From: Boletus sp. NGJ
Taxonomy: Eukaryota > Basidiomycota > Agaricomycetes > Boletales > Boletaceae
NCBI GenBank assembly: GCA_019096195.1
Contig: JAGTXK010000091.1
Coordinates: 868,001 to 932,000 of the forward strand
Length of the DNA: 64,000 bases
Direction: 5' to 3'
Shown: in pieces, positions 1 through 64,000 of the stretch
Position numbering within the stretch: position 1 is the first letter of the stretch
How the letters are laid out: each line of letters opens with the position of its first letter
Made by a program: the position numbers and the translations under genes
Notes under the pieces: generated by a model
What the model was told of the DNA's origin: nothing
The model's input: only the letters and a program-made list of their open reading frames with translations
Database searches by the model: none

Positions 1-659
1 TATTCACGCCACGTTGCAATTCGTTCGGATCGAAATCTGACGACGTTCGATGGCCGCGGAGGACCGGCTTTCTCGAATATGAACGAGCGAGTCGTACGTG
101 GAGTGAGACCAGACGGTTCGTGGTGCAAACCTGTGACTTCAAATTTAATCCGCAGTATGTTATGTGGGGGAGATCCAAAGCCTCGGAGCACGAGCACAGC
201 TTCAAACGGTCTATCACACCGAGCAGAAACATCTGAATGAAAGTGGACATTAGATAGAACACGTTGAAAGGGTGTGGATATCTCCCTGAATCTGAATCTC
301 CGACTGAAAATACCCAGGGTGCATTACTCGTCGAAAAAGAAAAGGGAATAACAAACGGTGCTCCAGACGACGGGCTTGAGTAGACGGCGGCTACGAACCC
401 ATCCCCAGCGTTTCCCAGATTCAAACCCCGAACGTCAAGTGATACGCAGAGGTCGAAAGGACGTGATAGATGCACGGACGATAAAGCCAGCCGAGGGCAA
501 AGATACGTACCACGTAGATACGGAAAAAAAAAATACGATGCAGAAAAAGCGTACCGTAAACAGTACGACCACACAAAAAAAAATACAAGGGAGGCACCAA
601 AAAAGAAAAAAACGAAAGACGTCGAATGACGAAAACGAGTACATGTAAACACATCACCT
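1..659. other. no gene recognised; 3' flank of the HSF-type gene
   Basis: Only short, mutually overlapping reading frames occur here and none resembles a known protein. It lies downstream of the stop codon of the minus-strand HSF-type gene and probably holds its 3' UTR. Stretches at 520-610 are A-rich on the plus strand, so T-rich in the transcript of that gene. Confidence 0.5.
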
Positions 660-3600
660 TCACTGTCCAAACGAACTCCCACTTCTTCCTCTCCCCGTCC
701 AATTTGCACTCAATCCACCTTGCGCCGGACTCCCCTCCCACATTGGCGCAGAATCACTCCTGGACCTTGATCCCACCACCTTGTTAGCCCCTACACCTGG
801 ACCTGCCGTCGGCGACGACCCACCCGTCAACGATATCGGCGAAGGCAGCTTGGCATCCTCGCCCGCCTCACTCGGCACAATATCCATTTCCTCCCCTCCT
901 CGCAGGCCCGCGTCCAATCCGTCCTTTAACTTGTCACCCTCGGTTCGCGCGCGCTTCTCCAGTCGTCCGTCACCGTCTGTCTCGAGCGTGAGCGTGATAT
1001 TGGGCTGTCTCGCTGAACGCCCGCCAATATAGCTCAGACTCTTCGAGTGTCCCGGTCCTTGACGGAAAAAGTTGGGGGCGAAATCGGACGTGGTGGGTGA
1101 GGATGACGGTGTGTGCAAGGCATGGGGAAACTGACAGGGATTCGTGGGTATCATGTGCGTATTTGTGTTGGGGTAGGTTTGCGATTCTCGAGATGGGGAT
1201 CGAGAGTGTGAGCCGGGGTACGGCGAGGGTGACGTCGGCGAGGTGATAAAAATGTTTGGTGAATGTGGATGACGCGTAAACAGATGTGGTGAGGGTGAAG
1301 GAGATGGCGAAGGGATCGGGGAAGGAGAAACGTCAAACGACAGAGAGAGCTCGTGAAGCTCTTGCAGAATGCCCGGCGGGACTGATCATCCTGCTCAGCA
1401 TGCAAAAAAAAGGAGGGGCAGATCAAAACGTACCTCCGTCTGGTTCTCGGTCTATGCTCAAACTTACAGCTGCGCCGCCGATCGACGGTGAACCATTAGC
1501 ACCACCTTTTCCGGTAACATCGACCAGCGCCTTGACAACACCGACAAGCTTCTCGACTCTTTTCCTCTCCTTGAAGATCTCGCTTTCTGCCCATTGCTTC
1601 CACTCTTCTCCTCCAAAGGGTTCCCCAGAGAACGCAAAGCCAGGTACGTTCAATCCGCCGCCTGCCCATACGTTAAAGCGTGAACTCTGAGTGTCCCATT
1701 CTTCCCCGCCTTGACCTCCGCCCATACCCATTGTGATACCTGTCATGGGACCACCCCCCATGTGGACATTCATGCCATCCTCATCCTCCCAGTCGACATC
1801 CCTTTCGCCATCATCGCCTCCCAGGTTCGACGACGACCTCGAGTGTGTAAGAACCTGCCCGCCTCCCAAACCGATCTGAGAGTTGGGTGAAATGGACTGC
1901 GAACCTTCAGAGGGTCCCCCGAAATTAGCCGAGATGGTCGCTGGTCCGTGATTGGCTGCAGGTGGCACATGCTGGGGTAAACGGCTGCTCAATGACCTGA
2001 CTTCTCGCCACAGTGCGCGGTTCTCATCGCGGAGTTCGGATAAAAGGCGCGCAACTTCACCTGGAAGTTCAACGCTATTCGGACAAGTTAGTGCTTGCGC
2101 AGACGAGATAGGGGATTTCCCCACCGGTTCCTCTCTCTCGGGTCGGGTTCTAGCGCCTTGCGCTTTATCGCGTCTAGTAAATCTGGGCGGCCACGCAGAA
2201 ATTTTGCATGGGAAAACTCCCAAGTTTGGGAAGAGGAGGACGTGCGTTGGGCGCGCGGTGTCTATGATGATGATAATCGTGATCGCAAGCGCGTGTATTT
2301 ACGTTTCGGTGAACCATGTACGCGCGCAAAGTTGTGCATATATGCAAACAAGGACAGATTCAAAGACAGCGCGAGCGAGATAAAGATTGAAACCGATCAT
2401 TATGACAAGACGACGGCATGGGGAGTGCAATGACGTACCCTGTTGATCTTGTGGAATCCGTACATGTTCAGTTGACGGACAAAGGACGAGAACTGCGCAT
2501 ACAATCAACGTTGAAATCGGAGAGAAAGATATACGAGGAGACGTACGTTATTGTGCTTAAAGTGGGACCCAAGTATGCTCCTACTAAACTCGCCGACGTT
2601 AGACACAACGAAGCTAAGCAAGGCGTCGATTTGAGATTTGAGCATGGCCGGGGGAATAAACAAGTACCTTGTCCCTAATTCCGTCCATGTGATGAAGTGC
2701 TGGGACTTGGCGTCGTTGATCATGCTACGGGGAGATACACTGGTTATCACGCGTATGGGGCGTGGCGAGCACGACTTACTGATACAGTTTTGTTACAAAG
2801 TTGTTTGTGCCAACAGACTTTCCCATGAGATTCTGCCCTTGTTGGCCCGACGACCCGGATGCTTTTGAGTTGGCGTTGCCTGGAGGAAATCAGTCAGGGG
2901 CGTGATGGACGATGGAAATCCGTGTTCACCAAATGGACCACTGGCAGAGAACGACCCAGAAGGACTACCGAAATCGTCGTCCGAGCCATCATCACCCAGG
3001 GCGGAAAACCCAGGGCCTGCGCTATCGATTTCGTCGTAAGGCGAGGTCGGATTGGAATTGATTTCCAGTCGAGGATGAGGACGTTGCTGTTGTGGAGAGT
3101 GTGACTGGGAAAGGGACGAGTGTGAGAGGGAGTGAGAGAGGGAGCGGGAGTGGGAGTGGGATGGGTGGGATGAAGGGGAAGAGGTGGAAGAGGTCGGGAG
3201 AGGAGGGGAAGAGGCAGTCGTCGTGATGATGGGATGGGGAAGGGGGTGCTGTCCAGGCTGAGTGGTCTGGGGGGAAGAGTAGGAGTGCGAGTGCGAATGG
3301 TGGTGCATGCTGTGTGTAGCGGTGACAGCAGATGGGGAGACGGGGAGGGTGCTCGTGAGGCTTCGTTTTCGGGGGACACTTTTCTCGACGGCGAGTTCTG
3401 AAGAGGTGGCGGAGTGTGAACCTGTGCTGGGCCGTCTCTGGGTGAGAACAGGGTCTGGGGTCGGGGAGAGACCACCCGAGGAGGGGATGGGATCGCCAAA
3501 GTTGTAGGAGAATTGGAGCTGGGGGGAGACAATAGGCATGTTTTGGGGAGAGGTGGGTGTTATCGGGGAGATGGAAGGGATTGAGTGGTGGGCATGGAGC

Positions 3601-3887
3601 GGGTGTGGATGAAGCTGTCCGGGTTGTGCTTGGGCGTGCGTTGGTGGCGATGCGACGGAGAGTCCGCTGAGATTGAGGGAGAGACCGGACGCGGTCGGAT
3701 GCGGGTCCGCGGTGGGTGACGTCTGTGATGCAGCCGGCTGCGAGGGCTGGAAGAGATAGGGACCCGCAGGTGAGACTGGGGAGGGAAAGGGGACCTGCTG
3801 CTGCTGTTGCTGCTGCTGAGACGGGGGTGTGGTCAGGAGGTGAGGTGGCCAGACGGATGGTTTATGGGAATAATCCGAAAAGTCCAT
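660..3887 (-). CDS. heat-shock-factor type (HSF domain) transcription factor
   Basis: A nuclear DNA-binding regulator of the HSF family. Eight exons join cleanly: 3887-2930, 2879-2780, 2724-2668, 2613-2547, 2492-2439, 2261-2125, 2074-1434 and 1381-660. The sum, 2736 nt, is a multiple of three and gives about 911 residues. Residues 1-340 are Pro/Ser/Gln/His-rich with an octa-Gln run. The HSF DNA-binding domain spans about 345-450, with NNFVTKLYHMIND, FKHNNFSSFVRQLNMYGF and WEFSHAKFLRGRPDLLD. It is split by four introns. A heptad-rich stretch follows (LPGEVARLLSELRDEN), then a second one near 640 (ERKRVEKLVGVVKALV), as in HSF oligomerisation regions. The C-terminus is disordered and Ser/Gly-rich. 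The first ATG in the conserved frame is at 3887; codons upstream of it lack an ATG. Whether it is the Hsf1 orthologue or an Sfl1/Mga2-like paralogue cannot be told by eye. Confidence 0.93.
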
Positions 3888-4160
3888 CTCACGAACGGGT
3901 TGGGGGGGGGCTGAGACGGACAAGTGTTCGTGCCAGAGAGTCGCTCTTAAAATGGATGTTCAGCATCGCCACTACAGCTTGGTCGTCTTTCTACTGTACT
4001 CTTTAACGTAATCCTGCGGGGCCCACACACACACCACCCCCTCACAGCCTCGTCCTCGCTCCTTCCCGTCATCCCGTCAACCGACCATTTATACCTCCAC
4101 CATTCCGTTTACTGTCCGCTCCCTCTCCCGCCGATCCAATTCAACACAACTCCAATGGTA
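3888..4160 (-). promoter_or_regulatory. probable 5' flank of the HSF-type gene
   Basis: This stretch separates the HSF start codon from the unresolved region to the right. The plus strand is strongly pyrimidine-rich at 4020-4130, with a CACACACACACCACC run. Such CT-rich tracts are common around fungal transcription starts. No TATA box or heat-shock element array was recognised with confidence. Confidence 0.3.
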
Positions 4161-6072
4161 CCCCACGCCATCAAAACGTGTCAGATTCCTCGTCGATGCC
4201 AATCGCTTCGCTTGATGACGCCATTATTCAATTCCCCGTGACACTAATCCGAGTCCCTGAAACGCCGCAGCGCCGTCTCCACGAGTCCGAACGAGATAAG
4301 CTCCATGGTCTATACCATGCGTCTCCCGCGAGTCCCTGCGCGGAGCAACCAGCTCTTAAAACGAACCACCATATCTGAAATAGACCCTATCCCACTACCT
4401 ACACTCACTCCGGTGCCAACGGGCGCAGACCGCAAAAGTCATCCATCTCGAGCCTCGCTCATTTCGATCACATCGAACGGTTAACGGCGTCCTCGCACAT
4501 CCGCCTGCAAAAACACGCGCAACACCCTCCTCCATTCGTCCCTCCCAGTCGTGCTCCACGCGTTCCCCTCTCAACCTTCCGTCGGCGATGACTCATCAGC
4601 AGCCTTATCGTTGGTGGGGCAGTGCGGATCTCAGCTCAAGGCGACCTCCCCGTTTGATGCGAGTGACCCGCCTGTCGCTCGTCCCGATTCTTACGTCCCT
4701 CATGGTGTCCGAGATCACAACATGCACTCTCAGTGCAACGATATGCCATCAGATCATCAGATCTCCCGTCTCCGAGAGCGCACACGGCGGAACACACCAT
4801 CAGTGGCTATCCGCATGCGGTTGTCCTCACCGTACACTCGCTCCCTTGCGCGCTTTCATTGTATCTTTGTATGATATCTTACGGGCTGCTCAGTCGTGCC
4901 CAAACCCGTGCAACACCACTACCAAAATCAGGTGCCCGCAAACGCGATGTCCATCATGACCCGATCGAACGAACCGTTCAACGTCCCATCCCTCATTGAT
5001 GGATACATCAGACATCAACGGCTTCTCTCACCCGTTTGAGTACCAGCTGATGCTCGAGAAAACACTATATGCATATGGCGTGTCCCTAATCTTGACGCCT
5101 TGAGGACTCTGGAAGGCGACGACCCATCATATGGGTGGACCACTATTACACCTCCTACGACGGGAAAACCCCTTACGAGCCTTACGTGCACATTCCATCA
5201 CAGATTAATAGCTACAGAGCATATCTCTTGGAAGAATTGACAATTGCTGAATGGGCGTCAGTTTACGTAAGCAACATAAAGTGGGAGGGCTACTTTGCTG
5301 TTCCGCAAAGAACGACTCCTTGTGCCGAGTCCGAGTTGCCCCGCATTGAATCTCTATCCATCTCAGCGTTACCTCGAAAGTGGCGCACCCACTTGCGGGT
5401 ATCAGAAGGTCATAGTTGCGTGAGGTGAGGTGCGTATCATCGAGCTCCACAGTCCCTATGATAGACTGGTTTACCCTATCTCATAACTACTAGTTACCAT
5501 CCGTTTCGACGACGTAAGCCTTCATGGTTGTGATACCCCAACGAGTGGCCCCTCCGAGGTCTCCGAACAACTATCCGACTCCGACTCGCGGCTCGGAGCT
5601 TCAAGACGGGTGCAGACGAGCGTTTTTCCGTCTCGTTCCTACCGCTGGTTAAACGTCAAAAGTGAGTAGATGAGGTAACGTATTGCACGTCGTCTCGCGT
5701 TCACGTTCAGGTCCCTTGCCACGGTGCCCACTGCAATCACGATAACATACACTGGATACACGCCCGCCCTGTGACGTCCACGGAAGAGACCGAGGTCGTG
5801 ATCATGGGGGTTGATTCAGATGACGACTGACTGACCCCCGGAAACTGGAATTCCTTCGAGTACGGGCTGGTGTAAACTTGTCCCGACAATGTCACTGGGG
5901 TCGTTTCAAGCGTCAGCTTCACGCCTTTGGTACGCGCGAGAGCCGTTGCTGTTGGACCCAGTGGCAACAATATTCGGGAGGTGTCCAAGTGAGGCTGACA
6001 TTAATGACACTGACAGGTTCATCCTCTGTGCCCTCGACCGTCATCAATACTTGGTATAGTAGTAGCTCTTGA
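4160..6072 (+). other. unresolved stretch; possible broken or unrecognised multi-exon gene
   Basis: Several plus-strand segments look like coding sequence, but no single chain of frames holds together. Examples are a 59-codon frame from ATG 4313 (rich in Pro/Thr/Ser), a frame at 4903-5037 reading VPKPVQHHYQNQVPANAM then PFNVPSLIDGYIRHQRLL, a frame near 5086-5238, and one at 5710-5830 with VPCHGAHCNHDNIHWIH ending in a DSDDD tail. The Cys/His spacing of the last piece is vaguely like a zinc-binding module, but no family is assigned. Adjacent frames look equally plausible, which fits a decayed host gene. A minus-strand frame at 5737-5988 overlaps it and is not favoured. Confidence 0.3.
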
Positions 6073-6391
6073 GGCGTCGAGGCTCGAGACTGTTTCAAAG
6101 GCCCTCACATCGGTAGAAGGAAAGAAAAGTAAAAAATCAATCCGCATAACGAGTGTACTACAAATATTGTAATAGCCGGCCAAAAACACTCAAAAGAGCA
6201 CCGACGGTACGTAGAAAAAGAAGAAGCTAACAATCGAGGGCGAGAAATGGAAGCGGTTACTACTCGCAGTTCGTGTGAAAAAAAAAAAAAAAAAAAAAAA
6301 AGATATAAATCCAAGGATGAGCAGACAATGGCTTTTAACGAGGTATGGGAATGAAGGAATGAAGAAAAGAGGCGTCAACGTCTCAATCCCT
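6073..6391. other. intergenic, contains a 24-nt A tract
   Basis: No gene seen. The plus strand has an uninterrupted run of A at 6278-6301. It is downstream of the minus-strand Rho GEF gene, so it would be a T tract in or after its 3' UTR. Confidence 0.6.
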
Positions 6392-9300
6392 TCAGTTCCA
6401 CGAATTAGCAGCCAGCATGTTCGGCGAATGCGGAGGCGAACTGGATTGTTGGAAATACGCAGACTGGGATGGAGACGCTATCGAGCCAGGCGGGTAGAGA
6501 GGAACCGTTGGTACAAGCTCGAATACGTGTTGTGCAATCGCCCGCGGTCGCCCAGGTTGCACAGTCTGACCCAAGGGCTCAGGTGCAGACATGACGGCGT
6601 GTATTCGAGGATCAAAATTCATCGTCTGTTGGAACCCTTCTGCACCTGCGATGCCTGCTGTGCCGGACGTGCCACGGCCATCCCAGATGCACCGGATCTC
6701 ATTCCCAGGAATAATCTGCGCAAGAAGACCGTTCGAGACGTGTCTCACTTCGATGAATCGTGAGTCAAAGAGGAGGATGTATGGCCAGTGCATGGCTACG
6801 CGCTCTGCAGTGCCCTCCCACTCGATCGTTCCCGTAGAACGACTTGGCGCTCCGTGTTTGTCCACATAAATGCCGAATTCTACGACCGTTGTGAGCACTG
6901 GGCTGGATGATAACGATGCCTTACCATCATAACACAACAGAAACTCATTTTCGACGCGAAACATACCCATCGGCTTGCACGATTCGCACCGTTTTGCCAA
7001 CCGCTCATGACCATCGTCTCGAAGCGGAATCGTAACACTCTTGAAACTGGTGACCGCGATGTCAGCGAAATACACCCTCGGCATCAATGGGTAAACATAC
7101 TCAGTAAGATCCATGATTTCGAAACCCTTGGTGCAAAGGATCGCAATCTTTGCTTTCAAAAAGACCAAGTCGAACGATTCGGAGGGTAAGAAGAATTCCT
7201 GACAGCAAGAAAGGTCAACTTGAAAGCAAAATCGGTAACCACGCCGCGCACCCTGTATAAACGGAACCACTCCGACCGAGCAGGTCGTATGCCAAACCTC
7301 GACGTGAACGAAGCAGGCGCTTTGGATCGTTCGTTGATTTTCTCGACAACGGGCTCGAGCACACGGAAGACACTGTCGAGCTACGAGAAGGTAACTAAGG
7401 ATCATAGATTCCATCCATGTGAAAAAAAAACCGACCCCTTTTTTCTTCATGTAGATAACCAACGTCCGACCGCTTTGGTTACCGACACTGAAGAAGTGGA
7501 CGTCCCTGGTACCATTGACTCGTTGGGGAGTCTGCGATGTATGCGCGCTTTGCGGCGACGATGGAACAAGTGCTTCTATATGATAGGCAAATAGGGCCTA
7601 TACAAGCGTCCTCTGTGCATTCCGCAAAGTCATGATAAGGTGACAAGCTTACCTTGTCTGCCAGGACGAGGAACATCCCAAAGTCTTCCAACATCGCACA
7701 CTGCGTAACCATCTTAAGGTGCAGCACGCGACGCATAGCTGACACGAGCACCGAGATTAGATTGCCGACCACCAGCGAGAAGGAAGCTTACATCGAGAGT
7801 CATGTCTGAAGCCGATCCACACACCCTCTGCACATCCAATCGCAACGAGCGCCCTGCCATCCGTCGTAGCTGCAGATGGTGGTCAATAAGGATCCATATT
7901 CGCACTGCAAACGAATGACTCACTGAACGGCACAGAGCACGTCACCTTGCCGGTAAACGAATTTTCGTGGTTCCACGATGGCGCAGTTGTGCTCACAGAG
8001 ATCGCAGGTATGAAGAAGGTATCCGTGCTGAGCGGTTCCATCTCAAATACCTTGTTAGACTCCTGAACGACCTTGCGCAAACCGATCGCTTCTTCCAGCT
8101 TTTGCTTCCACTCCGCCCGTGCTTGGGGAGTCTCTGTGAACAGCGTATATAGCCCACCCAGTCTCCCGCTGTAATGGATTGTGCAGGGGTAGACAAGACG
8201 AGAATCCACCGCACTATCGGGCACGCTACTACCTGGTGTTTGGGGTCCGCCGCCATCGCCATGTCTGTTACCAAGTCCTAGACGCAGAATGCCTGTGCTC
8301 CGTTGCGTCGGCGGGTCCAAGAAGCTGGTGAGGTTTAATAGGTCCAGAGGAATGGGCTATGTGTGCTTTTAGTTGCGAGGGTTATCGGATTGTCTGCAAT
8401 CACTAACCCTTCGATTGACGTGATACTTTGTCACACCATCTCTCTCCTTCGTCTTCGTCAGGACCACTACATACCACTTGTCAACTAAGAGAACGGAGTA
8501 GGTGGATTATGGTGACTTACGGTAGTTGTCAAACAGAAGGACAAAGAGTTCAGTCCATCCATTCCACTCGAAACCGGTCTCCGGCTGTCTCAGCAATTTG
8601 CTAGCATGGACTAATGATCGATTCTCATTCATCAAATCCATATCCTTGCGTCCAGATTCGTCAACATTCAACTCGTACAACTGTTATAAGCATACTTACC
8701 ACCGCCTCCCCTGGTTTAAACACGATATTCGAGTTGTAGCACCACAACTGTACCTTTTGTTTTGCAGACTCGACGCCCGGCTCGGTGTCTTTTCCAAGCG
8801 ACTTGATGATCTCGAGAACCTGGGGGATGGCTTCGCGGTCCTCGTGACCTGTCGGAGTCTCCTCGTATATGCCTTTCAGCAGTAGCTCGTATCGCAAAAG
8901 TCGAGGTATAGGACGGTTGATGAAGCTTTTCATGTCTAAACGATGAGCGTCGGGATGACGCGTACATTGCTGTGGACGAGATCAGCACTGCAGGAAGGAA
9001 AACACGGTGAAACAATACACATACGTCGACAAAGGTCTTGAACTCAAAATTGTTGGCCATCTCGTCGTCTATTCGATACGCTGCGATCGGGTAATTGGGA
9101 ATATATTCCATGTAAGCTTCCCGGAAGCTCAACGCGGCATCGAACACCGGCGCTGTGATACTCTTGACTGTGGGATGCTCCTCGCGTTGGATCTCGTGCA
9201 GTTGATCAAGCAACTTGCGGTGATGAGTATAGATTTCTGCGAAATTGTGGAACACGTCTCCCATGAAACTCTCCAACCTTTCCCGTGGAATGATGGAAGG

Positions 9301-12300
9301 GTCTTGCATCCGCAGCGGTTGGATATACATCTAACAAAACGAAATGTTCGGGCACTGCTAGGCAGATCACCAAGGCATCATCTCGTACCGTGTCAATGTT
9401 TTCCAGATCCCTCACGTACCCCATTTCACCCTTGATCAACTCAAAGATGATCCTGAAAATATCATTAGTCCCCAACACCATTCCCTAAACGTGGGTTGCT
9501 CACGCCTGGCGTTTCCCCTCAGATTTGCTCAAGCCTTCTCTTACTTCATTGGGAACCAAATCGTGCCATTCCCACTTTGCGCTAGCGCCTTTACCCATGG
9601 CACTCTGGAACGTACGCAGTTGAGCGACGTTCTGCAGATCCTTGATAGCATGGATGGCTTCTGCAAGATAATAGGCATCCGGGTTTCCTTCCGTTGTTTC
9701 CTTCATGATCGCTTCGAGGGCAAGAGGATACTTTTGGAGATGCTCCGAAGGTCGTGACAAGAAATGCTTCAAGTCCAAACGACGAGACTCTTGCTGCCGC
9801 ACAGATTGGCGTGAACATTCCTACAAACCAAACGGAAGCCACCCATAAGTAAGCCAAAGACTCGATGGTATTCAGCGCAGATATCACTACGAACCTCGAG
9901 GAAAAGTCTCAGATTAGCATTCGCCTCAATCTCTTCCTTGAATCGCTTCTCGGCCAAGGGAAGACGAGCGACGTAGGTAGGATATGCGTATCGGAAGCTT
10001 CTAGCAGCCTCGACGAAAACGTCTCCAATCCTCTGAATGATCGGGGACTGTTCGCGTTGACGAACGTACATCGCCTCCACAAGTCGCTTATTGCATTCTC
10101 GTAGATCAAGGATGTTGCCGAATACCTCCTCGATGAATTCATCCAGTTGAGAAGCGGGCATGATGTGTGTTGCGCGGCGGAGAGGGCGAATGAATAGCTA
10201 ATCACAAGTGAGTGAAGAGTCAGGTATTGGAAATAGTTGCAACGAACAGATTCAACCGAATCGAGATCTTGAACATACTGTTCCTCTTGACTTATCGTTT
10301 TGTGTATGATCCTTTGCCGAAAACATGAGGATAACGATGTAAAACACAGTGGAAACAAACGTTTGACGATGAATCTCGCTCTCCGGAAGACTACGAAGAA
10401 TGCTAGGGTCTACTGTATTCAACCAATTTTCCGTCTACCATAACACCGTAAGCAGTAGTCTCTGGGACCTGTCTGTCAACTTACATGAGGCGTAACATCT
10501 GGTTCAGGTACTGGGGTGATGTCTGTCACGAGACTCGCCTAAAACAACATCAACTTGCATAATGGATGCGGTTTGGGGACTCACACGTCTTCTTGGACAA
10601 ACCCACGAATAACACGGATCTTCCTCGCTACATGTTGAGGTGTAACACTTTGTGAGCATGGTAATCACAGCTGTTGGTAGCTCTTCCCTTTCCCTCTGTG
10701 ACTCCGAATTACCCTCGAGGTCATCGAGGAACATGTACACGTCCTCGACTCCGTCCTGTAGCGGTTTATCGCCCCACTCAACTTCATAAAAGAAGAGTTG
10801 ACTCTGGAGGCTACGCGCTACCTGTAACGCTGCACGCCTATCTGCCGTAGAGACACCGTGATTTATCAACAGTTCTCGTTGTATTTGTGATTGGATTGTC
10901 GACTTTGAATGGATCGTCAGAATCCAAACGATGAACATCGAGGACGCGTCCACATACGACTATGTCCTTGCCAGTAAAGGCACGTGGATAAGGGATACTG
11001 CTCTTGACATGTGTGCCTCTTGGGACTTTGTCGCGCAATCTAACAGCGAGATGAGAGAGTAGACTAAAGTTGACAAAACGATCCGGATCTGGATCGTCGC
11101 TGTCAGTAAAGTACTCGTCATCTTCGTCTTCTTGATCAGCCAACGCTCCCCCGGAGTTGCCAGCAGCACCGAAGTCACCTGGCCGGGCGCGGTCGAAAGA
11201 GTCTGTACTGCCCCCATTGACGCCGTAGCCATTTCGAGAATCGTCGTATGTTTCGGGGTATCCCACAGTCGAGGGCCCGGCAGCTGAGAAAGCATGAGAA
11301 CCGACTGAGCTGTCCGTCGAAAGCACTGAAGAACCACCTTGTGATGTCTGATAATCACTGTAAGTAGCTGTAGTCGAAGCTGATAGATTCCGTCCAAGTA
11401 GATTTGTTTGAGCTGACGAAATTGTTGATCCTGTCGAGATAGCACGGCCTACGCCAACGTCTGAATCTTGTGAGTGCAGCTGCGTCAGCGTCGCTGGCTC
11501 AGGTATTCGGGCCAACGACGTACGGTTGATGAAATCGGTTGATGGTGAACGCTGAGGTTGTAAATCCTTAACACGTGAATTTAAAGGTGCATTTGTAGTG
11601 TTGTCCGGATGCAGACGGGCATTGGCGTGCGGATACGCGTCCGTGTATCTTGATTGGCTAGATAGTTGTTGTTGATGGGATGGACGGCTTCTGGGACGTT
11701 CCTCTGTGGTGTACATGTCAAGGAGTGAATTTTCCTCATAATGTCCCTTATAGCCTGGAATCGTGGGCGCCAGAGCACCAGGGGGTCGCGCGGAAGATTT
11801 GCGGGATAGCTGATCACGGATGTCGTCGGCACCTGGACCATTACCATTAGGATGGGTAGGGATAGCTGGAACTGGCTTGTAGATATTGGGGCCAATGTCC
11901 GATTGAGAATTCGTGATTGGTTTTCCAGGAGAAGTCGGAGAGGTTGCAGATCCGGTCGAGCCCCGACTACCCAGAAAACCAGAGGATTGCGGGCCAGGTG
12001 CTTGGGGTAATTGACGACGACTAAAGATGGAAGTATGAGAATGGCAAAAATTTATTTTAAATGAGCGTACCCGTCGACATTCGCTGTTCCTGAGTAAGAG
12101 GTATTGAGCACAGTCGGAGGGACTTCTGTGACATGAAGATCTGTAGGACTAGATACTTGTTGGAGAGCGGCACCAGGGGGAAGGGGTAATGGCCTAAGTC
12201 GCCTTTGGGAAGTAGGAGAAACAGTGGTCTCAATATTGGAACGAATTTCAGGGGGATGGGGTGGTTGTTCTGATACCGTAGTTGTGAGGCTGTACGTGAC

Positions 12301-12561
12301 CAAGCAGAAAGGGTGATACGTACGATGAAGGCGGGGAGGGGAGTTTCTTGCGGTAGATACAGGGGGACTAGCCAGATCCGGTTCTGCGCGGAATGCGTTG
12401 AGATAGTGTTCTCTTGAATTGACGGAGGCAGCGCTGAGAGGCGCGCGCTCTGTGGGCGAGGCAGACTCGTCGCCAAAGATGCGCCAAACTTCATCGTAGA
12501 GATGCTGAAGATCCTCGTCGCCAGGTGGAGGCGGTTTAGGGTTGGGTTGGAAGGCAGACAT
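6392..12561 (-). CDS. ROM2: Rho1 guanine-nucleotide exchange factor, Rom2 type, with tandem DH domains
   Basis: Activates Rho1 GTPase at the plasma membrane in the cell-wall integrity pathway, by family knowledge. The gene has about 20 short introns and roughly 1,600 codons. Order along the protein: a disordered Ser/Pro-rich N-terminus (12561 to about 11100); a DEP domain (about 11080-10690, FSLLSHLAVRLRDKVP, then the helix STADRRAALQVARSL); a linker with ENWLNTVDPSILRSLPESE; a first DH-like domain (about 10340-9540, KTISQEEQYVQDLDSVES to LDLKHFLSRPSEHLQKYPL); a second DH domain (about 9480-8660, FELIKGEMGYVRDLENIDT to FINRPIPRLLRYELLLKGI); a PH domain (about 8620-7960); and a CNH/citron domain (about 7900-6500, including FFLPSESFDLVFLKAKIAIL and IIPGNEIRCIWDGRG). 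The start is ATG at 12561 (MSAFQPNPK). It is divergent from the tRNA methyltransferase gene. Confidence 0.93.
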
Positions 12562-13123
12562 GATGGAATGAAGGAGGGCGAGACTTATCAAGGCACTGCG
12601 GTAGCTGTGATGAGCCTGTAAGGTCCTTGTAGTCGGAGTCCGCGTTGAGGCGACTAACGAGAGCGACGAAGGGAACGATGCTGGGTTTGCAGTGATCGGG
12701 CCAGGGAGTGCAGTGATGCGCGTGTAGACAAGTCAACGACGACCCGTAGTAGCTGCGCCGTCACGGTATTATTCACACCGGACCTCGGCCGTTGCGAGTA
12801 ACCGAATTGATGCCCACAAACTCGAAGAATACAGCCCCAATCCTCAAGACTTGGCCTACAATAAACGTCTTCAGTGCCCGTTGTATATGGTTGCGTACGA
12901 CGGCTGTCGTGTGCAAACCAGTCGCTGTGTGGACTGAAGTACTGAGGTTCGGTCGTGGTCTGAATCAAGGGCCGGACGGTGTGCCATACACGGACTTGTA
13001 CACGGACGCTGCACCGGCCGCAAGGCTTCAAATAATCTCTGGCATCAAGTTGACCGAGGACAGCCATCGTTCGATCTATTATCGGGTTCCCTCATACGCA
13101 GTGCCACTTGATCACTGATAAGC
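12562..13123. promoter_or_regulatory. shared upstream region of the divergent Rho GEF and tRNA methyltransferase genes
   Basis: 562 bp lies between two divergent start codons. Overlapping frames on both strands (12792-13118 plus, 12654-13067 minus) have no recognisable content and are taken as chance. No clear TATA element was seen. Confidence 0.5.
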
Positions 13124-14788
13124 ATGGCAAGAATCCCCAAATTGGCCTCGTCTGTGCACGACATCGGCTCTGAGAAACCTCCGTTTGGTTCCAGGTGAGC
13201 AAGCACTCGCGTTATGTGCCGACAAATGACTCCCGATTGTCAGATTTCTGACAGAGGACACGGACGTTTGGACCCAAAATGCGTGGGATCATGTTTCTCC
13301 TCCTGATGACCAGGCAGAGAGTATTGCTTCTTCTCTCCGAAAGCAACGACTTGCTCCTGTGCCTGACGAGGAGAAAGATATATACAACTCAAAACCTGCA
13401 AAATACTGGTGAGAACATGTTCTTCAACATCGAGCTTGGATTGTGACACAAGAATGACAAGGGACAATTTTTATAAAACGAATGCGGACAACTTTTTTCG
13501 TGATAGAAAATGGTACATTGCTATGTTGATGATTGAATAACTTCACCTCACTTTGACACAGGTTGCATCTAGAATTCCCAGAACTATTGGCAGCTGCAGA
13601 GCCTGAGGTATGTGGTCCCCTCGATTGTCGCGTGCACCCTTACCGCCAACCCAACCAGGCAGGAGCAGTCACTATTTGCGAAATCGGGTGTGGTGAGGCG
13701 TCAACTTGCGTGGTCCAGACCACGTTTCCTCTAAATATAGTCAAGGTGCTGGAAATGCCGCGTTCCCACTACTTTCCGCGAACAAAAACCCTCAACTTGC
13801 GATCCGGGCATACGATTACTCCTCGCATGCAGTCAAGCTAGTGCAGGCAAGTATATTCGCCTCCCTTTTACACTGCTCAGCATAGAACCATTCATGTATA
13901 CCTACAGAACAATCCTCTATACAACAGCCCACCAGTTGGCTCGATTCGATCCGCGGTATGGGATCTCACTTCCGAAAACACACTCCCACCAGGTGTCGAA
14001 CCAACTACAGTCGATATTGTGCTCTGTGTCTTCGTCCTGAGTGCATTACACCCTAATGAATGGGGAAAGGCAATGGCCAACATCCATCGTGTACGTGGCC
14101 TCTAGCTTCGTCATCGCGTGCGTAGTTGTTCATCCCGTCCGGCAGATGCTAAAACCAGGTGGGATCGTCCTAGTCCGTGACTACGGACGATACGATCTCA
14201 CCCAGCTGCGGTTCAAATCTGGGAGAATGCTCGAAGACAGCTTTTACATACGCGGAGACAAGACGCGCGTATACTTTTTCGAGTTAGGTACGTACTCGCG
14301 TCTCCGGTTTTTCTACTGCCTACGAACGTCCGCCGTGGCCACCGAAAGATGAATTAGCCCTGATGTTCACCGGTTCTCGCGCATCGTCGTCGCAAACGAC
14401 GGTTCGAACTACAGAAGAAGCGACGGAGTGTCAAGATCGAGAGGAAGACGGCGGGACTTCCATCTCGAGCCTCGCATCCTATACCCCATCCTCGCATAGT
14501 TCTGCCTCTCCAGCACCGTTCTTGGAGCCGTCGGTGGACCAATCGACTTGTTCATCCAAGGGTCCGGCTCCAGCTGCCCTACCCGCCACCATCCACCCTA
14601 ACCTCCTCGTTCCCCTTGCATCCTGCCCTCCTCACCCCCTGTTCGCCATCGAGCAACTAGGGATAGATCGCAGGTTACTCGTGAATAGGAAGAGGCAGCT
14701 AAAGATGTATAGAGTGTGGATGCAAGGCAAATTCAAAAAGTTGTCCGGCGTTGCAGCTCTCGTCGTGGATCAAGTCCGGGACATGTGA
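13124..14788 (+). CDS. TRM140: tRNA (cytosine-3-)methyltransferase, METTL2/METTL8/Trm140 group
   Basis: An SAM-dependent class I methyltransferase expected to make m3C32 in the anticodon loop of Thr/Ser/Arg tRNAs. The start is ATG 13124 ([15 protein letters not shown]). The first intron is 13195-13243. Conserved blocks are [16 protein letters not shown] and [13 protein letters not shown], the SAM-binding loop [16 protein letters not shown], then [52 protein letters not shown], here split as [14 protein letters not shown] and RYDLTQLRF, and the C-terminal [19 protein letters not shown]. The intron at 13847-13907 has a GC donor (GCAAGT) and an AG acceptor. A Ser/Thr-rich insert of about 90 residues precedes the last conserved block. 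No actin-binding extension like that of yeast Abp140 is present. The exact tRNA targets are inferred. Confidence 0.92.
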
Positions 14789-15063
14789 CAATCGTTCCCC
14801 TCTCTGCTGGCTATCCGACGATACTTTCGGATGGTTCCTACACTAAAACCATATCTGGATCATCATGTTACACACTGCAACAAAAGTGAGGGATACGCAT
14901 GGTTATTCTTGGTAGGATCACTATAGATACAATGATGGGTTCTTGACAAGCCATAATCTCCCCGACGGATTACCGACGGACTTTTCTCCACTAGGCAAAA
15001 TTCGATACAATGGCATCTGACACGAGTTTTGATCCATGGTACCGCATTACACCGCTTCGTAAA

Positions 15064-18000
15064 TTACAAGAAATCTACAGCACGTTTCCGTCCCCGGGAT
15101 GGTCCTAAGACCCCTTGAGCATCATCCACTTCCGTGGTGTCGCGACCATCATGGGTTCTCTCAACCGGAAGATCCCTAACGATATCCGGAGCTGGCTTCT
15201 CCACCCATACGTCATCCTCTACATACCCTCTGTGTTTCTTCCGTTTCTTCTTTGGACGATCCCGTTCCTTAGTTTCTCGCCGCGCTAATATCGAGAGCGA
15301 CTCGCCGCCGTCCTCGTCTACATCAAACGACACGAGAGCACCTGTTTTGGATTTCTTCCCCTTCTTTTCCTTCACAGCAGGCACTTTCGCATTTCCCGAG
15401 TGCGGTTGTGAGTCACGAGGGACGAACGTCGGTTTGAACGTCGATAGATCCACTTTGTCATCCACCGTGGCCCTTGCTTTCGCCCCATCTGTCGCAGTTG
15501 GAGAGACAACCGGCGTCTCGGCGGGTTTCTCCGTCGTTTGTATTGAGATCGAGGGCTGTGAGGGCATCAGAGCCTCAGCAGTATCGTCCCCTGGCGACTT
15601 GTTCTCCTCATCTTCGCTCTCCTCGTCATCGCTTGCAAAGATGGCTTTGAAGATACTCATCGGGGGCCGCTCGTAAGTGAGAATATCGTCCCCTTGTCCA
15701 TCGTCCTCTCCCAGCCCAATGTTCGCCAAGTCTCGCTGGCCACGTGGGACAGCAGGACTCGGCTGTACCTCCGTAACGCTGCCCGTCTCAACGCCACCTG
15801 CGCCACCAGTTGGCGCGTCCGCATTGGCAGACGTCGACGCCTCCGCCGTATCAAAGTGCACTTCCGCGTTAGGATCCTTGACGCCGAACCTCTTGCAGAG
15901 GAGACGCGCAGGCTGCCACGGTTTGACTTCCCTTGTCATCGAACCATACATGCCCAATCGGGCAGCGTGCACCTTTGGCTCTTCCTCCTTCTTTTCCTCC
16001 TCGTCTTCCACGATCGGTTCCTGTTCTCTTTCCATGGACGCTTGTTCTGCAGGGGTATGTAATCCTTCGACGATCTTGGGACCCAACTCGAGTACAGCAG
16101 CGCTCGTAAAACGTCCTGCCATCGCTCCCGAGACAGGACGGTAGAGGGCGGCAGCCTTGGCGAATTCGCTCATCTCGAGTGCATACGTCTCCGGCGTCTG
16201 GGTCTGCAGACGTGCAGGCATAGAGGTCCCAGAACCAGGTTCGGCATGTGCACGCAGATAAGTAGTATATCGGGATTGTTTGTTGGGGTTGGAAGTGAAG
16301 GGTTGGAACCCTTGCAATGCAGCCTGCGCAACGTGTGGTTCTATGTGAAAGATATAAGGTCCTTGGGATGGGAGTGTGCTTGGTGTTGGTTCTTGTTTTG
16401 CCGTATCGACTGTCGAGGGACCGGTGAAACGACTTGCTGTGATGGTCTTGATTCGTTCTTGGTCTTTCTTCGACATGTATTCGAAGACAGAGCGTGGTGC
16501 AGATGGAAGCGGCGTCTCTCCTAGTGCAGCACCTCGCTAAAGGGCGTGTCAGATAGGTGAACGTCGCGTCGCTCGGGGGGGACGAACCTGATCCGGAGAT
16601 ATCCCAATTTTCCATTGGGCATGCCTTTGGGGTTGTCCAGGTACAGGGAAATGTGGTATGTTTTCCTTCTCGCTGAGCGTTGCTCTCTCCCGTTCCCAAA
16701 GGGCCTTTGGATCAGATTTCCACCCTTTTGGTACTTCAGGAAGAGGGAACCTGCAGAGGTCGACTTACGTCGAAGGAGACTTTGACTCCGCAAACGACTT
16801 ACCACGAGACTTCTGCTACCGGTTTTTCTGAAAGTTTGAACCCAGGGAGTACAGGTTTGCCATCGCGGAACACGCCCGGACTGTTTGCTTGTATCTAGAA
16901 TACGTCACGCTACCCGTCCCCCTAGTAAATTGGGGACCTTACCGATGGTGTCCGAACAGTCGTACTGCTGGATTTAGCCCCACGACCACCAATAACAACG
17001 CGTTCTTCATCATGCATGTCGTTGACATCGAAAGCGTGTCGGCTTCTTCCATGACCTATGGCGTGATCATAAACGTCCAAATCATCCTCATCCGCATCGT
17101 TCAACGCGCCCAGTCCAAAACCACCTTTGGAATCAATGTAAGTAACAACAAATTCAAATGTGGACTGTAGGACATACCTGCGAGTCGTGGTTCTTGAGCA
17201 CCCTGCGCACCCTGTTCATGCACCCCCAAACTTGCATGGAGACCCAATGATCTGTTATATCCAAGGCCATGGAAATCATCTTTGCGAAGTACGACGATCA
17301 CTGGTGTATCCTTTGGCGCATACGTGTGTTTCTTGGCCTCCTCATCCACGTCTGGTCCAGTTTTGTCCGGGTCCCGCCCATGCTGAATCTCGCGTTGCCG
17401 CCACGTCACTCTCGGACCTATACCCTGACCTGGCCTCCACCCCATCTTCTTGAGGATACGTCCCCCCGCTGAATCCTTCGGTGAAGGTAACATGGCTTGT
17501 TCGAGCGCGAGGGTGATTGGGCTGACGTGGCGCAGGTTGAGCTAGGACAAATGCACAAGTCGAGAAACAACGCACTCTTTCTGGCTGTCGTCTACGCCGG
17601 TCTTACCGGCTCTCTCAGCCTGGGTACCCCCGAGAATATCCATTTCATCGTGTTCGCTAACGAGCTTTTGGTCCGCACGGAGTTCGGTGAGATCTTCTTC
17701 ATCCATAAAGTCCTCGGGTCTCGCCGTCCGAGCCTTGGCACGATCCGATCGCGAGGAAACGAACGTCGAGGGTGTCCATCCTAAATACGAATTCACATAC
17801 TGAACGCTAAATAGACAATATGACCGGACCAACCTTCCTTTGAACCAACTGAGTTGAAGTACCCGGCAGAGAAACCCCCGGTGAAAGCACCGTGTAGTCT
17901 TCTTCGGCCTTTTTCATCTCTCACCTAGACAGCAAGACATCAGATGAATAGCCCACTGATGAGCAGCAACTGACTTCTTGCTTCCAAAGCGGTACGAATT

Positions 18001-18178
18001 CGCCTGTGTCTCTGGACTTCTCGAGGGGGGGCAGAGGTGTGCCAATCTGCAGGAATTGTGAGCGGTACGAGGGCGGTGAAAGTGAAGAAATTACCAAGCA
18101 AAAGTTTTCATTTGCCCTCTTGCTCGAAGTATCGACACCCAAATCGCCAAGTTTCCGTTTGAGCTTTGCAGAGTTCAT
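15064..18178 (-). CDS. G-patch domain protein, GPATCH1 family (DUF1604 N-terminus)
   Basis: A nuclear RNA-processing factor related to GPATCH1, which associates with catalytic spliceosomes and DEAH helicases. The start is ATG 18178 ([14 protein letters not shown]). The N-terminal DUF1604 region includes [20 protein letters not shown], then [19 protein letters not shown], and [18 protein letters not shown] with [15 protein letters not shown]-patch follows near 17490-17400 ([18 protein letters not shown]). The C-terminal half has acidic stretches, [16 protein letters not shown] and lysine-rich patches, ending ...RKRAVDFL at 15064. Its first 430 bp are duplicated in inverted orientation at 54203-54629, where the copy is broken. 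The intron after KQE uses a GTCAGT donor. Confidence 0.92.
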
Positions 18179-18540
18179 GATGGCCCGTGGCTATCGAGCA
18201 TGTGAGTTGTGCCGTGACAGTCCGAATTACTTAAGCAACCTTGAATGCGAGAGCTCTTGCTACGACTTTCATCATGGCTGCTACTGTTCATATCTACCTG
18301 CCCAGTCAACTGAAGGTGCATCCACTGGCACCACCGAACACTGGATTCGGGCTCTTTCCATCCCGCGTGAAGATATTAAACGATTCACTCTTTACCCACT
18401 CAAATGGGTACGCTTCGCGGAGACCTCTCGGCTACCCCAGGAGGCGAGATAGTTGAGTATAACGTCTGATTCGAAAATCTCGAGCATGAATACTACTACT
18501 ATGCTCCCAACGGTAAGCTTGTGCTTCCTGCTCTATTAAT
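17751..18540 (+). repeat. segmental duplication, copy 1 (GPATCH1 5' end plus HNH-gene 5' end)
   Basis: This 790-bp block is matched, in inverted orientation, by 53815-54629. It spans the first exons of the GPATCH1-like gene, the short divergent intergenic gap, and the first part of an HNH-family gene. The left limit is near GCGAGGAAAC at 17751. The right limit is the motif CTCTATTAAT ending at 18540, after which the two copies diverge. Similarity is high, with small indels. Confidence 0.9.
18274..18540 (+). pseudogene. broken 5' fragment of an HNH-nuclease family gene (copy 1)
   Basis: Starts at ATG 18274 (MAATVHIYLPSQ) like its full counterpart at 54107 (minus). One T is missing relative to that copy just after the SQL codons, so the frame is lost. 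A block of about 25 bp corresponding to ATFTVCGAK is also missing near 18419. The fragment stops inside what is an intron in the intact copy, at 18540, where a LINE remnant begins. It sits head-to-head with the GPATCH1-like gene, 96 bp between start codons. It could still act as part of that gene's promoter. Confidence 0.85.
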
Positions 18541-18812
18541 GCCCATATGAGGTGGGCGGATTCCGATATGGAGCCGGCTCCAAGTATTTGTCCTATTGTT
18601 GGTTGCCACCATTCGGGGAGGGATGCCAGTTGGGGTCATGTGCGACGGGTCAGTTACCATATCGTAAGTCATTCGGGGCTGGGGCATGATAGGATGTGTT
18701 CGAAGTCTTCTACTGGGGCGTTGCAGTGGGCGCATTTTGCCCGATGTTCGTAGATTTGGATGTGGAGCCAGATGAAGAAAATCTTGATTCGGAGGTGAGT
18801 CCAAAGTTCACT
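18541..18812 (-). mobile_element. LINE (non-LTR retrotransposon) 3' fragment
   Basis: On the minus strand one frame reads KCAHCNAPVEDFEHILSCP, the Cys/His knuckle common after the reverse transcriptase/RNase H part of fungal Tad-like LINE proteins. Another frame then gives ILGAGSISESAHLIWAL, which resembles the conserved ISESAHLIW..RNE segment of these proteins. The change of frame and a stop between the two pieces show it is decayed. The fragment ends abruptly at 18541, joined to the HNH pseudogene. Confidence 0.7.
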
Positions 18813-18932
18813 GGGGACTCTCACCCCCGATCTCTCCGAGCTAGGACAAGACGTTCACGAACATTTCCGCTGAGTTTCGACGTTGTATACAGGGTACGCA
18901 TGGGCATCGCCTGTGCAGCTATGGGTACACTC

Positions 18933-20489
18933 TCATGCCCTCAGGCTGTCTTCCACTTCTACATCCACCTCAAAGTGTGGTTCCCACTCCACTTCTTCCT
19001 CATTGTCCGTATCTTGTGCTTTCTCTTTCCGCTCCCCATTTACGACTGTCAATCCTCCAGCATGTCTACCCTCGGCAACAGTTAAACACGTTAGGCGAGT
19101 GCCCTTAGTGTCATATTCCACTTCCGGATGTAGTTGCAAAGTTTCCTTCGTCTCAGCCGGCACTGCTGCCAGGTCATACACGAATATCTTGCCGTCAGAT
19201 GAAATAGTACAGGCGATCGTCGTCTGTGCTCGTGCGTCCTCGCTTTTTGATGGGGTTTTCGGGAGCGCAATATGAAGCGTCTCCACAGCTTTTACTCTAG
19301 CGAGGTATTGGTCAGTTATGCTATGGGCGGAGATATTCTAACATACCTATTTGAATGGCCGACCATCTCGGCGATTATCGTAGGTGGGAATTGTGGATCG
19401 TCAGATACTTGGTATATCGATACTTTTTTATCTTCCGCTGCGACCAATAAAAATTCTCCATCGCCGTTTACGCGCTTACAAAATCGTAGGCCGTGTATTC
19501 TTGATGGATGTGTGACAGTATGTCGCAGGACCATGTCCTACACGGCGACGAGGAATGAACATGCAGATGTATTTGCAAGGACAGCCACATACCGTAGAAA
19601 AGACATCAAGAGAAGACTGGGACTGGACGATGAACATCGAGCCCGACGACGACCATCTTACAACTTCGCCCTCTTCGTGACTAACTTTGAGTAGCGTCCG
19701 CCACCAACATCGAAAATCTTACCTTTTCCCAATTTCGTGCTAGCCGACCCCTTACCACGCATCAAATCCCACATACGCAAGGTCTTGTCATGCCCGACAC
19801 TCAATGCAACTTTTCCAGACGGGTGAATGGCGACAGAATTAACGCGGCCTTTGTGTCCCTTTAGCGAACGGAGGACAGTCCAATCCCGGGCATGGAAAAG
19901 ACATAGTGTGCCATCCTCGGATGCGGAGAGAAGATGAGAACGTGACGGAAATTGGAGATACGTGATAGATCCTGAGTATGGTTATTCTGGCCTGTTGTCT
20001 CCGGCGTCTGAATGAGCACATACCTTGGTGGTGCATCAGACCACCGATCTCTTTCCGCCTTGCCAAGTCCCACACCTTTACGATTTCATCTGAGCTTCCC
20101 GTAGCCAGCCATTTCCCTCCATTCGGTGATGCAGCAACAGCTTTGATAGATGACACGTGTGCAGGAAATATGAAGATGGGGTTCAAATGAAACTCGTAGC
20201 CAGATTCAGAGGACGTGATTGTCCCTTCGAGTCCGTAGAGCAACTTTTCGTAGGAGCCTGCAACGACGACGAAAGAAGCTGGTAACTCAGACTTGCGAGA
20301 TGGTTCTGGAGTGTTTACAATATCTTGATGGGTCACTTTGCGCTTTCCTTTATCTTTTGCAGAGAACGAGACGGATGACTTGCTTTTTGGGAGTTGTTGC
20401 TGATCTGATGGTTTTACCACGATGGGCTTTTCTATCCGGGCCTTTTTGAGGTTTCTTTCCGCCTTTCGAGTGGCTTTTGCTTCTGCCAT
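18933..20489 (-). CDS. MAK11: WD40 ribosome-biogenesis protein, MAK11/PAK1IP1 family
   Basis: Expected to act in 60S ribosomal subunit assembly in the nucleolus. The start is ATG 20489 (MAEAKATRKAERNLKKAR), with a basic, Lys-rich leader. WD repeats follow: FVVVAGSYEKLLYGLEGT; IFPAHVSSIKAVAASPNGGK with LATGSSDEIVKVWDLARR; ITYLQFPSRSHLLSASEDGT; LRSLKGHKGRVNSVAIHPSG with LSVGHDKTLRMWDLMRG; and a later pair with GEFLLVAAEDKKVSIYQV and ACTISSDGKIFVYDLAAVP. The C-terminal tail is acidic (DTDNEEEVEWEPHFEVDVEV) and ends at 18933. About five introns. A frame upstream of ATG 20489 stays open but has no ATG. The 3' neighbour is the LINE remnant. Confidence 0.88.
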
Positions 20490-21126
20490 ATGTGCGTCGT
20501 AGCGTTCTCGGACGCAAAAAAATGCGGTAAAGTCAAAACCTCCAAAAATGGCATACACCTCCGAAGCGTTGCCGATCGCAAGTGACTCAACGTTTGAACT
20601 TTGGAATCCGTCTCTCGGAGCGTTACTCGATTTCTAGGCACTTTCTGCTCTAGTCCAGCGCGAGACATAGAGCGGTCGCGCAACGGGAGCGACACGGAGT
20701 GTTTCTCCACGTCAATTCGTTGAATGTCACGGGTCTGAATTGAACTAAGTGCGTTCACGACGATCTTCTCAGGTCATAACTACTAAACGGAATGACTTGA
20801 GGTCAGCATATCGTCAGTCAGACCGTTAACATGGGAGATTTTATCACAGACTGTCAGGCTGATTCCAATCTCGTCCTTGGCTGACAACACTAAGACATCC
20901 CAGGCTGAGGGTATAAGAACAGTCACTATGAGCGCTTTTCTTTTTTTCCAACTCTTCCTTCCTTTCCTTGGGTCCCAGTGATCCTAGCAGCGTCAGGCAG
21001 CGCTATTTTTGCTTCTTATCCTACCTTATCGTCTCGAGTCTTCAGCGCTGGTCGCACTCCCCCTTGTCATCCATTTCCGAACCTTTTTAGTCCCTGTTCC
21101 ATTCATTAACACAAACGTGATTCGTG
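20490..21126. promoter_or_regulatory. shared upstream region of MAK11-like and secreted-protein genes
   Basis: 637 bp between divergent start codons. A GGTATAAGAAC motif near 20907-20917 is a TATA-like box about 210 bp before the plus-strand ATG. CT-rich pyrimidine stretches (20940-20975, 21030-21095) follow it, as is usual just upstream of fungal transcription starts. Confidence 0.4.
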
Positions 21127-23021
21127 ATGACGATTCTCCACGCACGCTTCGCCGTTCTTGCTTGCCTTTGTGCAGCCCTCCCCCTTGCTCTCCCGCTCCC
21201 TGTGGAAGCTGCATCCCTCTATGGTAGATACTCGACGGAGACGCACCCTTCCGTCCCTTACTCTCAGCGACTGACGCGGACGCGCGACGGGTCTTTCTTC
21301 GGCGGGTCAACTGCAGCTCAGAGGCACGACGGCAACGGTGATAGGTACCAGGTAAGCATCCTCACATGTTCGATGTATCGCGTCGATTCGCCGGTTTACG
21401 ACCCTTTGTGCAGGCACAGGACCACCGAGCCTCGGAGCATCCGCCCCTTCTGCGACGCTACCGCGGCCATGGTCACAACAAGGTTCACAACCAGCAAGGC
21501 CAGGATCCTCATGACCACGCCCATCACAAATCTCCTCGGTCTGCTTTCGCGCGAAGCCGCTACCGTCGAGAATCTGCTCACCTCGGTCGTCGCTCCTCGG
21601 TATATGTCCCCGGAGAGCATGGCAAGACGTATCTGGTCTCTCGGACACCGCCGAGAAATTCGGAGCAGGGGCGTACAGACACAGATAAACGATCGACCCA
21701 TGTCTTCAATCGGCGTCAACTCGACGAAGGCAATCTAATCATGGGGAGGATCGACATCATGGCAAGTTATTTTCCTTATTCAACCGTCTCGTTTTCTCAT
21801 GATTCCCTCCGTCTAGGGTACCTTTCAATCGCCCGGTAGCACCCAGCGTCTTGCGTCATTGTCAGTGGACCCGACTCCAATTGATTGGACGTCTGGTCAG
21901 AATTCCGCCAAAGCATTCCCGTTGAACGCTTCTACGACAAACCAGACTCAGTTCATCATGATTCCTATGGATGAATCATCGTATGCGGCAGGTATGTCTT
22001 AAGCCCCCTACCGATGACATGTCACTAACCTCTCATAGGAAACTCCAGCAAGCACGTTACTCTCGCGACGGAGGTGTTTGATGCAGGCAGCGCTGACATG
22101 GTCATGTATTGCGCCACCTATGATCCGGATCCCGCGGCAACATCTGCGCTCCTCATGACACCTTGCACAGGCGCCATTCAGTCGGCGTCCTCAGCACCCG
22201 ATCCTTGTGCCGACGATGGAAACGACGCTTCCTCGTCAAATCCGCAAGAGAGCCAGATATTCTCTTACGACCCTTCTAGCGGACAGATCGAACCGATATC
22301 AACTACTACTAGCTCCTCAGGCGCTGGCAATGACTCGACCGACCTGACCTCGTGCACTGATGCAAGAGTCCGGAGAGATAACAGCAACTCTACGACGAGT
22401 GGCTCTGTCACACCTTCGAGCACCTCGACGAGTACAGCTCCCACCAACAGCGCCTCACAACAGGCTCGAAACGTCACGCTCGTATACGTCGCCGCTGTCC
22501 CCGAAGTGCCTGCGCCTTCTCCGAGCTCGTCTAATACCACCAACACCACCCAGGCCAGCATCGGTCAGGCGGCAGCCCTCACAACCACCATCACGACGAC
22601 GGTTGTAGTCGCCACGACGGCTTCTGAATCCTCCAGTCGGACTGTCACACCCGCCCAGGCCGCGGTGTCGGTGTCGGTTTCCTCGATTCCTTCCCAGTCG
22701 ACGACCACTGCGGCACCGTCTGCCTTCACCACAGCGACAACAACGCGACCGTCTTTGAGCCTTTTGAGTTCCGTGTCCACCACGACCACGTCGAGAGCAC
22801 CGGGGAACGCAGACGAGTCCCTCGAGGTCGAAATCGTTGGAATTGTACCGTCCACGACCAGTTCCTCGTCGACCACCACCACCACCACGACGACGGCAAA
22901 TCCGTACAGCTCTCCCGCCGTCAGTACGACTCTCGACGCACAGGCCATAGCGTCATCGATCGCAAAGGAGATGGTGTCTCGTCGTGCCCCAGTATTCGCA
23001 TCCGTCACACTAACCCGGTAA
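21127..23021 (+). CDS. secreted or cell-surface Ser/Thr-rich protein, family unknown
   Basis: The start is ATG 21127. Residues 1-28 form a signal peptide (MTILHARFAVLACLCAALPL, then ALPLPVEA). Exons: 21127-21351, 21414-21761, 21817 to about 21991, and 22039-23021. The second intron (21762-21816) has a GC donor (GCAAGT). After the leader come an Arg/His/Asp-rich segment and a more ordered segment (TPIDWTSGQNSAKAFPLNAS to MVMYCATYDPDP) with several Cys. A long Ser/Thr/Ala-rich region with many NxT/S sites follows, typical of heavily glycosylated wall or secreted proteins. The C-terminus (SVTLTR) is not a convincing GPI signal. No catalytic motif was recognised. Confidence 0.75.
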
Positions 23022-23750
23022 TGTAGATGTGACGCCCGCACTACCGAGATGGATGTAGTCACGCCTTTTCAGAAAAACGGATGTATATTGCTTTCAGAGT
23101 GTATGTGTTTGTTGCGAATGATATATGACGACAGACATCGGCTTTCTGCTATTCGCGCGTAGGATCGAGATGTCTGCCAGACTGTTGCACAACACTCCGT
23201 ACATCGTACAAGATTCTATCACCTGAGAGATGTTACACGAGAGGTGGATACCACGACATCACACAGACAAGACCAAGAAAACACAGGTTGATCACAATAT
23301 TCCGGGTTATGCAAGAGGAGGTGCATTACAAGGATCCTCATCGAGAGTTGTCAGCGAGTGCAGCAACAGCAAAGATGCGGACGTTGACAAGTGTCAAAGG
23401 TGGAACGTATTCATCAAGACATGCGTGCGGGAAAATGCAATACGATGACGGATAATTGACGAGAAAAGACAGCGACAGACTCGGACACGCTGGCCACAAA
23501 GTCCTGACCGTGGAAGATTATTGCTGGCCTTACTATAAGATACCACACTGATCATCTTGGCAGATACTTAGTATTTGCAGACGAGACAAAGTCCTAGCCT
23601 GTCCTACCAAAGGACCGGCTTTCCAAGTTTTTAGTATTTTTTGTTCAAGTTCTGAGTCCAATTGACCTGAGAACATGCCACAAGTCAGCCACATGAATCT
23701 GGCACGGTGAGACTATCCGAGTCGGGACGTCACGTATGACCAACCTTGTA
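23022..23750. other. intergenic, convergent 3' ends
   Basis: No gene seen between the stop codons of the secreted protein (plus) and the cofactor B gene (minus). It holds the two 3' UTRs and A/T-richer stretches. Short frames here have no recognisable content. Confidence 0.6.
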
Positions 23751-24671
23751 CTACATCTCCTCGTCATCGAAAGTGATCTCTTCTACAGGAAAGTCCCCGA
23801 CTCTCACTTTATCCGGTCGCACGAAGACCCCATGATTTGGACGACAGGTAAAGTATCGCTCTCCTTGGACGCTACATAAAATATGGCATGATTAATTGAG
23901 ATCGCGACCTAAAGAGGGTAACGTACGATCCATCATTACGCCCAATCGGCTCGTCGTATTCAATGCCGACCCAAACACCTGTCTTTGCGAAAGTAGTCTG
24001 GCCCACGAAACACACCATACCACGCTTATGGAACCCTTCCTCGGTCGATTCGACTTCACAACGTGCACCAATCGGGATGTCTACATCAGTCACAGGTGCG
24101 AGGACGGTCTCCGATGGTGGAGCAAATCGGCCCACTTTGTGCCGTTGCTTGTACGCCAGTACGGAATCTGGAAGAGAGTAGACATGAGGAATGTGCAACG
24201 TCACCTCGTGGTGATGGGTAGGGACCTGTTCTTTTCGCGTACGCGTCGTCACTCAGCTCGAATTTCTCGACCTGGGATACGTCGGAAAGCTGTCCGGTGA
24301 ACGAGGTGGCGGGGTTCGTATCGATCACCTGCGGCATAGACACATTAATTGCGTCGAGTGGATCACGGACACGACGATTGATCTTACATTTATGGTTTGC
24401 AGCGCCGTCAATCCGTAGAAGCCCAGTTGATTATTGTCATCCGAAAGCTGCGCGATCGTCACTCCCTCGTTGTTTTGTATGGAAATACGCTGATTTTGGA
24501 CCGGGATCCCAGTGACGAGCTCAAGTTTTGACTGTACATGAGACGTGAAGCGATGAGGTGATAGAGTAGGGAGATCAGAACCTTGAGCTGCTGGACGGTT
24601 ATGTGGAGGTCAAACCGCCGCTCGGATCGCGTGTCTGGAGAAACTACGAAAACGTTCACGATGCTCGACAT
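23751..24671 (-). CDS. tubulin-folding cofactor B (ubiquitin-like plus CAP-Gly)
   Basis: Cytoplasmic chaperone for alpha-tubulin folding (TBCB, Alf1 in yeast, Alp11 in fission yeast). The start is ATG 24671 (MSSIVNVFVVSPDTRSERRF). The N-terminal ubiquitin-like domain runs through QRISIQNNEGVTIAQLSDD, followed by a short linker with YAKRTDSVLAYKQRHKVGRF. The CAP-Gly domain has GFHKRGMVCFVGQTTFAKTG, VWVGIEYDEPIGRNDGSV and NHGVFVRPDKVRVGDFP. The groove motif is GRNDG instead of the usual GKNDG, a conservative change. The protein ends in an acidic tail, DDEEM, like the family's C-terminal acidic-hydrophobic tail. About four introns; roughly 240 residues. Divergent from the DGAT2 gene. Confidence 0.93.
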
Positions 24672-25105
24672 ATTTTGGAGAGCCTGCTATGTGGCCCCCC
24701 TGAAGCACCCTAACGAGGTCCAAGACCCCCGAAAGACGCTGATCTGGGTCTAGATCCAATTGATGACCTGGTCTCGACATCTGAGTCACACAATCAAGCG
24801 TTGATGAAAACCTCACCACAGAAAAGAGGAACAGAAGTACAGCATATCACTTGTAGAGCATTAGAGGGAAAAGAGGGCCACACGCGATTGGCCACCGTTT
24901 GTCTCAAGATGTCTGCTTGGACACGGCGATTGAAAACATTTCACTGACCCCCGAGTGTAGTTTGTAGAATGGAGTCACGTGCTTTTCTCCATTAAAGGAA
25001 AGCATTGCAAATGATTGGTCGCAGGGTGAATCTGTACATCGAGCCGTCTCCGACACTGGACACTCATCTCATTCCCGAGCAGTCTGCGCCGCGAGACAGC
25101 TTAAG
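24672..25105. promoter_or_regulatory. shared upstream region of cofactor B and DGAT2 genes
   Basis: 434 bp between divergent start codons. No additional gene seen; no clear TATA box. Confidence 0.5.
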
Positions 25106-26974
25106 ATGGATTACAGTCACCCGTTGACGGCATCAAACCGGACATTGTCTGCATCTGCGTTACGCGAAAGATTATCCAAATTGACGTCTTCGCCGTTGCG
25201 CCCTGTCGCCGCCCTACAAACATCAATCGAGTTGAGTGATTCTTTTGTGTCATCTTCTTTCTCGCTCGCACAAGAGACCATGGATTATCCAAATACTGAA
25301 GCATCTGCTTTTAGTTTTGTACCAACAAAGATACCCCGGAGACGCAGATTGCAGACCATGGCGGTCGCCGCCTGGTCCACCTTACTTGTTATTTCTATCT
25401 TCCTTTTTTTAATTCTATGGTGCGACGCTGTTTTCTTGCACTCGTGCTTTACTTACCTTGTATACTCTCAAGTTCGACTCCAGCCCTCTGGCCGTTCCTC
25501 GCTATTTATCTCATGTGGATGCACTGGATCGATAAAACTCCGGAGCATGGCACGAGGCTGAGCCCGTGGTTTCGTTCTTTGAAGATATGGCAGTACTTTG
25601 CGGACTACTATCCTGCGTCGTACGTTTCTAGAAATATATCAGGCTTCGATCTTTAATTATCGTGTGCAACGTGCCCAGATTAATGAAGGTGAGTTGAGTG
25701 CCTTCCGGGTCTTTAATCCTTTTACCCAAAGGTCCTGTAAAGGAATGTGATTTACCAGCAGACAGACCATATGTGTTTGGTTATCATCCACATGGTTCGT
25801 CCTGAATCACAATGATCTCACCAGCTTGCATCTAACCCGTTCGACTCTAGGAATCATAGGAATGTAAGGGATAATTTTTGTTAATAAACTATCTTTCAAT
25901 GTACTCTCACAGGGGTGCACTGGCCACTTTCGCAACAGAAGGTTACTCTAGCATCCTCTCGTAAAGCCACATACTGAGGATCGGGGCATCTAGCTACTGG
26001 GTTTTCACTCGCATTTCCAGGGATCCAGCCTCATCTTCTTACACTCACAAATAACTTCAACGTACCTCTATATCGCGAAATCCTCATGGCCCTTGGGATC
26101 AGCAGTGTTTCTAGGCGATCGTGCTCCAACATCTTGAAACGCGGAGCTGGGCAGGCCATTGCTATCGTGGTCGGCGGTGCTGCAGAAAGCTTGAGTGCTC
26201 GCCCAGGTACGGCAGATCTGACGTTGAGAAGGAGGTAAGTTAAGATAGTTGGTGCTAACGCTAATGCTCATACGTTGAATTCGTAGGCTGGGATTCATCA
26301 AGGTCGCGATTCAGCATGGGTATGTCAGATTACCTCCGGAAATCAATATATCCTTACCCCTCATTCATGTTCGTGTTGTCAGCGCCGACTTGGTGCCAGT
26401 GTTTTCCTTTGGCGAAAACGATGTACGGATCTTAGATTAACCCTGATCTCGAATTGATCTCGATATTGCTCTAGATCTACGAGCAAATGCCGAATGAAAA
26501 GGGGACCACTGTTTACGTTTTGCAAAAGAAGTTCCAGAGCATGTTTGGATTTACCCTCCCTTTGTTCCACGGACGTGGATTATTAAATTGTACGCCTTTT
26601 GCGATATCCTACAGCTGACTTCCTGTTGATGAATTGGTTCTGTATCTGTATCTTCCATCCGTAGATAACTTGGGACTAATGCCCTATCGCCGGAGGATCG
26701 TATCAGTTAGTGAGTTATTCTGTGACCTCCAAACCTTCGACCTTCAGACTCTGACGTCAATAGTTGGTCGGCCAGTACATATCCAGCAATGTGACAGGCC
26801 GTCGATCGAGGAAGTGACTCGGGTGCAGACGCTGTATATCGAAGAGCTGACCCGGTCCGTCCACTTTTCGACGGCCTCTAATCAAATCCCTGACCCAACT
26901 CCTACAGAATCTGGAATACATACAAAGATGAATTCGCGAAAACACGTACCAGGGAATTGAGCATCATCGACTAG
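25106..26974 (+). CDS. DGA1: diacylglycerol O-acyltransferase, DGAT2 family
   Basis: An ER/lipid-droplet enzyme that makes triacylglycerol from diacylglycerol and acyl-CoA. The start is ATG 25106 (MDYSHPLTASNRTLSASALR). A Ser-rich leader is followed by a hydrophobic hairpin (AAWSTLLVISIFLFLIL, then PALWPFLAIYLMWMHWIDK). Conserved blocks: TPEHGTRLSPWFRSLKIWQYF, here given as two parts TPEHGTRLSPWFRS and LKIWQYFADYYP; DLPADRPYVFGYHPHG with the HPHG motif; GIIGMGALATFATE; FPGIQPHLLTLTNNF; YREILMALGISSVSR; GGAAESLSARPGT; RRLGFIKVAIQHGADLVPVF; and GRGLLNYNLGLMPYRRRIV. The C-terminus is EFARTRTRELSIID at 26974. About nine introns. The acceptor before ECDLPADR is at GTAAAG near 25742. Confidence 0.93.
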
Positions 26975-29149
26975 ACAACCTTTTTGTTCATTATTCTCCT
27001 ATTTAATTTTCTCTCCGGGCTTTTTTTTTTTTAGCGTGTAACATGGATGTGATGTACGGACCACGAATACGTGGAATGAAGACCGTTTCGAAGTATAAAA
27101 CAGGCTCAATGAGAATGGCTTCTAGTCTGATGAGCAGGATGACTGGTTTCAACATGCCCTCAGGGGAGTCAGATGTTGTTAAACATCATTACCTGGTTCA
27201 CCAACTAGTGTTGGCGTTGTGGTCCGCTGACAGTCCACAGATCTTTCGTAAACCCCATCTGTTCCATGGGCCATATCTCAGAGTTGAGCTAGTTATGGTT
27301 AACTGGCGCGCTTTCAGTTCGAAGTACAGTAAGTACTGTTTGTCTTTGCCAAGAATTCAAATCTATGCATTTTTTTCTGGGTCTAACTTGAATTCTGCAT
27401 AGGCTGTCCTACTTAATATACTTGCTGTGACATTTTTCCAGAATGAATGCGGTATCTAATACAATTATAATCTGTGAAGTCGGATAAAAATGGCCACTTT
27501 GCAATGCAGCCCACATCAGAACGCAGGTGGGCTCCGTATATGCAAATTTGAGGCGATAACAACATTCCAAAAGCTATCCACCTCTCAATTATCAGCTGGT
27601 GCCGGTGAGATTTGGTTTCAGATGTGACTCGCAAAATTTTTGGCCAAACCATACTAGCGGGCCACACCAAGAATCGTCTGCGCAGGCCAGTAAGACCAAA
27701 ACCCGTGAGCGCGGGTACCATTGCAAAGTTTGGAGTCTAACTCCAAACTTTGCAATGGTATTCGCCACTAATCCGCGGATCGGACAAGGTCCTACCCCAC
27801 TGCTCGGAGAGGGTAACCAGACTCTGCCATGGCCAGTGGTAACAGTGAGAAAGCAGTTCAAATTCCGAATTCTGTATCCATGGACCGAGGGATTCCAAGG
27901 CGATTTCCGTTTGATCGTTCACGTTGACCAAGGAACGACTGCTTCCAATTGCTCCCTTTGATGGGTAATCCACAAGTCTATCATGAGAAGCGCGGGGGCC
28001 GGGATTCTGCACATGCATCTCACTGCCCCAACAATTTGGTGAGTGATGTACCTGCAACGACTCTCTCAGAGGTCTCGTCCAACAAGAAGGGACATGATAG
28101 CGAACAAACGGTGTTCCCTGGCATTGTGAGACGATGGGCTCGGTGAGGCTTGAGCAAAGGGGGCACTTGTGTGACGAGACGGGCCCCAAGGTTTTGCCGA
28201 TCCAGACTCAAATGGGCTGTGCCGCCAGATCTTGATCTGATCAGCATCAAGTTTTGATACGAATACTAATAAACTTGACTTCGGGCACCAGAGGGTTGAG
28301 ATGGAATTACAACTACAAGGAGTACTTACCTGCAAAAGTTTGCCACTGCACATACTTGAACAAACCTGTAATACTTACTCTCAATGATAGCTATGCAACC
28401 ACTTATATCTTCCTGTGATAACGGAGAATTACAACATGTTTTAGTTGATTGTGGCCCTCGAGCTGACATAAGCCGAGTACTTCATGACAACTGTACATCG
28501 CATCGCCGGCCACCGTTGCTCATTAACATTCAAGGCACCGAACACATGACTACTAGCTCGGCCACCGGCGACATCATTGAACTCCCCTGCGATGTTAGTC
28601 CCTCCCACTGTGAGAGTCGCTTTGCCCTTTCACAGGCAGGACTCTTGGGTCATATTGGGCTGTCGTGCTGCGTAGACCCTGACGACGGGGCATTCACGCG
28701 AGCTACTTGATCATGTTTTCCGCCTTGCTGATCATGGACAATTGGAACGGGTTGGATGTAGAACTGATGTCCGATTGCCTTGCGATGATTTGGCCTGCGG
28801 ATACTAGTAGCTTATCTCGATAAACTGCATCATGGCGCCAGGGATGATGCATATGGTCCCTCATCGCTTTCTTTTTTTCCCTCACCATGCTACGATCAAT
28901 CTTATATTGTACTTATCCTGATAGGCTTGGTGTTTCCAGTAGCGCTGGGAACCATCATTCGCTGCCCACAAGATATTCATAGTGAGTTTTCCCTCGAAGT
29001 TTCGGACGATCTAATGTGAGCATAGCATGTCTCACGATAGGCATTATTCCCTTGGGTATATATATAAATGCTATGAGCTGGCTGCCGCTCCGTTTCCAGT
29101 CCCGTTTCCAGCCCTTGCTAGCTGAAGCACAATCGAGCCCATACGAATC
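26975..29149. other. long stretch without an assignable gene
   Basis: More than 2 kb between DGAT2 and the DUF6534 gene. Frames at 27043-27402 and 28384-28710 (plus) and 27737-28189 (minus) are open, but none could be tied to a family. The minus frame has a SHKCPLCSSLTEP segment that might be a worn zinc knuckle from a transposon; this is weak. A perfect palindrome lies at 27716-27760. The rest looks like decayed or non-coding DNA. Confidence 0.45.
27716..27760. repeat. perfect 21-bp palindrome with 3-nt spacer
   Basis: Left arm TACCATTGCAAAGTTTGGAG plus T (27716-27736), spacer CTA, right arm 27740-27760 as its exact reverse complement. The match stops sharply at both outer ends (G opposite T). 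Confidence 0.95.
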
Positions 29150-31102
29150 ATGTCAACCCCCAGTGTCGGCGAACTTGTCGACCTATATGGAACGATTTAC
29201 GGTTCATTGTACTTTTCTATTGTCATGTCGACCGCATTTTACGGTATTACATGCATGCAAACGTGAGTGCTGTTCACTCTAGAGGGATGACAGTGATCGA
29301 GCAAGTGCACTCTTACCACTCGGACAGATTCTTTTATTATGTGCAGTAAGGCCCATGTTTCTTGTACCCTATCGTCAGTTTATCGCTCTTCGTTCCAGCT
29401 ATCCGAACGATAGTTCGTACATGAAGACAGCTGTAAGTCAGATTATGGACGAGCCAAACATGATAATGTAGCATTCTTCACAGGTAGCAGTGTTATGGTA
29501 AAGTACCATATTGCTTTCATTTACGATGTCCCTGACACTTCGCGATAGGGCATTCAATACAGTCCACGAAACTTTGTGTATTTCCGGTGGTTCGTTTCTT
29601 GACATGCATGGCATTCGGACGTCGCGTTCATATTGCATTCCACTTAGGATATTCTTACTTCATGGCTGGCTGGGTGAACCCTGCTTCAATAGTGATTGTT
29701 ACTTCGTGAGTCGTTACTTTCAGAATCCTATTTTTCACGCCTCGACCATCATCCTAGGGAAATCGTCGTAAGTTTCATTTGTAACTCGCTTGAAATGTCT
29801 ACCAACAAGTCGTAGGTACAGTTACTCTTCACGGTACGCATATTTTTTTGTGCTCGGAACGAGTGCTAATTTCATTCAGGCCCTGGTTGCAGTACCTACG
29901 CAGAGCTATTTCGTCTACCGAATCTACATCTGTGCGTCTCGGCCTCCAACTCCCTTTCCAATTTGCTCACTCCCGTTCAGTTAGTGGAAAGAACATTCTT
30001 GCGCCACTTTTATATGTAGGTGTCTGCACTATCAGAAATTCAGTCTCACTTAATTCCTGCGATACAGTTCCCCATGGGGCTCATCCAATTTGGCAAGGCT
30101 TTATCATTTGTTTTGGGACTGAAGTCTGATAGGTTTTTTGAACACATCAGTGACCGCTTTCAGTAGGCTATCATTGACCGCATTCACATCAATATAATAC
30201 TGATGATCAAAACATCAGTTTGCGTAATCGAATCGCTATCTAGTACCAAGGAGTTCGTTCATTTCATTTTCCCCGACTGCAATTTGCCCATGCACGTTTC
30301 CTGTTTGCTTCCAGCTTACAGGCTGGCATTTCAATCACCCAGCTCACCACCTATACATATGTGGTAGGGTCATATTTTATGCTCAGAATCGAAGGCCTCA
30401 CCGTCTTGTGGACAGATCTCAGTTACCTTGTGCATCGCTTTCGCTGCCGGAGCAGATATCCTGATCGCCATTTTCCTGACGTACTTGCTTGTCCGCAAGC
30501 GGTCCACGACTGCATTCGCAAAGTAAGTGCGCAAGGCTATGCGTCGTGTTGACGAAATCATCTGATCGTGGATTTTGGTGCCAAGGACGGCAAGCCTTTT
30601 GCAACGCCTCACGGTGTTCGCAGTGAATACGGGTATCTGGACAGCCACGTTCGCGCTATTGTCCCTCGTCTTAGTGCGTATCGCTCGTCACCGGCACGCT
30701 TGTTTGCAATATGTCCTGATCTAAACGCCATAGCTGCAAGTCTACCCAACAAATTTGCTCTATGTGGTATTCGGCATTCCAGCTGCCTCCATCTACTGTA
30801 ACACCTTCCTGGCCAACTTGAATGCCAGATCGTATATTCGGGGTGAAGCGTTACCGCACGATGACGATGTGGACTTGTTCGCGAGTTCAGCCTCGCCATT
30901 GTCTGACACCATCAAGACTGACAGACGGCTTGAAGCTGTGGAGATGGCCCCTCCCATCCATCAGGTGGGTTTTCAGAGTCCAAGCTGGTTCGGCTGTCAT
31001 GGGCTTATCATGCGGCGATTGTCACCGTAGAGAATTTGGAAGACCACGGAGGTGGTGAGTTTTACGGATGCCAAAGTGGACACAACAGAGAATGCATTGT
31101 GA
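29150..31102 (+). CDS. DUF6534-type seven-helix membrane protein
   Basis: A member of a large Agaricomycete family of unknown function with about seven membrane segments. The start is ATG 29150 (MSTPSVGELVDLYGTIYGS). About 13 short exons, some tiny (the FYYVH exon is 18 nt), all join with GT-AG introns near 50 nt. Recognisable blocks: STAFYGITCMQTFFYYV with YPNDSSYMKTAVAVLWAFNT; HETLCISGYSYFMAGWVNP; ALVAVPTQSYFVYRIYIFS; GLIQFGKALSFVLGLKSD; ISVTLCIAFAAGADILIAIF; LTYLLVRKRSTTAFAKT; LTVFAVNTGIWTATFALLSL; and VFGIPAASIYCNTFLANLNA then RSYIRGE. The last intron is read as 30967-31030, giving an end at 31102. Without it the frame ends at 31030. The reading frame looks intact. Confidence 0.85.
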
Positions 31103-32011
31103 GCTGGACGGGTTTTGACAACGGAGGCCTACCGTCCTTGTTGATTGAGTCCAAGTACTCCTCCGTTTGCTTCCTCCATCTCATCGGAACACATTTTTTT
31201 TATTTGCGGGCGAAATACTACATGGTACATATTCTGCAGGGTCTCTCTTGCTTAGCAAACCGCTTTAGAATTCAGGTTCCTCTGGGGCCCTGGTACTATT
31301 ATCGAACACTGTCGAATCACAATTATAACTTACATGGAAATCGCCACTGTACCGTGGTCTGAGGCTCCTTGTTTAATAAAATACTTTTCGGCGTTGTCTT
31401 TTGGAATACCGACACGGTCAGGATCCATCGACCTTGTTGCATCCTGATAATTCGTCACTAGGGTATTCCACGATGAGTCCTCCAAGTCGATGTCGCGCCG
31501 TTCGAACCGACTCGCCCTTGGATCGTTGGGACTTCCTAGACTAGTTCAATTTGTAGTACGTTGCTCCAAAGCAGGTTGTAAATTGACTGGAAAAAAAAAC
31601 CCATCTGGAAACCTGGGAACGCGAGGCATTGGATCTGTGCGTGCATTCCCTCGGTGTCGATATGCACTTCTGGCCTGATGGATGATCAGATTTACTAGAT
31701 AGTCAAACGCGAGGTCAGATTCTAATCTGTACCGGCTGGGCGCTGTTCAGTTTCCCATGTTCGGGTAAGATTTATCTGGGAGCTGGTAAATCCTCGGAAA
31801 TGGCGCTCTCTCTGGCGAGCGATGTGAGTGCGGCAATTAATCGGACCATAGGGAACCTAGACTAAAGGGTACACTCAAACACTGATGAACGCTGCTTACT
31901 AGGTAAGTCCCATTCAAACTCCGACATGTATCTGCACCTCTACAGACATCATTGGACTGCCTAATCTCAAACAGCATCGACACCAAGCAGATCGACGAAG
32001 AAACGTGCGCG
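31103..32011. other. no gene recognised between DUF6534 and UBX genes
   Basis: A frame at 31490-31678 and one starting at ATG 31472 are short, with no similarity I recognise. The stretch likely holds the DUF6534 3' UTR and the UBX promoter. Confidence 0.45.
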
Positions 32012-33875
32012 ATGCCGAGCGATAGAGAAACACTGTTGAGCATGGGGTTCGACCCCGCCCGTGTCGATTGTCAGTTATCCCATCTATCCGCCGTTCCCCA
32101 CCTTTCTCATCCTCGTCGTGTGTCCGGATCGGTGATTGGGGTCACTAACCTGTCCTTTTTTTCTTCTTTCTTTCGCTCGTTTCTTTGTTTACGCGTTTCT
32201 TGGGTCGTCGGTTTGATGGACGCGTGATCGATGGATTGTATGTACGTTGGTGCTCGCTAGGGGCACTCAGGGCGACGAACAGACGGGGACTCCAGCCTGC
32301 GATGGATCACCTGCTTGAACATGAGGGCGACCCCGTTCCCGCATCCGATGCTGGCTCAGGTCCTGTGGCTGGTGCGTCGTCGACGGGTGTAGGTACGGAG
32401 GCGGAGGCGGCGGATGAGGACGAAGACGTGGCGGCGTTGGGGATCGCGGGTGCGGGAGACGTCGAGGCCAAGGTACGTCCCCGTGCACATACTTGTATGC
32501 GGGGTTCTCCTGCCCCTCGCACCGTCTCGACTGAGCTTCTCTCTCGTCTCGTCATTTCGCGTACGCCGTCATCGCACACACACTCGACAGAGCATCAAAT
32601 GTTCGATCTGTGACAAAACCTTTCGAAATACCGCCTTGGCGAATTTCCACGCTGAGAAGAGTGGGCATGATCAGTTTGAGGAAAGCACAGAAGAGGTACG
32701 CCATGCGTGTGTCATTCCTATGTGGTCTTTTTGAAGAAGAAAATACCCCCCACCACTCTTCGCTTGGGCTTGGGCATCACGCGCGAATAGATGAAGCCAC
32801 TGACGGAAGAGGAGAGAAAAGAAAAGCTCGCTGAGCTGCGCGCCAAGATGGCTGCGAAACGTGCGGTCAAGGTAACAGAGGACGCCAAAGAAGCGAAGGC
32901 GAACGAAAAGATTCGGCGAAAGCAGGGCAAGGTAGGTCGATCAAACCACGTCGATCTTGGTTTTATCTCACTCTTTTCTTCGATGTTCAGGACATACACA
33001 AGGTCAAGGAAGAGCTGAAGGCAAAGGAAATTGTCAAGGAAGCAGAGCAGAGACGACAAGGTAACGTTGCCCCACACCTCTCTCACCCACGGACGCTCAA
33101 CCATACGCATACAGACAAGATCGACGATGCCAAAGCCAAAGCAGCCATCCGCGCTCAGATCGAAGCAGACAAGAAAACCCGCGCCGAAAAAGCCGCGCGT
33201 GAAAAGGCACTCCGAGAGGGTCGACCGATTGTCGATGCCGCTGCTTCCTCCTCTTCCTCCGCCGCCGCCACCCCTGCAGTCACGTCAGCCTCAAACAGTG
33301 CTAGTGCGGTGGCAGGCAAAGACTTCAAGGACACGCGGCTCCAGATCAGGCTTGCGAGTGGGGGAACGCCGTACGTGACGACGCTGCCGAGTGATTCAAG
33401 TACGTGATTCGCCTCGTCTTCATTTCCGCTTTCCCCCCCTCGTCTTGCGTCTCCCCTCGCTCCCGCACATCTTGGTGGACCCGACTGCGGACTGATGCGG
33501 CCTATTCTACAGCGCTATGCGACGTTGCCGAGTTTGTCGCTGCACAGACGTTGAGCGTCAGCGTCGACACGATCTCGTTTACCCAACAATTTCCCAGGTG
33601 GGTGTGAATCGCGTACATACGTTACACGCCGTGCATGCGTGTGCATTAGACCGAGACGCTCACCCGTTTTCAAGGAAAACGTTTACGCGTGCCGAGTTTG
33701 GAAAGACGTTGCGAGAGTTGGGGATTGACGCCTTCTGCGGTGGGTTGTGTCGTGTTTTGTTGGTTTAGAAGAACTGACGATGGATCTTGGGTGCATAGGT
33801 CTTGATCGCGTCTTGATGGACGAGGTAAAGGTGTATGTACTATATATGCATGCAAACTACACGGAAGGACGTTGA
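32012..33875 (+). CDS. UBA-C2H2-UBX domain protein (UBXN1/SAKS1-like), C-terminus frameshifted
   Basis: A p97/Cdc48 adaptor of the UBA-UBX type, expected to bind ubiquitinated clients and Cdc48, which is also encoded in this window. The start is ATG 32012. The UBA domain is MPSDRETLLSMGFDPARVD, then WALRATNRRGLQPAMDHLL. A C2H2 finger follows (CSICDKTFRNTALANFHAEK, then SGHD). A long charged coiled coil comes next (KPLTEEERKEKLAELRAKM to ALREGRPIVDA). The UBX domain has DTRLQIRLASGGTPYVTTLP, LCDVAEFVAAQTLSVSVDTI, FTQQFPRKTFTRAEFGKTL. The family ends GLTPSAVLIAS. Those codons are present (33718-33816), but a run of four G at 33720-33723 puts them one base out of frame. As written the protein continues ELGIDAFCGLDRVLMDEVK and stops at 33875. 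One fewer G would end it at 33816. Confidence 0.88.
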
Positions 33876-34024
33876 ACGATATTTCTTGTGCGCAAATCGA
33901 TCGGTAAGTATCATTTTGAGTGCATCGAACTCGACGATATCGCATCTATACCCAGAGCCAGGGTCTAAATGTATGACATCTAAGCAGTGCATTGGAATCG
34001 ACGACATGATGGTCATGTTTCTGA

Positions 34025-35831
34025 TTAGTACTCCAACAACGTGATTGCACCATCGGTATGTCCGAGCGCGATCCGCCCTGCTTCTTCCTCCGTCGCGATG
34101 CGCGTCCACGCGTCGTCGCCACGCATACCAAACACCATCGACGCACCACTCGAATTGGTGGGGACGGTTGGTTCTGCACCCGTCGCTGGCGTTGTCGCCA
34201 TCTGCACACCTCCACCTCCACCCCCACCTGGCGCACCGACTCCTACCATCGCTAGCCCCTCATCCCCAAGCTGAACCATCCTCCCCGCCAATCGCTGACC
34301 GTGCTCACTCGGCCCCAACCAATCTTCCGTATGATTATCCAACCACAGGGCCGTACCGTACCGTCCGAGCGTCATCGCAGACTGGCCGAACAAGCGGAGG
34401 GGCGAGCCGATGGTGTGGATGGGGTGCGGGCGGGGGTCGTACGGGAGGTTGTGCTCGGTCGTGAATGTGAACGTCGGCGAGGATGAGTGGGGTGAGGATG
34501 AGGGTGGGGTTGTCGGTGATGAGCGTTGGGTCGAGGCCAGTGTCGGGGTGCGTCCTCCACGCCCGTGTGCACGTCCCCCGGTGTGGTATATAGGGTTGGG
34601 GAGCAAGAGGTAATGATGGAGGACGTTGACAGGCCACGGAAAGATGCTTCCGAAGCGCACAAATAGATGGATGGGACGTGGGCCTGGGCTGGAAGACGCG
34701 TGTTGCTCACATAGCATGACCGTGTCGGTGCGCCACTGGAACTTGAACTGCGCAAGTGGGTAGGCGATGGGGGCGCCTCGCGCGGAGAGGAGGCTCGGGC
34801 GTGGTGTGGTGGTGTAGATCTCGATGGACAGGATACGGACGACGATGGCGTAGTCGTGTGCGAGGTGGATGGCTTGTACACGGTCGTCGGGCTGGGGTGG
34901 TGTGAGTGCGTGAAGTGTGCTGTGGGTGGGGACTGACCTGGATCAGGGAAGGGTTGAGGAGCTGGAGTTTTTCTTGTCGGAGGTCTGGGAGGTCCCAGAG
35001 ACAGAGTGCGCCGCCGTCGTCTATGCGACGGGTGACGAGTGTGGAACCGCTGAGGAGGTGGAGCTCGCGGATGCCGTCGATGGTGGCTTGGGTTTCGAAC
35101 GCACATTCAGGGTCTTCGGCATCAAAGTGGACCGAAAACATCTCTGTTCTATCCCACCGGAGAGTCAACAAGGTTAAGAAATGAATTGTGCACGAGATCA
35201 CGCACTGAGCAGATTGCATCGCCAATACGGCTGAGCTGGTCGGGTCCGAATTGAGGACGACACCGCCGTACGGGCCATCGGCATGCCTGAGCTCTGCGAC
35301 GCATCTCGGCTGCTCGCGCGCCAGGTCCCAGCACTGGAGCAGATACGTTCGAGGCTGGGCCGTCATCCGCACGGAGATCAACCACCGATTTGATCGCCCC
35401 GGTAGGAACTGGAGGAAGATGATGCGCGCGCTCGGTTCGGTGGGGGTGTTGAGTGTTATCGTTCTGCGCGGCACGGGCGAGGGCGAGGTCCAGGTGCGAC
35501 GGAGGGTGAAGGCGCGGTGGGTGAGGGATTCGAGGCTGTGGGCGGAGAGGTCGGCGAGGGGGGTTGTGCCGAGGTCGGGGCAGGGGATGTGTCGATCGAG
35601 GACGTGTGTGCGGAAGAGGAGGGCCCAGAGAGAGCGCAAGTGTGTCACTGCATAGAGGCTTTTGCATGTCTAGACGGGGGGTGAGAACGGGACGGGAAAA
35701 CGACGACGACGACGACGGGGACGTACGCGACGGAGTGCGAGGACGCTCTGAAGCGGGAGGTGTGCGACAATGTCGAGGAGGATGTCGAGCGGGACGGGGA
35801 GAGGGGGGGAGTGTTCCCAAGTGTTATCCAT
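34025..35831 (-). CDS. F-box protein with beta-propeller-like C-terminal region
   Basis: Probable substrate receptor of an SCF ubiquitin ligase. The start is ATG 35831 (MDNTWEHSPPLP). The F-box is short and N-terminal: PLPVPLDILLDIVAHLPLQS, then VLALRR. The rest resembles the propeller found in fungal F-box proteins: RIIFLQFLPGRSNRWLISV, YLLQCWDLAREQPRCVAELR, TEMFSVHFDAEDPECAFETQ, SGSTLVTRRIDDGGALCLWD, then FGQSAMTLGRYGTALWLDNH and RIALGHTDGAITLLEY at the end. At least four introns. The substrate is unknown. It is divergent from the coiled-coil gene, 244 bp between start codons. Confidence 0.8.
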
Positions 35832-36075
35832 GAGAACGGTGCAGAGTGCAGCGAGGGCGATTTATAGAGGGAGAAAAGAGACATGGTTGTATTTTCCGTG
35901 TGCGACGTGAGCTAGGAGCAAAACATGCGAAAAAATCGGACGTGGACGACCTCGAGGACGAGAAGGGTCCGCGAATATCGTGTCAAGCAGTCGAGATTAG
36001 ATTAGATACGGTACAGTTTGCGGCTAAACCGTTTCGTTTCCCATTCCCAACCGCCGCGCGCTCACTGAGTTCGAC
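35832..36075. promoter_or_regulatory. short divergent promoter region
   Basis: 244 bp between the start codons of the F-box gene and the coiled-coil gene. No clear core element seen. Both genes are very GC-rich, which also produces many false open frames on the opposite strands. Confidence 0.5.
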
Positions 36076-38388
36076 ATGGACCTCGACGACGCTGCACCAC
36101 AGACAGCGAGGAGAACGTCCTCCGCACACGGCCGTCCCTCGCGCGCACCGTCTGGTCCACGGATACGCACGAGAACAATGAAGCACTCGGCCGAGCACCC
36201 CAGCCCCGGCCCGCCATCCGCGGACGGTCCCGCCTCCCCACTCTCCGTCTTCAGACCAGATTCACCCGGCGCCGACCCCGCCGCCCTCTCCATCGACGTC
36301 TCCCTCCCCCACCCACCACTCCCCGCGCTACCACATCCTCTCTTCTCGCTCCCCGCCCACGCGGACGCTGCAGTCCAGGTACTCTCCACCACACCACCCC
36401 CAGCCCCGTCTCCATCGCCAGCGCCCACCTCAAAACCCGCCTCCACGCTCCCAAAATCCACCGCCGCCGCTGGCACGACTTTCACACCCCCGCCCCCTCT
36501 CACACCGCCACCTGCCATCACGTTCGAGTCCAAGCCCATCCCATGGAGAGGCCTCCCGCTCGAAGCAGCCCAGTGGACCTTTTCCTCCACCGAGCTCCAA
36601 GAAATCGTCTCCAGTGCCATCCGTCTCAGCGCCCGCGAGCCCTTTGTCCGTCTGCTGTCCCTGCAAGCGCTCGAAGTCGACATCGTGCACGAGACAGAAC
36701 GCCTGGACGCAGAGCGCGTCGCGGCGCAGGCAAAATGGCGCTTCGAAGTCGGCCGGCGCACGATGCTCATGCAGGCACTCAATTCCAGCGCGGCTACCTC
36801 GGGGCCAGGCGAGAGTGCGAATCCGATTACGGCCTTCATTGGTCAGCTCGCTTCTTCCGTTGCGTCCTGCGACGCGCTCTTGTCGTCCATACTCCACTTT
36901 TCGGACCAACAGTCTCAGATTGCGCTCATACAGCATCAGCATTGGGCGTCCGCCCTTGCGGTTGCGTTGAGGAAACTCAAGAGGGCGTATGAATGCCAGG
37001 AACAGGAGCTCAAGTGCGCCCAGGCGAGGGCTCAGACGCTCGAGGACGAACTCGAGGAAGCGTGGCGGGAAGCAGAGAAAATGGCCATTGAATTCGACGA
37101 CCTCGAGGAAGAGGTCGCAGCTAATAGCACAGAGGATGGGTTACAAGGCATGGACGTGCCACAAGAGGACAATGGGGATGCAGAGTCACAGTGGCTTGAT
37201 GCAGGCCCACGCCTAAAAGTCAAGCAGGATCCAGACGAAACAGGTACGTTGGGTGATGTCAACACCGACGTTGCCGTCGTGCTTGGTGTCACTGCCACAG
37301 CAGTCGCCTCCAAGGCGACCCTCGTCTCTGCTCCGGTTAGCCCCAGAGTCACTGGCCAATCCGACACCAAATCGATTCGGTCAGTCAAATCGACACGAAG
37401 CCGACGGTCGATGCGTGATGGACCGGGTTATGTTTCACGTCTGTCTGCTGCGCGCACGCGCAGTCGCACTGCGTCCAATGCGAGCTTACGACTCCCAAAA
37501 GCACTCCGCTCGGTTCCGTCGACGCCCGTCAATGCACCGCCCATCCCTGCACTCCCCCAAGATCACTCCTTTTTAGACATGGACACCCTCGCCCACGAAC
37601 GGGTCCACAAAACCCTCCCACCACAACGTTTGTGTTGCGTACCCTCTTTCTTGTATACATGCTCACACGTCCCTACTCATCATCGTACAGCCTACCCTGA
37701 ACCGTCGCTCGCCCTCCCCATCCCACCTCACTCGGCAGGCCTCCCGCCGACCCGCGTCCCGTCCATCTGGCTCGAAACAGACGGCGGTGACAGTACGCGT
37801 CTCAACGGCCTCGATCGGACGCATTCGCTGCAGATCTTTTCCTCCCTCATGACGAGAACGCCGAGAAAAACGCGGCGGAGTAATCTCGTGATGAGTTTGG
37901 TGGGGTCAGATCAGAGTTTGATGGGGTCACCTGTGGAGACTAGCTTTGGCTCTCCCTCGAGCTTGGGCATGGGGATAGGAACAGGCGCAGGGACCGCCTC
38001 ACCGACCTCCAATAGCTCCCCCGTCTCGCTTCCGGCACACGCGCTCGCCCACTTTCGCAGTCCGAGTCTATCTTCGTCAGCGACGCCTCGACCAGGCTCG
38101 GCGGGTGCGCGTCTGACGACGACGATGGACACGCGGACGCCGATGCCGGTGGCGACGCCGAGACGGTCGCTTGTGAGTCGTGCGAGTTCGGTGATTTTGC
38201 GGCGGTTGTCGCAGGCGACGATGGGGGGGAGTAGGGGTGGTAAGGTGGCAGGTTTGGCGTCGCCGTCGAGGTCGCGTGAGGCGTTGCGGTTGAGTGGGGG
38301 TGGACGTGCGTTGGAGAGGTGGAAGGAGGAGGGGGAGGGACAGGTGATGGTGATAGGGTCACCGGATGCGGCGTTGTTGGACGGATGA
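36076..38388 (+). CDS. Pro-rich coiled-coil protein of unknown function
   Basis: One 770-codon frame from ATG 36076 (MDLDDAAPQTARRTSSAHGR). Residues 1-150 are Pro/Ser/Ala-rich and disordered. A conserved-looking helical block starts near 155 (KPIPWRGLPLEAAQWTFSST, then ELQEIVSSAIRLSAREPFVR) and continues to a coiled coil at about 290-350 (RKLKRAYECQEQELKCAQAR, then TLEDELEEAWREAEKM). The remainder is basic and Ser/Thr-rich, with SR-like motifs and low-complexity Gly/Ser near the end. An in-frame 63-nt segment at about 37628-37690 looks like an intron (GTTTGT to ACAG), so the spliced protein may be 21 residues shorter. I do not recognise the family; a septum, cytoskeletal or vesicle role would only be a guess. 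Confidence 0.75.
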   Translation: MDLDDAAPQTARRTSSAHGRPSRAPSGPRIRTRTMKHSAEHPSPGPPSADGPASPLSVFRPDSPGADPAALSIDVSLPHPPLPALPHPLFSLPAHADAAVQVLSTTPPPAPSPSPAPTSKPASTLPKSTAAAGTTFTPPPPLTPPPAITFESKPIPWRGLPLEAAQWTFSSTELQEIVSSAIRLSAREPFVRLLSLQALEVDIVHETERLDAERVAAQAKWRFEVGRRTMLMQALNSSAATSGPGESANPITAFIGQLASSVASCDALLSSILHFSDQQSQIALIQHQHWASALAVALRKLKRAYECQEQELKCAQARAQTLEDELEEAWREAEKMAIEFDDLEEEVAANSTEDGLQGMDVPQEDNGDAESQWLDAGPRLKVKQDPDETGTLGDVNTDVAVVLGVTATAVASKATLVSAPVSPRVTGQSDTKSIRSVKSTRSRRSMRDGPGYVSRLSAARTRSRTASNASLRLPKALRSVPSTPVNAPPIPALPQDHSFLDMDTLAHERVHKTLPPQRLCCVPSFLYTCSHVPTHHRTAYPEPSLALPIPPHSAGLPPTRVPSIWLETDGGDSTRLNGLDRTHSLQIFSSLMTRTPRKTRRSNLVMSLVGSDQSLMGSPVETSFGSPSSLGMGIGTGAGTASPTSNSSPVSLPAHALAHFRSPSLSSSATPRPGSAGARLTTTMDTRTPMPVATPRRSLVSRASSVILRRLSQATMGGSRGGKVAGLASPSRSREALRLSGGGRALERWKEEGEGQVMVIGSPDAALLDG

Positions 38389-38618
38389 CGTCCTGCTTGT
38401 CGGGCAGAGGAAAAAATAACAAAGAAAACCGACAGGGTTCTACCGTTCGACACCGTTTGCTATCGCGATTGACTCTTTCTTTCCCTTTGCTCTCATTGCA
38501 TACACACATTTCCAAGGCACCCTTTTTTCTTTTTTCTTTTTTTCACTGGAAACCGTTCATACCATCTATGCTTACTTGGCTGATGCCACCCAATCTCCGT
38601 GTCTATAATGCCATCTTG

Positions 38619-38829
38619 TTTTACATGACAAAACGCCGTTATGCATACAATGATACCATTCATACATGCCTGAATTCAGAGTTTGGGAACAAACGAATCC
38701 CTCCACCTCCGAGCTTGGCCCTAGACCCAATTCCCGTCGAGAAGCGTCTCGAACCAAGTTCGACATCCCCGTCCATACGATGTGATGGATGAAAAACGAG
38801 TCCTTTTCTCTCAGTTGCCACCCAACAAC
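38619..38829 (+). repeat. dispersed repeat A, copy 1
   Basis: About 211 bp closely matching 52477-52698 in the same orientation. Shared landmarks are TTACATGACAAAA at the left, ATGCATACAATGATACCATT, CCTCCACCTCCGAGCTT, and CCATACGATGTGATGG. The match ends at AACAAC near 38829. It lies between two convergent genes and overlaps the last codons of the FMP52-like gene. Confidence 0.85.
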
Positions 38830-39838
38830 GCAGCCGCTTTGTTCGACAAGAGCGTAAACCACGTATCTTGGCCAGCATCGACTTTGGTCGCGCCAACGTT
38901 GGCGGGGATGCGCGATGAGCCGAGGGCGCCAGCTTTGGCCATAGATTTGGCGAGGAGGGAGACCTGTGCGTGGGGTGTGAGCCGGGAAGGGGAGCAAGAG
39001 CGAGAGGAGAGAACACACCTCGATTTCGACATGTGGACTAAAATGCGCGGCGGCGCCTGAGAAGATGCTGCAAGGGAAAGAACGGAGCGTGAGTGCGATG
39101 AACGAGACGAGACGAACGAGGGTTCCGTACCCAAAGATTGACTCGGCGATGCGCCTTTCAGGACGCTCGGCGCCGCGGAGGAGGGCGGGACGGAAGACGA
39201 TGGTGTCTGCGTATCCGAGACGTGCGAGGCCAAGTTCTGTGAGACCCTTTGATCTGTGCGCGGTGTTAGTATCAAGGGGAGGGACGGGGTGCGATGGGGA
39301 CTTGCTTCATGTAGAGAAAGGACGAGGTCGGGTCCGCTCCACCAGACTAGGAAGAGACGGTCAACACAAGAAGAGAAGCACCTGCGAGGAAGAAACGTAC
39401 CGAGAGATACACGACCCGCTGCTCGTGCGTCGGATCGTCCGTCTTTGCCGCCTCGCACGCACGCACGACATACCTGTTGTCGTAAGTAACACGCACTGTC
39501 AGCACCCGCACTCGGAGAAATTCCCCTACTACGCACTCTCGATCAATCTTCTCAAACTGCGCCGCACTCCCCGCCGTTGCCCGCGACGTCCCCAACGTGA
39601 CGAACACGACGTCCCACCGGCCCGCCTTGAGCTCCGCCTTGCCGAGGTCTTCGAAATCAATCACTTTTTGTTCCAGTTTCGCTGGTGGGCCTTGAGCTTG
39701 GGGCGTCGCGCTCACGTGCCTCCCGTACTCGCCCACGCGCACCCATTCGTCGCTTGCAAGGAGTTCCGCGAGGAGCTTTTTACCCACAGCGCCTGTCCCT
39801 CCAAGGAGGAGCGCTGATTTTCCTATCTTGGTTGCCAT
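38811..39838 (-). CDS. FMP52: NAD(P)-binding Rossmann protein, FMP52/HTATIP2-like
   Basis: A short-chain NAD(P)-binding protein. Yeast Fmp52 is a mitochondrial outer-membrane protein of unclear role. The start is ATG 39838. The dinucleotide-binding loop is SALLLGGTGAVGKKLLAELL, followed by KVIDFEDLGKAELKAGRWDV, VFVTLGTSRATAGSAAQFEK, YVVRACEAAKTDDPTHEQRV then VYLS, SKGLTELGLARLGYADTIVF then RPALLRGAERPERRIAESIF. The C-terminal helix part is VSLLAKSMAKAGALGSSRI to TWFTLLSNKAAALLGGN. About four introns. The last codons and stop (38811-38829) lie inside dispersed repeat A, so the native C-terminus may have been replaced. Confidence 0.85.
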
Positions 39839-40741
39839 GTCGATGCAGGGGGACAAATTATTGGGATGACGAGTTATGTGTCGATGGTGAGGGTAAAGAA
39901 GCGTGAACACCTGACCGCCGCCTGGATCGAGTCCTTATAGGTTGGTGGTAGAGTATATCAGGAGGGAGCCGAACCGTTACCTGGCGTTTGCGTCACCTTC
40001 AGCCGGTAACTTGCAAGTATGTGACGACGCGCGATGCCGTGTCAACTCAATCGAGATGACGAGTGACACTGCCTCGACCGGGAACATCATACATGTTGGC
40101 TTTGACGGTTACCCAGGGTGCAGCTGCACGACGCAAACACGAAATTTGAACCGACGGAGACCGCTGGTTCACAAACAGCAGCGGAACTCTTGGTCAAAGG
40201 CATGTCCACTCAACCTGGTCTCGAAACTGGCGAGGAGTCCACTGCTGCACTGGACGACTTCAAGCACCCGACTGCTCCAGAAGCGCAGGGACCGTGAGTG
40301 ACAAAGATGCTCAAAGCATTGGTTCAGGCAGGAGAGCAGTGATAACTAAATGTTGTGCCATAGTGACGATGTAAGCTACGCTATGATGGCTACACAGTGC
40401 ACATTCCTTCTTTGCAGATGGGCCGGCCTGGCCCCAGGCTGTTTTTGATAACATCGTCCTTTCTCCTTGTTCCATTTCTCCCATTCTGCAGCCATTGATT
40501 TAGGTGTAGTAGAAGAAATCAGTTTTATGATCCATGAATCGTTTGAATCGCCCCCGGGGAGATGAGCAAACGACCATGGGAAGTGAGAACATTCTGTGAC
40601 GATAAACCTCAAAAGGGTATAGAACATTAGCGTGAACAGTAGGCCAATTCCCCAAAATTTTGCACAGGGGAAATCATGGATACCCATAACAAACCACTCG
40701 AGCGATGTGCGTCTTTTTCCCTCGTACACCCACGCGTTCGG
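39839..40741. other. intergenic with a short HNH-gene remnant
   Basis: No full gene seen. The segment 40435-40512 is similar to the 3' coding end of the HNH-family gene (see separate entry). The rest is the upstream region of the FMP52-like gene and the 3' flank of the YTP1-like gene. Confidence 0.5.
40435..40512 (-). pseudogene. short remnant of the 3' end of an HNH-family gene
   Basis: On the minus strand it encodes STTPKSMAAEWEKWNKEKG, matching TTPELMATEWEKQNREREQ at the C-terminus of the HNH-family gene (52790-52867). Roughly 80 percent of about 75 positions agree. No other part of the gene is found beside it. Confidence 0.55.
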
Positions 40742-42716
40742 TCATTCCTCGTCCTCTCCCAACACGTGCATTGCGCCTTCCTCCTTCGGCACGGGCGCAT
40801 ACCACCTGGACGCATCCCTCGGACTCGTCAACTCGATTTCACCATTCAGAGGGGCAGAAAAGACGACATCGTGCGTGTCTGCGTTTCTCCCCGAGGTCGC
40901 GTAGAGGTTGAGAAGGAAAAGCGTGAAGAGGTAGAATAAGAAGGCCAGACTTTAGGAAGAAATGGGTGGAGGAGGCGCAGTGAGCACACAGATGGGCGGG
41001 CAATGGATAAAAAGACCGACGCACCTGTACATCCCGAGAACGTACGTGACGTGGTCCATCTCCATATCATGGACAACCTCCAATTCTTCGTCCGTGGCCG
41101 ACATGAACAACAATCTACCCAAGGGTCTCAACAGTCCGAGGAAACGAAAACATCGATGGAAACGGGGAGCTTACCCTGACGCCACGAGCAACTACTCGCC
41201 GCAAAAGCAAACAGTCGTCAGAAAAGAACGAGATCAAAAAACGATGCACGGCACACGCACGAATGGGGGCAAATGGCGGAACGCACGCGCTGCCTTTGCT
41301 TTCGACCTCAACTCGCCATGGGCATTAGTCCCCGACGCGAACGTGTGCTCGCTTTCGTTGCCATCGAGCGATCCAGCTGACGAACTGGTTGTTATGAAAC
41401 AGATGTCGATGATCCGCGCGAGTCCCGCGAGCATGAGCGTGTATCCAAACATCGCGTGTACCTTGGAAGGAACGCGTCAGTGCAAAGGGATCAGGCTAGC
41501 CAGAGGAGGTTCACTTTTGTGGATAACATGAGTGCTTGTGCGTGTTCTGACATGGCCCAACCGGTCAATATAATGCTATCATGGAGAATGATGTTATAAT
41601 TCTGATCTGCCGGAACGAATATAAAATGACGGACATCAAACCTGGAACAACATTTCTCTAAGATAAATGTTCAGCTGGTTGGTTAGGTAAAAATTGGAAG
41701 GTAACATGCCTGATTATTGCGGGCGAGGTAGATACCCAATGCACCACCTGCCCACCAAGTCACTCCCAATACACTTGCATAATATGAGAACACAGAGAAA
41801 GGGAGGCAAAGCATCACGTACGTATGTTGCATATCCTTCACTGACCATCCGCCGCCGTGATGCAGTGTAAACGTGTTCACAATACCCTGCGAGATAGGGG
41901 TATATAGTATGTCCTCGCTCTGAAAACCCACAAACAAACCCAGAGCATAATCACCCACGAATCCCACCACTCTGGACTCCGTCCGCTCCGACGTACCCAA
42001 TGTTCGCCAACGACTAATAGCAGGGCCATAATGATTCCATAGCCAATGAACGCGCTTCCCTGGGGTAAGATGAATGTGTCATCCTCGCGAGAGCAATCTT
42101 CCAAGTCTTCTCACCATGATATAATGCGCTGCACACTGCACCGCGCCAGCTTCACCACAGAAACCCCTCAGCACGATGACGCCGAACAAGCCCTGTACCC
42201 ATCCCAGTATCGGCCAAACGCGTCCGAGAATCCCGTGTGCACGGACTGCATACGGTCTTAACGTCCTTTCATTAACGTGTAGTTTAAGATAGATTCCGAG
42301 GGAGAGCTGGGCGAGGATGGGGAGGAGGAGCCAAGACCCAAGGGAGCCGTGGAAGGAATGGGGAAACCGTCTACCCCCGTGTGCGTGTCCGAGAATAATA
42401 CCAGCAAACGTCAGTGCGAATGCTAGGCTCTGTGGAAGTTGCGTTCGTTAGAGGGAAGTTCACCAGGAGTGAAGCAGGGGGACAACGAAACTTGGAGAGG
42501 GACGTGCCAACGACTACGGGTGAGACCAAACACCATACCGATGGGAAATAACACGCCCCAGACAAGGGCCTGGAGACCCATGTGGAGGAATAGGATGACA
42601 TCCAGCGGTGCATGCAGTTGGTCTTCGGATACGTCGTCGGGTGCGTGGGCATATGCAGGGATGGACTGCGCGGCGATGAGCAGAAAGGAGAGTGGGAGGT
42701 GGATTTTGGTCGTCAT
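40742..42716 (-). CDS. YTP1-like multispanning membrane protein (DUF2427 plus YTP1 domain)
   Basis: A polytopic membrane protein related to yeast Ytp1, distantly like cytochrome b561 scaffolds; molecular role unknown. The start is ATG 42716 with a signal peptide ([20 protein letters not shown], then AYAHA). The DUF2427 part includes [54 protein letters not shown] and [20 protein letters not shown]. The YTP1 part includes [85 protein letters not shown] and [20 protein letters not shown]. It ends with [12 protein letters not shown] at 40742. About nine introns. Confidence 0.88.
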
Positions 42717-43117
42717 TATCGCCAACAACGGCGGCGAGGATGGACTTGGGCGTCAAAGGCGTTGGGACGATGACAAATCGTATGACAGGGGTTATTTACT
42801 GTTGGGCTTCACAAAGGCCCTTACAGCTCGCTTTTTGCTGAATCCTCGTGGGCAATCAAGTTTGAGTTCGTCCAAGCCAGTGACTGACGAGCAATCCGAA
42901 GTGAACAACAATGTAAGCGGGATTGTGCAGGTTGCTCATTCGGTCCGCCATAACAAGGTACTACTTGATAGTAAGATGGTCGACACGTTGCTCTGGGTAG
43001 AGAGATTCCAACGAGTATTGAGTTTTGCACTGACCGGGACAACGTGCGAAGTGGGAGGTTGAGCGCATTTTGGACGACACACAAAGCCAGTCGAGAACCT
43101 CACGCGGCCGTCACATC
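42717..43117. promoter_or_regulatory. shared upstream region of YTP1-like and thioesterase genes
   Basis: 401 bp between divergent start codons; nothing else recognised. Open frames here overlap and look like chance. Confidence 0.5.
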
Positions 43118-44171
43118 ATGTTTTCCAGTCGCCATGCATTGTGCATCGCCCGTCGTCCTTTGCCAGCAACCCGACATCATAATAGAACTTTTATAAGCGG
43201 GTCCTCTATTAAGGTGAGTCGATGGTATTGGCATGTCTTGACGCTGAATTGTCCTACAGTCCCTTCAAGATGCATTTCGTGACCCTTCATCCCCGTTTCA
43301 CATACCTCCTGGGTCTACTGGCCCTGCGTCCCCAGATGAGCTTCCCGCCGACTCACACACAACCAGGCAATCCTCCCCAATGCTCACCGCTCATGTTGGC
43401 GGCAGTGCCTCCCAGAATGACCAGCCTGACCCCGCTGTCCAAGCGCGCGCCAAATTGATCTCACTCGGATACGACGCAGATTCGCTCTGGGAGCAGAGCA
43501 TCGTTTGGGGACATCACGATGCCTTTCGGTACGATTGTCCTTGTTCCGCCGTTACCCATACTGAAGGTGTAACAGACATGTGAATAACGCCCACTACCGT
43601 AAGTCAGACTCTTGCTCCTGCTGGGACCAACGGGTGTTCATTGTAACATTTACTCATCAGTGCGGTTTATCGAGTCGGTAGGCGGTTGTTGAACGTCCGG
43701 CGTACAAGCGTCTAAATCCGCGATGATATGGATCTAGGGCCGAATGCACTGGGTCATAAAGGTAGGTAACCTATTGGGCGGCGAGAAACGTGCGCAAGCC
43801 ATGCTCGCAGGGCAGGGCGTCTCCCTCATACTCAAGTCTATCAATGTCAACTTTAGGCGGCCTGTCACCTTCCCAGATACCGTACGTGTACTCTTAATAC
43901 TCTTTCTGGCAGTCTGAAAACGACTCGTACATAGTTACTCATCGGACAGAAGGCCATCGTGTCATCGAGCCGTACCCATTTTACGTTGGCTTCTGCGGCT
44001 TATTCATACGCTCAGCAAACAATCGTGGCGGACTCTGAAGGGGTGATTGTGTGGTACGACTATGATACCCTGAAAAGGTGCGATCCAGGTGACGAGACAT
44101 GGAGAGTACTCAAGGAGGAGATGGGCTCAGAAGTACGAGAAGGACAAGGACGGCCCGGAAATGGCAGGTAG
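43118..44171 (+). CDS. hotdog-fold thioesterase (4HBT-like), probably mitochondrial
   Basis: A member of the thioesterase/thiol-ester dehydrase-isomerase fold. The start is ATG 43118. The first 32 residues are Arg/Ser-rich with no acidic residue (MFSSRHALCIARRPLPATRH), like a mitochondrial presequence. A disordered Pro-rich linker follows, then RAKLISLGYDADSLWEQSIVW, given as RAKLISLGYDADSLW and EQSIVWGHHDAF. The hotdog core is VNNAHY, VRFIES, ARMHWVIKVGNLLGG, SLILKSINVNFRRPVTFPDT, then SSRTHFTLASAAYSYAQQTI and GVIVWYDYDTLKRCDPGDE. The HVNNxHYxRxxE pattern is the family's substrate-binding helix. About six introns, with several very small exons. Substrate not predictable. Confidence 0.82.
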
Positions 44172-44406
44172 GGCATACGTGGCGAGCTGTACCGACTAGT
44201 AGTCAGCTGTGCTACTAGATCATGATGGTACTTAGTGGAAGGATCGTGAAGGTAGCTGATTAGATAAGCATTGACCACGTGCCTGTCTTTATGGCCGGTG
44301 TTCTCCAATGCAAAGGTCTGCCAAGGACGCGCGTCCTCCACCAACTCCAGCTCAGTTGCTTCTTTCTTTTCAACCACCAGCACCACTCATCCCAGATTCA
44401 ACTAGA

Positions 44407-47295
<2,889 letters not shown>

Positions 47296-47665
47296 GGGTA
47301 GTGACTGCAGGACCGTTTCCCCTTGGGGCCTCTCACCGTACGTGATGTGGTTCACCCTTTTTTTTTACACTCAACGTCGACGTTGCCCGTGCCCTCTGTA
47401 GTAGTTTCTCTTCTTTCCTTTGTACGTGACAATAAACGCGATATAGACGAACGAATGGCGTGGTCGAATGGGTCTTGATCGACATTGAGCGGGAAGAGTA
47501 TAATCCCTCATTTCGTCTAGGTTCTATAGTACATGATCATGACAAGACGTGTTAAGTAAATCAGCGTGTGGAAGCGGAGCTGGGTTGATGTTTATGGTGC
47601 ATTCTCATCTATGGATTGAGACCTACCGGGACTGAGTGTGAATTTCATCTGAGATCAGTGATTGG
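47296..47665. other. intergenic, convergent 3' ends
   Basis: Holds the 3' UTRs of CDC48 (plus) and the MFS transporter (minus). An AATAAA-like ACAATAAACG at 47428-47437 is a fair polyadenylation signal for CDC48. No gene seen. Confidence 0.55.
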
Positions 47666-49956
47666 TCACGACTGGTCCTCACTAGGTCCTCCGCCAAGTC
47701 CATTCACTGACGAGCTCGGCTCTGATGCCAACGTGGATTTGTCTTTAGACCGTCGAACGAGGATGCGCCGCATGATGACGAACATGAGACACCCGAGAGC
47801 AGCTGCGATCTGTTGTTGGTGACAAAAAGTATTGGCGTGGGTTGGAAGATCAGAAAACGATGTTTCGAAAACGGGAAAAAAACGATCAGGAAATGTAATT
47901 AAAAATAAAAGGGGTGAGGGGGGGAGTAAAAAAAAGAAATTGAAATGGAGGGGGGGGGGCGCAACGTACCCCGTTGAAGACGGCGCCTCGCCACCAGATA
48001 TATGCGGGCGTGAGGAGGGCGCCGGATATAGGGGGACCTGTGTGGGGGGTCAGCGTGAGGAATGGTCAAGTCGTGCGGCGAGAAAGCGAGTCTCACCGAC
48101 GAGGCCACCGATCGCTATAGAGAGGGAGATACGACGTCAGCGGGATGCGTGCATTCAGATCAGTACAGCCTGAGGGCATGAGAGCGTACCCATAGCTGCA
48201 CAGGCGATGCCCATGCGTACCCTGTATGCGAACGTCAACATTCGGAATAAATGTTCGTGAACGCGTTCGGCTTTGATGACGACTTACCCTAGCTCGGAGA
48301 GATCGGGGGTGAGAAGTGTCATCACGGGCGTCCACAGCGCTAGAACTGCATACAAGCATGGTGAAAAAAGGCGTTTCGTCGTAACGAGTAAGCCCGAGCG
48401 TGATCGGCCGAGTTTATCAAATGTGGAGACGTACATATTCCAGCGAAATAGCCATACAAGACTCCAAAGACGACGACGCCCGTCACCGTATGCACACCAA
48501 TCATCCCAAAGAGGATTACGCTGCAGCAAAATGTGGCGATGGTGACTATGGCGGGGACGCGGAGGTATCCAACAAGGACGGTCGAACTAAGTTGACCGAT
48601 GAAGCTCGAGGCGTTCATGATCACGAGCTGTTATCCCATCGTCGACTCAGGTTCAAATAGATGAAGATGAAGAAGGAAAACGCAACTGAGTAGAACGAAA
48701 ACGTATTTCCCAACCCATGTCTCACGGCGTCGAGCTGGAGATAAAACAAGGGATAATAAAAACCCACAACAAAGATGGTGAGGCTATGTACACCAGTCAG
48801 ATAGGTGCTATGCAGACGTTGAGAGGATAGCCGTGACTCACCCAAGGCACCCAAAGATGAACGCACTGTCTCGGCCACATTTTTTGGCGGCAACGACAAA
48901 GTTTGTGCGAGACTCGGAAGGCGGTAGTCTTGTTCTCATCAACAGACTTGCGATCAACAAGAGCCCGCTGATGAGCCCGGCGCTGGCGCGAACGCCCTTT
49001 GCGAAACCGAGTTGGCCATTGAGAGTGTTGTTCAGCATAATGGGGTGTACCACTGCACCGAGATAAGCGCCGGAGGACGCGAACGTCATGACTTGTGCAA
49101 GGCGCTTGTCGAAGTGATGGGACAGGACTGCCATGGAAGGGACGTACAACAACCCCACGGCACATCCAGATGCTATCCCCTGAGCGAGAAAGATCTTGGC
49201 GTCCCCGTCAATCAGTGTATGATTTACATCGTGTATGCGCACCTGAACATAATTGTCTGGACGCGCCAGTGAAAGCATGAAAATGGAAAAGGCCTGCAGT
49301 AGAGATGCCCCATAAAGTAGGTGATAACTAGTTGTGGACAAGTTGAAACGAGAATAATGATTTGCCGCATGGGACTCACAAATAGCCACGATCATACATC
49401 CTGCCGGCCAAAAGTCCGCATATCTCGAACAGAAATGCGTTTGTGCTCCCAATCCACCTGTGAAGTACGAGTGAAAGGGAGAATACAATCGCCAGCTGGG
49501 CGACTCACGCGATGGTGGAGGATGTCTCGTTGGTGATGTACGTTTGAGCATAGAAATCTCAGAGGTTCGAGTTAATGATCCATCTTGATAGAACGGTGAC
49601 CGCCATACCTTGATACACCCCAAATGAAATCGTGTAGCTAATAGACGATCGCGTAAGGACTCGAAAAAGAAACTGCTACGCTTAGCGCTTATATAACTTA
49701 CCCATACGTGCAGAACTGGACGAGAAATCTGTTCAAGAGTCATCAGGAACGTCGAGGACCACCATGAGGACAGTTGCATCTGCACGCACGCGCCGATAGC
49801 GGTTGCCCACCCTGCAACCCCGCCCTCGCGAAGGTCTTGCGATTTCGCATTCGATTCCTTCGCCGCAGGAGACCCGGGCCCCAACGCACTGCTTTTCTCT
49901 TCCCCTTTCAGGGAGCTCTGAGGCACTTGTGTATCGTCTTTTCCTCCGTTGCTCAT
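47666..49956 (-). CDS. MFS transporter, monocarboxylate-transporter-like
   Basis: A 12-helix major-facilitator permease of the fungal MCT-like/riboflavin-transporter group; substrate unknown. The chosen start is ATG 49956 (MSNGGKDDTQVPQSSLKGEE). ATG 50039 lies in a possible 5' leader exon. The first helix reads GWATAIGAFLVQFCTYG across an intron, then YTISFGVYQ and FYAQTYITNETSSTIA WIGS. Later helices: LYGASLLQAFSIFMLSLARP, IFLAQGIASGCAVGLLYVPS, AQVMTFASSGAYLGAVVHPI, RASAGLISGLLLIASLLMRT, GLTIFVVGFYYPLFYLQLDA, MNASSFIGQLSSTVLVGYL, TIATFCCSVILFGMIGVHTV, and MGAIGGLVGPPISGALL. The C-terminus is read to a stop at 47666 (GGGPSEDQS). About 13 introns; one of about 150 nt is strongly G/A biased (47818-47968). 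Confidence 0.88.
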
Positions 49957-50345
49957 ATCTGACGATGACGAGAAGGAAGATGTGAGTGAACGGGACTGTC
50001 GTCGCTTACGTGCTCGGACGTGACTCGAAGGCGACTCATGTAGCGCCTTCAAGTTCGTCGAGCAAGCCCTCGAATTCCCTTCTCAGCTCGATCAGGCATT
50101 CGCCAGACTCATTAACCAAGAGCAAACGTTGATGTAAGTAGTAGACTCAGACCTCAAGTCATTTCTCTAACTTGAAGCTCGCTCCTTGTTTCTGGAGCAA
50201 TGGCGATGTGCTACTAGTAGTTCACTTTGCTTATTATTAGGCTACTCCTTGTCACTTTCCCACCCACTTGGAGGCCGCCTATTCACCGGTAAGCATGTGT
50301 ACACGTTGTACAACCCCTTACTCCTGGTCTCCTCCATTTATGAGA
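49957..50345. other. upstream flank of the MFS gene
   Basis: No separate gene recognised. May contain a 5' UTR intron for the MFS gene (GTAAGC near 50008 in minus orientation). Confidence 0.4.
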
Positions 50346-50674
50346 CGATCTTGTGAAGACGGGTCAACCTTTTCAATCGGCGTAAATAGAGGTTGCGCAA
50401 CAGAGCTTTTTTGGAAGACTCAAGACTTGGACTGACTGACAGTGGCAGCCAATTTGGTTACCTGACGAATCTACAACTGTGAGGTGCGTGAGGCTTTCAG
50501 ACCGCTGGGAAGGACTGCCGTGTTCTTTGTCAATGCCAGAATCACGAATCGGGGTTGAACGTTGAACTTCCGAGGAGCCATGCATATACACCTCGTGGGA
50601 CCTGCGGCTATTCCAGCTGATACTCGAATTTGTGTGTATATCTGAAACCTGGTCACCGCTTCGTCAACCCGTTC
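50346..50674 (+). repeat. 329-bp dispersed repeat, left copy
   Basis: Matches 56533-56861 in the same orientation and of the same length, with many substitutions and small indels. Shared landmarks are CTCAAGACTTGGACTGAC, CAGTGGCAGCCAAT, TTCTTTGTCAATGCCAGAAT, GAGGAGCCATGCATATACAC and GGTCACCGCTTCGTCAACCC. The two ends are imperfect inverted repeats of each other (TTGTGAAGACGGGTCAACC against the complement of GGTCACCGCTTCGTCAA). This suggests a MITE-like unit, but no target duplication is evident. Confidence 0.85.
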
Positions 50675-51233
50675 CCACCCGCTGGGCACTCCAGAATACG
50701 CGCTGGCGGTGACCTCAGCCGCCTGAGGAGGAGATACATCGACGGTGGGTATAGTCGCGATCGGACGAAACCGAGAAAATGGTCATCCCGCGCTGACCCG
50801 GGGAGGGGCCACAAGGTTTCTGGTCACCGCCCCGCCACATCTGCCCGTGATAGCATCCACCGTCTTATCTGTACGTAGAACCGCCGCCAATCAATAGAAA
50901 TTGATTCGAAATCAGAAGTAGGCATTTATACCTCGACGTGGGGACGCCAGATAACCCGTTCCCCAGATTCCTGCGCAGTGAAATATAAGTACCGTTGTGA
51001 AAGGCTTCGTGTAGCTGGTCATGGAGAAAGACGCTAAAAGAAAAATCGATGAACGCTGTGCCGAGGAGGATGCATGAAGTCTACACAAACTTTGGTGTCT
51101 CTTGTTAGGGCCGTTTTGTCATGGACTCATGGCGCATGCACAATGAGTTAGTTCTTTCATTGACAGTTAGTTCGCCGGACAAGTAGTCACCTAATCATCG
51201 TGCCAGGTATCACGCACCAGTCTTGCTTTATAT
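50675..51233. other. no gene recognised
   Basis: Between the left 329-bp repeat and the broken transcription factor. Short frames only. Composition resembles neighbouring non-coding DNA. Confidence 0.5.
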
Positions 51234-52461
51234 ATGTATGTACATCGAGGTTTCTTTGTGCAAGCCATCATAGAAAGCCCGTCGACCCACTTAAAAATCA
51301 ATATGCGCCGTCGTTCCTCGCCACTTATGATGCCTCTTCAACTATACTGCGGACAATAGGAGCGCAGTACACAACCCACCCCCATCTTTGTGAACGATTC
51401 TGGTCCTCGGCAGCGGCTTGGAGATCATTTGTTGCATAGTTTGTCATTTACTGATGGTTTAAACACGGATCGTCTTTGGTACTATCGTGACCCGTGGACC
51501 TCGCTCTCCCCTGGCGTCCAAGGAGCTCGATGAGGCCTGTGTGTTTTTCACGAAAGCCGCTCCCCGCAATCGTAGGGCGGCGAAAGCACTTGAGAGATAT
51601 GCTGAACCTGTAACTCAAGTTCTCGCTTCGCTCACTGGACCATTCTTATAGCCAATCCTGACCAAGTTGAGTGAGAAGGCACTGGCTGCATCTCAGAACG
51701 AGAAGGTGTCAAGCCAGTTGGGACAACAATGGTCAATCAAGGAAGAGGGTGACGACGACGAACTGGCAATCTTTGCTGGTAGAATGCAGTTTGTGTCGAA
51801 GATGCGCCTGTCAAGGTCAAAGCAAGCCCCTGAGAGGTACGCGCTTCTGGGTTCGTACCGTACCCAGGCAGCCATCCAGAATCATCCGTCTCACAGTTGT
51901 ATCGACCGGAGGACTCTACTTACTCTGTCGACCTCTGGGGACAAACCGAGCGGGATCAACTGTACTATCCGATCCGCCCCGCAGAGTATACGAACGCTGG
52001 CGTTCAACCACAGGTCATACCTCAGTGGCGACCACCGCGGCGATCCCACTATTCATACACACCACAGCATACTCACCCCCCCCCACGGCTAGTACTACCT
52101 ACGTCTCAGTCGCAGCCCGTTCCTCATTGACAGCATACGGCGCACGAACATTCATGACATCGCTGTCATAATCTTGGACCCAGTCATCCTCGGGGGTCTC
52201 CAACCAATTCAGCTCAGCACCGTATTCGGTAGCGGCGAACGCGTCCCAATCACACTGATATCCGGCCCACTATTCACATGCCTACGAACGGCACCATTGT
52301 CTGCACCACCGCCTACGAATGCGTATCAACACCCACAGCTGCAGTCGTCACAGCAACCGCAGACACAAGCGTGCAGTCGGCTGGCACCCTCTGAGCTGAC
52401 TGAGTTCGGGTTGGTCTCTGAAGAGTTGCGACTGGATGAACGTTGGACATCGTTGATTTAT
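51234..52461 (+). pseudogene. broken fungal-specific (Zn2Cys6-type) transcription factor, C-terminal half
   Basis: Pieces in different plus-strand frames resemble, in the right order, the middle and C-terminus of fungal_trans-domain regulators. They are VHRGFFVQAIIESP, then PLKNQYAPSFLATYDASSTI, then LGTIVTRGPRSPLASKELDE, then FTKAAPRNRRAAKALERYAE, then TKLSEKALAASQNEK, a Gln/Pro/Tyr-rich segment (LWGQTERDQLYYPIRPAEYT), and TEFGLVSEELRLDERWTSLI at the end. Frame changes and stops between pieces (one in the first piece at about 51270-51290, a TAG at 51649-51651) show it is not functional. The zinc cluster and N-terminal half are absent. Assignment rests on memory of family motifs. Confidence 0.6.
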
Positions 52462-52476
52462 GACCCGGGTTCTTAC

Positions 52477-52698
52477 ATGACAAAATGTTGTTATGCATGC
52501 AATGATACCATTCGTACACGTGTGTTTCGCCTGAAATCAGAGTTTGAGAACAAATGAATACCTCCACCTCCGAGCTTAGTCCTAGTAGTCCCAGCCCCTG
52601 TCGAGTAGCATCTCGAACCAGGTTCGACATTACCATCCATACGATGTGATGGTTTAAAGTGGATAAAAACAAGTCCTTTTCTCTCACTTGCCCCAACA
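52477..52698 (+). repeat. dispersed repeat A, copy 2
   Basis: The counterpart of 38619-38829, same orientation. It begins at TTACATGACAAAA just after the transcription-factor pseudogene and ends at AACAAC near 52698. That is 17 bp before the last codon of the HNH-family gene on the other strand. Confidence 0.85.
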
Positions 52699-52714
52699 AC
52701 TTATCAGTAGTCCT

Positions 52715-54107
52715 TCACTCAGGAAACAGGCATTTAATGAAAGCACCCACAGATGAATCTGAGTTCAGCCACTGTTGTACCTTCTCACAACTATGTTCTT
52801 GAGAACGTTGTTCCCTCTCCCTGTTCTGTTTCTCCCATTCTGTAGCCATCAATTCAGGTGTAGTGCCCTTCACCATCATTGACAAGTATAGGACCATATC
52901 CATGGCTTCGAGTAAGCCTGCTGACGCATCCGACGAGAATGTTTTTCTCCCTTTCTCGTTTGTCCCTCCGAGGGTTTCCCAATCTCGGTCGTTGTTCCCT
53001 GGATCAAGTCTAACTCAACTTCGGATTCATCGTCTTCGGGAGTGGAATGTTTTGGATTTTCAGCCAAGACTTTACTGAAGTCATCTTCAAACCGTTTCCG
53101 CAGCACGTCACCCAAAGGATTGCACCCCCAGCGCTTCACGACGGCAGCCCCATACATGAAGTCAAGCAGGATGCTGGGTGGGGGTGGTAGTTCATCACGG
53201 GACCAATCGGCTCGAATGTCCCATTGCTCAAGAGAACCTCGTCCCGTATGTGGTTTCATTAGATACTGTAATGTCGTCCGGCTGTGTGGAATAGGACCTT
53301 GCTCAATCCACGGAACATCGGTGGGTAGCATAGCAAAATTTGGAGTCTGAACATGGCACATATTAGAGACAAGTGTAGGGGGGACAAATTTGCGCATACA
53401 TTAAGGAATCCAATTACAGCCATGCCAAATTCTTGATGTAGGTCCTTGCGCAGAAGTATTCCATTCTCAATACAGTTGATATCAACATCGTCATCAAGAA
53501 AGAATGGCAGTTGTTCGTATAAACTGGAGCGGTCACGAACAACATAAGTAATATACTAATGAAAAGGTAAGCATCGCCCAGGGCCTGCCACGATCTGGTG
53601 AACATACGTTGCTGCCTTTGCTGTTAGGTATAATATGCGCTGCATCGCAAAATCCATGGCTACGCCCTGTGATAACGCAACTATTGTCGCGTCTGCGAAT
53701 ATCCTCGCGGAAGTTGGTGCGTCGTGGAGTAGCCGCAGTTGACGTGACTCCGTCATTAAATGCCTGGTAGTCAGTGAGATGGTACGTGTCTGTCTCGACA
53801 CATCGTCAGAATATATTAATAGAGCAGGAAGCACAAGCTTACCGTTGGGGGTATAGTAGTATTTATGCTCGAGATTTTCGAATGAGACATTGTCATGCTC
53901 GACGATCTCGCCTCCTGGGGTAGCCGAGAGGTCTCCCTTGGCGCCACAAACGGTAAATGTGGCGAAGCGTACCCATTTGAGTGGGTAAAGAGTGAATCTT
54001 TTAATATCTTCACGCGGGATGGAAAGAGCCCGAATCCAGTGTTCGGTGGTGCCAGTGGATGCACCTTCAAGTTGACTGTGCAGGTAGATATGAACAGTAG
54101 CAGCCAT
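52715..54107 (-). CDS. HNH-nuclease domain protein, Agaricomycete family
   Basis: A member of a fungal family with a C-terminal-half HNH nuclease fold; biological role unknown. The start is ATG 54107 (MAATVHIYLHSQLEGASTGT). N-terminal block: EHWIRALSIPREDIKRFTLY, PLKWVRFATFTVCGAKGDLS, FENLEHKYYYTPN. The HNH core at about 53640-53720 is TNFREDIRRRDNSCVITG, then GFCDAAHIIPNSKGSN, with the conserved Cys and the AHIIP histidine. Next come LPFFLDDDVDINCIENGILL, RKDLHQEFGMAVIGFL and TPNFAMLPTDVPWIEQGPIP. The C-terminal helix LLEAMDMVLYLSMMVKGTTP ends at 52715, but lies in a different frame from the preceding acidic segment, which otherwise stops at 52876. A small intron or a frameshift must separate them. 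The exact joins near 53770-53850 are also uncertain. A possible 5' UTR intron precedes the start. Confidence 0.78.
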
Positions 54108-54629
54108 GGTGAAAGTCGCAGCAAGAGCTGTCGCATTGATCTGAAGGTTGCTTAAGTAATTCGGACTGTCACAACTCACATGGTCGATAGCCACGGGCCA
54201 TCATGAACTCTGCAAAGCTCAAATGGAAACTCGGCGATTTGGGTGTCGATACTTCGAGCAAGAGGGCAAATGAAAACTTCGCACTTTCCCCGCCCTCGTA
54301 CCGCTCACAGTTCCTGCAGATTGGCACACCTCTGCCCCCCCCCCTCGAGAAGTCCAGAGACACAGGCGAATTCGTACCGCTTTGGGAAGCAAGAAGTCAG
54401 TTGCTGCTCGTCAGTGGGCTATTCATCTGATGTCTTGCTGTCTAGTAAGCGAGAGATGAAAAAGGCCGAGAAGACTACACGACGCTTTCACCGGGTTTCT
54501 CTGCCGGGTACTTCAACTTGAACTCAGTTGGTTCGAAGGAAGGTTGGTTCGGTCATATTGTCTATTTATTGTTAAGTGTGTGACTCAATTCGTATTTAGG
54601 ATAGACACCCTCGACGTTTATGTCCTCGC
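53815..54629 (-). repeat. segmental duplication, copy 2 (inverted match to 17751-18540)
   Basis: About 815 bp carrying the 5' part of the HNH-family gene and the 5' end of the GPATCH1-like gene, head to head as in copy 1. Limits: ATTAAT at 53815-53820, and CCTCGC ending at 54629, beyond which the sequences differ. This copy keeps the HNH frame. Confidence 0.9.
54203..54629 (+). pseudogene. truncated, broken 5' copy of the GPATCH1-like gene
   Basis: Begins with the same ATG context as the intact gene ([20 protein letters not shown]). A deletion just after NENF removes the first intron's GT donor. An extra C run and other small indels break the later GTPLPP and GYFN parts. The sequence stops after the equivalent of the GWTPST exon start, at 54629. 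It is about 14 percent of the parent gene and cannot encode the G-patch. Confidence 0.85.
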
Positions 54630-54739
54630 CTAAGAGAGCGGGAAAGCGACAAGGAGTAGCCTAATAATAAGAAAAGTGAACTGGCACATGACAAATGCTA
54701 GAAACATATGTAGGTGCAAAATAAAGCTCGAGTCAGCGA

Positions 54740-56450
54740 GCCTTACCCAGCCACAGAGGTTCCCTACGCATTGCCCCCCGCGTTTCACAGACCCACAACA
54801 GCTTCCCGAGGGTTACCGCTACGGGAACAAGGACTACGTCTACGAGACCAAACGCGAGTGACCATGCATCATGATGATGGTACACACAGGGGCTCAGCGC
54901 TCACTTCTTGCATACGTAGATTGTTATCAGCCTGCCAATGATGGACAGGGTGCAGGTTATATTCCATTTTCGATTGCTTTGGCATGATGACGGAAAAAGA
55001 TGTGTTGTCAGGAACCTCCATGGTCGACAGGAAAGGTCTCGGTGAACCGTCGGAAGATCCGTAAGTCAACGATCCTACTTTCCATGACGCCTTTCCTCGA
55101 CCGACGACTTACATTCTTAGTCTCTTCGTGAACATCGTATCCCCGTCATCGTTCACGCGTGACTCCAAGTTCCCGGTCAAGGTATACATACACGGAGGGT
55201 ACGCTTTTCCCTTTATTGTCCCCGAGATTCGCCGCGATCAACGAGTTTACATCTCCAGGTTCCTCCAGTTCGACCCTCCTCATGGGCGTAACGCTCAGGC
55301 ACAATATGTCGCTCAAGGACGTTCAGAGGTCTGGGTTAACATCGAGTACCGTCTTTCGGTGTTTGGTTTCCTTGCCTGCGATGAGCCCAAGATCGACGGG
55401 AACTTTGGATTCAAGGATCAATGGCTTGTACTACAGTGGCTCCAGGAGAATATCGAAGGGTTTGCAGGTAATCGCCCTTGGTCTATAGGTGAACACAGGA
55501 CTCATAGAGATGTTGGGCAGGTGACCCGGCTAATGTACAGCTCTCTGGGTTATCGGCTGGCGAGTGATGAGCACGCAATGTAGTGCGAGATGAGGGATAG
55601 CTCACGCTGTCGACAGGCGCCCACTCGGTCCACCAGATTCTCCACCATGTATCTCACCACCCCGAGGGTCAGAAGTCCCCCATCAAATCTGTTGTCCTCC
55701 AGTCCGACTCGGACGGTACCTGGATCCCCACCTCCCTCGACTCAATGATCTGGCAGTGCTCCGGCCGACTCACACGTAAACTGCGTGAAAAGGGCTTGAC
55801 GAGCGATCTCTCTGAGGAGTGGTACCTCTACACGATCGCGCATCCCGTTCACGGACCACGCGACGTCTTCCCGAACATCTTGCGGTACTATCCGCTCCAG
55901 ATCGTGGAGCGCCTCGTGGAACAGTACAGGGCGCTTTCAAACTGTGCGAGCGTCGAAGAGGCGGAGATATTGATATCTTGAGCGATGGGCCAGGTGCACG
56001 TCCCCGTGCGGATATTCGTGCGGGACTTTTACAAGGCAGATTTCCGAGTCGTGAGGTACGAGATCAGGTGGACGCCTGAGCATGTGAGGCCGAGGGGTGA
56101 GCCGAGAGGTTGGATGCGCTTTGGGTGACCGAAGCGAGTGGTTGCGATTTTTATCTCTTTTTTTTCTTTTTAAAAACAGGGCTTGTCACGCACGGCACGG
56201 ATCGCTGTTTCTGGGCGCTTCGCGTTCCGAGTTTGACTGCTGCACAGAAAGAGGTGGCAGTTGCCTGGCTGGACGCGATCGACAAAGAGTTTGAAATTCT
56301 TGAGCGCGAAGGGAAACCTACGCGACCGCTCCATCAAGCGCTTACGCTAAGAGAAGACCAGACGATCGCATGGCAAAACGATAAGAGGTGGGACCAGCTC
56401 ATGAATATCGCCAAAGTCCTACCTGGAAGAAGGTTCGTAAACCCATCCCC
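54740..56450 (+). pseudogene. carboxylesterase type B (alpha/beta hydrolase), degraded
   Basis: Segments in family order: FTDPQQLPEGYRYGNKDYVY, QPANDGQGAG, FVNIVSPSSF and KFPVKVYIHGG, then QAQYVAQGRSEVWVNIEYRL, IDGNFGFKDQWLVLQWLQEN, GAHSVHQILHHVSHHPEGQK, SPIKSVVLQSDS, RDVFPNILRYYPLQIVERLV, VHVPVRIFVRDFYKADFRVV, RYEIRWTPEHVRP, then (after an intron at about 56094-56178) GLVTHGTDRCFWALRVPSLT and KRWDQLMNIAKVLPG. A TGA at 55979-55981 falls where the family reads about SDGQVH, and the early part needs several frame changes. The nucleophile-elbow region after ENIEGFAG is scrambled (about 55470-55600). The gene once covered most of an esterase of about 550 residues. Confidence 0.75.
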
Positions 56451-56532
56451 CCCCTCGCTGCACATAGTGATACCTGAACGTGGGATACACGGGACGACGA
56501 AAGGAATGCCAAGAGCATGTGGGGCTAGTACT

Positions 56533-56861
56533 CGATCTTGCGAAGACGGTCAACCTTTTCGATCGGTAAATAGAGGTTGCAGAGTTCTGTTGGAAGGCTC
56601 AAGACTTGGACTGACCGAGTGGGACTGTCAGTGGCAGCCAATCTGATTACCTGACGAACCTACAACTGTGGCTTCCAGACTACCGGGAAAAACTGCCGTA
56701 TTCTTTGTCAATGCCAGAATCACACATCGGGGTTGAACATTGAACTTCCGAGGAGCCATGCATATACACCTCATGGGACCTGTGGCTATTCCAGCTGATA
56801 CTCGAGTTTGTGTATATCTGGCCCGGGGTGACCACCTGGTCACCGCTTCGTCAACCCGTTC
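56533..56861 (+). repeat. 329-bp dispersed repeat, right copy
   Basis: The counterpart of 50346-50674 in direct orientation, about 6.2 kb away. It starts at CGATCTTG and ends at AACCCGTTC as the left copy does. It has a small insertion (GCCCGGGGTGACCA) absent from the left copy. Confidence 0.85.
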
Positions 56862-57200
56862 TGTGACGTGTCATGTGGACCTGTGACTGATAAAACGCGT
56901 TCGAGATGTCCGCCGGGTACCTCGTCCCAGATGAGAAAGTTTAAAAGCTGAAGTGTTGATCCTGGGATGGGCCATGTGAGTGGGCTATCTGCGCAGCTTC
57001 AATAGTCACCGGCGGAAAAGTACTGTAAACATCGGCTCAGCGTGTGGATACTCAATCGCTGTAGCCGTGCATGGAAACATGTCATGGCATATGTTTGGGC
57101 CACACCCAATGCTATAACACCACTCTTTGTTCGTTGTTTGAGTGACTCGAGCTGCAGAGAGAGAAGGAAAGTGCGAGTGTGGGTGAAGGCACGAAGTGCC
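56862..57200. other. transition zone, no gene
   Basis: Nothing recognisable. Base composition shifts from balanced to A+T-rich across this stretch and the next 500 bp. Confidence 0.4.
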
Positions 57201-58120
57201 TCCCAGCTGTGATCTGTGAGAGAACCTGTGGGGCCCGAGTGTCAGCTGTGTTCCCCGAGAGTTAGGAGAGGCCCGATGCGACGAGGTGGCACTTGGATCC
57301 CAGGTTCTAGGAGGGCTGTACTTATGGTGTGGGTGACTATCACACTGCCAACCTGGTGAATTCCAGGGCTGTTTTGGGTGGCATGGACTGCATGTAAGGC
57401 ACTAGGATTTGGTTGTGCTTTCTGAGATAGAGTTGAAAGGGCCAGGAAGGCGTTGCTGGCCCAGCGTGTTGGAGTTTGATTACCGTATATGATCATTATG
57501 GCTTACTTAATCACGTTCCGCCTCTATTTTTGTTGTTTCGTCTCTTCTGACGCACCTCAGTTACTTGTCATAGTCAACTGAGGCAAGACATCCTTTCTAC
57601 ACAGACTTATAGACTTTACTTACATTCCTGTAGTCTTACACTTGCTACAGGTTATGAGCCCTGTTTGCTTCAGTTAAAAAGGACTTGAGACTATAACATT
57701 ATAGAAGCAAACACAGAAGATGTCGAGAGCAGAAGATAGAGTACTTGAGGTCCCGAAGTTAGATTCTTCAGGGAAAGACTGGTTCATTTGGAAGAACCAG
57801 CTTAAAGTCTCACTCTCAGCATGAAAGCTCAGTGGATACATACCTCCATGGCAAGAAGCCACCTTCAACACACCCCAGTGTAGGGAAGTCATTAGAATGG
57901 ACAGCAACCACACCCACTGAGGTTAAGGCTGTTGCTGACTATGATAAAGCCCTCAAGAAGTGGAATGAAGAAAATTTCATTGTAAAACAACAGATTGCCA
58001 TCACCATCCCTGACTCTTTTTTTATTGACATCATGTCATTGCCAACTGCACACAAATACTATGAAACCCTTCAGAAGAAATTTGAAAACTCATCAGTAAA
58101 AACAGAACTAACTGTCTAGT
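57200..58120 (+). mobile_element. Ty1/Copia LTR-retrotransposon fossil (5' LTR and part of gag)
   Basis: The left part, to 57649, looks like a 5' LTR ending in CA. Its left edge is unresolved, near 57.2 kb. It is followed at once by GGTTATGAGCCC (57650-57661), a primer-binding site of the copia type, complementary to the anticodon-arm region of initiator tRNA-Met. From 57720 there is a gag-like region (DSSGKDWFIWKNQLKVSL; later VADYDKALKKWNEENFIVKQ) as in Agaricomycete Copia elements. The element is broken: there is at least one break in the remaining gag, and protease, integrase, reverse transcriptase and a 3' LTR are not found here. Age not estimable from one end. Confidence 0.75.
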
Positions 58121-58310
58121 GCTGGACAGTACTGGACAGTAATATACTGTAGTGCTCATAGTGAGGGTCCAACTGGATAGTGGTTTGATAGTACTATGAC
58201 AGTGTCTCATACTCTGTTCATAGTATGGCCATAGTCTGTCATAGTATTCTTATAGTGTCTCATAGTATTCTCAAAGTACTTTCATAGTGGTCATAGTATG
58301 TCAGAAAATT
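58110..58310. repeat. imperfect CATAGT/ACAGTA simple-repeat tract
   Basis: About 200 bp made of irregular reiterations of CATAGT, CATAGTATT and GGACAGTA. The copies are diverged and of varying phase, so this is a worn microsatellite or minisatellite rather than a clean array. Confidence 0.8.
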
Positions 58311-58690
58311 GGAAGTTTTAATTCAATGGATTGTAAGGTATTGCAATGCCTAAATAGGATATTACCATTACATTCATATTGAGATAGTAAAGGTCCAATT
58401 GAAATAGCATGCTAATCAGGATTTCAATTGTTGTTGCAATGGGATTCGGATGTGGCTGGTATCATTTTGATTATGTGTGTGGTTGCAAAGCAATTATATT
58501 GTGTGAATTGTGAGAAGATTACAATGTGGCTTACAATGATATCATGTGACTTTTGATTAGATTACAATGTGGCATGCAATAATGTCATGTGAATTGTGAT
58601 AAGATAACAATGCAATTGTAATATAGTCACAACAGGGGGTAAATCCATAAAAAGAAAGTGTGGCACAGTCTCAATGGTGTGAGAATCACT
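58311..58690. repeat. A+T-rich tract with diverged ~60-bp internal repeats
   Basis: GATTACAATGTGGC occurs near 58512 (as AGATTACAATGTGGC) and again near 58558, each followed by an AT-rich block and ATGTCATGTGA. A third weaker copy (GATAACAATGC) is near 58602. No coding potential. Confidence 0.55.
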
Positions 58691-58698
58691 GAAATAGG

Positions 58699-58916
58699 CC
58701 AATCCAACTGGCCAATGAGAATTCTCTTTTATTGCTTTTGGGACTGGGATTTGAACTTGTCACCACCAATCTAACTGGCCAATTAGAATTGTCTTTTAAT
58801 ACTGTTGGGACTGGAATTTGAACCTAGGACTTTGTTGTCAGTACTCTAAATCATTAGCTAATTTTACTATAATTACTACTCACCTCATCGATAGTTAACC
58901 ATTAGACTATGCACCC
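58699..58916 (-). mobile_element. tRNA-headed SINE-like unit with duplicated tail
   Basis: On the minus strand it starts GGGTGCA then TAGTCTAATGG (58899-58909), an exact match to the pol III A-box consensus TRGYNNANNGG at the position expected in a tRNA. A B-box-like GGTTCAAATTCC lies at 58813-58824. The A-B spacing (about 85 bp) is longer than in a normal tRNA, and the 3' acceptor strand does not pair with the 5' end, so it is not a working tRNA gene. Downstream, a 67-bp unit is tandemly duplicated (58699-58765 and 58766-58829), each with CCAATC.AACTGGCCAAT and GGGACTGG.ATTTGAAC. The second copy contains a further B-box-like motif. Confidence 0.6.
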
Positions 58917-59097
58917 ACAACTACTCTAAAACCACACTTCAATATATTGGGCCTTCACATATTACTCAGAGTCAATCTAAAGTGTACCACTAAGTCAACA
59001 GCAATAGATACTTAACATTCACAACTCAATTTAAACAATGGACAAACATTGATGACATGTATTGGAATTCCTATTTAGCAGCACTACAGCGTGTGCG

Positions 59098-61569
59098 TCA
59101 CACTGCTGCACCATTTGCAGCTGCTTTATTACCCTTATTAGTACTGTGTGCCCTTCCATGCCCTCTTGCTAAAACAGACTTCTTGGGATTGTCCAAAACC
59201 TCCTCTGATGTCTCTAGACTAAAAGCCACTTTACCTGCCTGTGGGTTTGGAACTTGGAGCGACACCATAGAAGCCTGCTCAGTACCAGCAATGTCATTGG
59301 ATGATACAATTTCCACCATTGCACTGGATGATGAGCTAAGGGTAGACTCTAAAAGATCTGAGTTTTGGAACTTGGAATGAGATACCACTGGCAGTGAGTC
59401 AGAATCTGGCAGTGCCATTGCCATGGCAGCCATAGCAGCATTGATGTCAGCTGTGAAATCCTCATTTATTGTTGTGGTACCTGATGTGTGAGCCTTGGTT
59501 TTGCCAAAGACTTGTTGGTTGACTTTGCTGACCAAGTTGAGAACATATGGTGTGTCCTAGCTATTGACGAAGAGGTGCTTGTACTGAAAGAACAGTTTGT
59601 GATACTGGATCTCAGAGTTGGCACCAACACCATCCTTAGGAAACTGGGAATCAGGTGAAACAAGAAAGACTGCCTATAATTTTAATCAAGCAAGTAACCA
59701 TTAGGGATTCAGACAATTTAGATATAAAAACAAAGAAATTCGTACTGACTATGATGGCAGCCCATGCAAGGCACCCTGGAGTACAGTAGGTTACGCCCCA
59801 TATCATTCCATTGGATTTTCCACCAGGGTGGCATGTGACATCATGTGTAAGGGCGGTCTGTCCCCAAAACACAATATGAAGAATCTATGATTAGAAAATG
59901 ATCCAGTTAATATCAATGAAAAGTAGAGTGACTGTATAACATATAGAAGCAAGTAACTCCCAGTTAGAGAAGGGAGTGCATGCATTGACTTTGTGATCAG
60001 TATAGAGAAGCGGCAGGAATGTGGGATACTTGGGCTTGGTGGTGTCCTGTGGTATTCTGAGTAGTACACAAATTTCTGGGAACTCGAGGTGATGAGGAGC
60101 AGTATCACAGCTGAAGTAATGATTGCCAGAGGGCAGTTGAAAAAGGTTGTTGGCTGCCTGATGAAGTTTGTGGAGTTTGCTAGATTGGCCAGTGCTAACA
60201 TGAGTCGCTAACTGAGTTATTGATACATTAGTTTATATGTGATATTAAATTGAATCATGAATATACAGTGGCTCAAAAAAGTGTCCCAATGTTTGACTAT
60301 TTTGCAAAGACTTGATATTTGCAAAAGAACCAAAAGGTATTAGCCCTAACCCTTGCTGGGCCATTGATAGCCCTAATCCTTGCCCTGAAGATGAGCCCTT
60401 AGTCATATAATTTGGTTGTCATGGTACTGAATTATAGCCATATTAAAAGGATAGGTCATTGGGACACTTATTTGACCCTGATATTATCAACTATCATTTA
60501 GTAAATAACATAAGGTTCTGATGGATGCTGTGCTTCAACCCTGTCTGATTATGTCACTTACATAACTCCAAATGGTATAAAGAGCAGAGATACCATTCAG
60601 CCAACCCTACTTCATTATGAAATCAAAAGGAGTATGGGAGCTTTGGGAGAGAATTGAAGTGGAGTGGGGGAAGATAGAGGTTGAGGAGTGTCAAGGATTG
60701 ATAGAGGGTATGCCTAGAAGACTAGAGGCAGTGATAAAAGCAAAGGGAGGGCATACAAAGTACTAAATTGAAGAATAGAAATGTTGCTCAAAAAAGTGTC
60801 CCAATGACATGTCACTTTAATATGACTATATCTCAGTGCCATGACAACCAAATTATATGACTAAGGGCTCATCTTCAGGGCAAGGATTAGGGCTATCAAT
60901 GGACCAGCAAGGGTTAGGGCTAATACCTTTTGGTTCTTTTGCAAATGTCACAGTCTTTGCAAAATAGCCAAACATTGGGACACTTTTTTGAGCCACTGTA
61001 ACATACCTGATCAGCGAAATGGTGTGACGTTTGGAGGTTTTGGATGTGAGGTGGAAGTATCGAGTCTAGCTCTGCAACAATTGCTGCTTCCTCCGCGAGG
61101 CTTGATGCATAGCGGGCCTTACTGACGATCTCTAATGACATAGGTGACATGTTTGATACACCAGGAGTTAGTGGGTGACTGAGAACGTCTTTCGACAGAG
61201 GGAACATTTCAACCAAGACTCCGAATTTCTTTGCGAGAGTCTGTATTTCGGTATCAAAGGTGCCAAGCACCTCAGAGACAGAAGCTTTCATTGACTTGCA
61301 TGATCTGTTTGCCTCAGCAATGCGAACCTGCTCCTGTAAGACATGACACTGTTCTTTCACAGCATCAAGCTCAAGCTGTGCCTGCCTCAATGCCTGTTCG
61401 ACACATAAAGATCAGTTCCGTGGACTTGAAGTGTTGAAATCAATCGCAGGTCGTTGCTTACCTCGTCATTCTGGGTTTCCACTGTGGCTAGGCAGGGATG
61501 GATGACGACAGGTTCATCATCGTCGAGATCCAGAAGAACATTAGCAGCATGACCAGAGATAGCAGGCAT
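59098..61569 (-). CDS. DUF6698-like Agaricomycete protein, possibly decayed
   Basis: The start is ATG 61569 (MPAISGHAANVLLDLDDDEP). Exon 1 ends at DE before GTAAGC. Exon 2 is a coiled-coil segment (LRQAQLELDAVKEQCHVLQE) plus IVAELDSILPPHIQNL, ending at about 61012. Intron 2 contains a 733-bp Tc1-type insertion. Exon 3 (from about 60212) reads LATHVSTGQSSKLHKLHQAA to TPFSNWELLASICYTVTL. Later exons have GGKSNGMIWGVTYCTPGCLA, then WAAIIAVFLVSPDSQFPKDG, which fits the DUF6698 core. A C-terminal Ser/Ala-rich tail ends at 59098. An in-frame TAG at 59557-59559 (between YKHLFVNS and DTPYVLNLVSKVNQQVFG) would truncate the product unless it is a sequencing error or a readthrough, so it may be a young pseudogene. 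Role unknown. Confidence 0.6.
60266..60998 (+). mobile_element. Tc1/mariner-type deletion derivative with long inverted ends
   Basis: 733 bp, starting CAGTGGCTCAAAAAAG and ending with its exact complement, flanked by TA on both sides (60264-60265 and 60999-61000), the Tc1/mariner target. The inverted ends are about 212-215 bp long and nearly identical (60266-60477 and 60784-60998). The centre keeps the C-terminus of a Tc1 transposase at 60620-60766 (GVWELWERIEVEWGKIEVEE, then MPRRLEAVIKAKGGHTKY and stop). The preceding catalytic region is deleted, with only a worn SANPTSL-like trace. It lies inside an intron of the DUF6698-like gene, in opposite orientation. Confidence 0.9.
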
Positions 61570-61800
61570 GGTGCAGATTGTATGGGGGTGGAGCAGAGAG
61601 CTGTATAACAGGTAATGTAGTTAAGGAGGAGTGAAAGACGACACAAATAGATGCGACTCATCATCCAGTATTTAAACCAAGCAAGCATAATGAATGGGGA
61701 TATGGGACCAGGAAGCACAAGTCAGTTGACGTGTCAATGATATGCCCCACCAGGTGCTGTGGAGACCATCATCCAAGCATCTTGAGTGTTGAATGCAATG

Positions 61801-62628
61801 TTACATCACATTTCTGGGCTCACCTTGTTTAGAAGGTCTAGATCTTCCTGAATATATACATTGACCTTCACCTGATATTGTCAAGTGATCCAGGAGATGT
61901 GGGGCATGGTCACGTCGCTGTTGTTGACGTGTTATGGCGGTGATTTCAGGGTTGTGAACTTTATTATTACCAAAGTTGCCGCTCCCGATTTGATCCGAGT
62001 CTGAATCAATTCCTTGTTGAAGTAACCCAGCTATCATTCACCGCAGGTCTGGCATGTTGGTGTCAATAGAGGGGTGGGATAGGGAGGTGTTGTGAAGCCA
62101 AACCATTTGATGTTGTACACAAATGGGTCTTGAGCGTGGTTTGAGGGATGGATGGTCCAAAGAAGAGTGAAGCAGAGCTGGAGCTCGAGAGATGTGTTGT
62201 ACTAGATGAGCATGGCGCATTGTTGGGTGCATTTGGAATCTGCAAGAATGGATGTGGCCCACTACTGCCAGTAAGCCATCTGTGGGGTAATAGGAAGTCG
62301 CTCGCTGATGAAGAAAAAACATTGTGGACAACAGACTTCTGATTCTGATTGGCTGACGGAAAAGCAACTGGTGGCGACTTTGATGCATGTCTATGTTTAG
62401 GACTTGATATGTTAGGCTATACATGAGCCAATAATCTTTAGTACAACAGATGCTTAAAGAAAGAGCAAAATGTACCTGAGATGAAGCAGACGGTGGTGTT
62501 TGATTTACACTCTCAAGAAGCTTGAGAGATATGGGCCTCAAGCGAGCCCATCTTTTGAGAATGTGACCCCCAGGTGAGATTGCCACCGCGGAGATCTTTT
62601 CCTGTGGAATGCTGAGTGTGTGAAACAT
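61801..62628 (-). CDS. hypothetical protein, poorly resolved
   Basis: The start is ATG 62628 (MFHTLSIPQEKISAVAISPG). Exon 1 reads to NQTPPSASSQ, followed by a GTACAT donor. An exon with SKSPPVAFPSANQNQK and a Ser-rich segment follows (about 62380-62070), and a possible last piece with LLQQGIDSDSDQIGSGNFGN ends at 61801. Joins are uncertain and two frames compete at 62040-62370. I do not recognise it. It sits upstream of, and on the same strand as, the DUF6698-like gene. Confidence 0.35.
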
Positions 62629-62639
62629 TCACCGTTGAT

Positions 62640-62944
62640 ACCTATTATTTAACACCACCTCCCTACACTCCTGCACTACCTATGAACGATACATTCGCCT
62701 ACCATTCACCAAACTCCATCCTCGCTTCACCTCGCATACACCTACAGTAGCCACTCATCGTATCCTCCCTCATATGATACATCACACCACCATTTACACC
62801 CACGTGCACTTTCACTAGCCACACCCTCATCATACCCACCACAACTACGACACCAAGTAGCCTCACAGCTAACCCCAGCATTCATCGCCACAAGAACAGG
62901 CCCGCACATGCCTCTAAACTACGACACCCCATAGACCGTACCTG
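62640..62944 (+). other. strand-asymmetric C/A-rich tract
   Basis: The plus strand here is rich in C and A and very poor in G for about 300 bp (many CACC, CTACAC, CATC words). No gene was recognised. It directly precedes the start of the minus-strand hypothetical gene. Confidence 0.6.
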
Positions 62945-63515
62945 ATGCAGCGCTTGGTACACTACACAAGCACTGATCAAGCCATGCTAGATCACCAAGT
63001 TATTTATAGGGTACATATTCTGAATGCTCCGACCATCCCGAGTTCCCAACCGGAACCATTCCGAGCATTCCGAAGTACTCTGAGCATTCCGACCGGAACC
63101 ACCCCTGGAACCCTCCAGAAGCCCCACACCTATGCAATGCCTCACGTGTCACCCTCCTGTTTCTCCTTTCGCCTCTATTTATTAGTCTCTCTGACATATC
63201 ACAACGTAGCCACACCTAGAGCATCGCGGACTACATTCCACTTATATACGTATACCACGCACATCTCATTCCACCATTTCTCTCTTTTGCTATTGGACAC
63301 TAACACTTCCCCGTTCCTGTGATGTCATACCCGGTACTTACAATGTCATAGCATAGCATGGTCCGTGCACCACTATCGGTAGTATATAAATAGCCGGTAG
63401 AACACCGTGTATCATTTAGTCTTGAAATTGCCTTTCTCTCTCTTGCATATTGCCTCCGAGGTAACGCTTGAGATATTAGGTCTAGGTTTCATCTTCCGTT
63501 TGTTGCTTGTTCCTT
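62945..63515 (+). mobile_element. LTR-like segment (LTR-retrotransposon fossil)
   Basis: Features of a plus-oriented LTR: short reiterated motifs with GCATTCCGA and CCGGAACC at 63028-63110, a TATATAAATA box at 63383-63392, and a CT-rich stretch after it. It ends against a minus-strand Gypsy pol fragment near 63515. Exact ends, and whether it belongs to that element or is a separate insertion, could not be settled. A plus-strand open frame at 62945-63322 is regarded as chance. Confidence 0.45.
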
Positions 63516-64000
63516 TCATTTTTCTAGTGCTTGAATCACTGCAAGCAATTCTTTGTTGTAAATGGGATAGTTGCGCTCTGCGCTATCGAAAGAATGTGAG
63601 ATAAAGGCAATTGGACGCCAATTACCATCTTTGCATAGGGTTGAGAGCACTGCTCCCGTTGTGATGTCTGAGGCATTGGTTTCCACACGTACTTCTTGAT
63701 CTACAGTTTGGATAGGCAAGAAGTGGGCAATTCCATGAATTTTCTTTTTAAAGTTTTGAAGGCCTTCTGTTGATTGGGTCCCCATTTGAATGGAACATCT
63801 TTCTTGATAAGATCGTTCAGAGGACATGCAATTTCTGCAAAGCCTTCTATGAATTGTCTATAATAATTACAGAGTTCAAGGAATCCCTGGAGTTGCTTTA
63901 GTCATGTGGGAATTGGCCAGTCCATGAACTCCTGCCACCTTCTTCGACTGCATCTCTACCCCCTTTTTAGATACAACCATACCTAGGAAGTCCACTTTGT
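63516..64000 (-). mobile_element. Ty3/Gypsy LTR-retrotransposon fossil, pol fragment (RT end to RNase H)
   Basis: Minus strand, running off the right edge of the window. The RNase H part is clear (VRVETNASDITTGAVLSTL, then WRPIAFISHSFDSAERNYPI and KELLAVIQALEK). Toward the window edge, reverse-transcriptase-end motifs such as KVDFLGMVVSKKG appear. The element is broken, with at least two breaks in this stretch, and is cut off near 63516. Integrase is missing on this side. Confidence 0.8.

Follow-up and report, generated by a model that had tools for sequence, protein, structure and literature searches.

Gene content of the analyzed region

The region analyzed here is a 64-kb stretch of Boletus DNA, referred to as a whole as the window; the letter N was absent from it. 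Intron size and gene content would point to a mushroom-forming basidiomycete. It contains two blocks of about 800 bp, close to 18 kb and to 54 kb respectively. Both carry the head-to-head starts of a GPATCH1-like gene and a gene of the HNH_2 family, with 95 bp between the two ATGs in either copy. Further genes at these sites were a WD40 gene at 18 kb, which we take to be Mak11/PAK1IP1-like, and an MFS transporter gene, the next gene modelled beyond HNH at the 54-kb site. The features of both sites are listed in Table 1.

Table 1. Positions of the blocks, genes and gene fragments at the two sites (numbering of the window)
Feature	Position	Strand	Remarks
GPATCH1-like gene, whole	15064..18178	-	9 exons, 901 aa, open frame; all eight introns GT-AG
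18-kb block copy	17751..18540	+	GPATCH1 exons 1-3, 30 bp of exon 4, 95-bp spacer, HNH exon 1, 27 bp of intron 1
Truncated HNH pseudogene start	18274..18540	+	deletions of 1 nt and 25 nt, stop codon; homology stops abruptly at 18540
Filler	18541..18818	-	278 bp; no match elsewhere in the window
MFS gene fragment	18819..18949	+	end of exon 10, intron 10, exon 11, start of intron 11; intron 10 donor lost
WD40 gene	18933..20489	-	Pfam WD40 6.9e-27; one exon joint in the model off by one codon
MFS transporter gene, whole	47666..49956	-	14 exons, 465 aa; PF07690 4.8e-22; holds the counterpart of the fragment, 48165-48314
HNH_2 gene, whole	52715..54107	-	5 exons, 385 aa; or 357 aa with shifted end
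54-kb block copy	53815..54629	-	from self-match and alignment
GPATCH1 5' stub (pseudogene)	54203..54629	+	cut 30 bp into exon 4
Possible lost WD40 tail	54630..54665	+	when joined to 18950; within a repeat also found at 50187-50269

The GPATCH1-like gene at 18 kb was found to be intact, since its exons splice into one open frame of full length. Its N-terminus matched the Pfam domain DUF1604 (8.9e-41, 138 bits against a cut-off of 25). The downstream piece, scanned apart from the N-terminus, matched G-patch (7.2e-8, 32.7 bits against a cut-off of 22). The order of DUF1604 followed by G-patch that defines the GPATCH1 family was therefore present, in two gene pieces scanned separately. Additionally, the N-terminus matched three PDB sequences whose labels read GPATCH1 or G patch domain-containing protein 1 (1.5e-38 to 1.2e-27). 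Scans of viral and prokaryote contigs, a method which detects close relatives only, yielded no GPATCH1 relatives.

The product of the HNH gene at 54 kb matched PF13391 (HNH_2) with 3.1e-12 and 46.6 bits, the gathering cut-off being 21, and is thus assigned to this family. The gene had been regarded as whole from the letters of the DNA. This holds only when the gene model includes a fourth intron, 77 nt long; otherwise the frame stops at 357 aa and the C-terminus is shifted. In NCBIfam a single match was obtained at E 0.077, under its cut-off. No HNH relatives were found in viral contigs by a scan that detects close relatives only, and a literature search for PF13391 in Agaricomycetes returned nothing. 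Two further stretches, 38621-38829 and 40440-40510, were direct matches (78-80%) to the HNH 3' flank (52473-52700) and to the C-terminal coding end (52794-52864), respectively. They are what is left of a second, decayed HNH 3' end, the two pieces being separated by approximately 1.6 kb of other sequence.

The remaining part of the window contained an AAA ATPase gene at 45109-47198 (PF00004 8.1e-48, Vps4_C 9.6e-7). Upstream of it, two stretches were about 48-49% identical to parts of this gene, resembling a tandem AAA arrangement. On the + strand, the open frame at 36076-38388 (770 aa) had no Pfam match at E 0.01. A carboxylesterase gene at 54740-56400 (PF00135, 1e-18, frame 55128-55583) seemed to be broken, its beginning falling into two frames and lacking a discernible first exon. 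Furthermore, a direct dispersed repeat of about 330 bp, perhaps a transposon remnant, was present at 50346-50674 and 56533-56861 (81% identical). An inverted repeat of 213 columns at 60264-60475 and 60788-61000 (93.9% identical, arms 312 bp apart) was hairpin- or MITE-like. Scans of the window for tRNAs and Rfam families found nothing.

Structure of the inverted block

Comparison of the window with itself confirmed that the block at 18 kb is present again in inverted orientation at 54 kb, at the positions given by the sequence-only reading that preceded this analysis. This pair was the top-scoring one among the eight self-matches at E 1e-5 (E 0.0, 1019 bits), and no third copy was present within the 64-kb window. 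In the alignment of both copies 729 of 841 columns were identical, with 35 substitutions and 77 gap columns distributed over 14 indels. Without gaps the identity was 95.4% (729/764).

The divergence of single exons, introns and the spacer ranged from 0 to 13% in small segments, in which coding and non-coding parts do not separate. It peaked at the GPATCH1 end of the block, whose final 83 bp (30 bp of exon 4 and 53 bp of intron 3) contain nine substitutions. Since introns are included in both copies, the block was duplicated as DNA. Retroposition as its origin is ruled out by the copied introns.

Cut ends of the gene pair

At each site one partner of the pair is broken. Besides the two deletions given in Table 1, the HNH side at 18 kb has a TGA that interrupts the reading frame of the second half. 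The GPATCH1 stub at 54 kb had been described as broken and as missing its first splice donor. The donor is indeed gone due to a loss of 15 nt, but this is not what breaks the stub. The remainder of intron 1 reads in frame as coding (in the frame starting at 53900), so that the loss of the donor leads to an open frame of 75 codons from 54203 to 54430. The actual breaks are the cut at 54629 and three small indels: exon 2 has gained 1 nt, and exon 3 has lost 1 nt at one place and 2 nt at another.

The homology stops, at either end, where one of the partner genes is cut. No HNH remnant past 18540 and no GPATCH1 remnant past 54629 was detected above chance when 17-21 kb was compared with 45.5-57.5 kb (blastn, word size 7). 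Likewise, tblastx of 18480-19000 and 54615-54780 revealed no partner remnant above chance.

These results bear on the history proposed by the sequence-only reading, in which the block was duplicated with both genes intact, and the two loci afterwards lost opposite partners in independent events. Both stubs carry several indels and show no constraint, which fits such losses. However, remnants of HNH and GPATCH1 would be expected beyond 18540 and 54629, respectively, and because none exceeded chance, independent reciprocal loss is not favoured, even though a complete deletion of the partner's body would likewise leave none. Additionally, the ends of the block match the cuts, so that two independent truncations exactly at the ends of the repeat would be required. 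We therefore consider this history highly improbable. What stands is an inverted duplication that includes the two gene starts and dates from a time when neither was damaged, the sites differing in the partner that has survived; a free-standing duplication followed by independent reciprocal losses was not upheld.

The junction at 18 kb

Between the block and the WD40 gene two further pieces are located. The first is the filler of Table 1. Its minus frame AKCAHCNAPVEDFEHIL..SESAHLIW resembles what we presume to be the C-terminus of fungal LINE retroelements; a Pfam search with the window's own letters gave no match for 18541-18818. A LINE element split between 18541 and 54630 was rejected as an explanation, as the join gave no convincing continuation and no Pfam match.

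The second piece is a fragment of the MFS gene, inverted relative to its counterpart at 48165-48314 and identical to it in 119 of 131 ungapped positions. Eleven of the twelve differences fall into one intron, around an indel of 18 nt. The fragment is inverted and colinear with the block, and falls outside the history of independent losses. When the seven other repeat pairs were placed at random, such a colinear inverted match was obtained in 0.6% of the trials, and in 1.8% when one arm was forced into 47-57 kb. The last codons and the stop of the WD40 gene lie inside the fragment. An earlier candidate, the WD40 3' end as an ancestral flank common to both loci, was dropped, as 48165-48314 consists of MFS exons and introns.

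Origin of the two blocks

Based on the structural composition of both sites, the blocks are probably the scars at both ends of a single inversion, about 36 kb long and made through staggered breaks. Such an inversion leaves doubled DNA inverted at both ends of one segment on the same chromosome, and this is the arrangement found here. The sole GPATCH1 body lies outside the interval, at 18 kb, and those of HNH and MFS are confined to 48-54 kb, within the interval. Either end of the duplicated stretch continues in one copy only, reciprocally at the two sites, next to what would be its old neighbour. This points to an inversion with staggered breaks, in which DNA is doubled at both ends and each old neighbour is kept once, whereas after simple copying both of them would still be found at the original site.

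In the ancestral order, as we infer it, GPATCH1 and HNH would have been located head to head across one 95-bp spacer, with MFS farther out on the HNH side. Staggered strand breaks would have occurred on the HNH side, and filling in of the free ends would have doubled the DNA between the nicks. The segment from 18950 (or 18541) to 54629 would then have been rejoined upside down. Of the two resulting copies of the shared 5' region, one would have stayed with GPATCH1 outside the segment, and the other would have travelled with HNH to the opposite end of the segment. A start region, presumably including the promoter the two genes had shared, would have been retained by each gene, and the cut-off partner at either site would have decayed. 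Both genes would have survived because each kept a start region.

Two versions of the stagger can be envisaged. In version (i) it would have reached from GPATCH1 exon 4 as far as MFS, a distance of about 6.5 kb (17751...18949 corresponding to 54629...48165), and the middle of the 18-kb copy would later have been deleted. In version (ii) it would have been 0.8 kb, and the MFS and LINE-like pieces would represent filler copied in during the repair. Version (i) predicts equal divergence of the block and the MFS fragment, and the values of 4.6% (35/764) versus 9.2% (12/131; Fisher p 0.053) therefore weaken the long stagger a little. The 278 bp at 18541-18818, which have no match elsewhere in the window, were counted against an inversion.

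A duplicative insertion might also have produced the two blocks. Here, a segment at 18 kb, reaching from GPATCH1 exon 4 through HNH and perhaps MFS, would have been inserted as an inverted copy at 54 kb. The 18-kb site would then have lost the greater part of HNH and MFS by deletion, leaving the start, the filler and the MFS fragment, and no inversion would have taken place. This is in agreement with a GPATCH1 gene that is whole only at 18 kb and with a 54-kb copy that stops within GPATCH1, as an inserted segment would; the colinear MFS fragment fits a longer copied segment as well. The further HNH-derived pieces at 38.6-40.5 kb carry no sign of the proposed inversion. As a decayed second 3' end they indicate that HNH-type sequence was already dispersed, so that a duplication without inversion is not far-fetched. 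Nevertheless, since MFS continues only at 48 kb, an extra deletion at 18 kb is required. Moreover, neither the inverted orientation nor the placement on the same chromosome is predicted, and the WD40 end within the MFS fragment is left unexplained. On these grounds we regard a duplicative insertion as rather unlikely.

Recombination between two older inverted repeats may also have produced the inversion, but it would need a second, pre-existing block.

The presumed second breakpoint and the WD40 gene

If the segment was inverted with staggered breaks, the cut end of the WD40 gene at 18950 would formerly have been adjacent to 54630. When both are joined, the WD40 frame runs on for 11 codons (AKRAGKRQGVA) and is followed by TAA TAA TAA. 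Among 20,000 random joins, a tail of 8-15 aa was obtained in 17.8%, and 1.3% had in addition at least four K/R, a criterion chosen after the tail had been seen.

A short inverted repeat pair (54632-54706 and 50187-50269, 66 of 83 columns identical) is also involved here, as its first member begins where the 54-kb block has its outer end. This repeat is more diverged than the block (9/75 versus 35/764, p 0.012). As it is more diverged and has a second copy at 50187-50269, reading 54630 onwards as the WD40 tail is not clean. Judged from the joined frame, it is suggestive that AKRAGKRQGVA may be the former WD40 tail, restored by rejoining the second breakpoint. To check the tail against Mak11/PAK1IP1 relatives, the PDB was searched; the C-terminal half of the WD40 protein gave one match (E 0.96), and no orthologue with a tail of this kind was obtained. 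The full-length protein matched 585 PDB sequences, with other names among the 60 matches listed.

The short matches at the two junctions, to 48165-48314 at 18 kb and to 50187-50269 at 54 kb, are what repair by template switching could leave behind. In this case both junctions would have been made by MMBIR or by end joining with copied filler, and the block, the MFS fragment, the LINE-like piece and the repeat at 54632-54706 would be nearby patches from one messy repair, with or without an inversion. However, the ungapped divergence of the patches is 4.6, 9.2 and 12%, so that one common date may be doubtful. Additionally, the block and the MFS piece are colinear, which patches need not be. Taken together, we consider template switching improbable as the source of both junctions.

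As clues to the staggered-break inversion, the MFS fragment, the WD40 end within it and the WD40 tail fit unevenly. In the most far-reaching form of this interpretation, which we put forward only tentatively and which is more doubtful than the inversion itself, one small inversion might have cut GPATCH1, MFS and WD40 and parted GPATCH1 from HNH, leaving all of them alive. Each partner of the pair would then have its own promoter, and the basic tail of 11 residues of the WD40 protein would have been swapped for five residues read backwards from an MFS intron.

If the inversion is correct, a break inside a tight divergent gene pair of a compact genome can spare both genes by copying their shared start region. 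Caution is also indicated in the interpretation of repeats with reciprocal gene loss, which can be the scar of an inversion made in one step.

Comparison with known systems

Fungus-focused literature searches, covering titles and abstract openings, found no inversion scars like these in fungi. In yeast, foldback inverted duplications after double-strand breaks have been described (PMC10622511), which are likewise inverted duplicated DNA arising from fungal break repair. According to the excerpts of that paper, the yeast events are foldback inversions, whereas the arms in Boletus are separated by about 35 kb of other sequence.

The process of inversion by staggered breaks is already established in Drosophila as far as the excerpts of the two studies cited below show, and the Boletus case is known in kind. 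For the inversions 2q and 2h of Drosophila mojavensis, doubled DNA of about 1, 4.3 and 7.1 kb is given in excerpts of Guillen and Ruiz (2012, PMC3355041), where the 7.1-kb duplication was reduced to 2.7 kb through several deletions in one copy. A partial gene at the breakpoint, as in 2q, and deletions that shrank one copy, as in 2h, are features comparable to those found here. In contrast to our case, with a segment of about 36 kb and an ancestral order proposed from the window, the uninverted order of D. mojavensis is known from another species (PMC3355041, excerpts).

For E12 of D. subobscura and other inversions, the doubled DNA is reported in excerpts of Puerma et al. (2016, PMC4965816) to range from a few hundred bp up to 8 kb, and a working copy of the affected gene is expected at one breakpoint. 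The mechanism of staggered breaks is common to these inversions and, if our interpretation holds, to the Boletus case. As described in the same excerpts, E12 doubles a complete gene, whereas the doubled stretch in Boletus includes the shared start of a divergent pair, of which one partner survives at each end.
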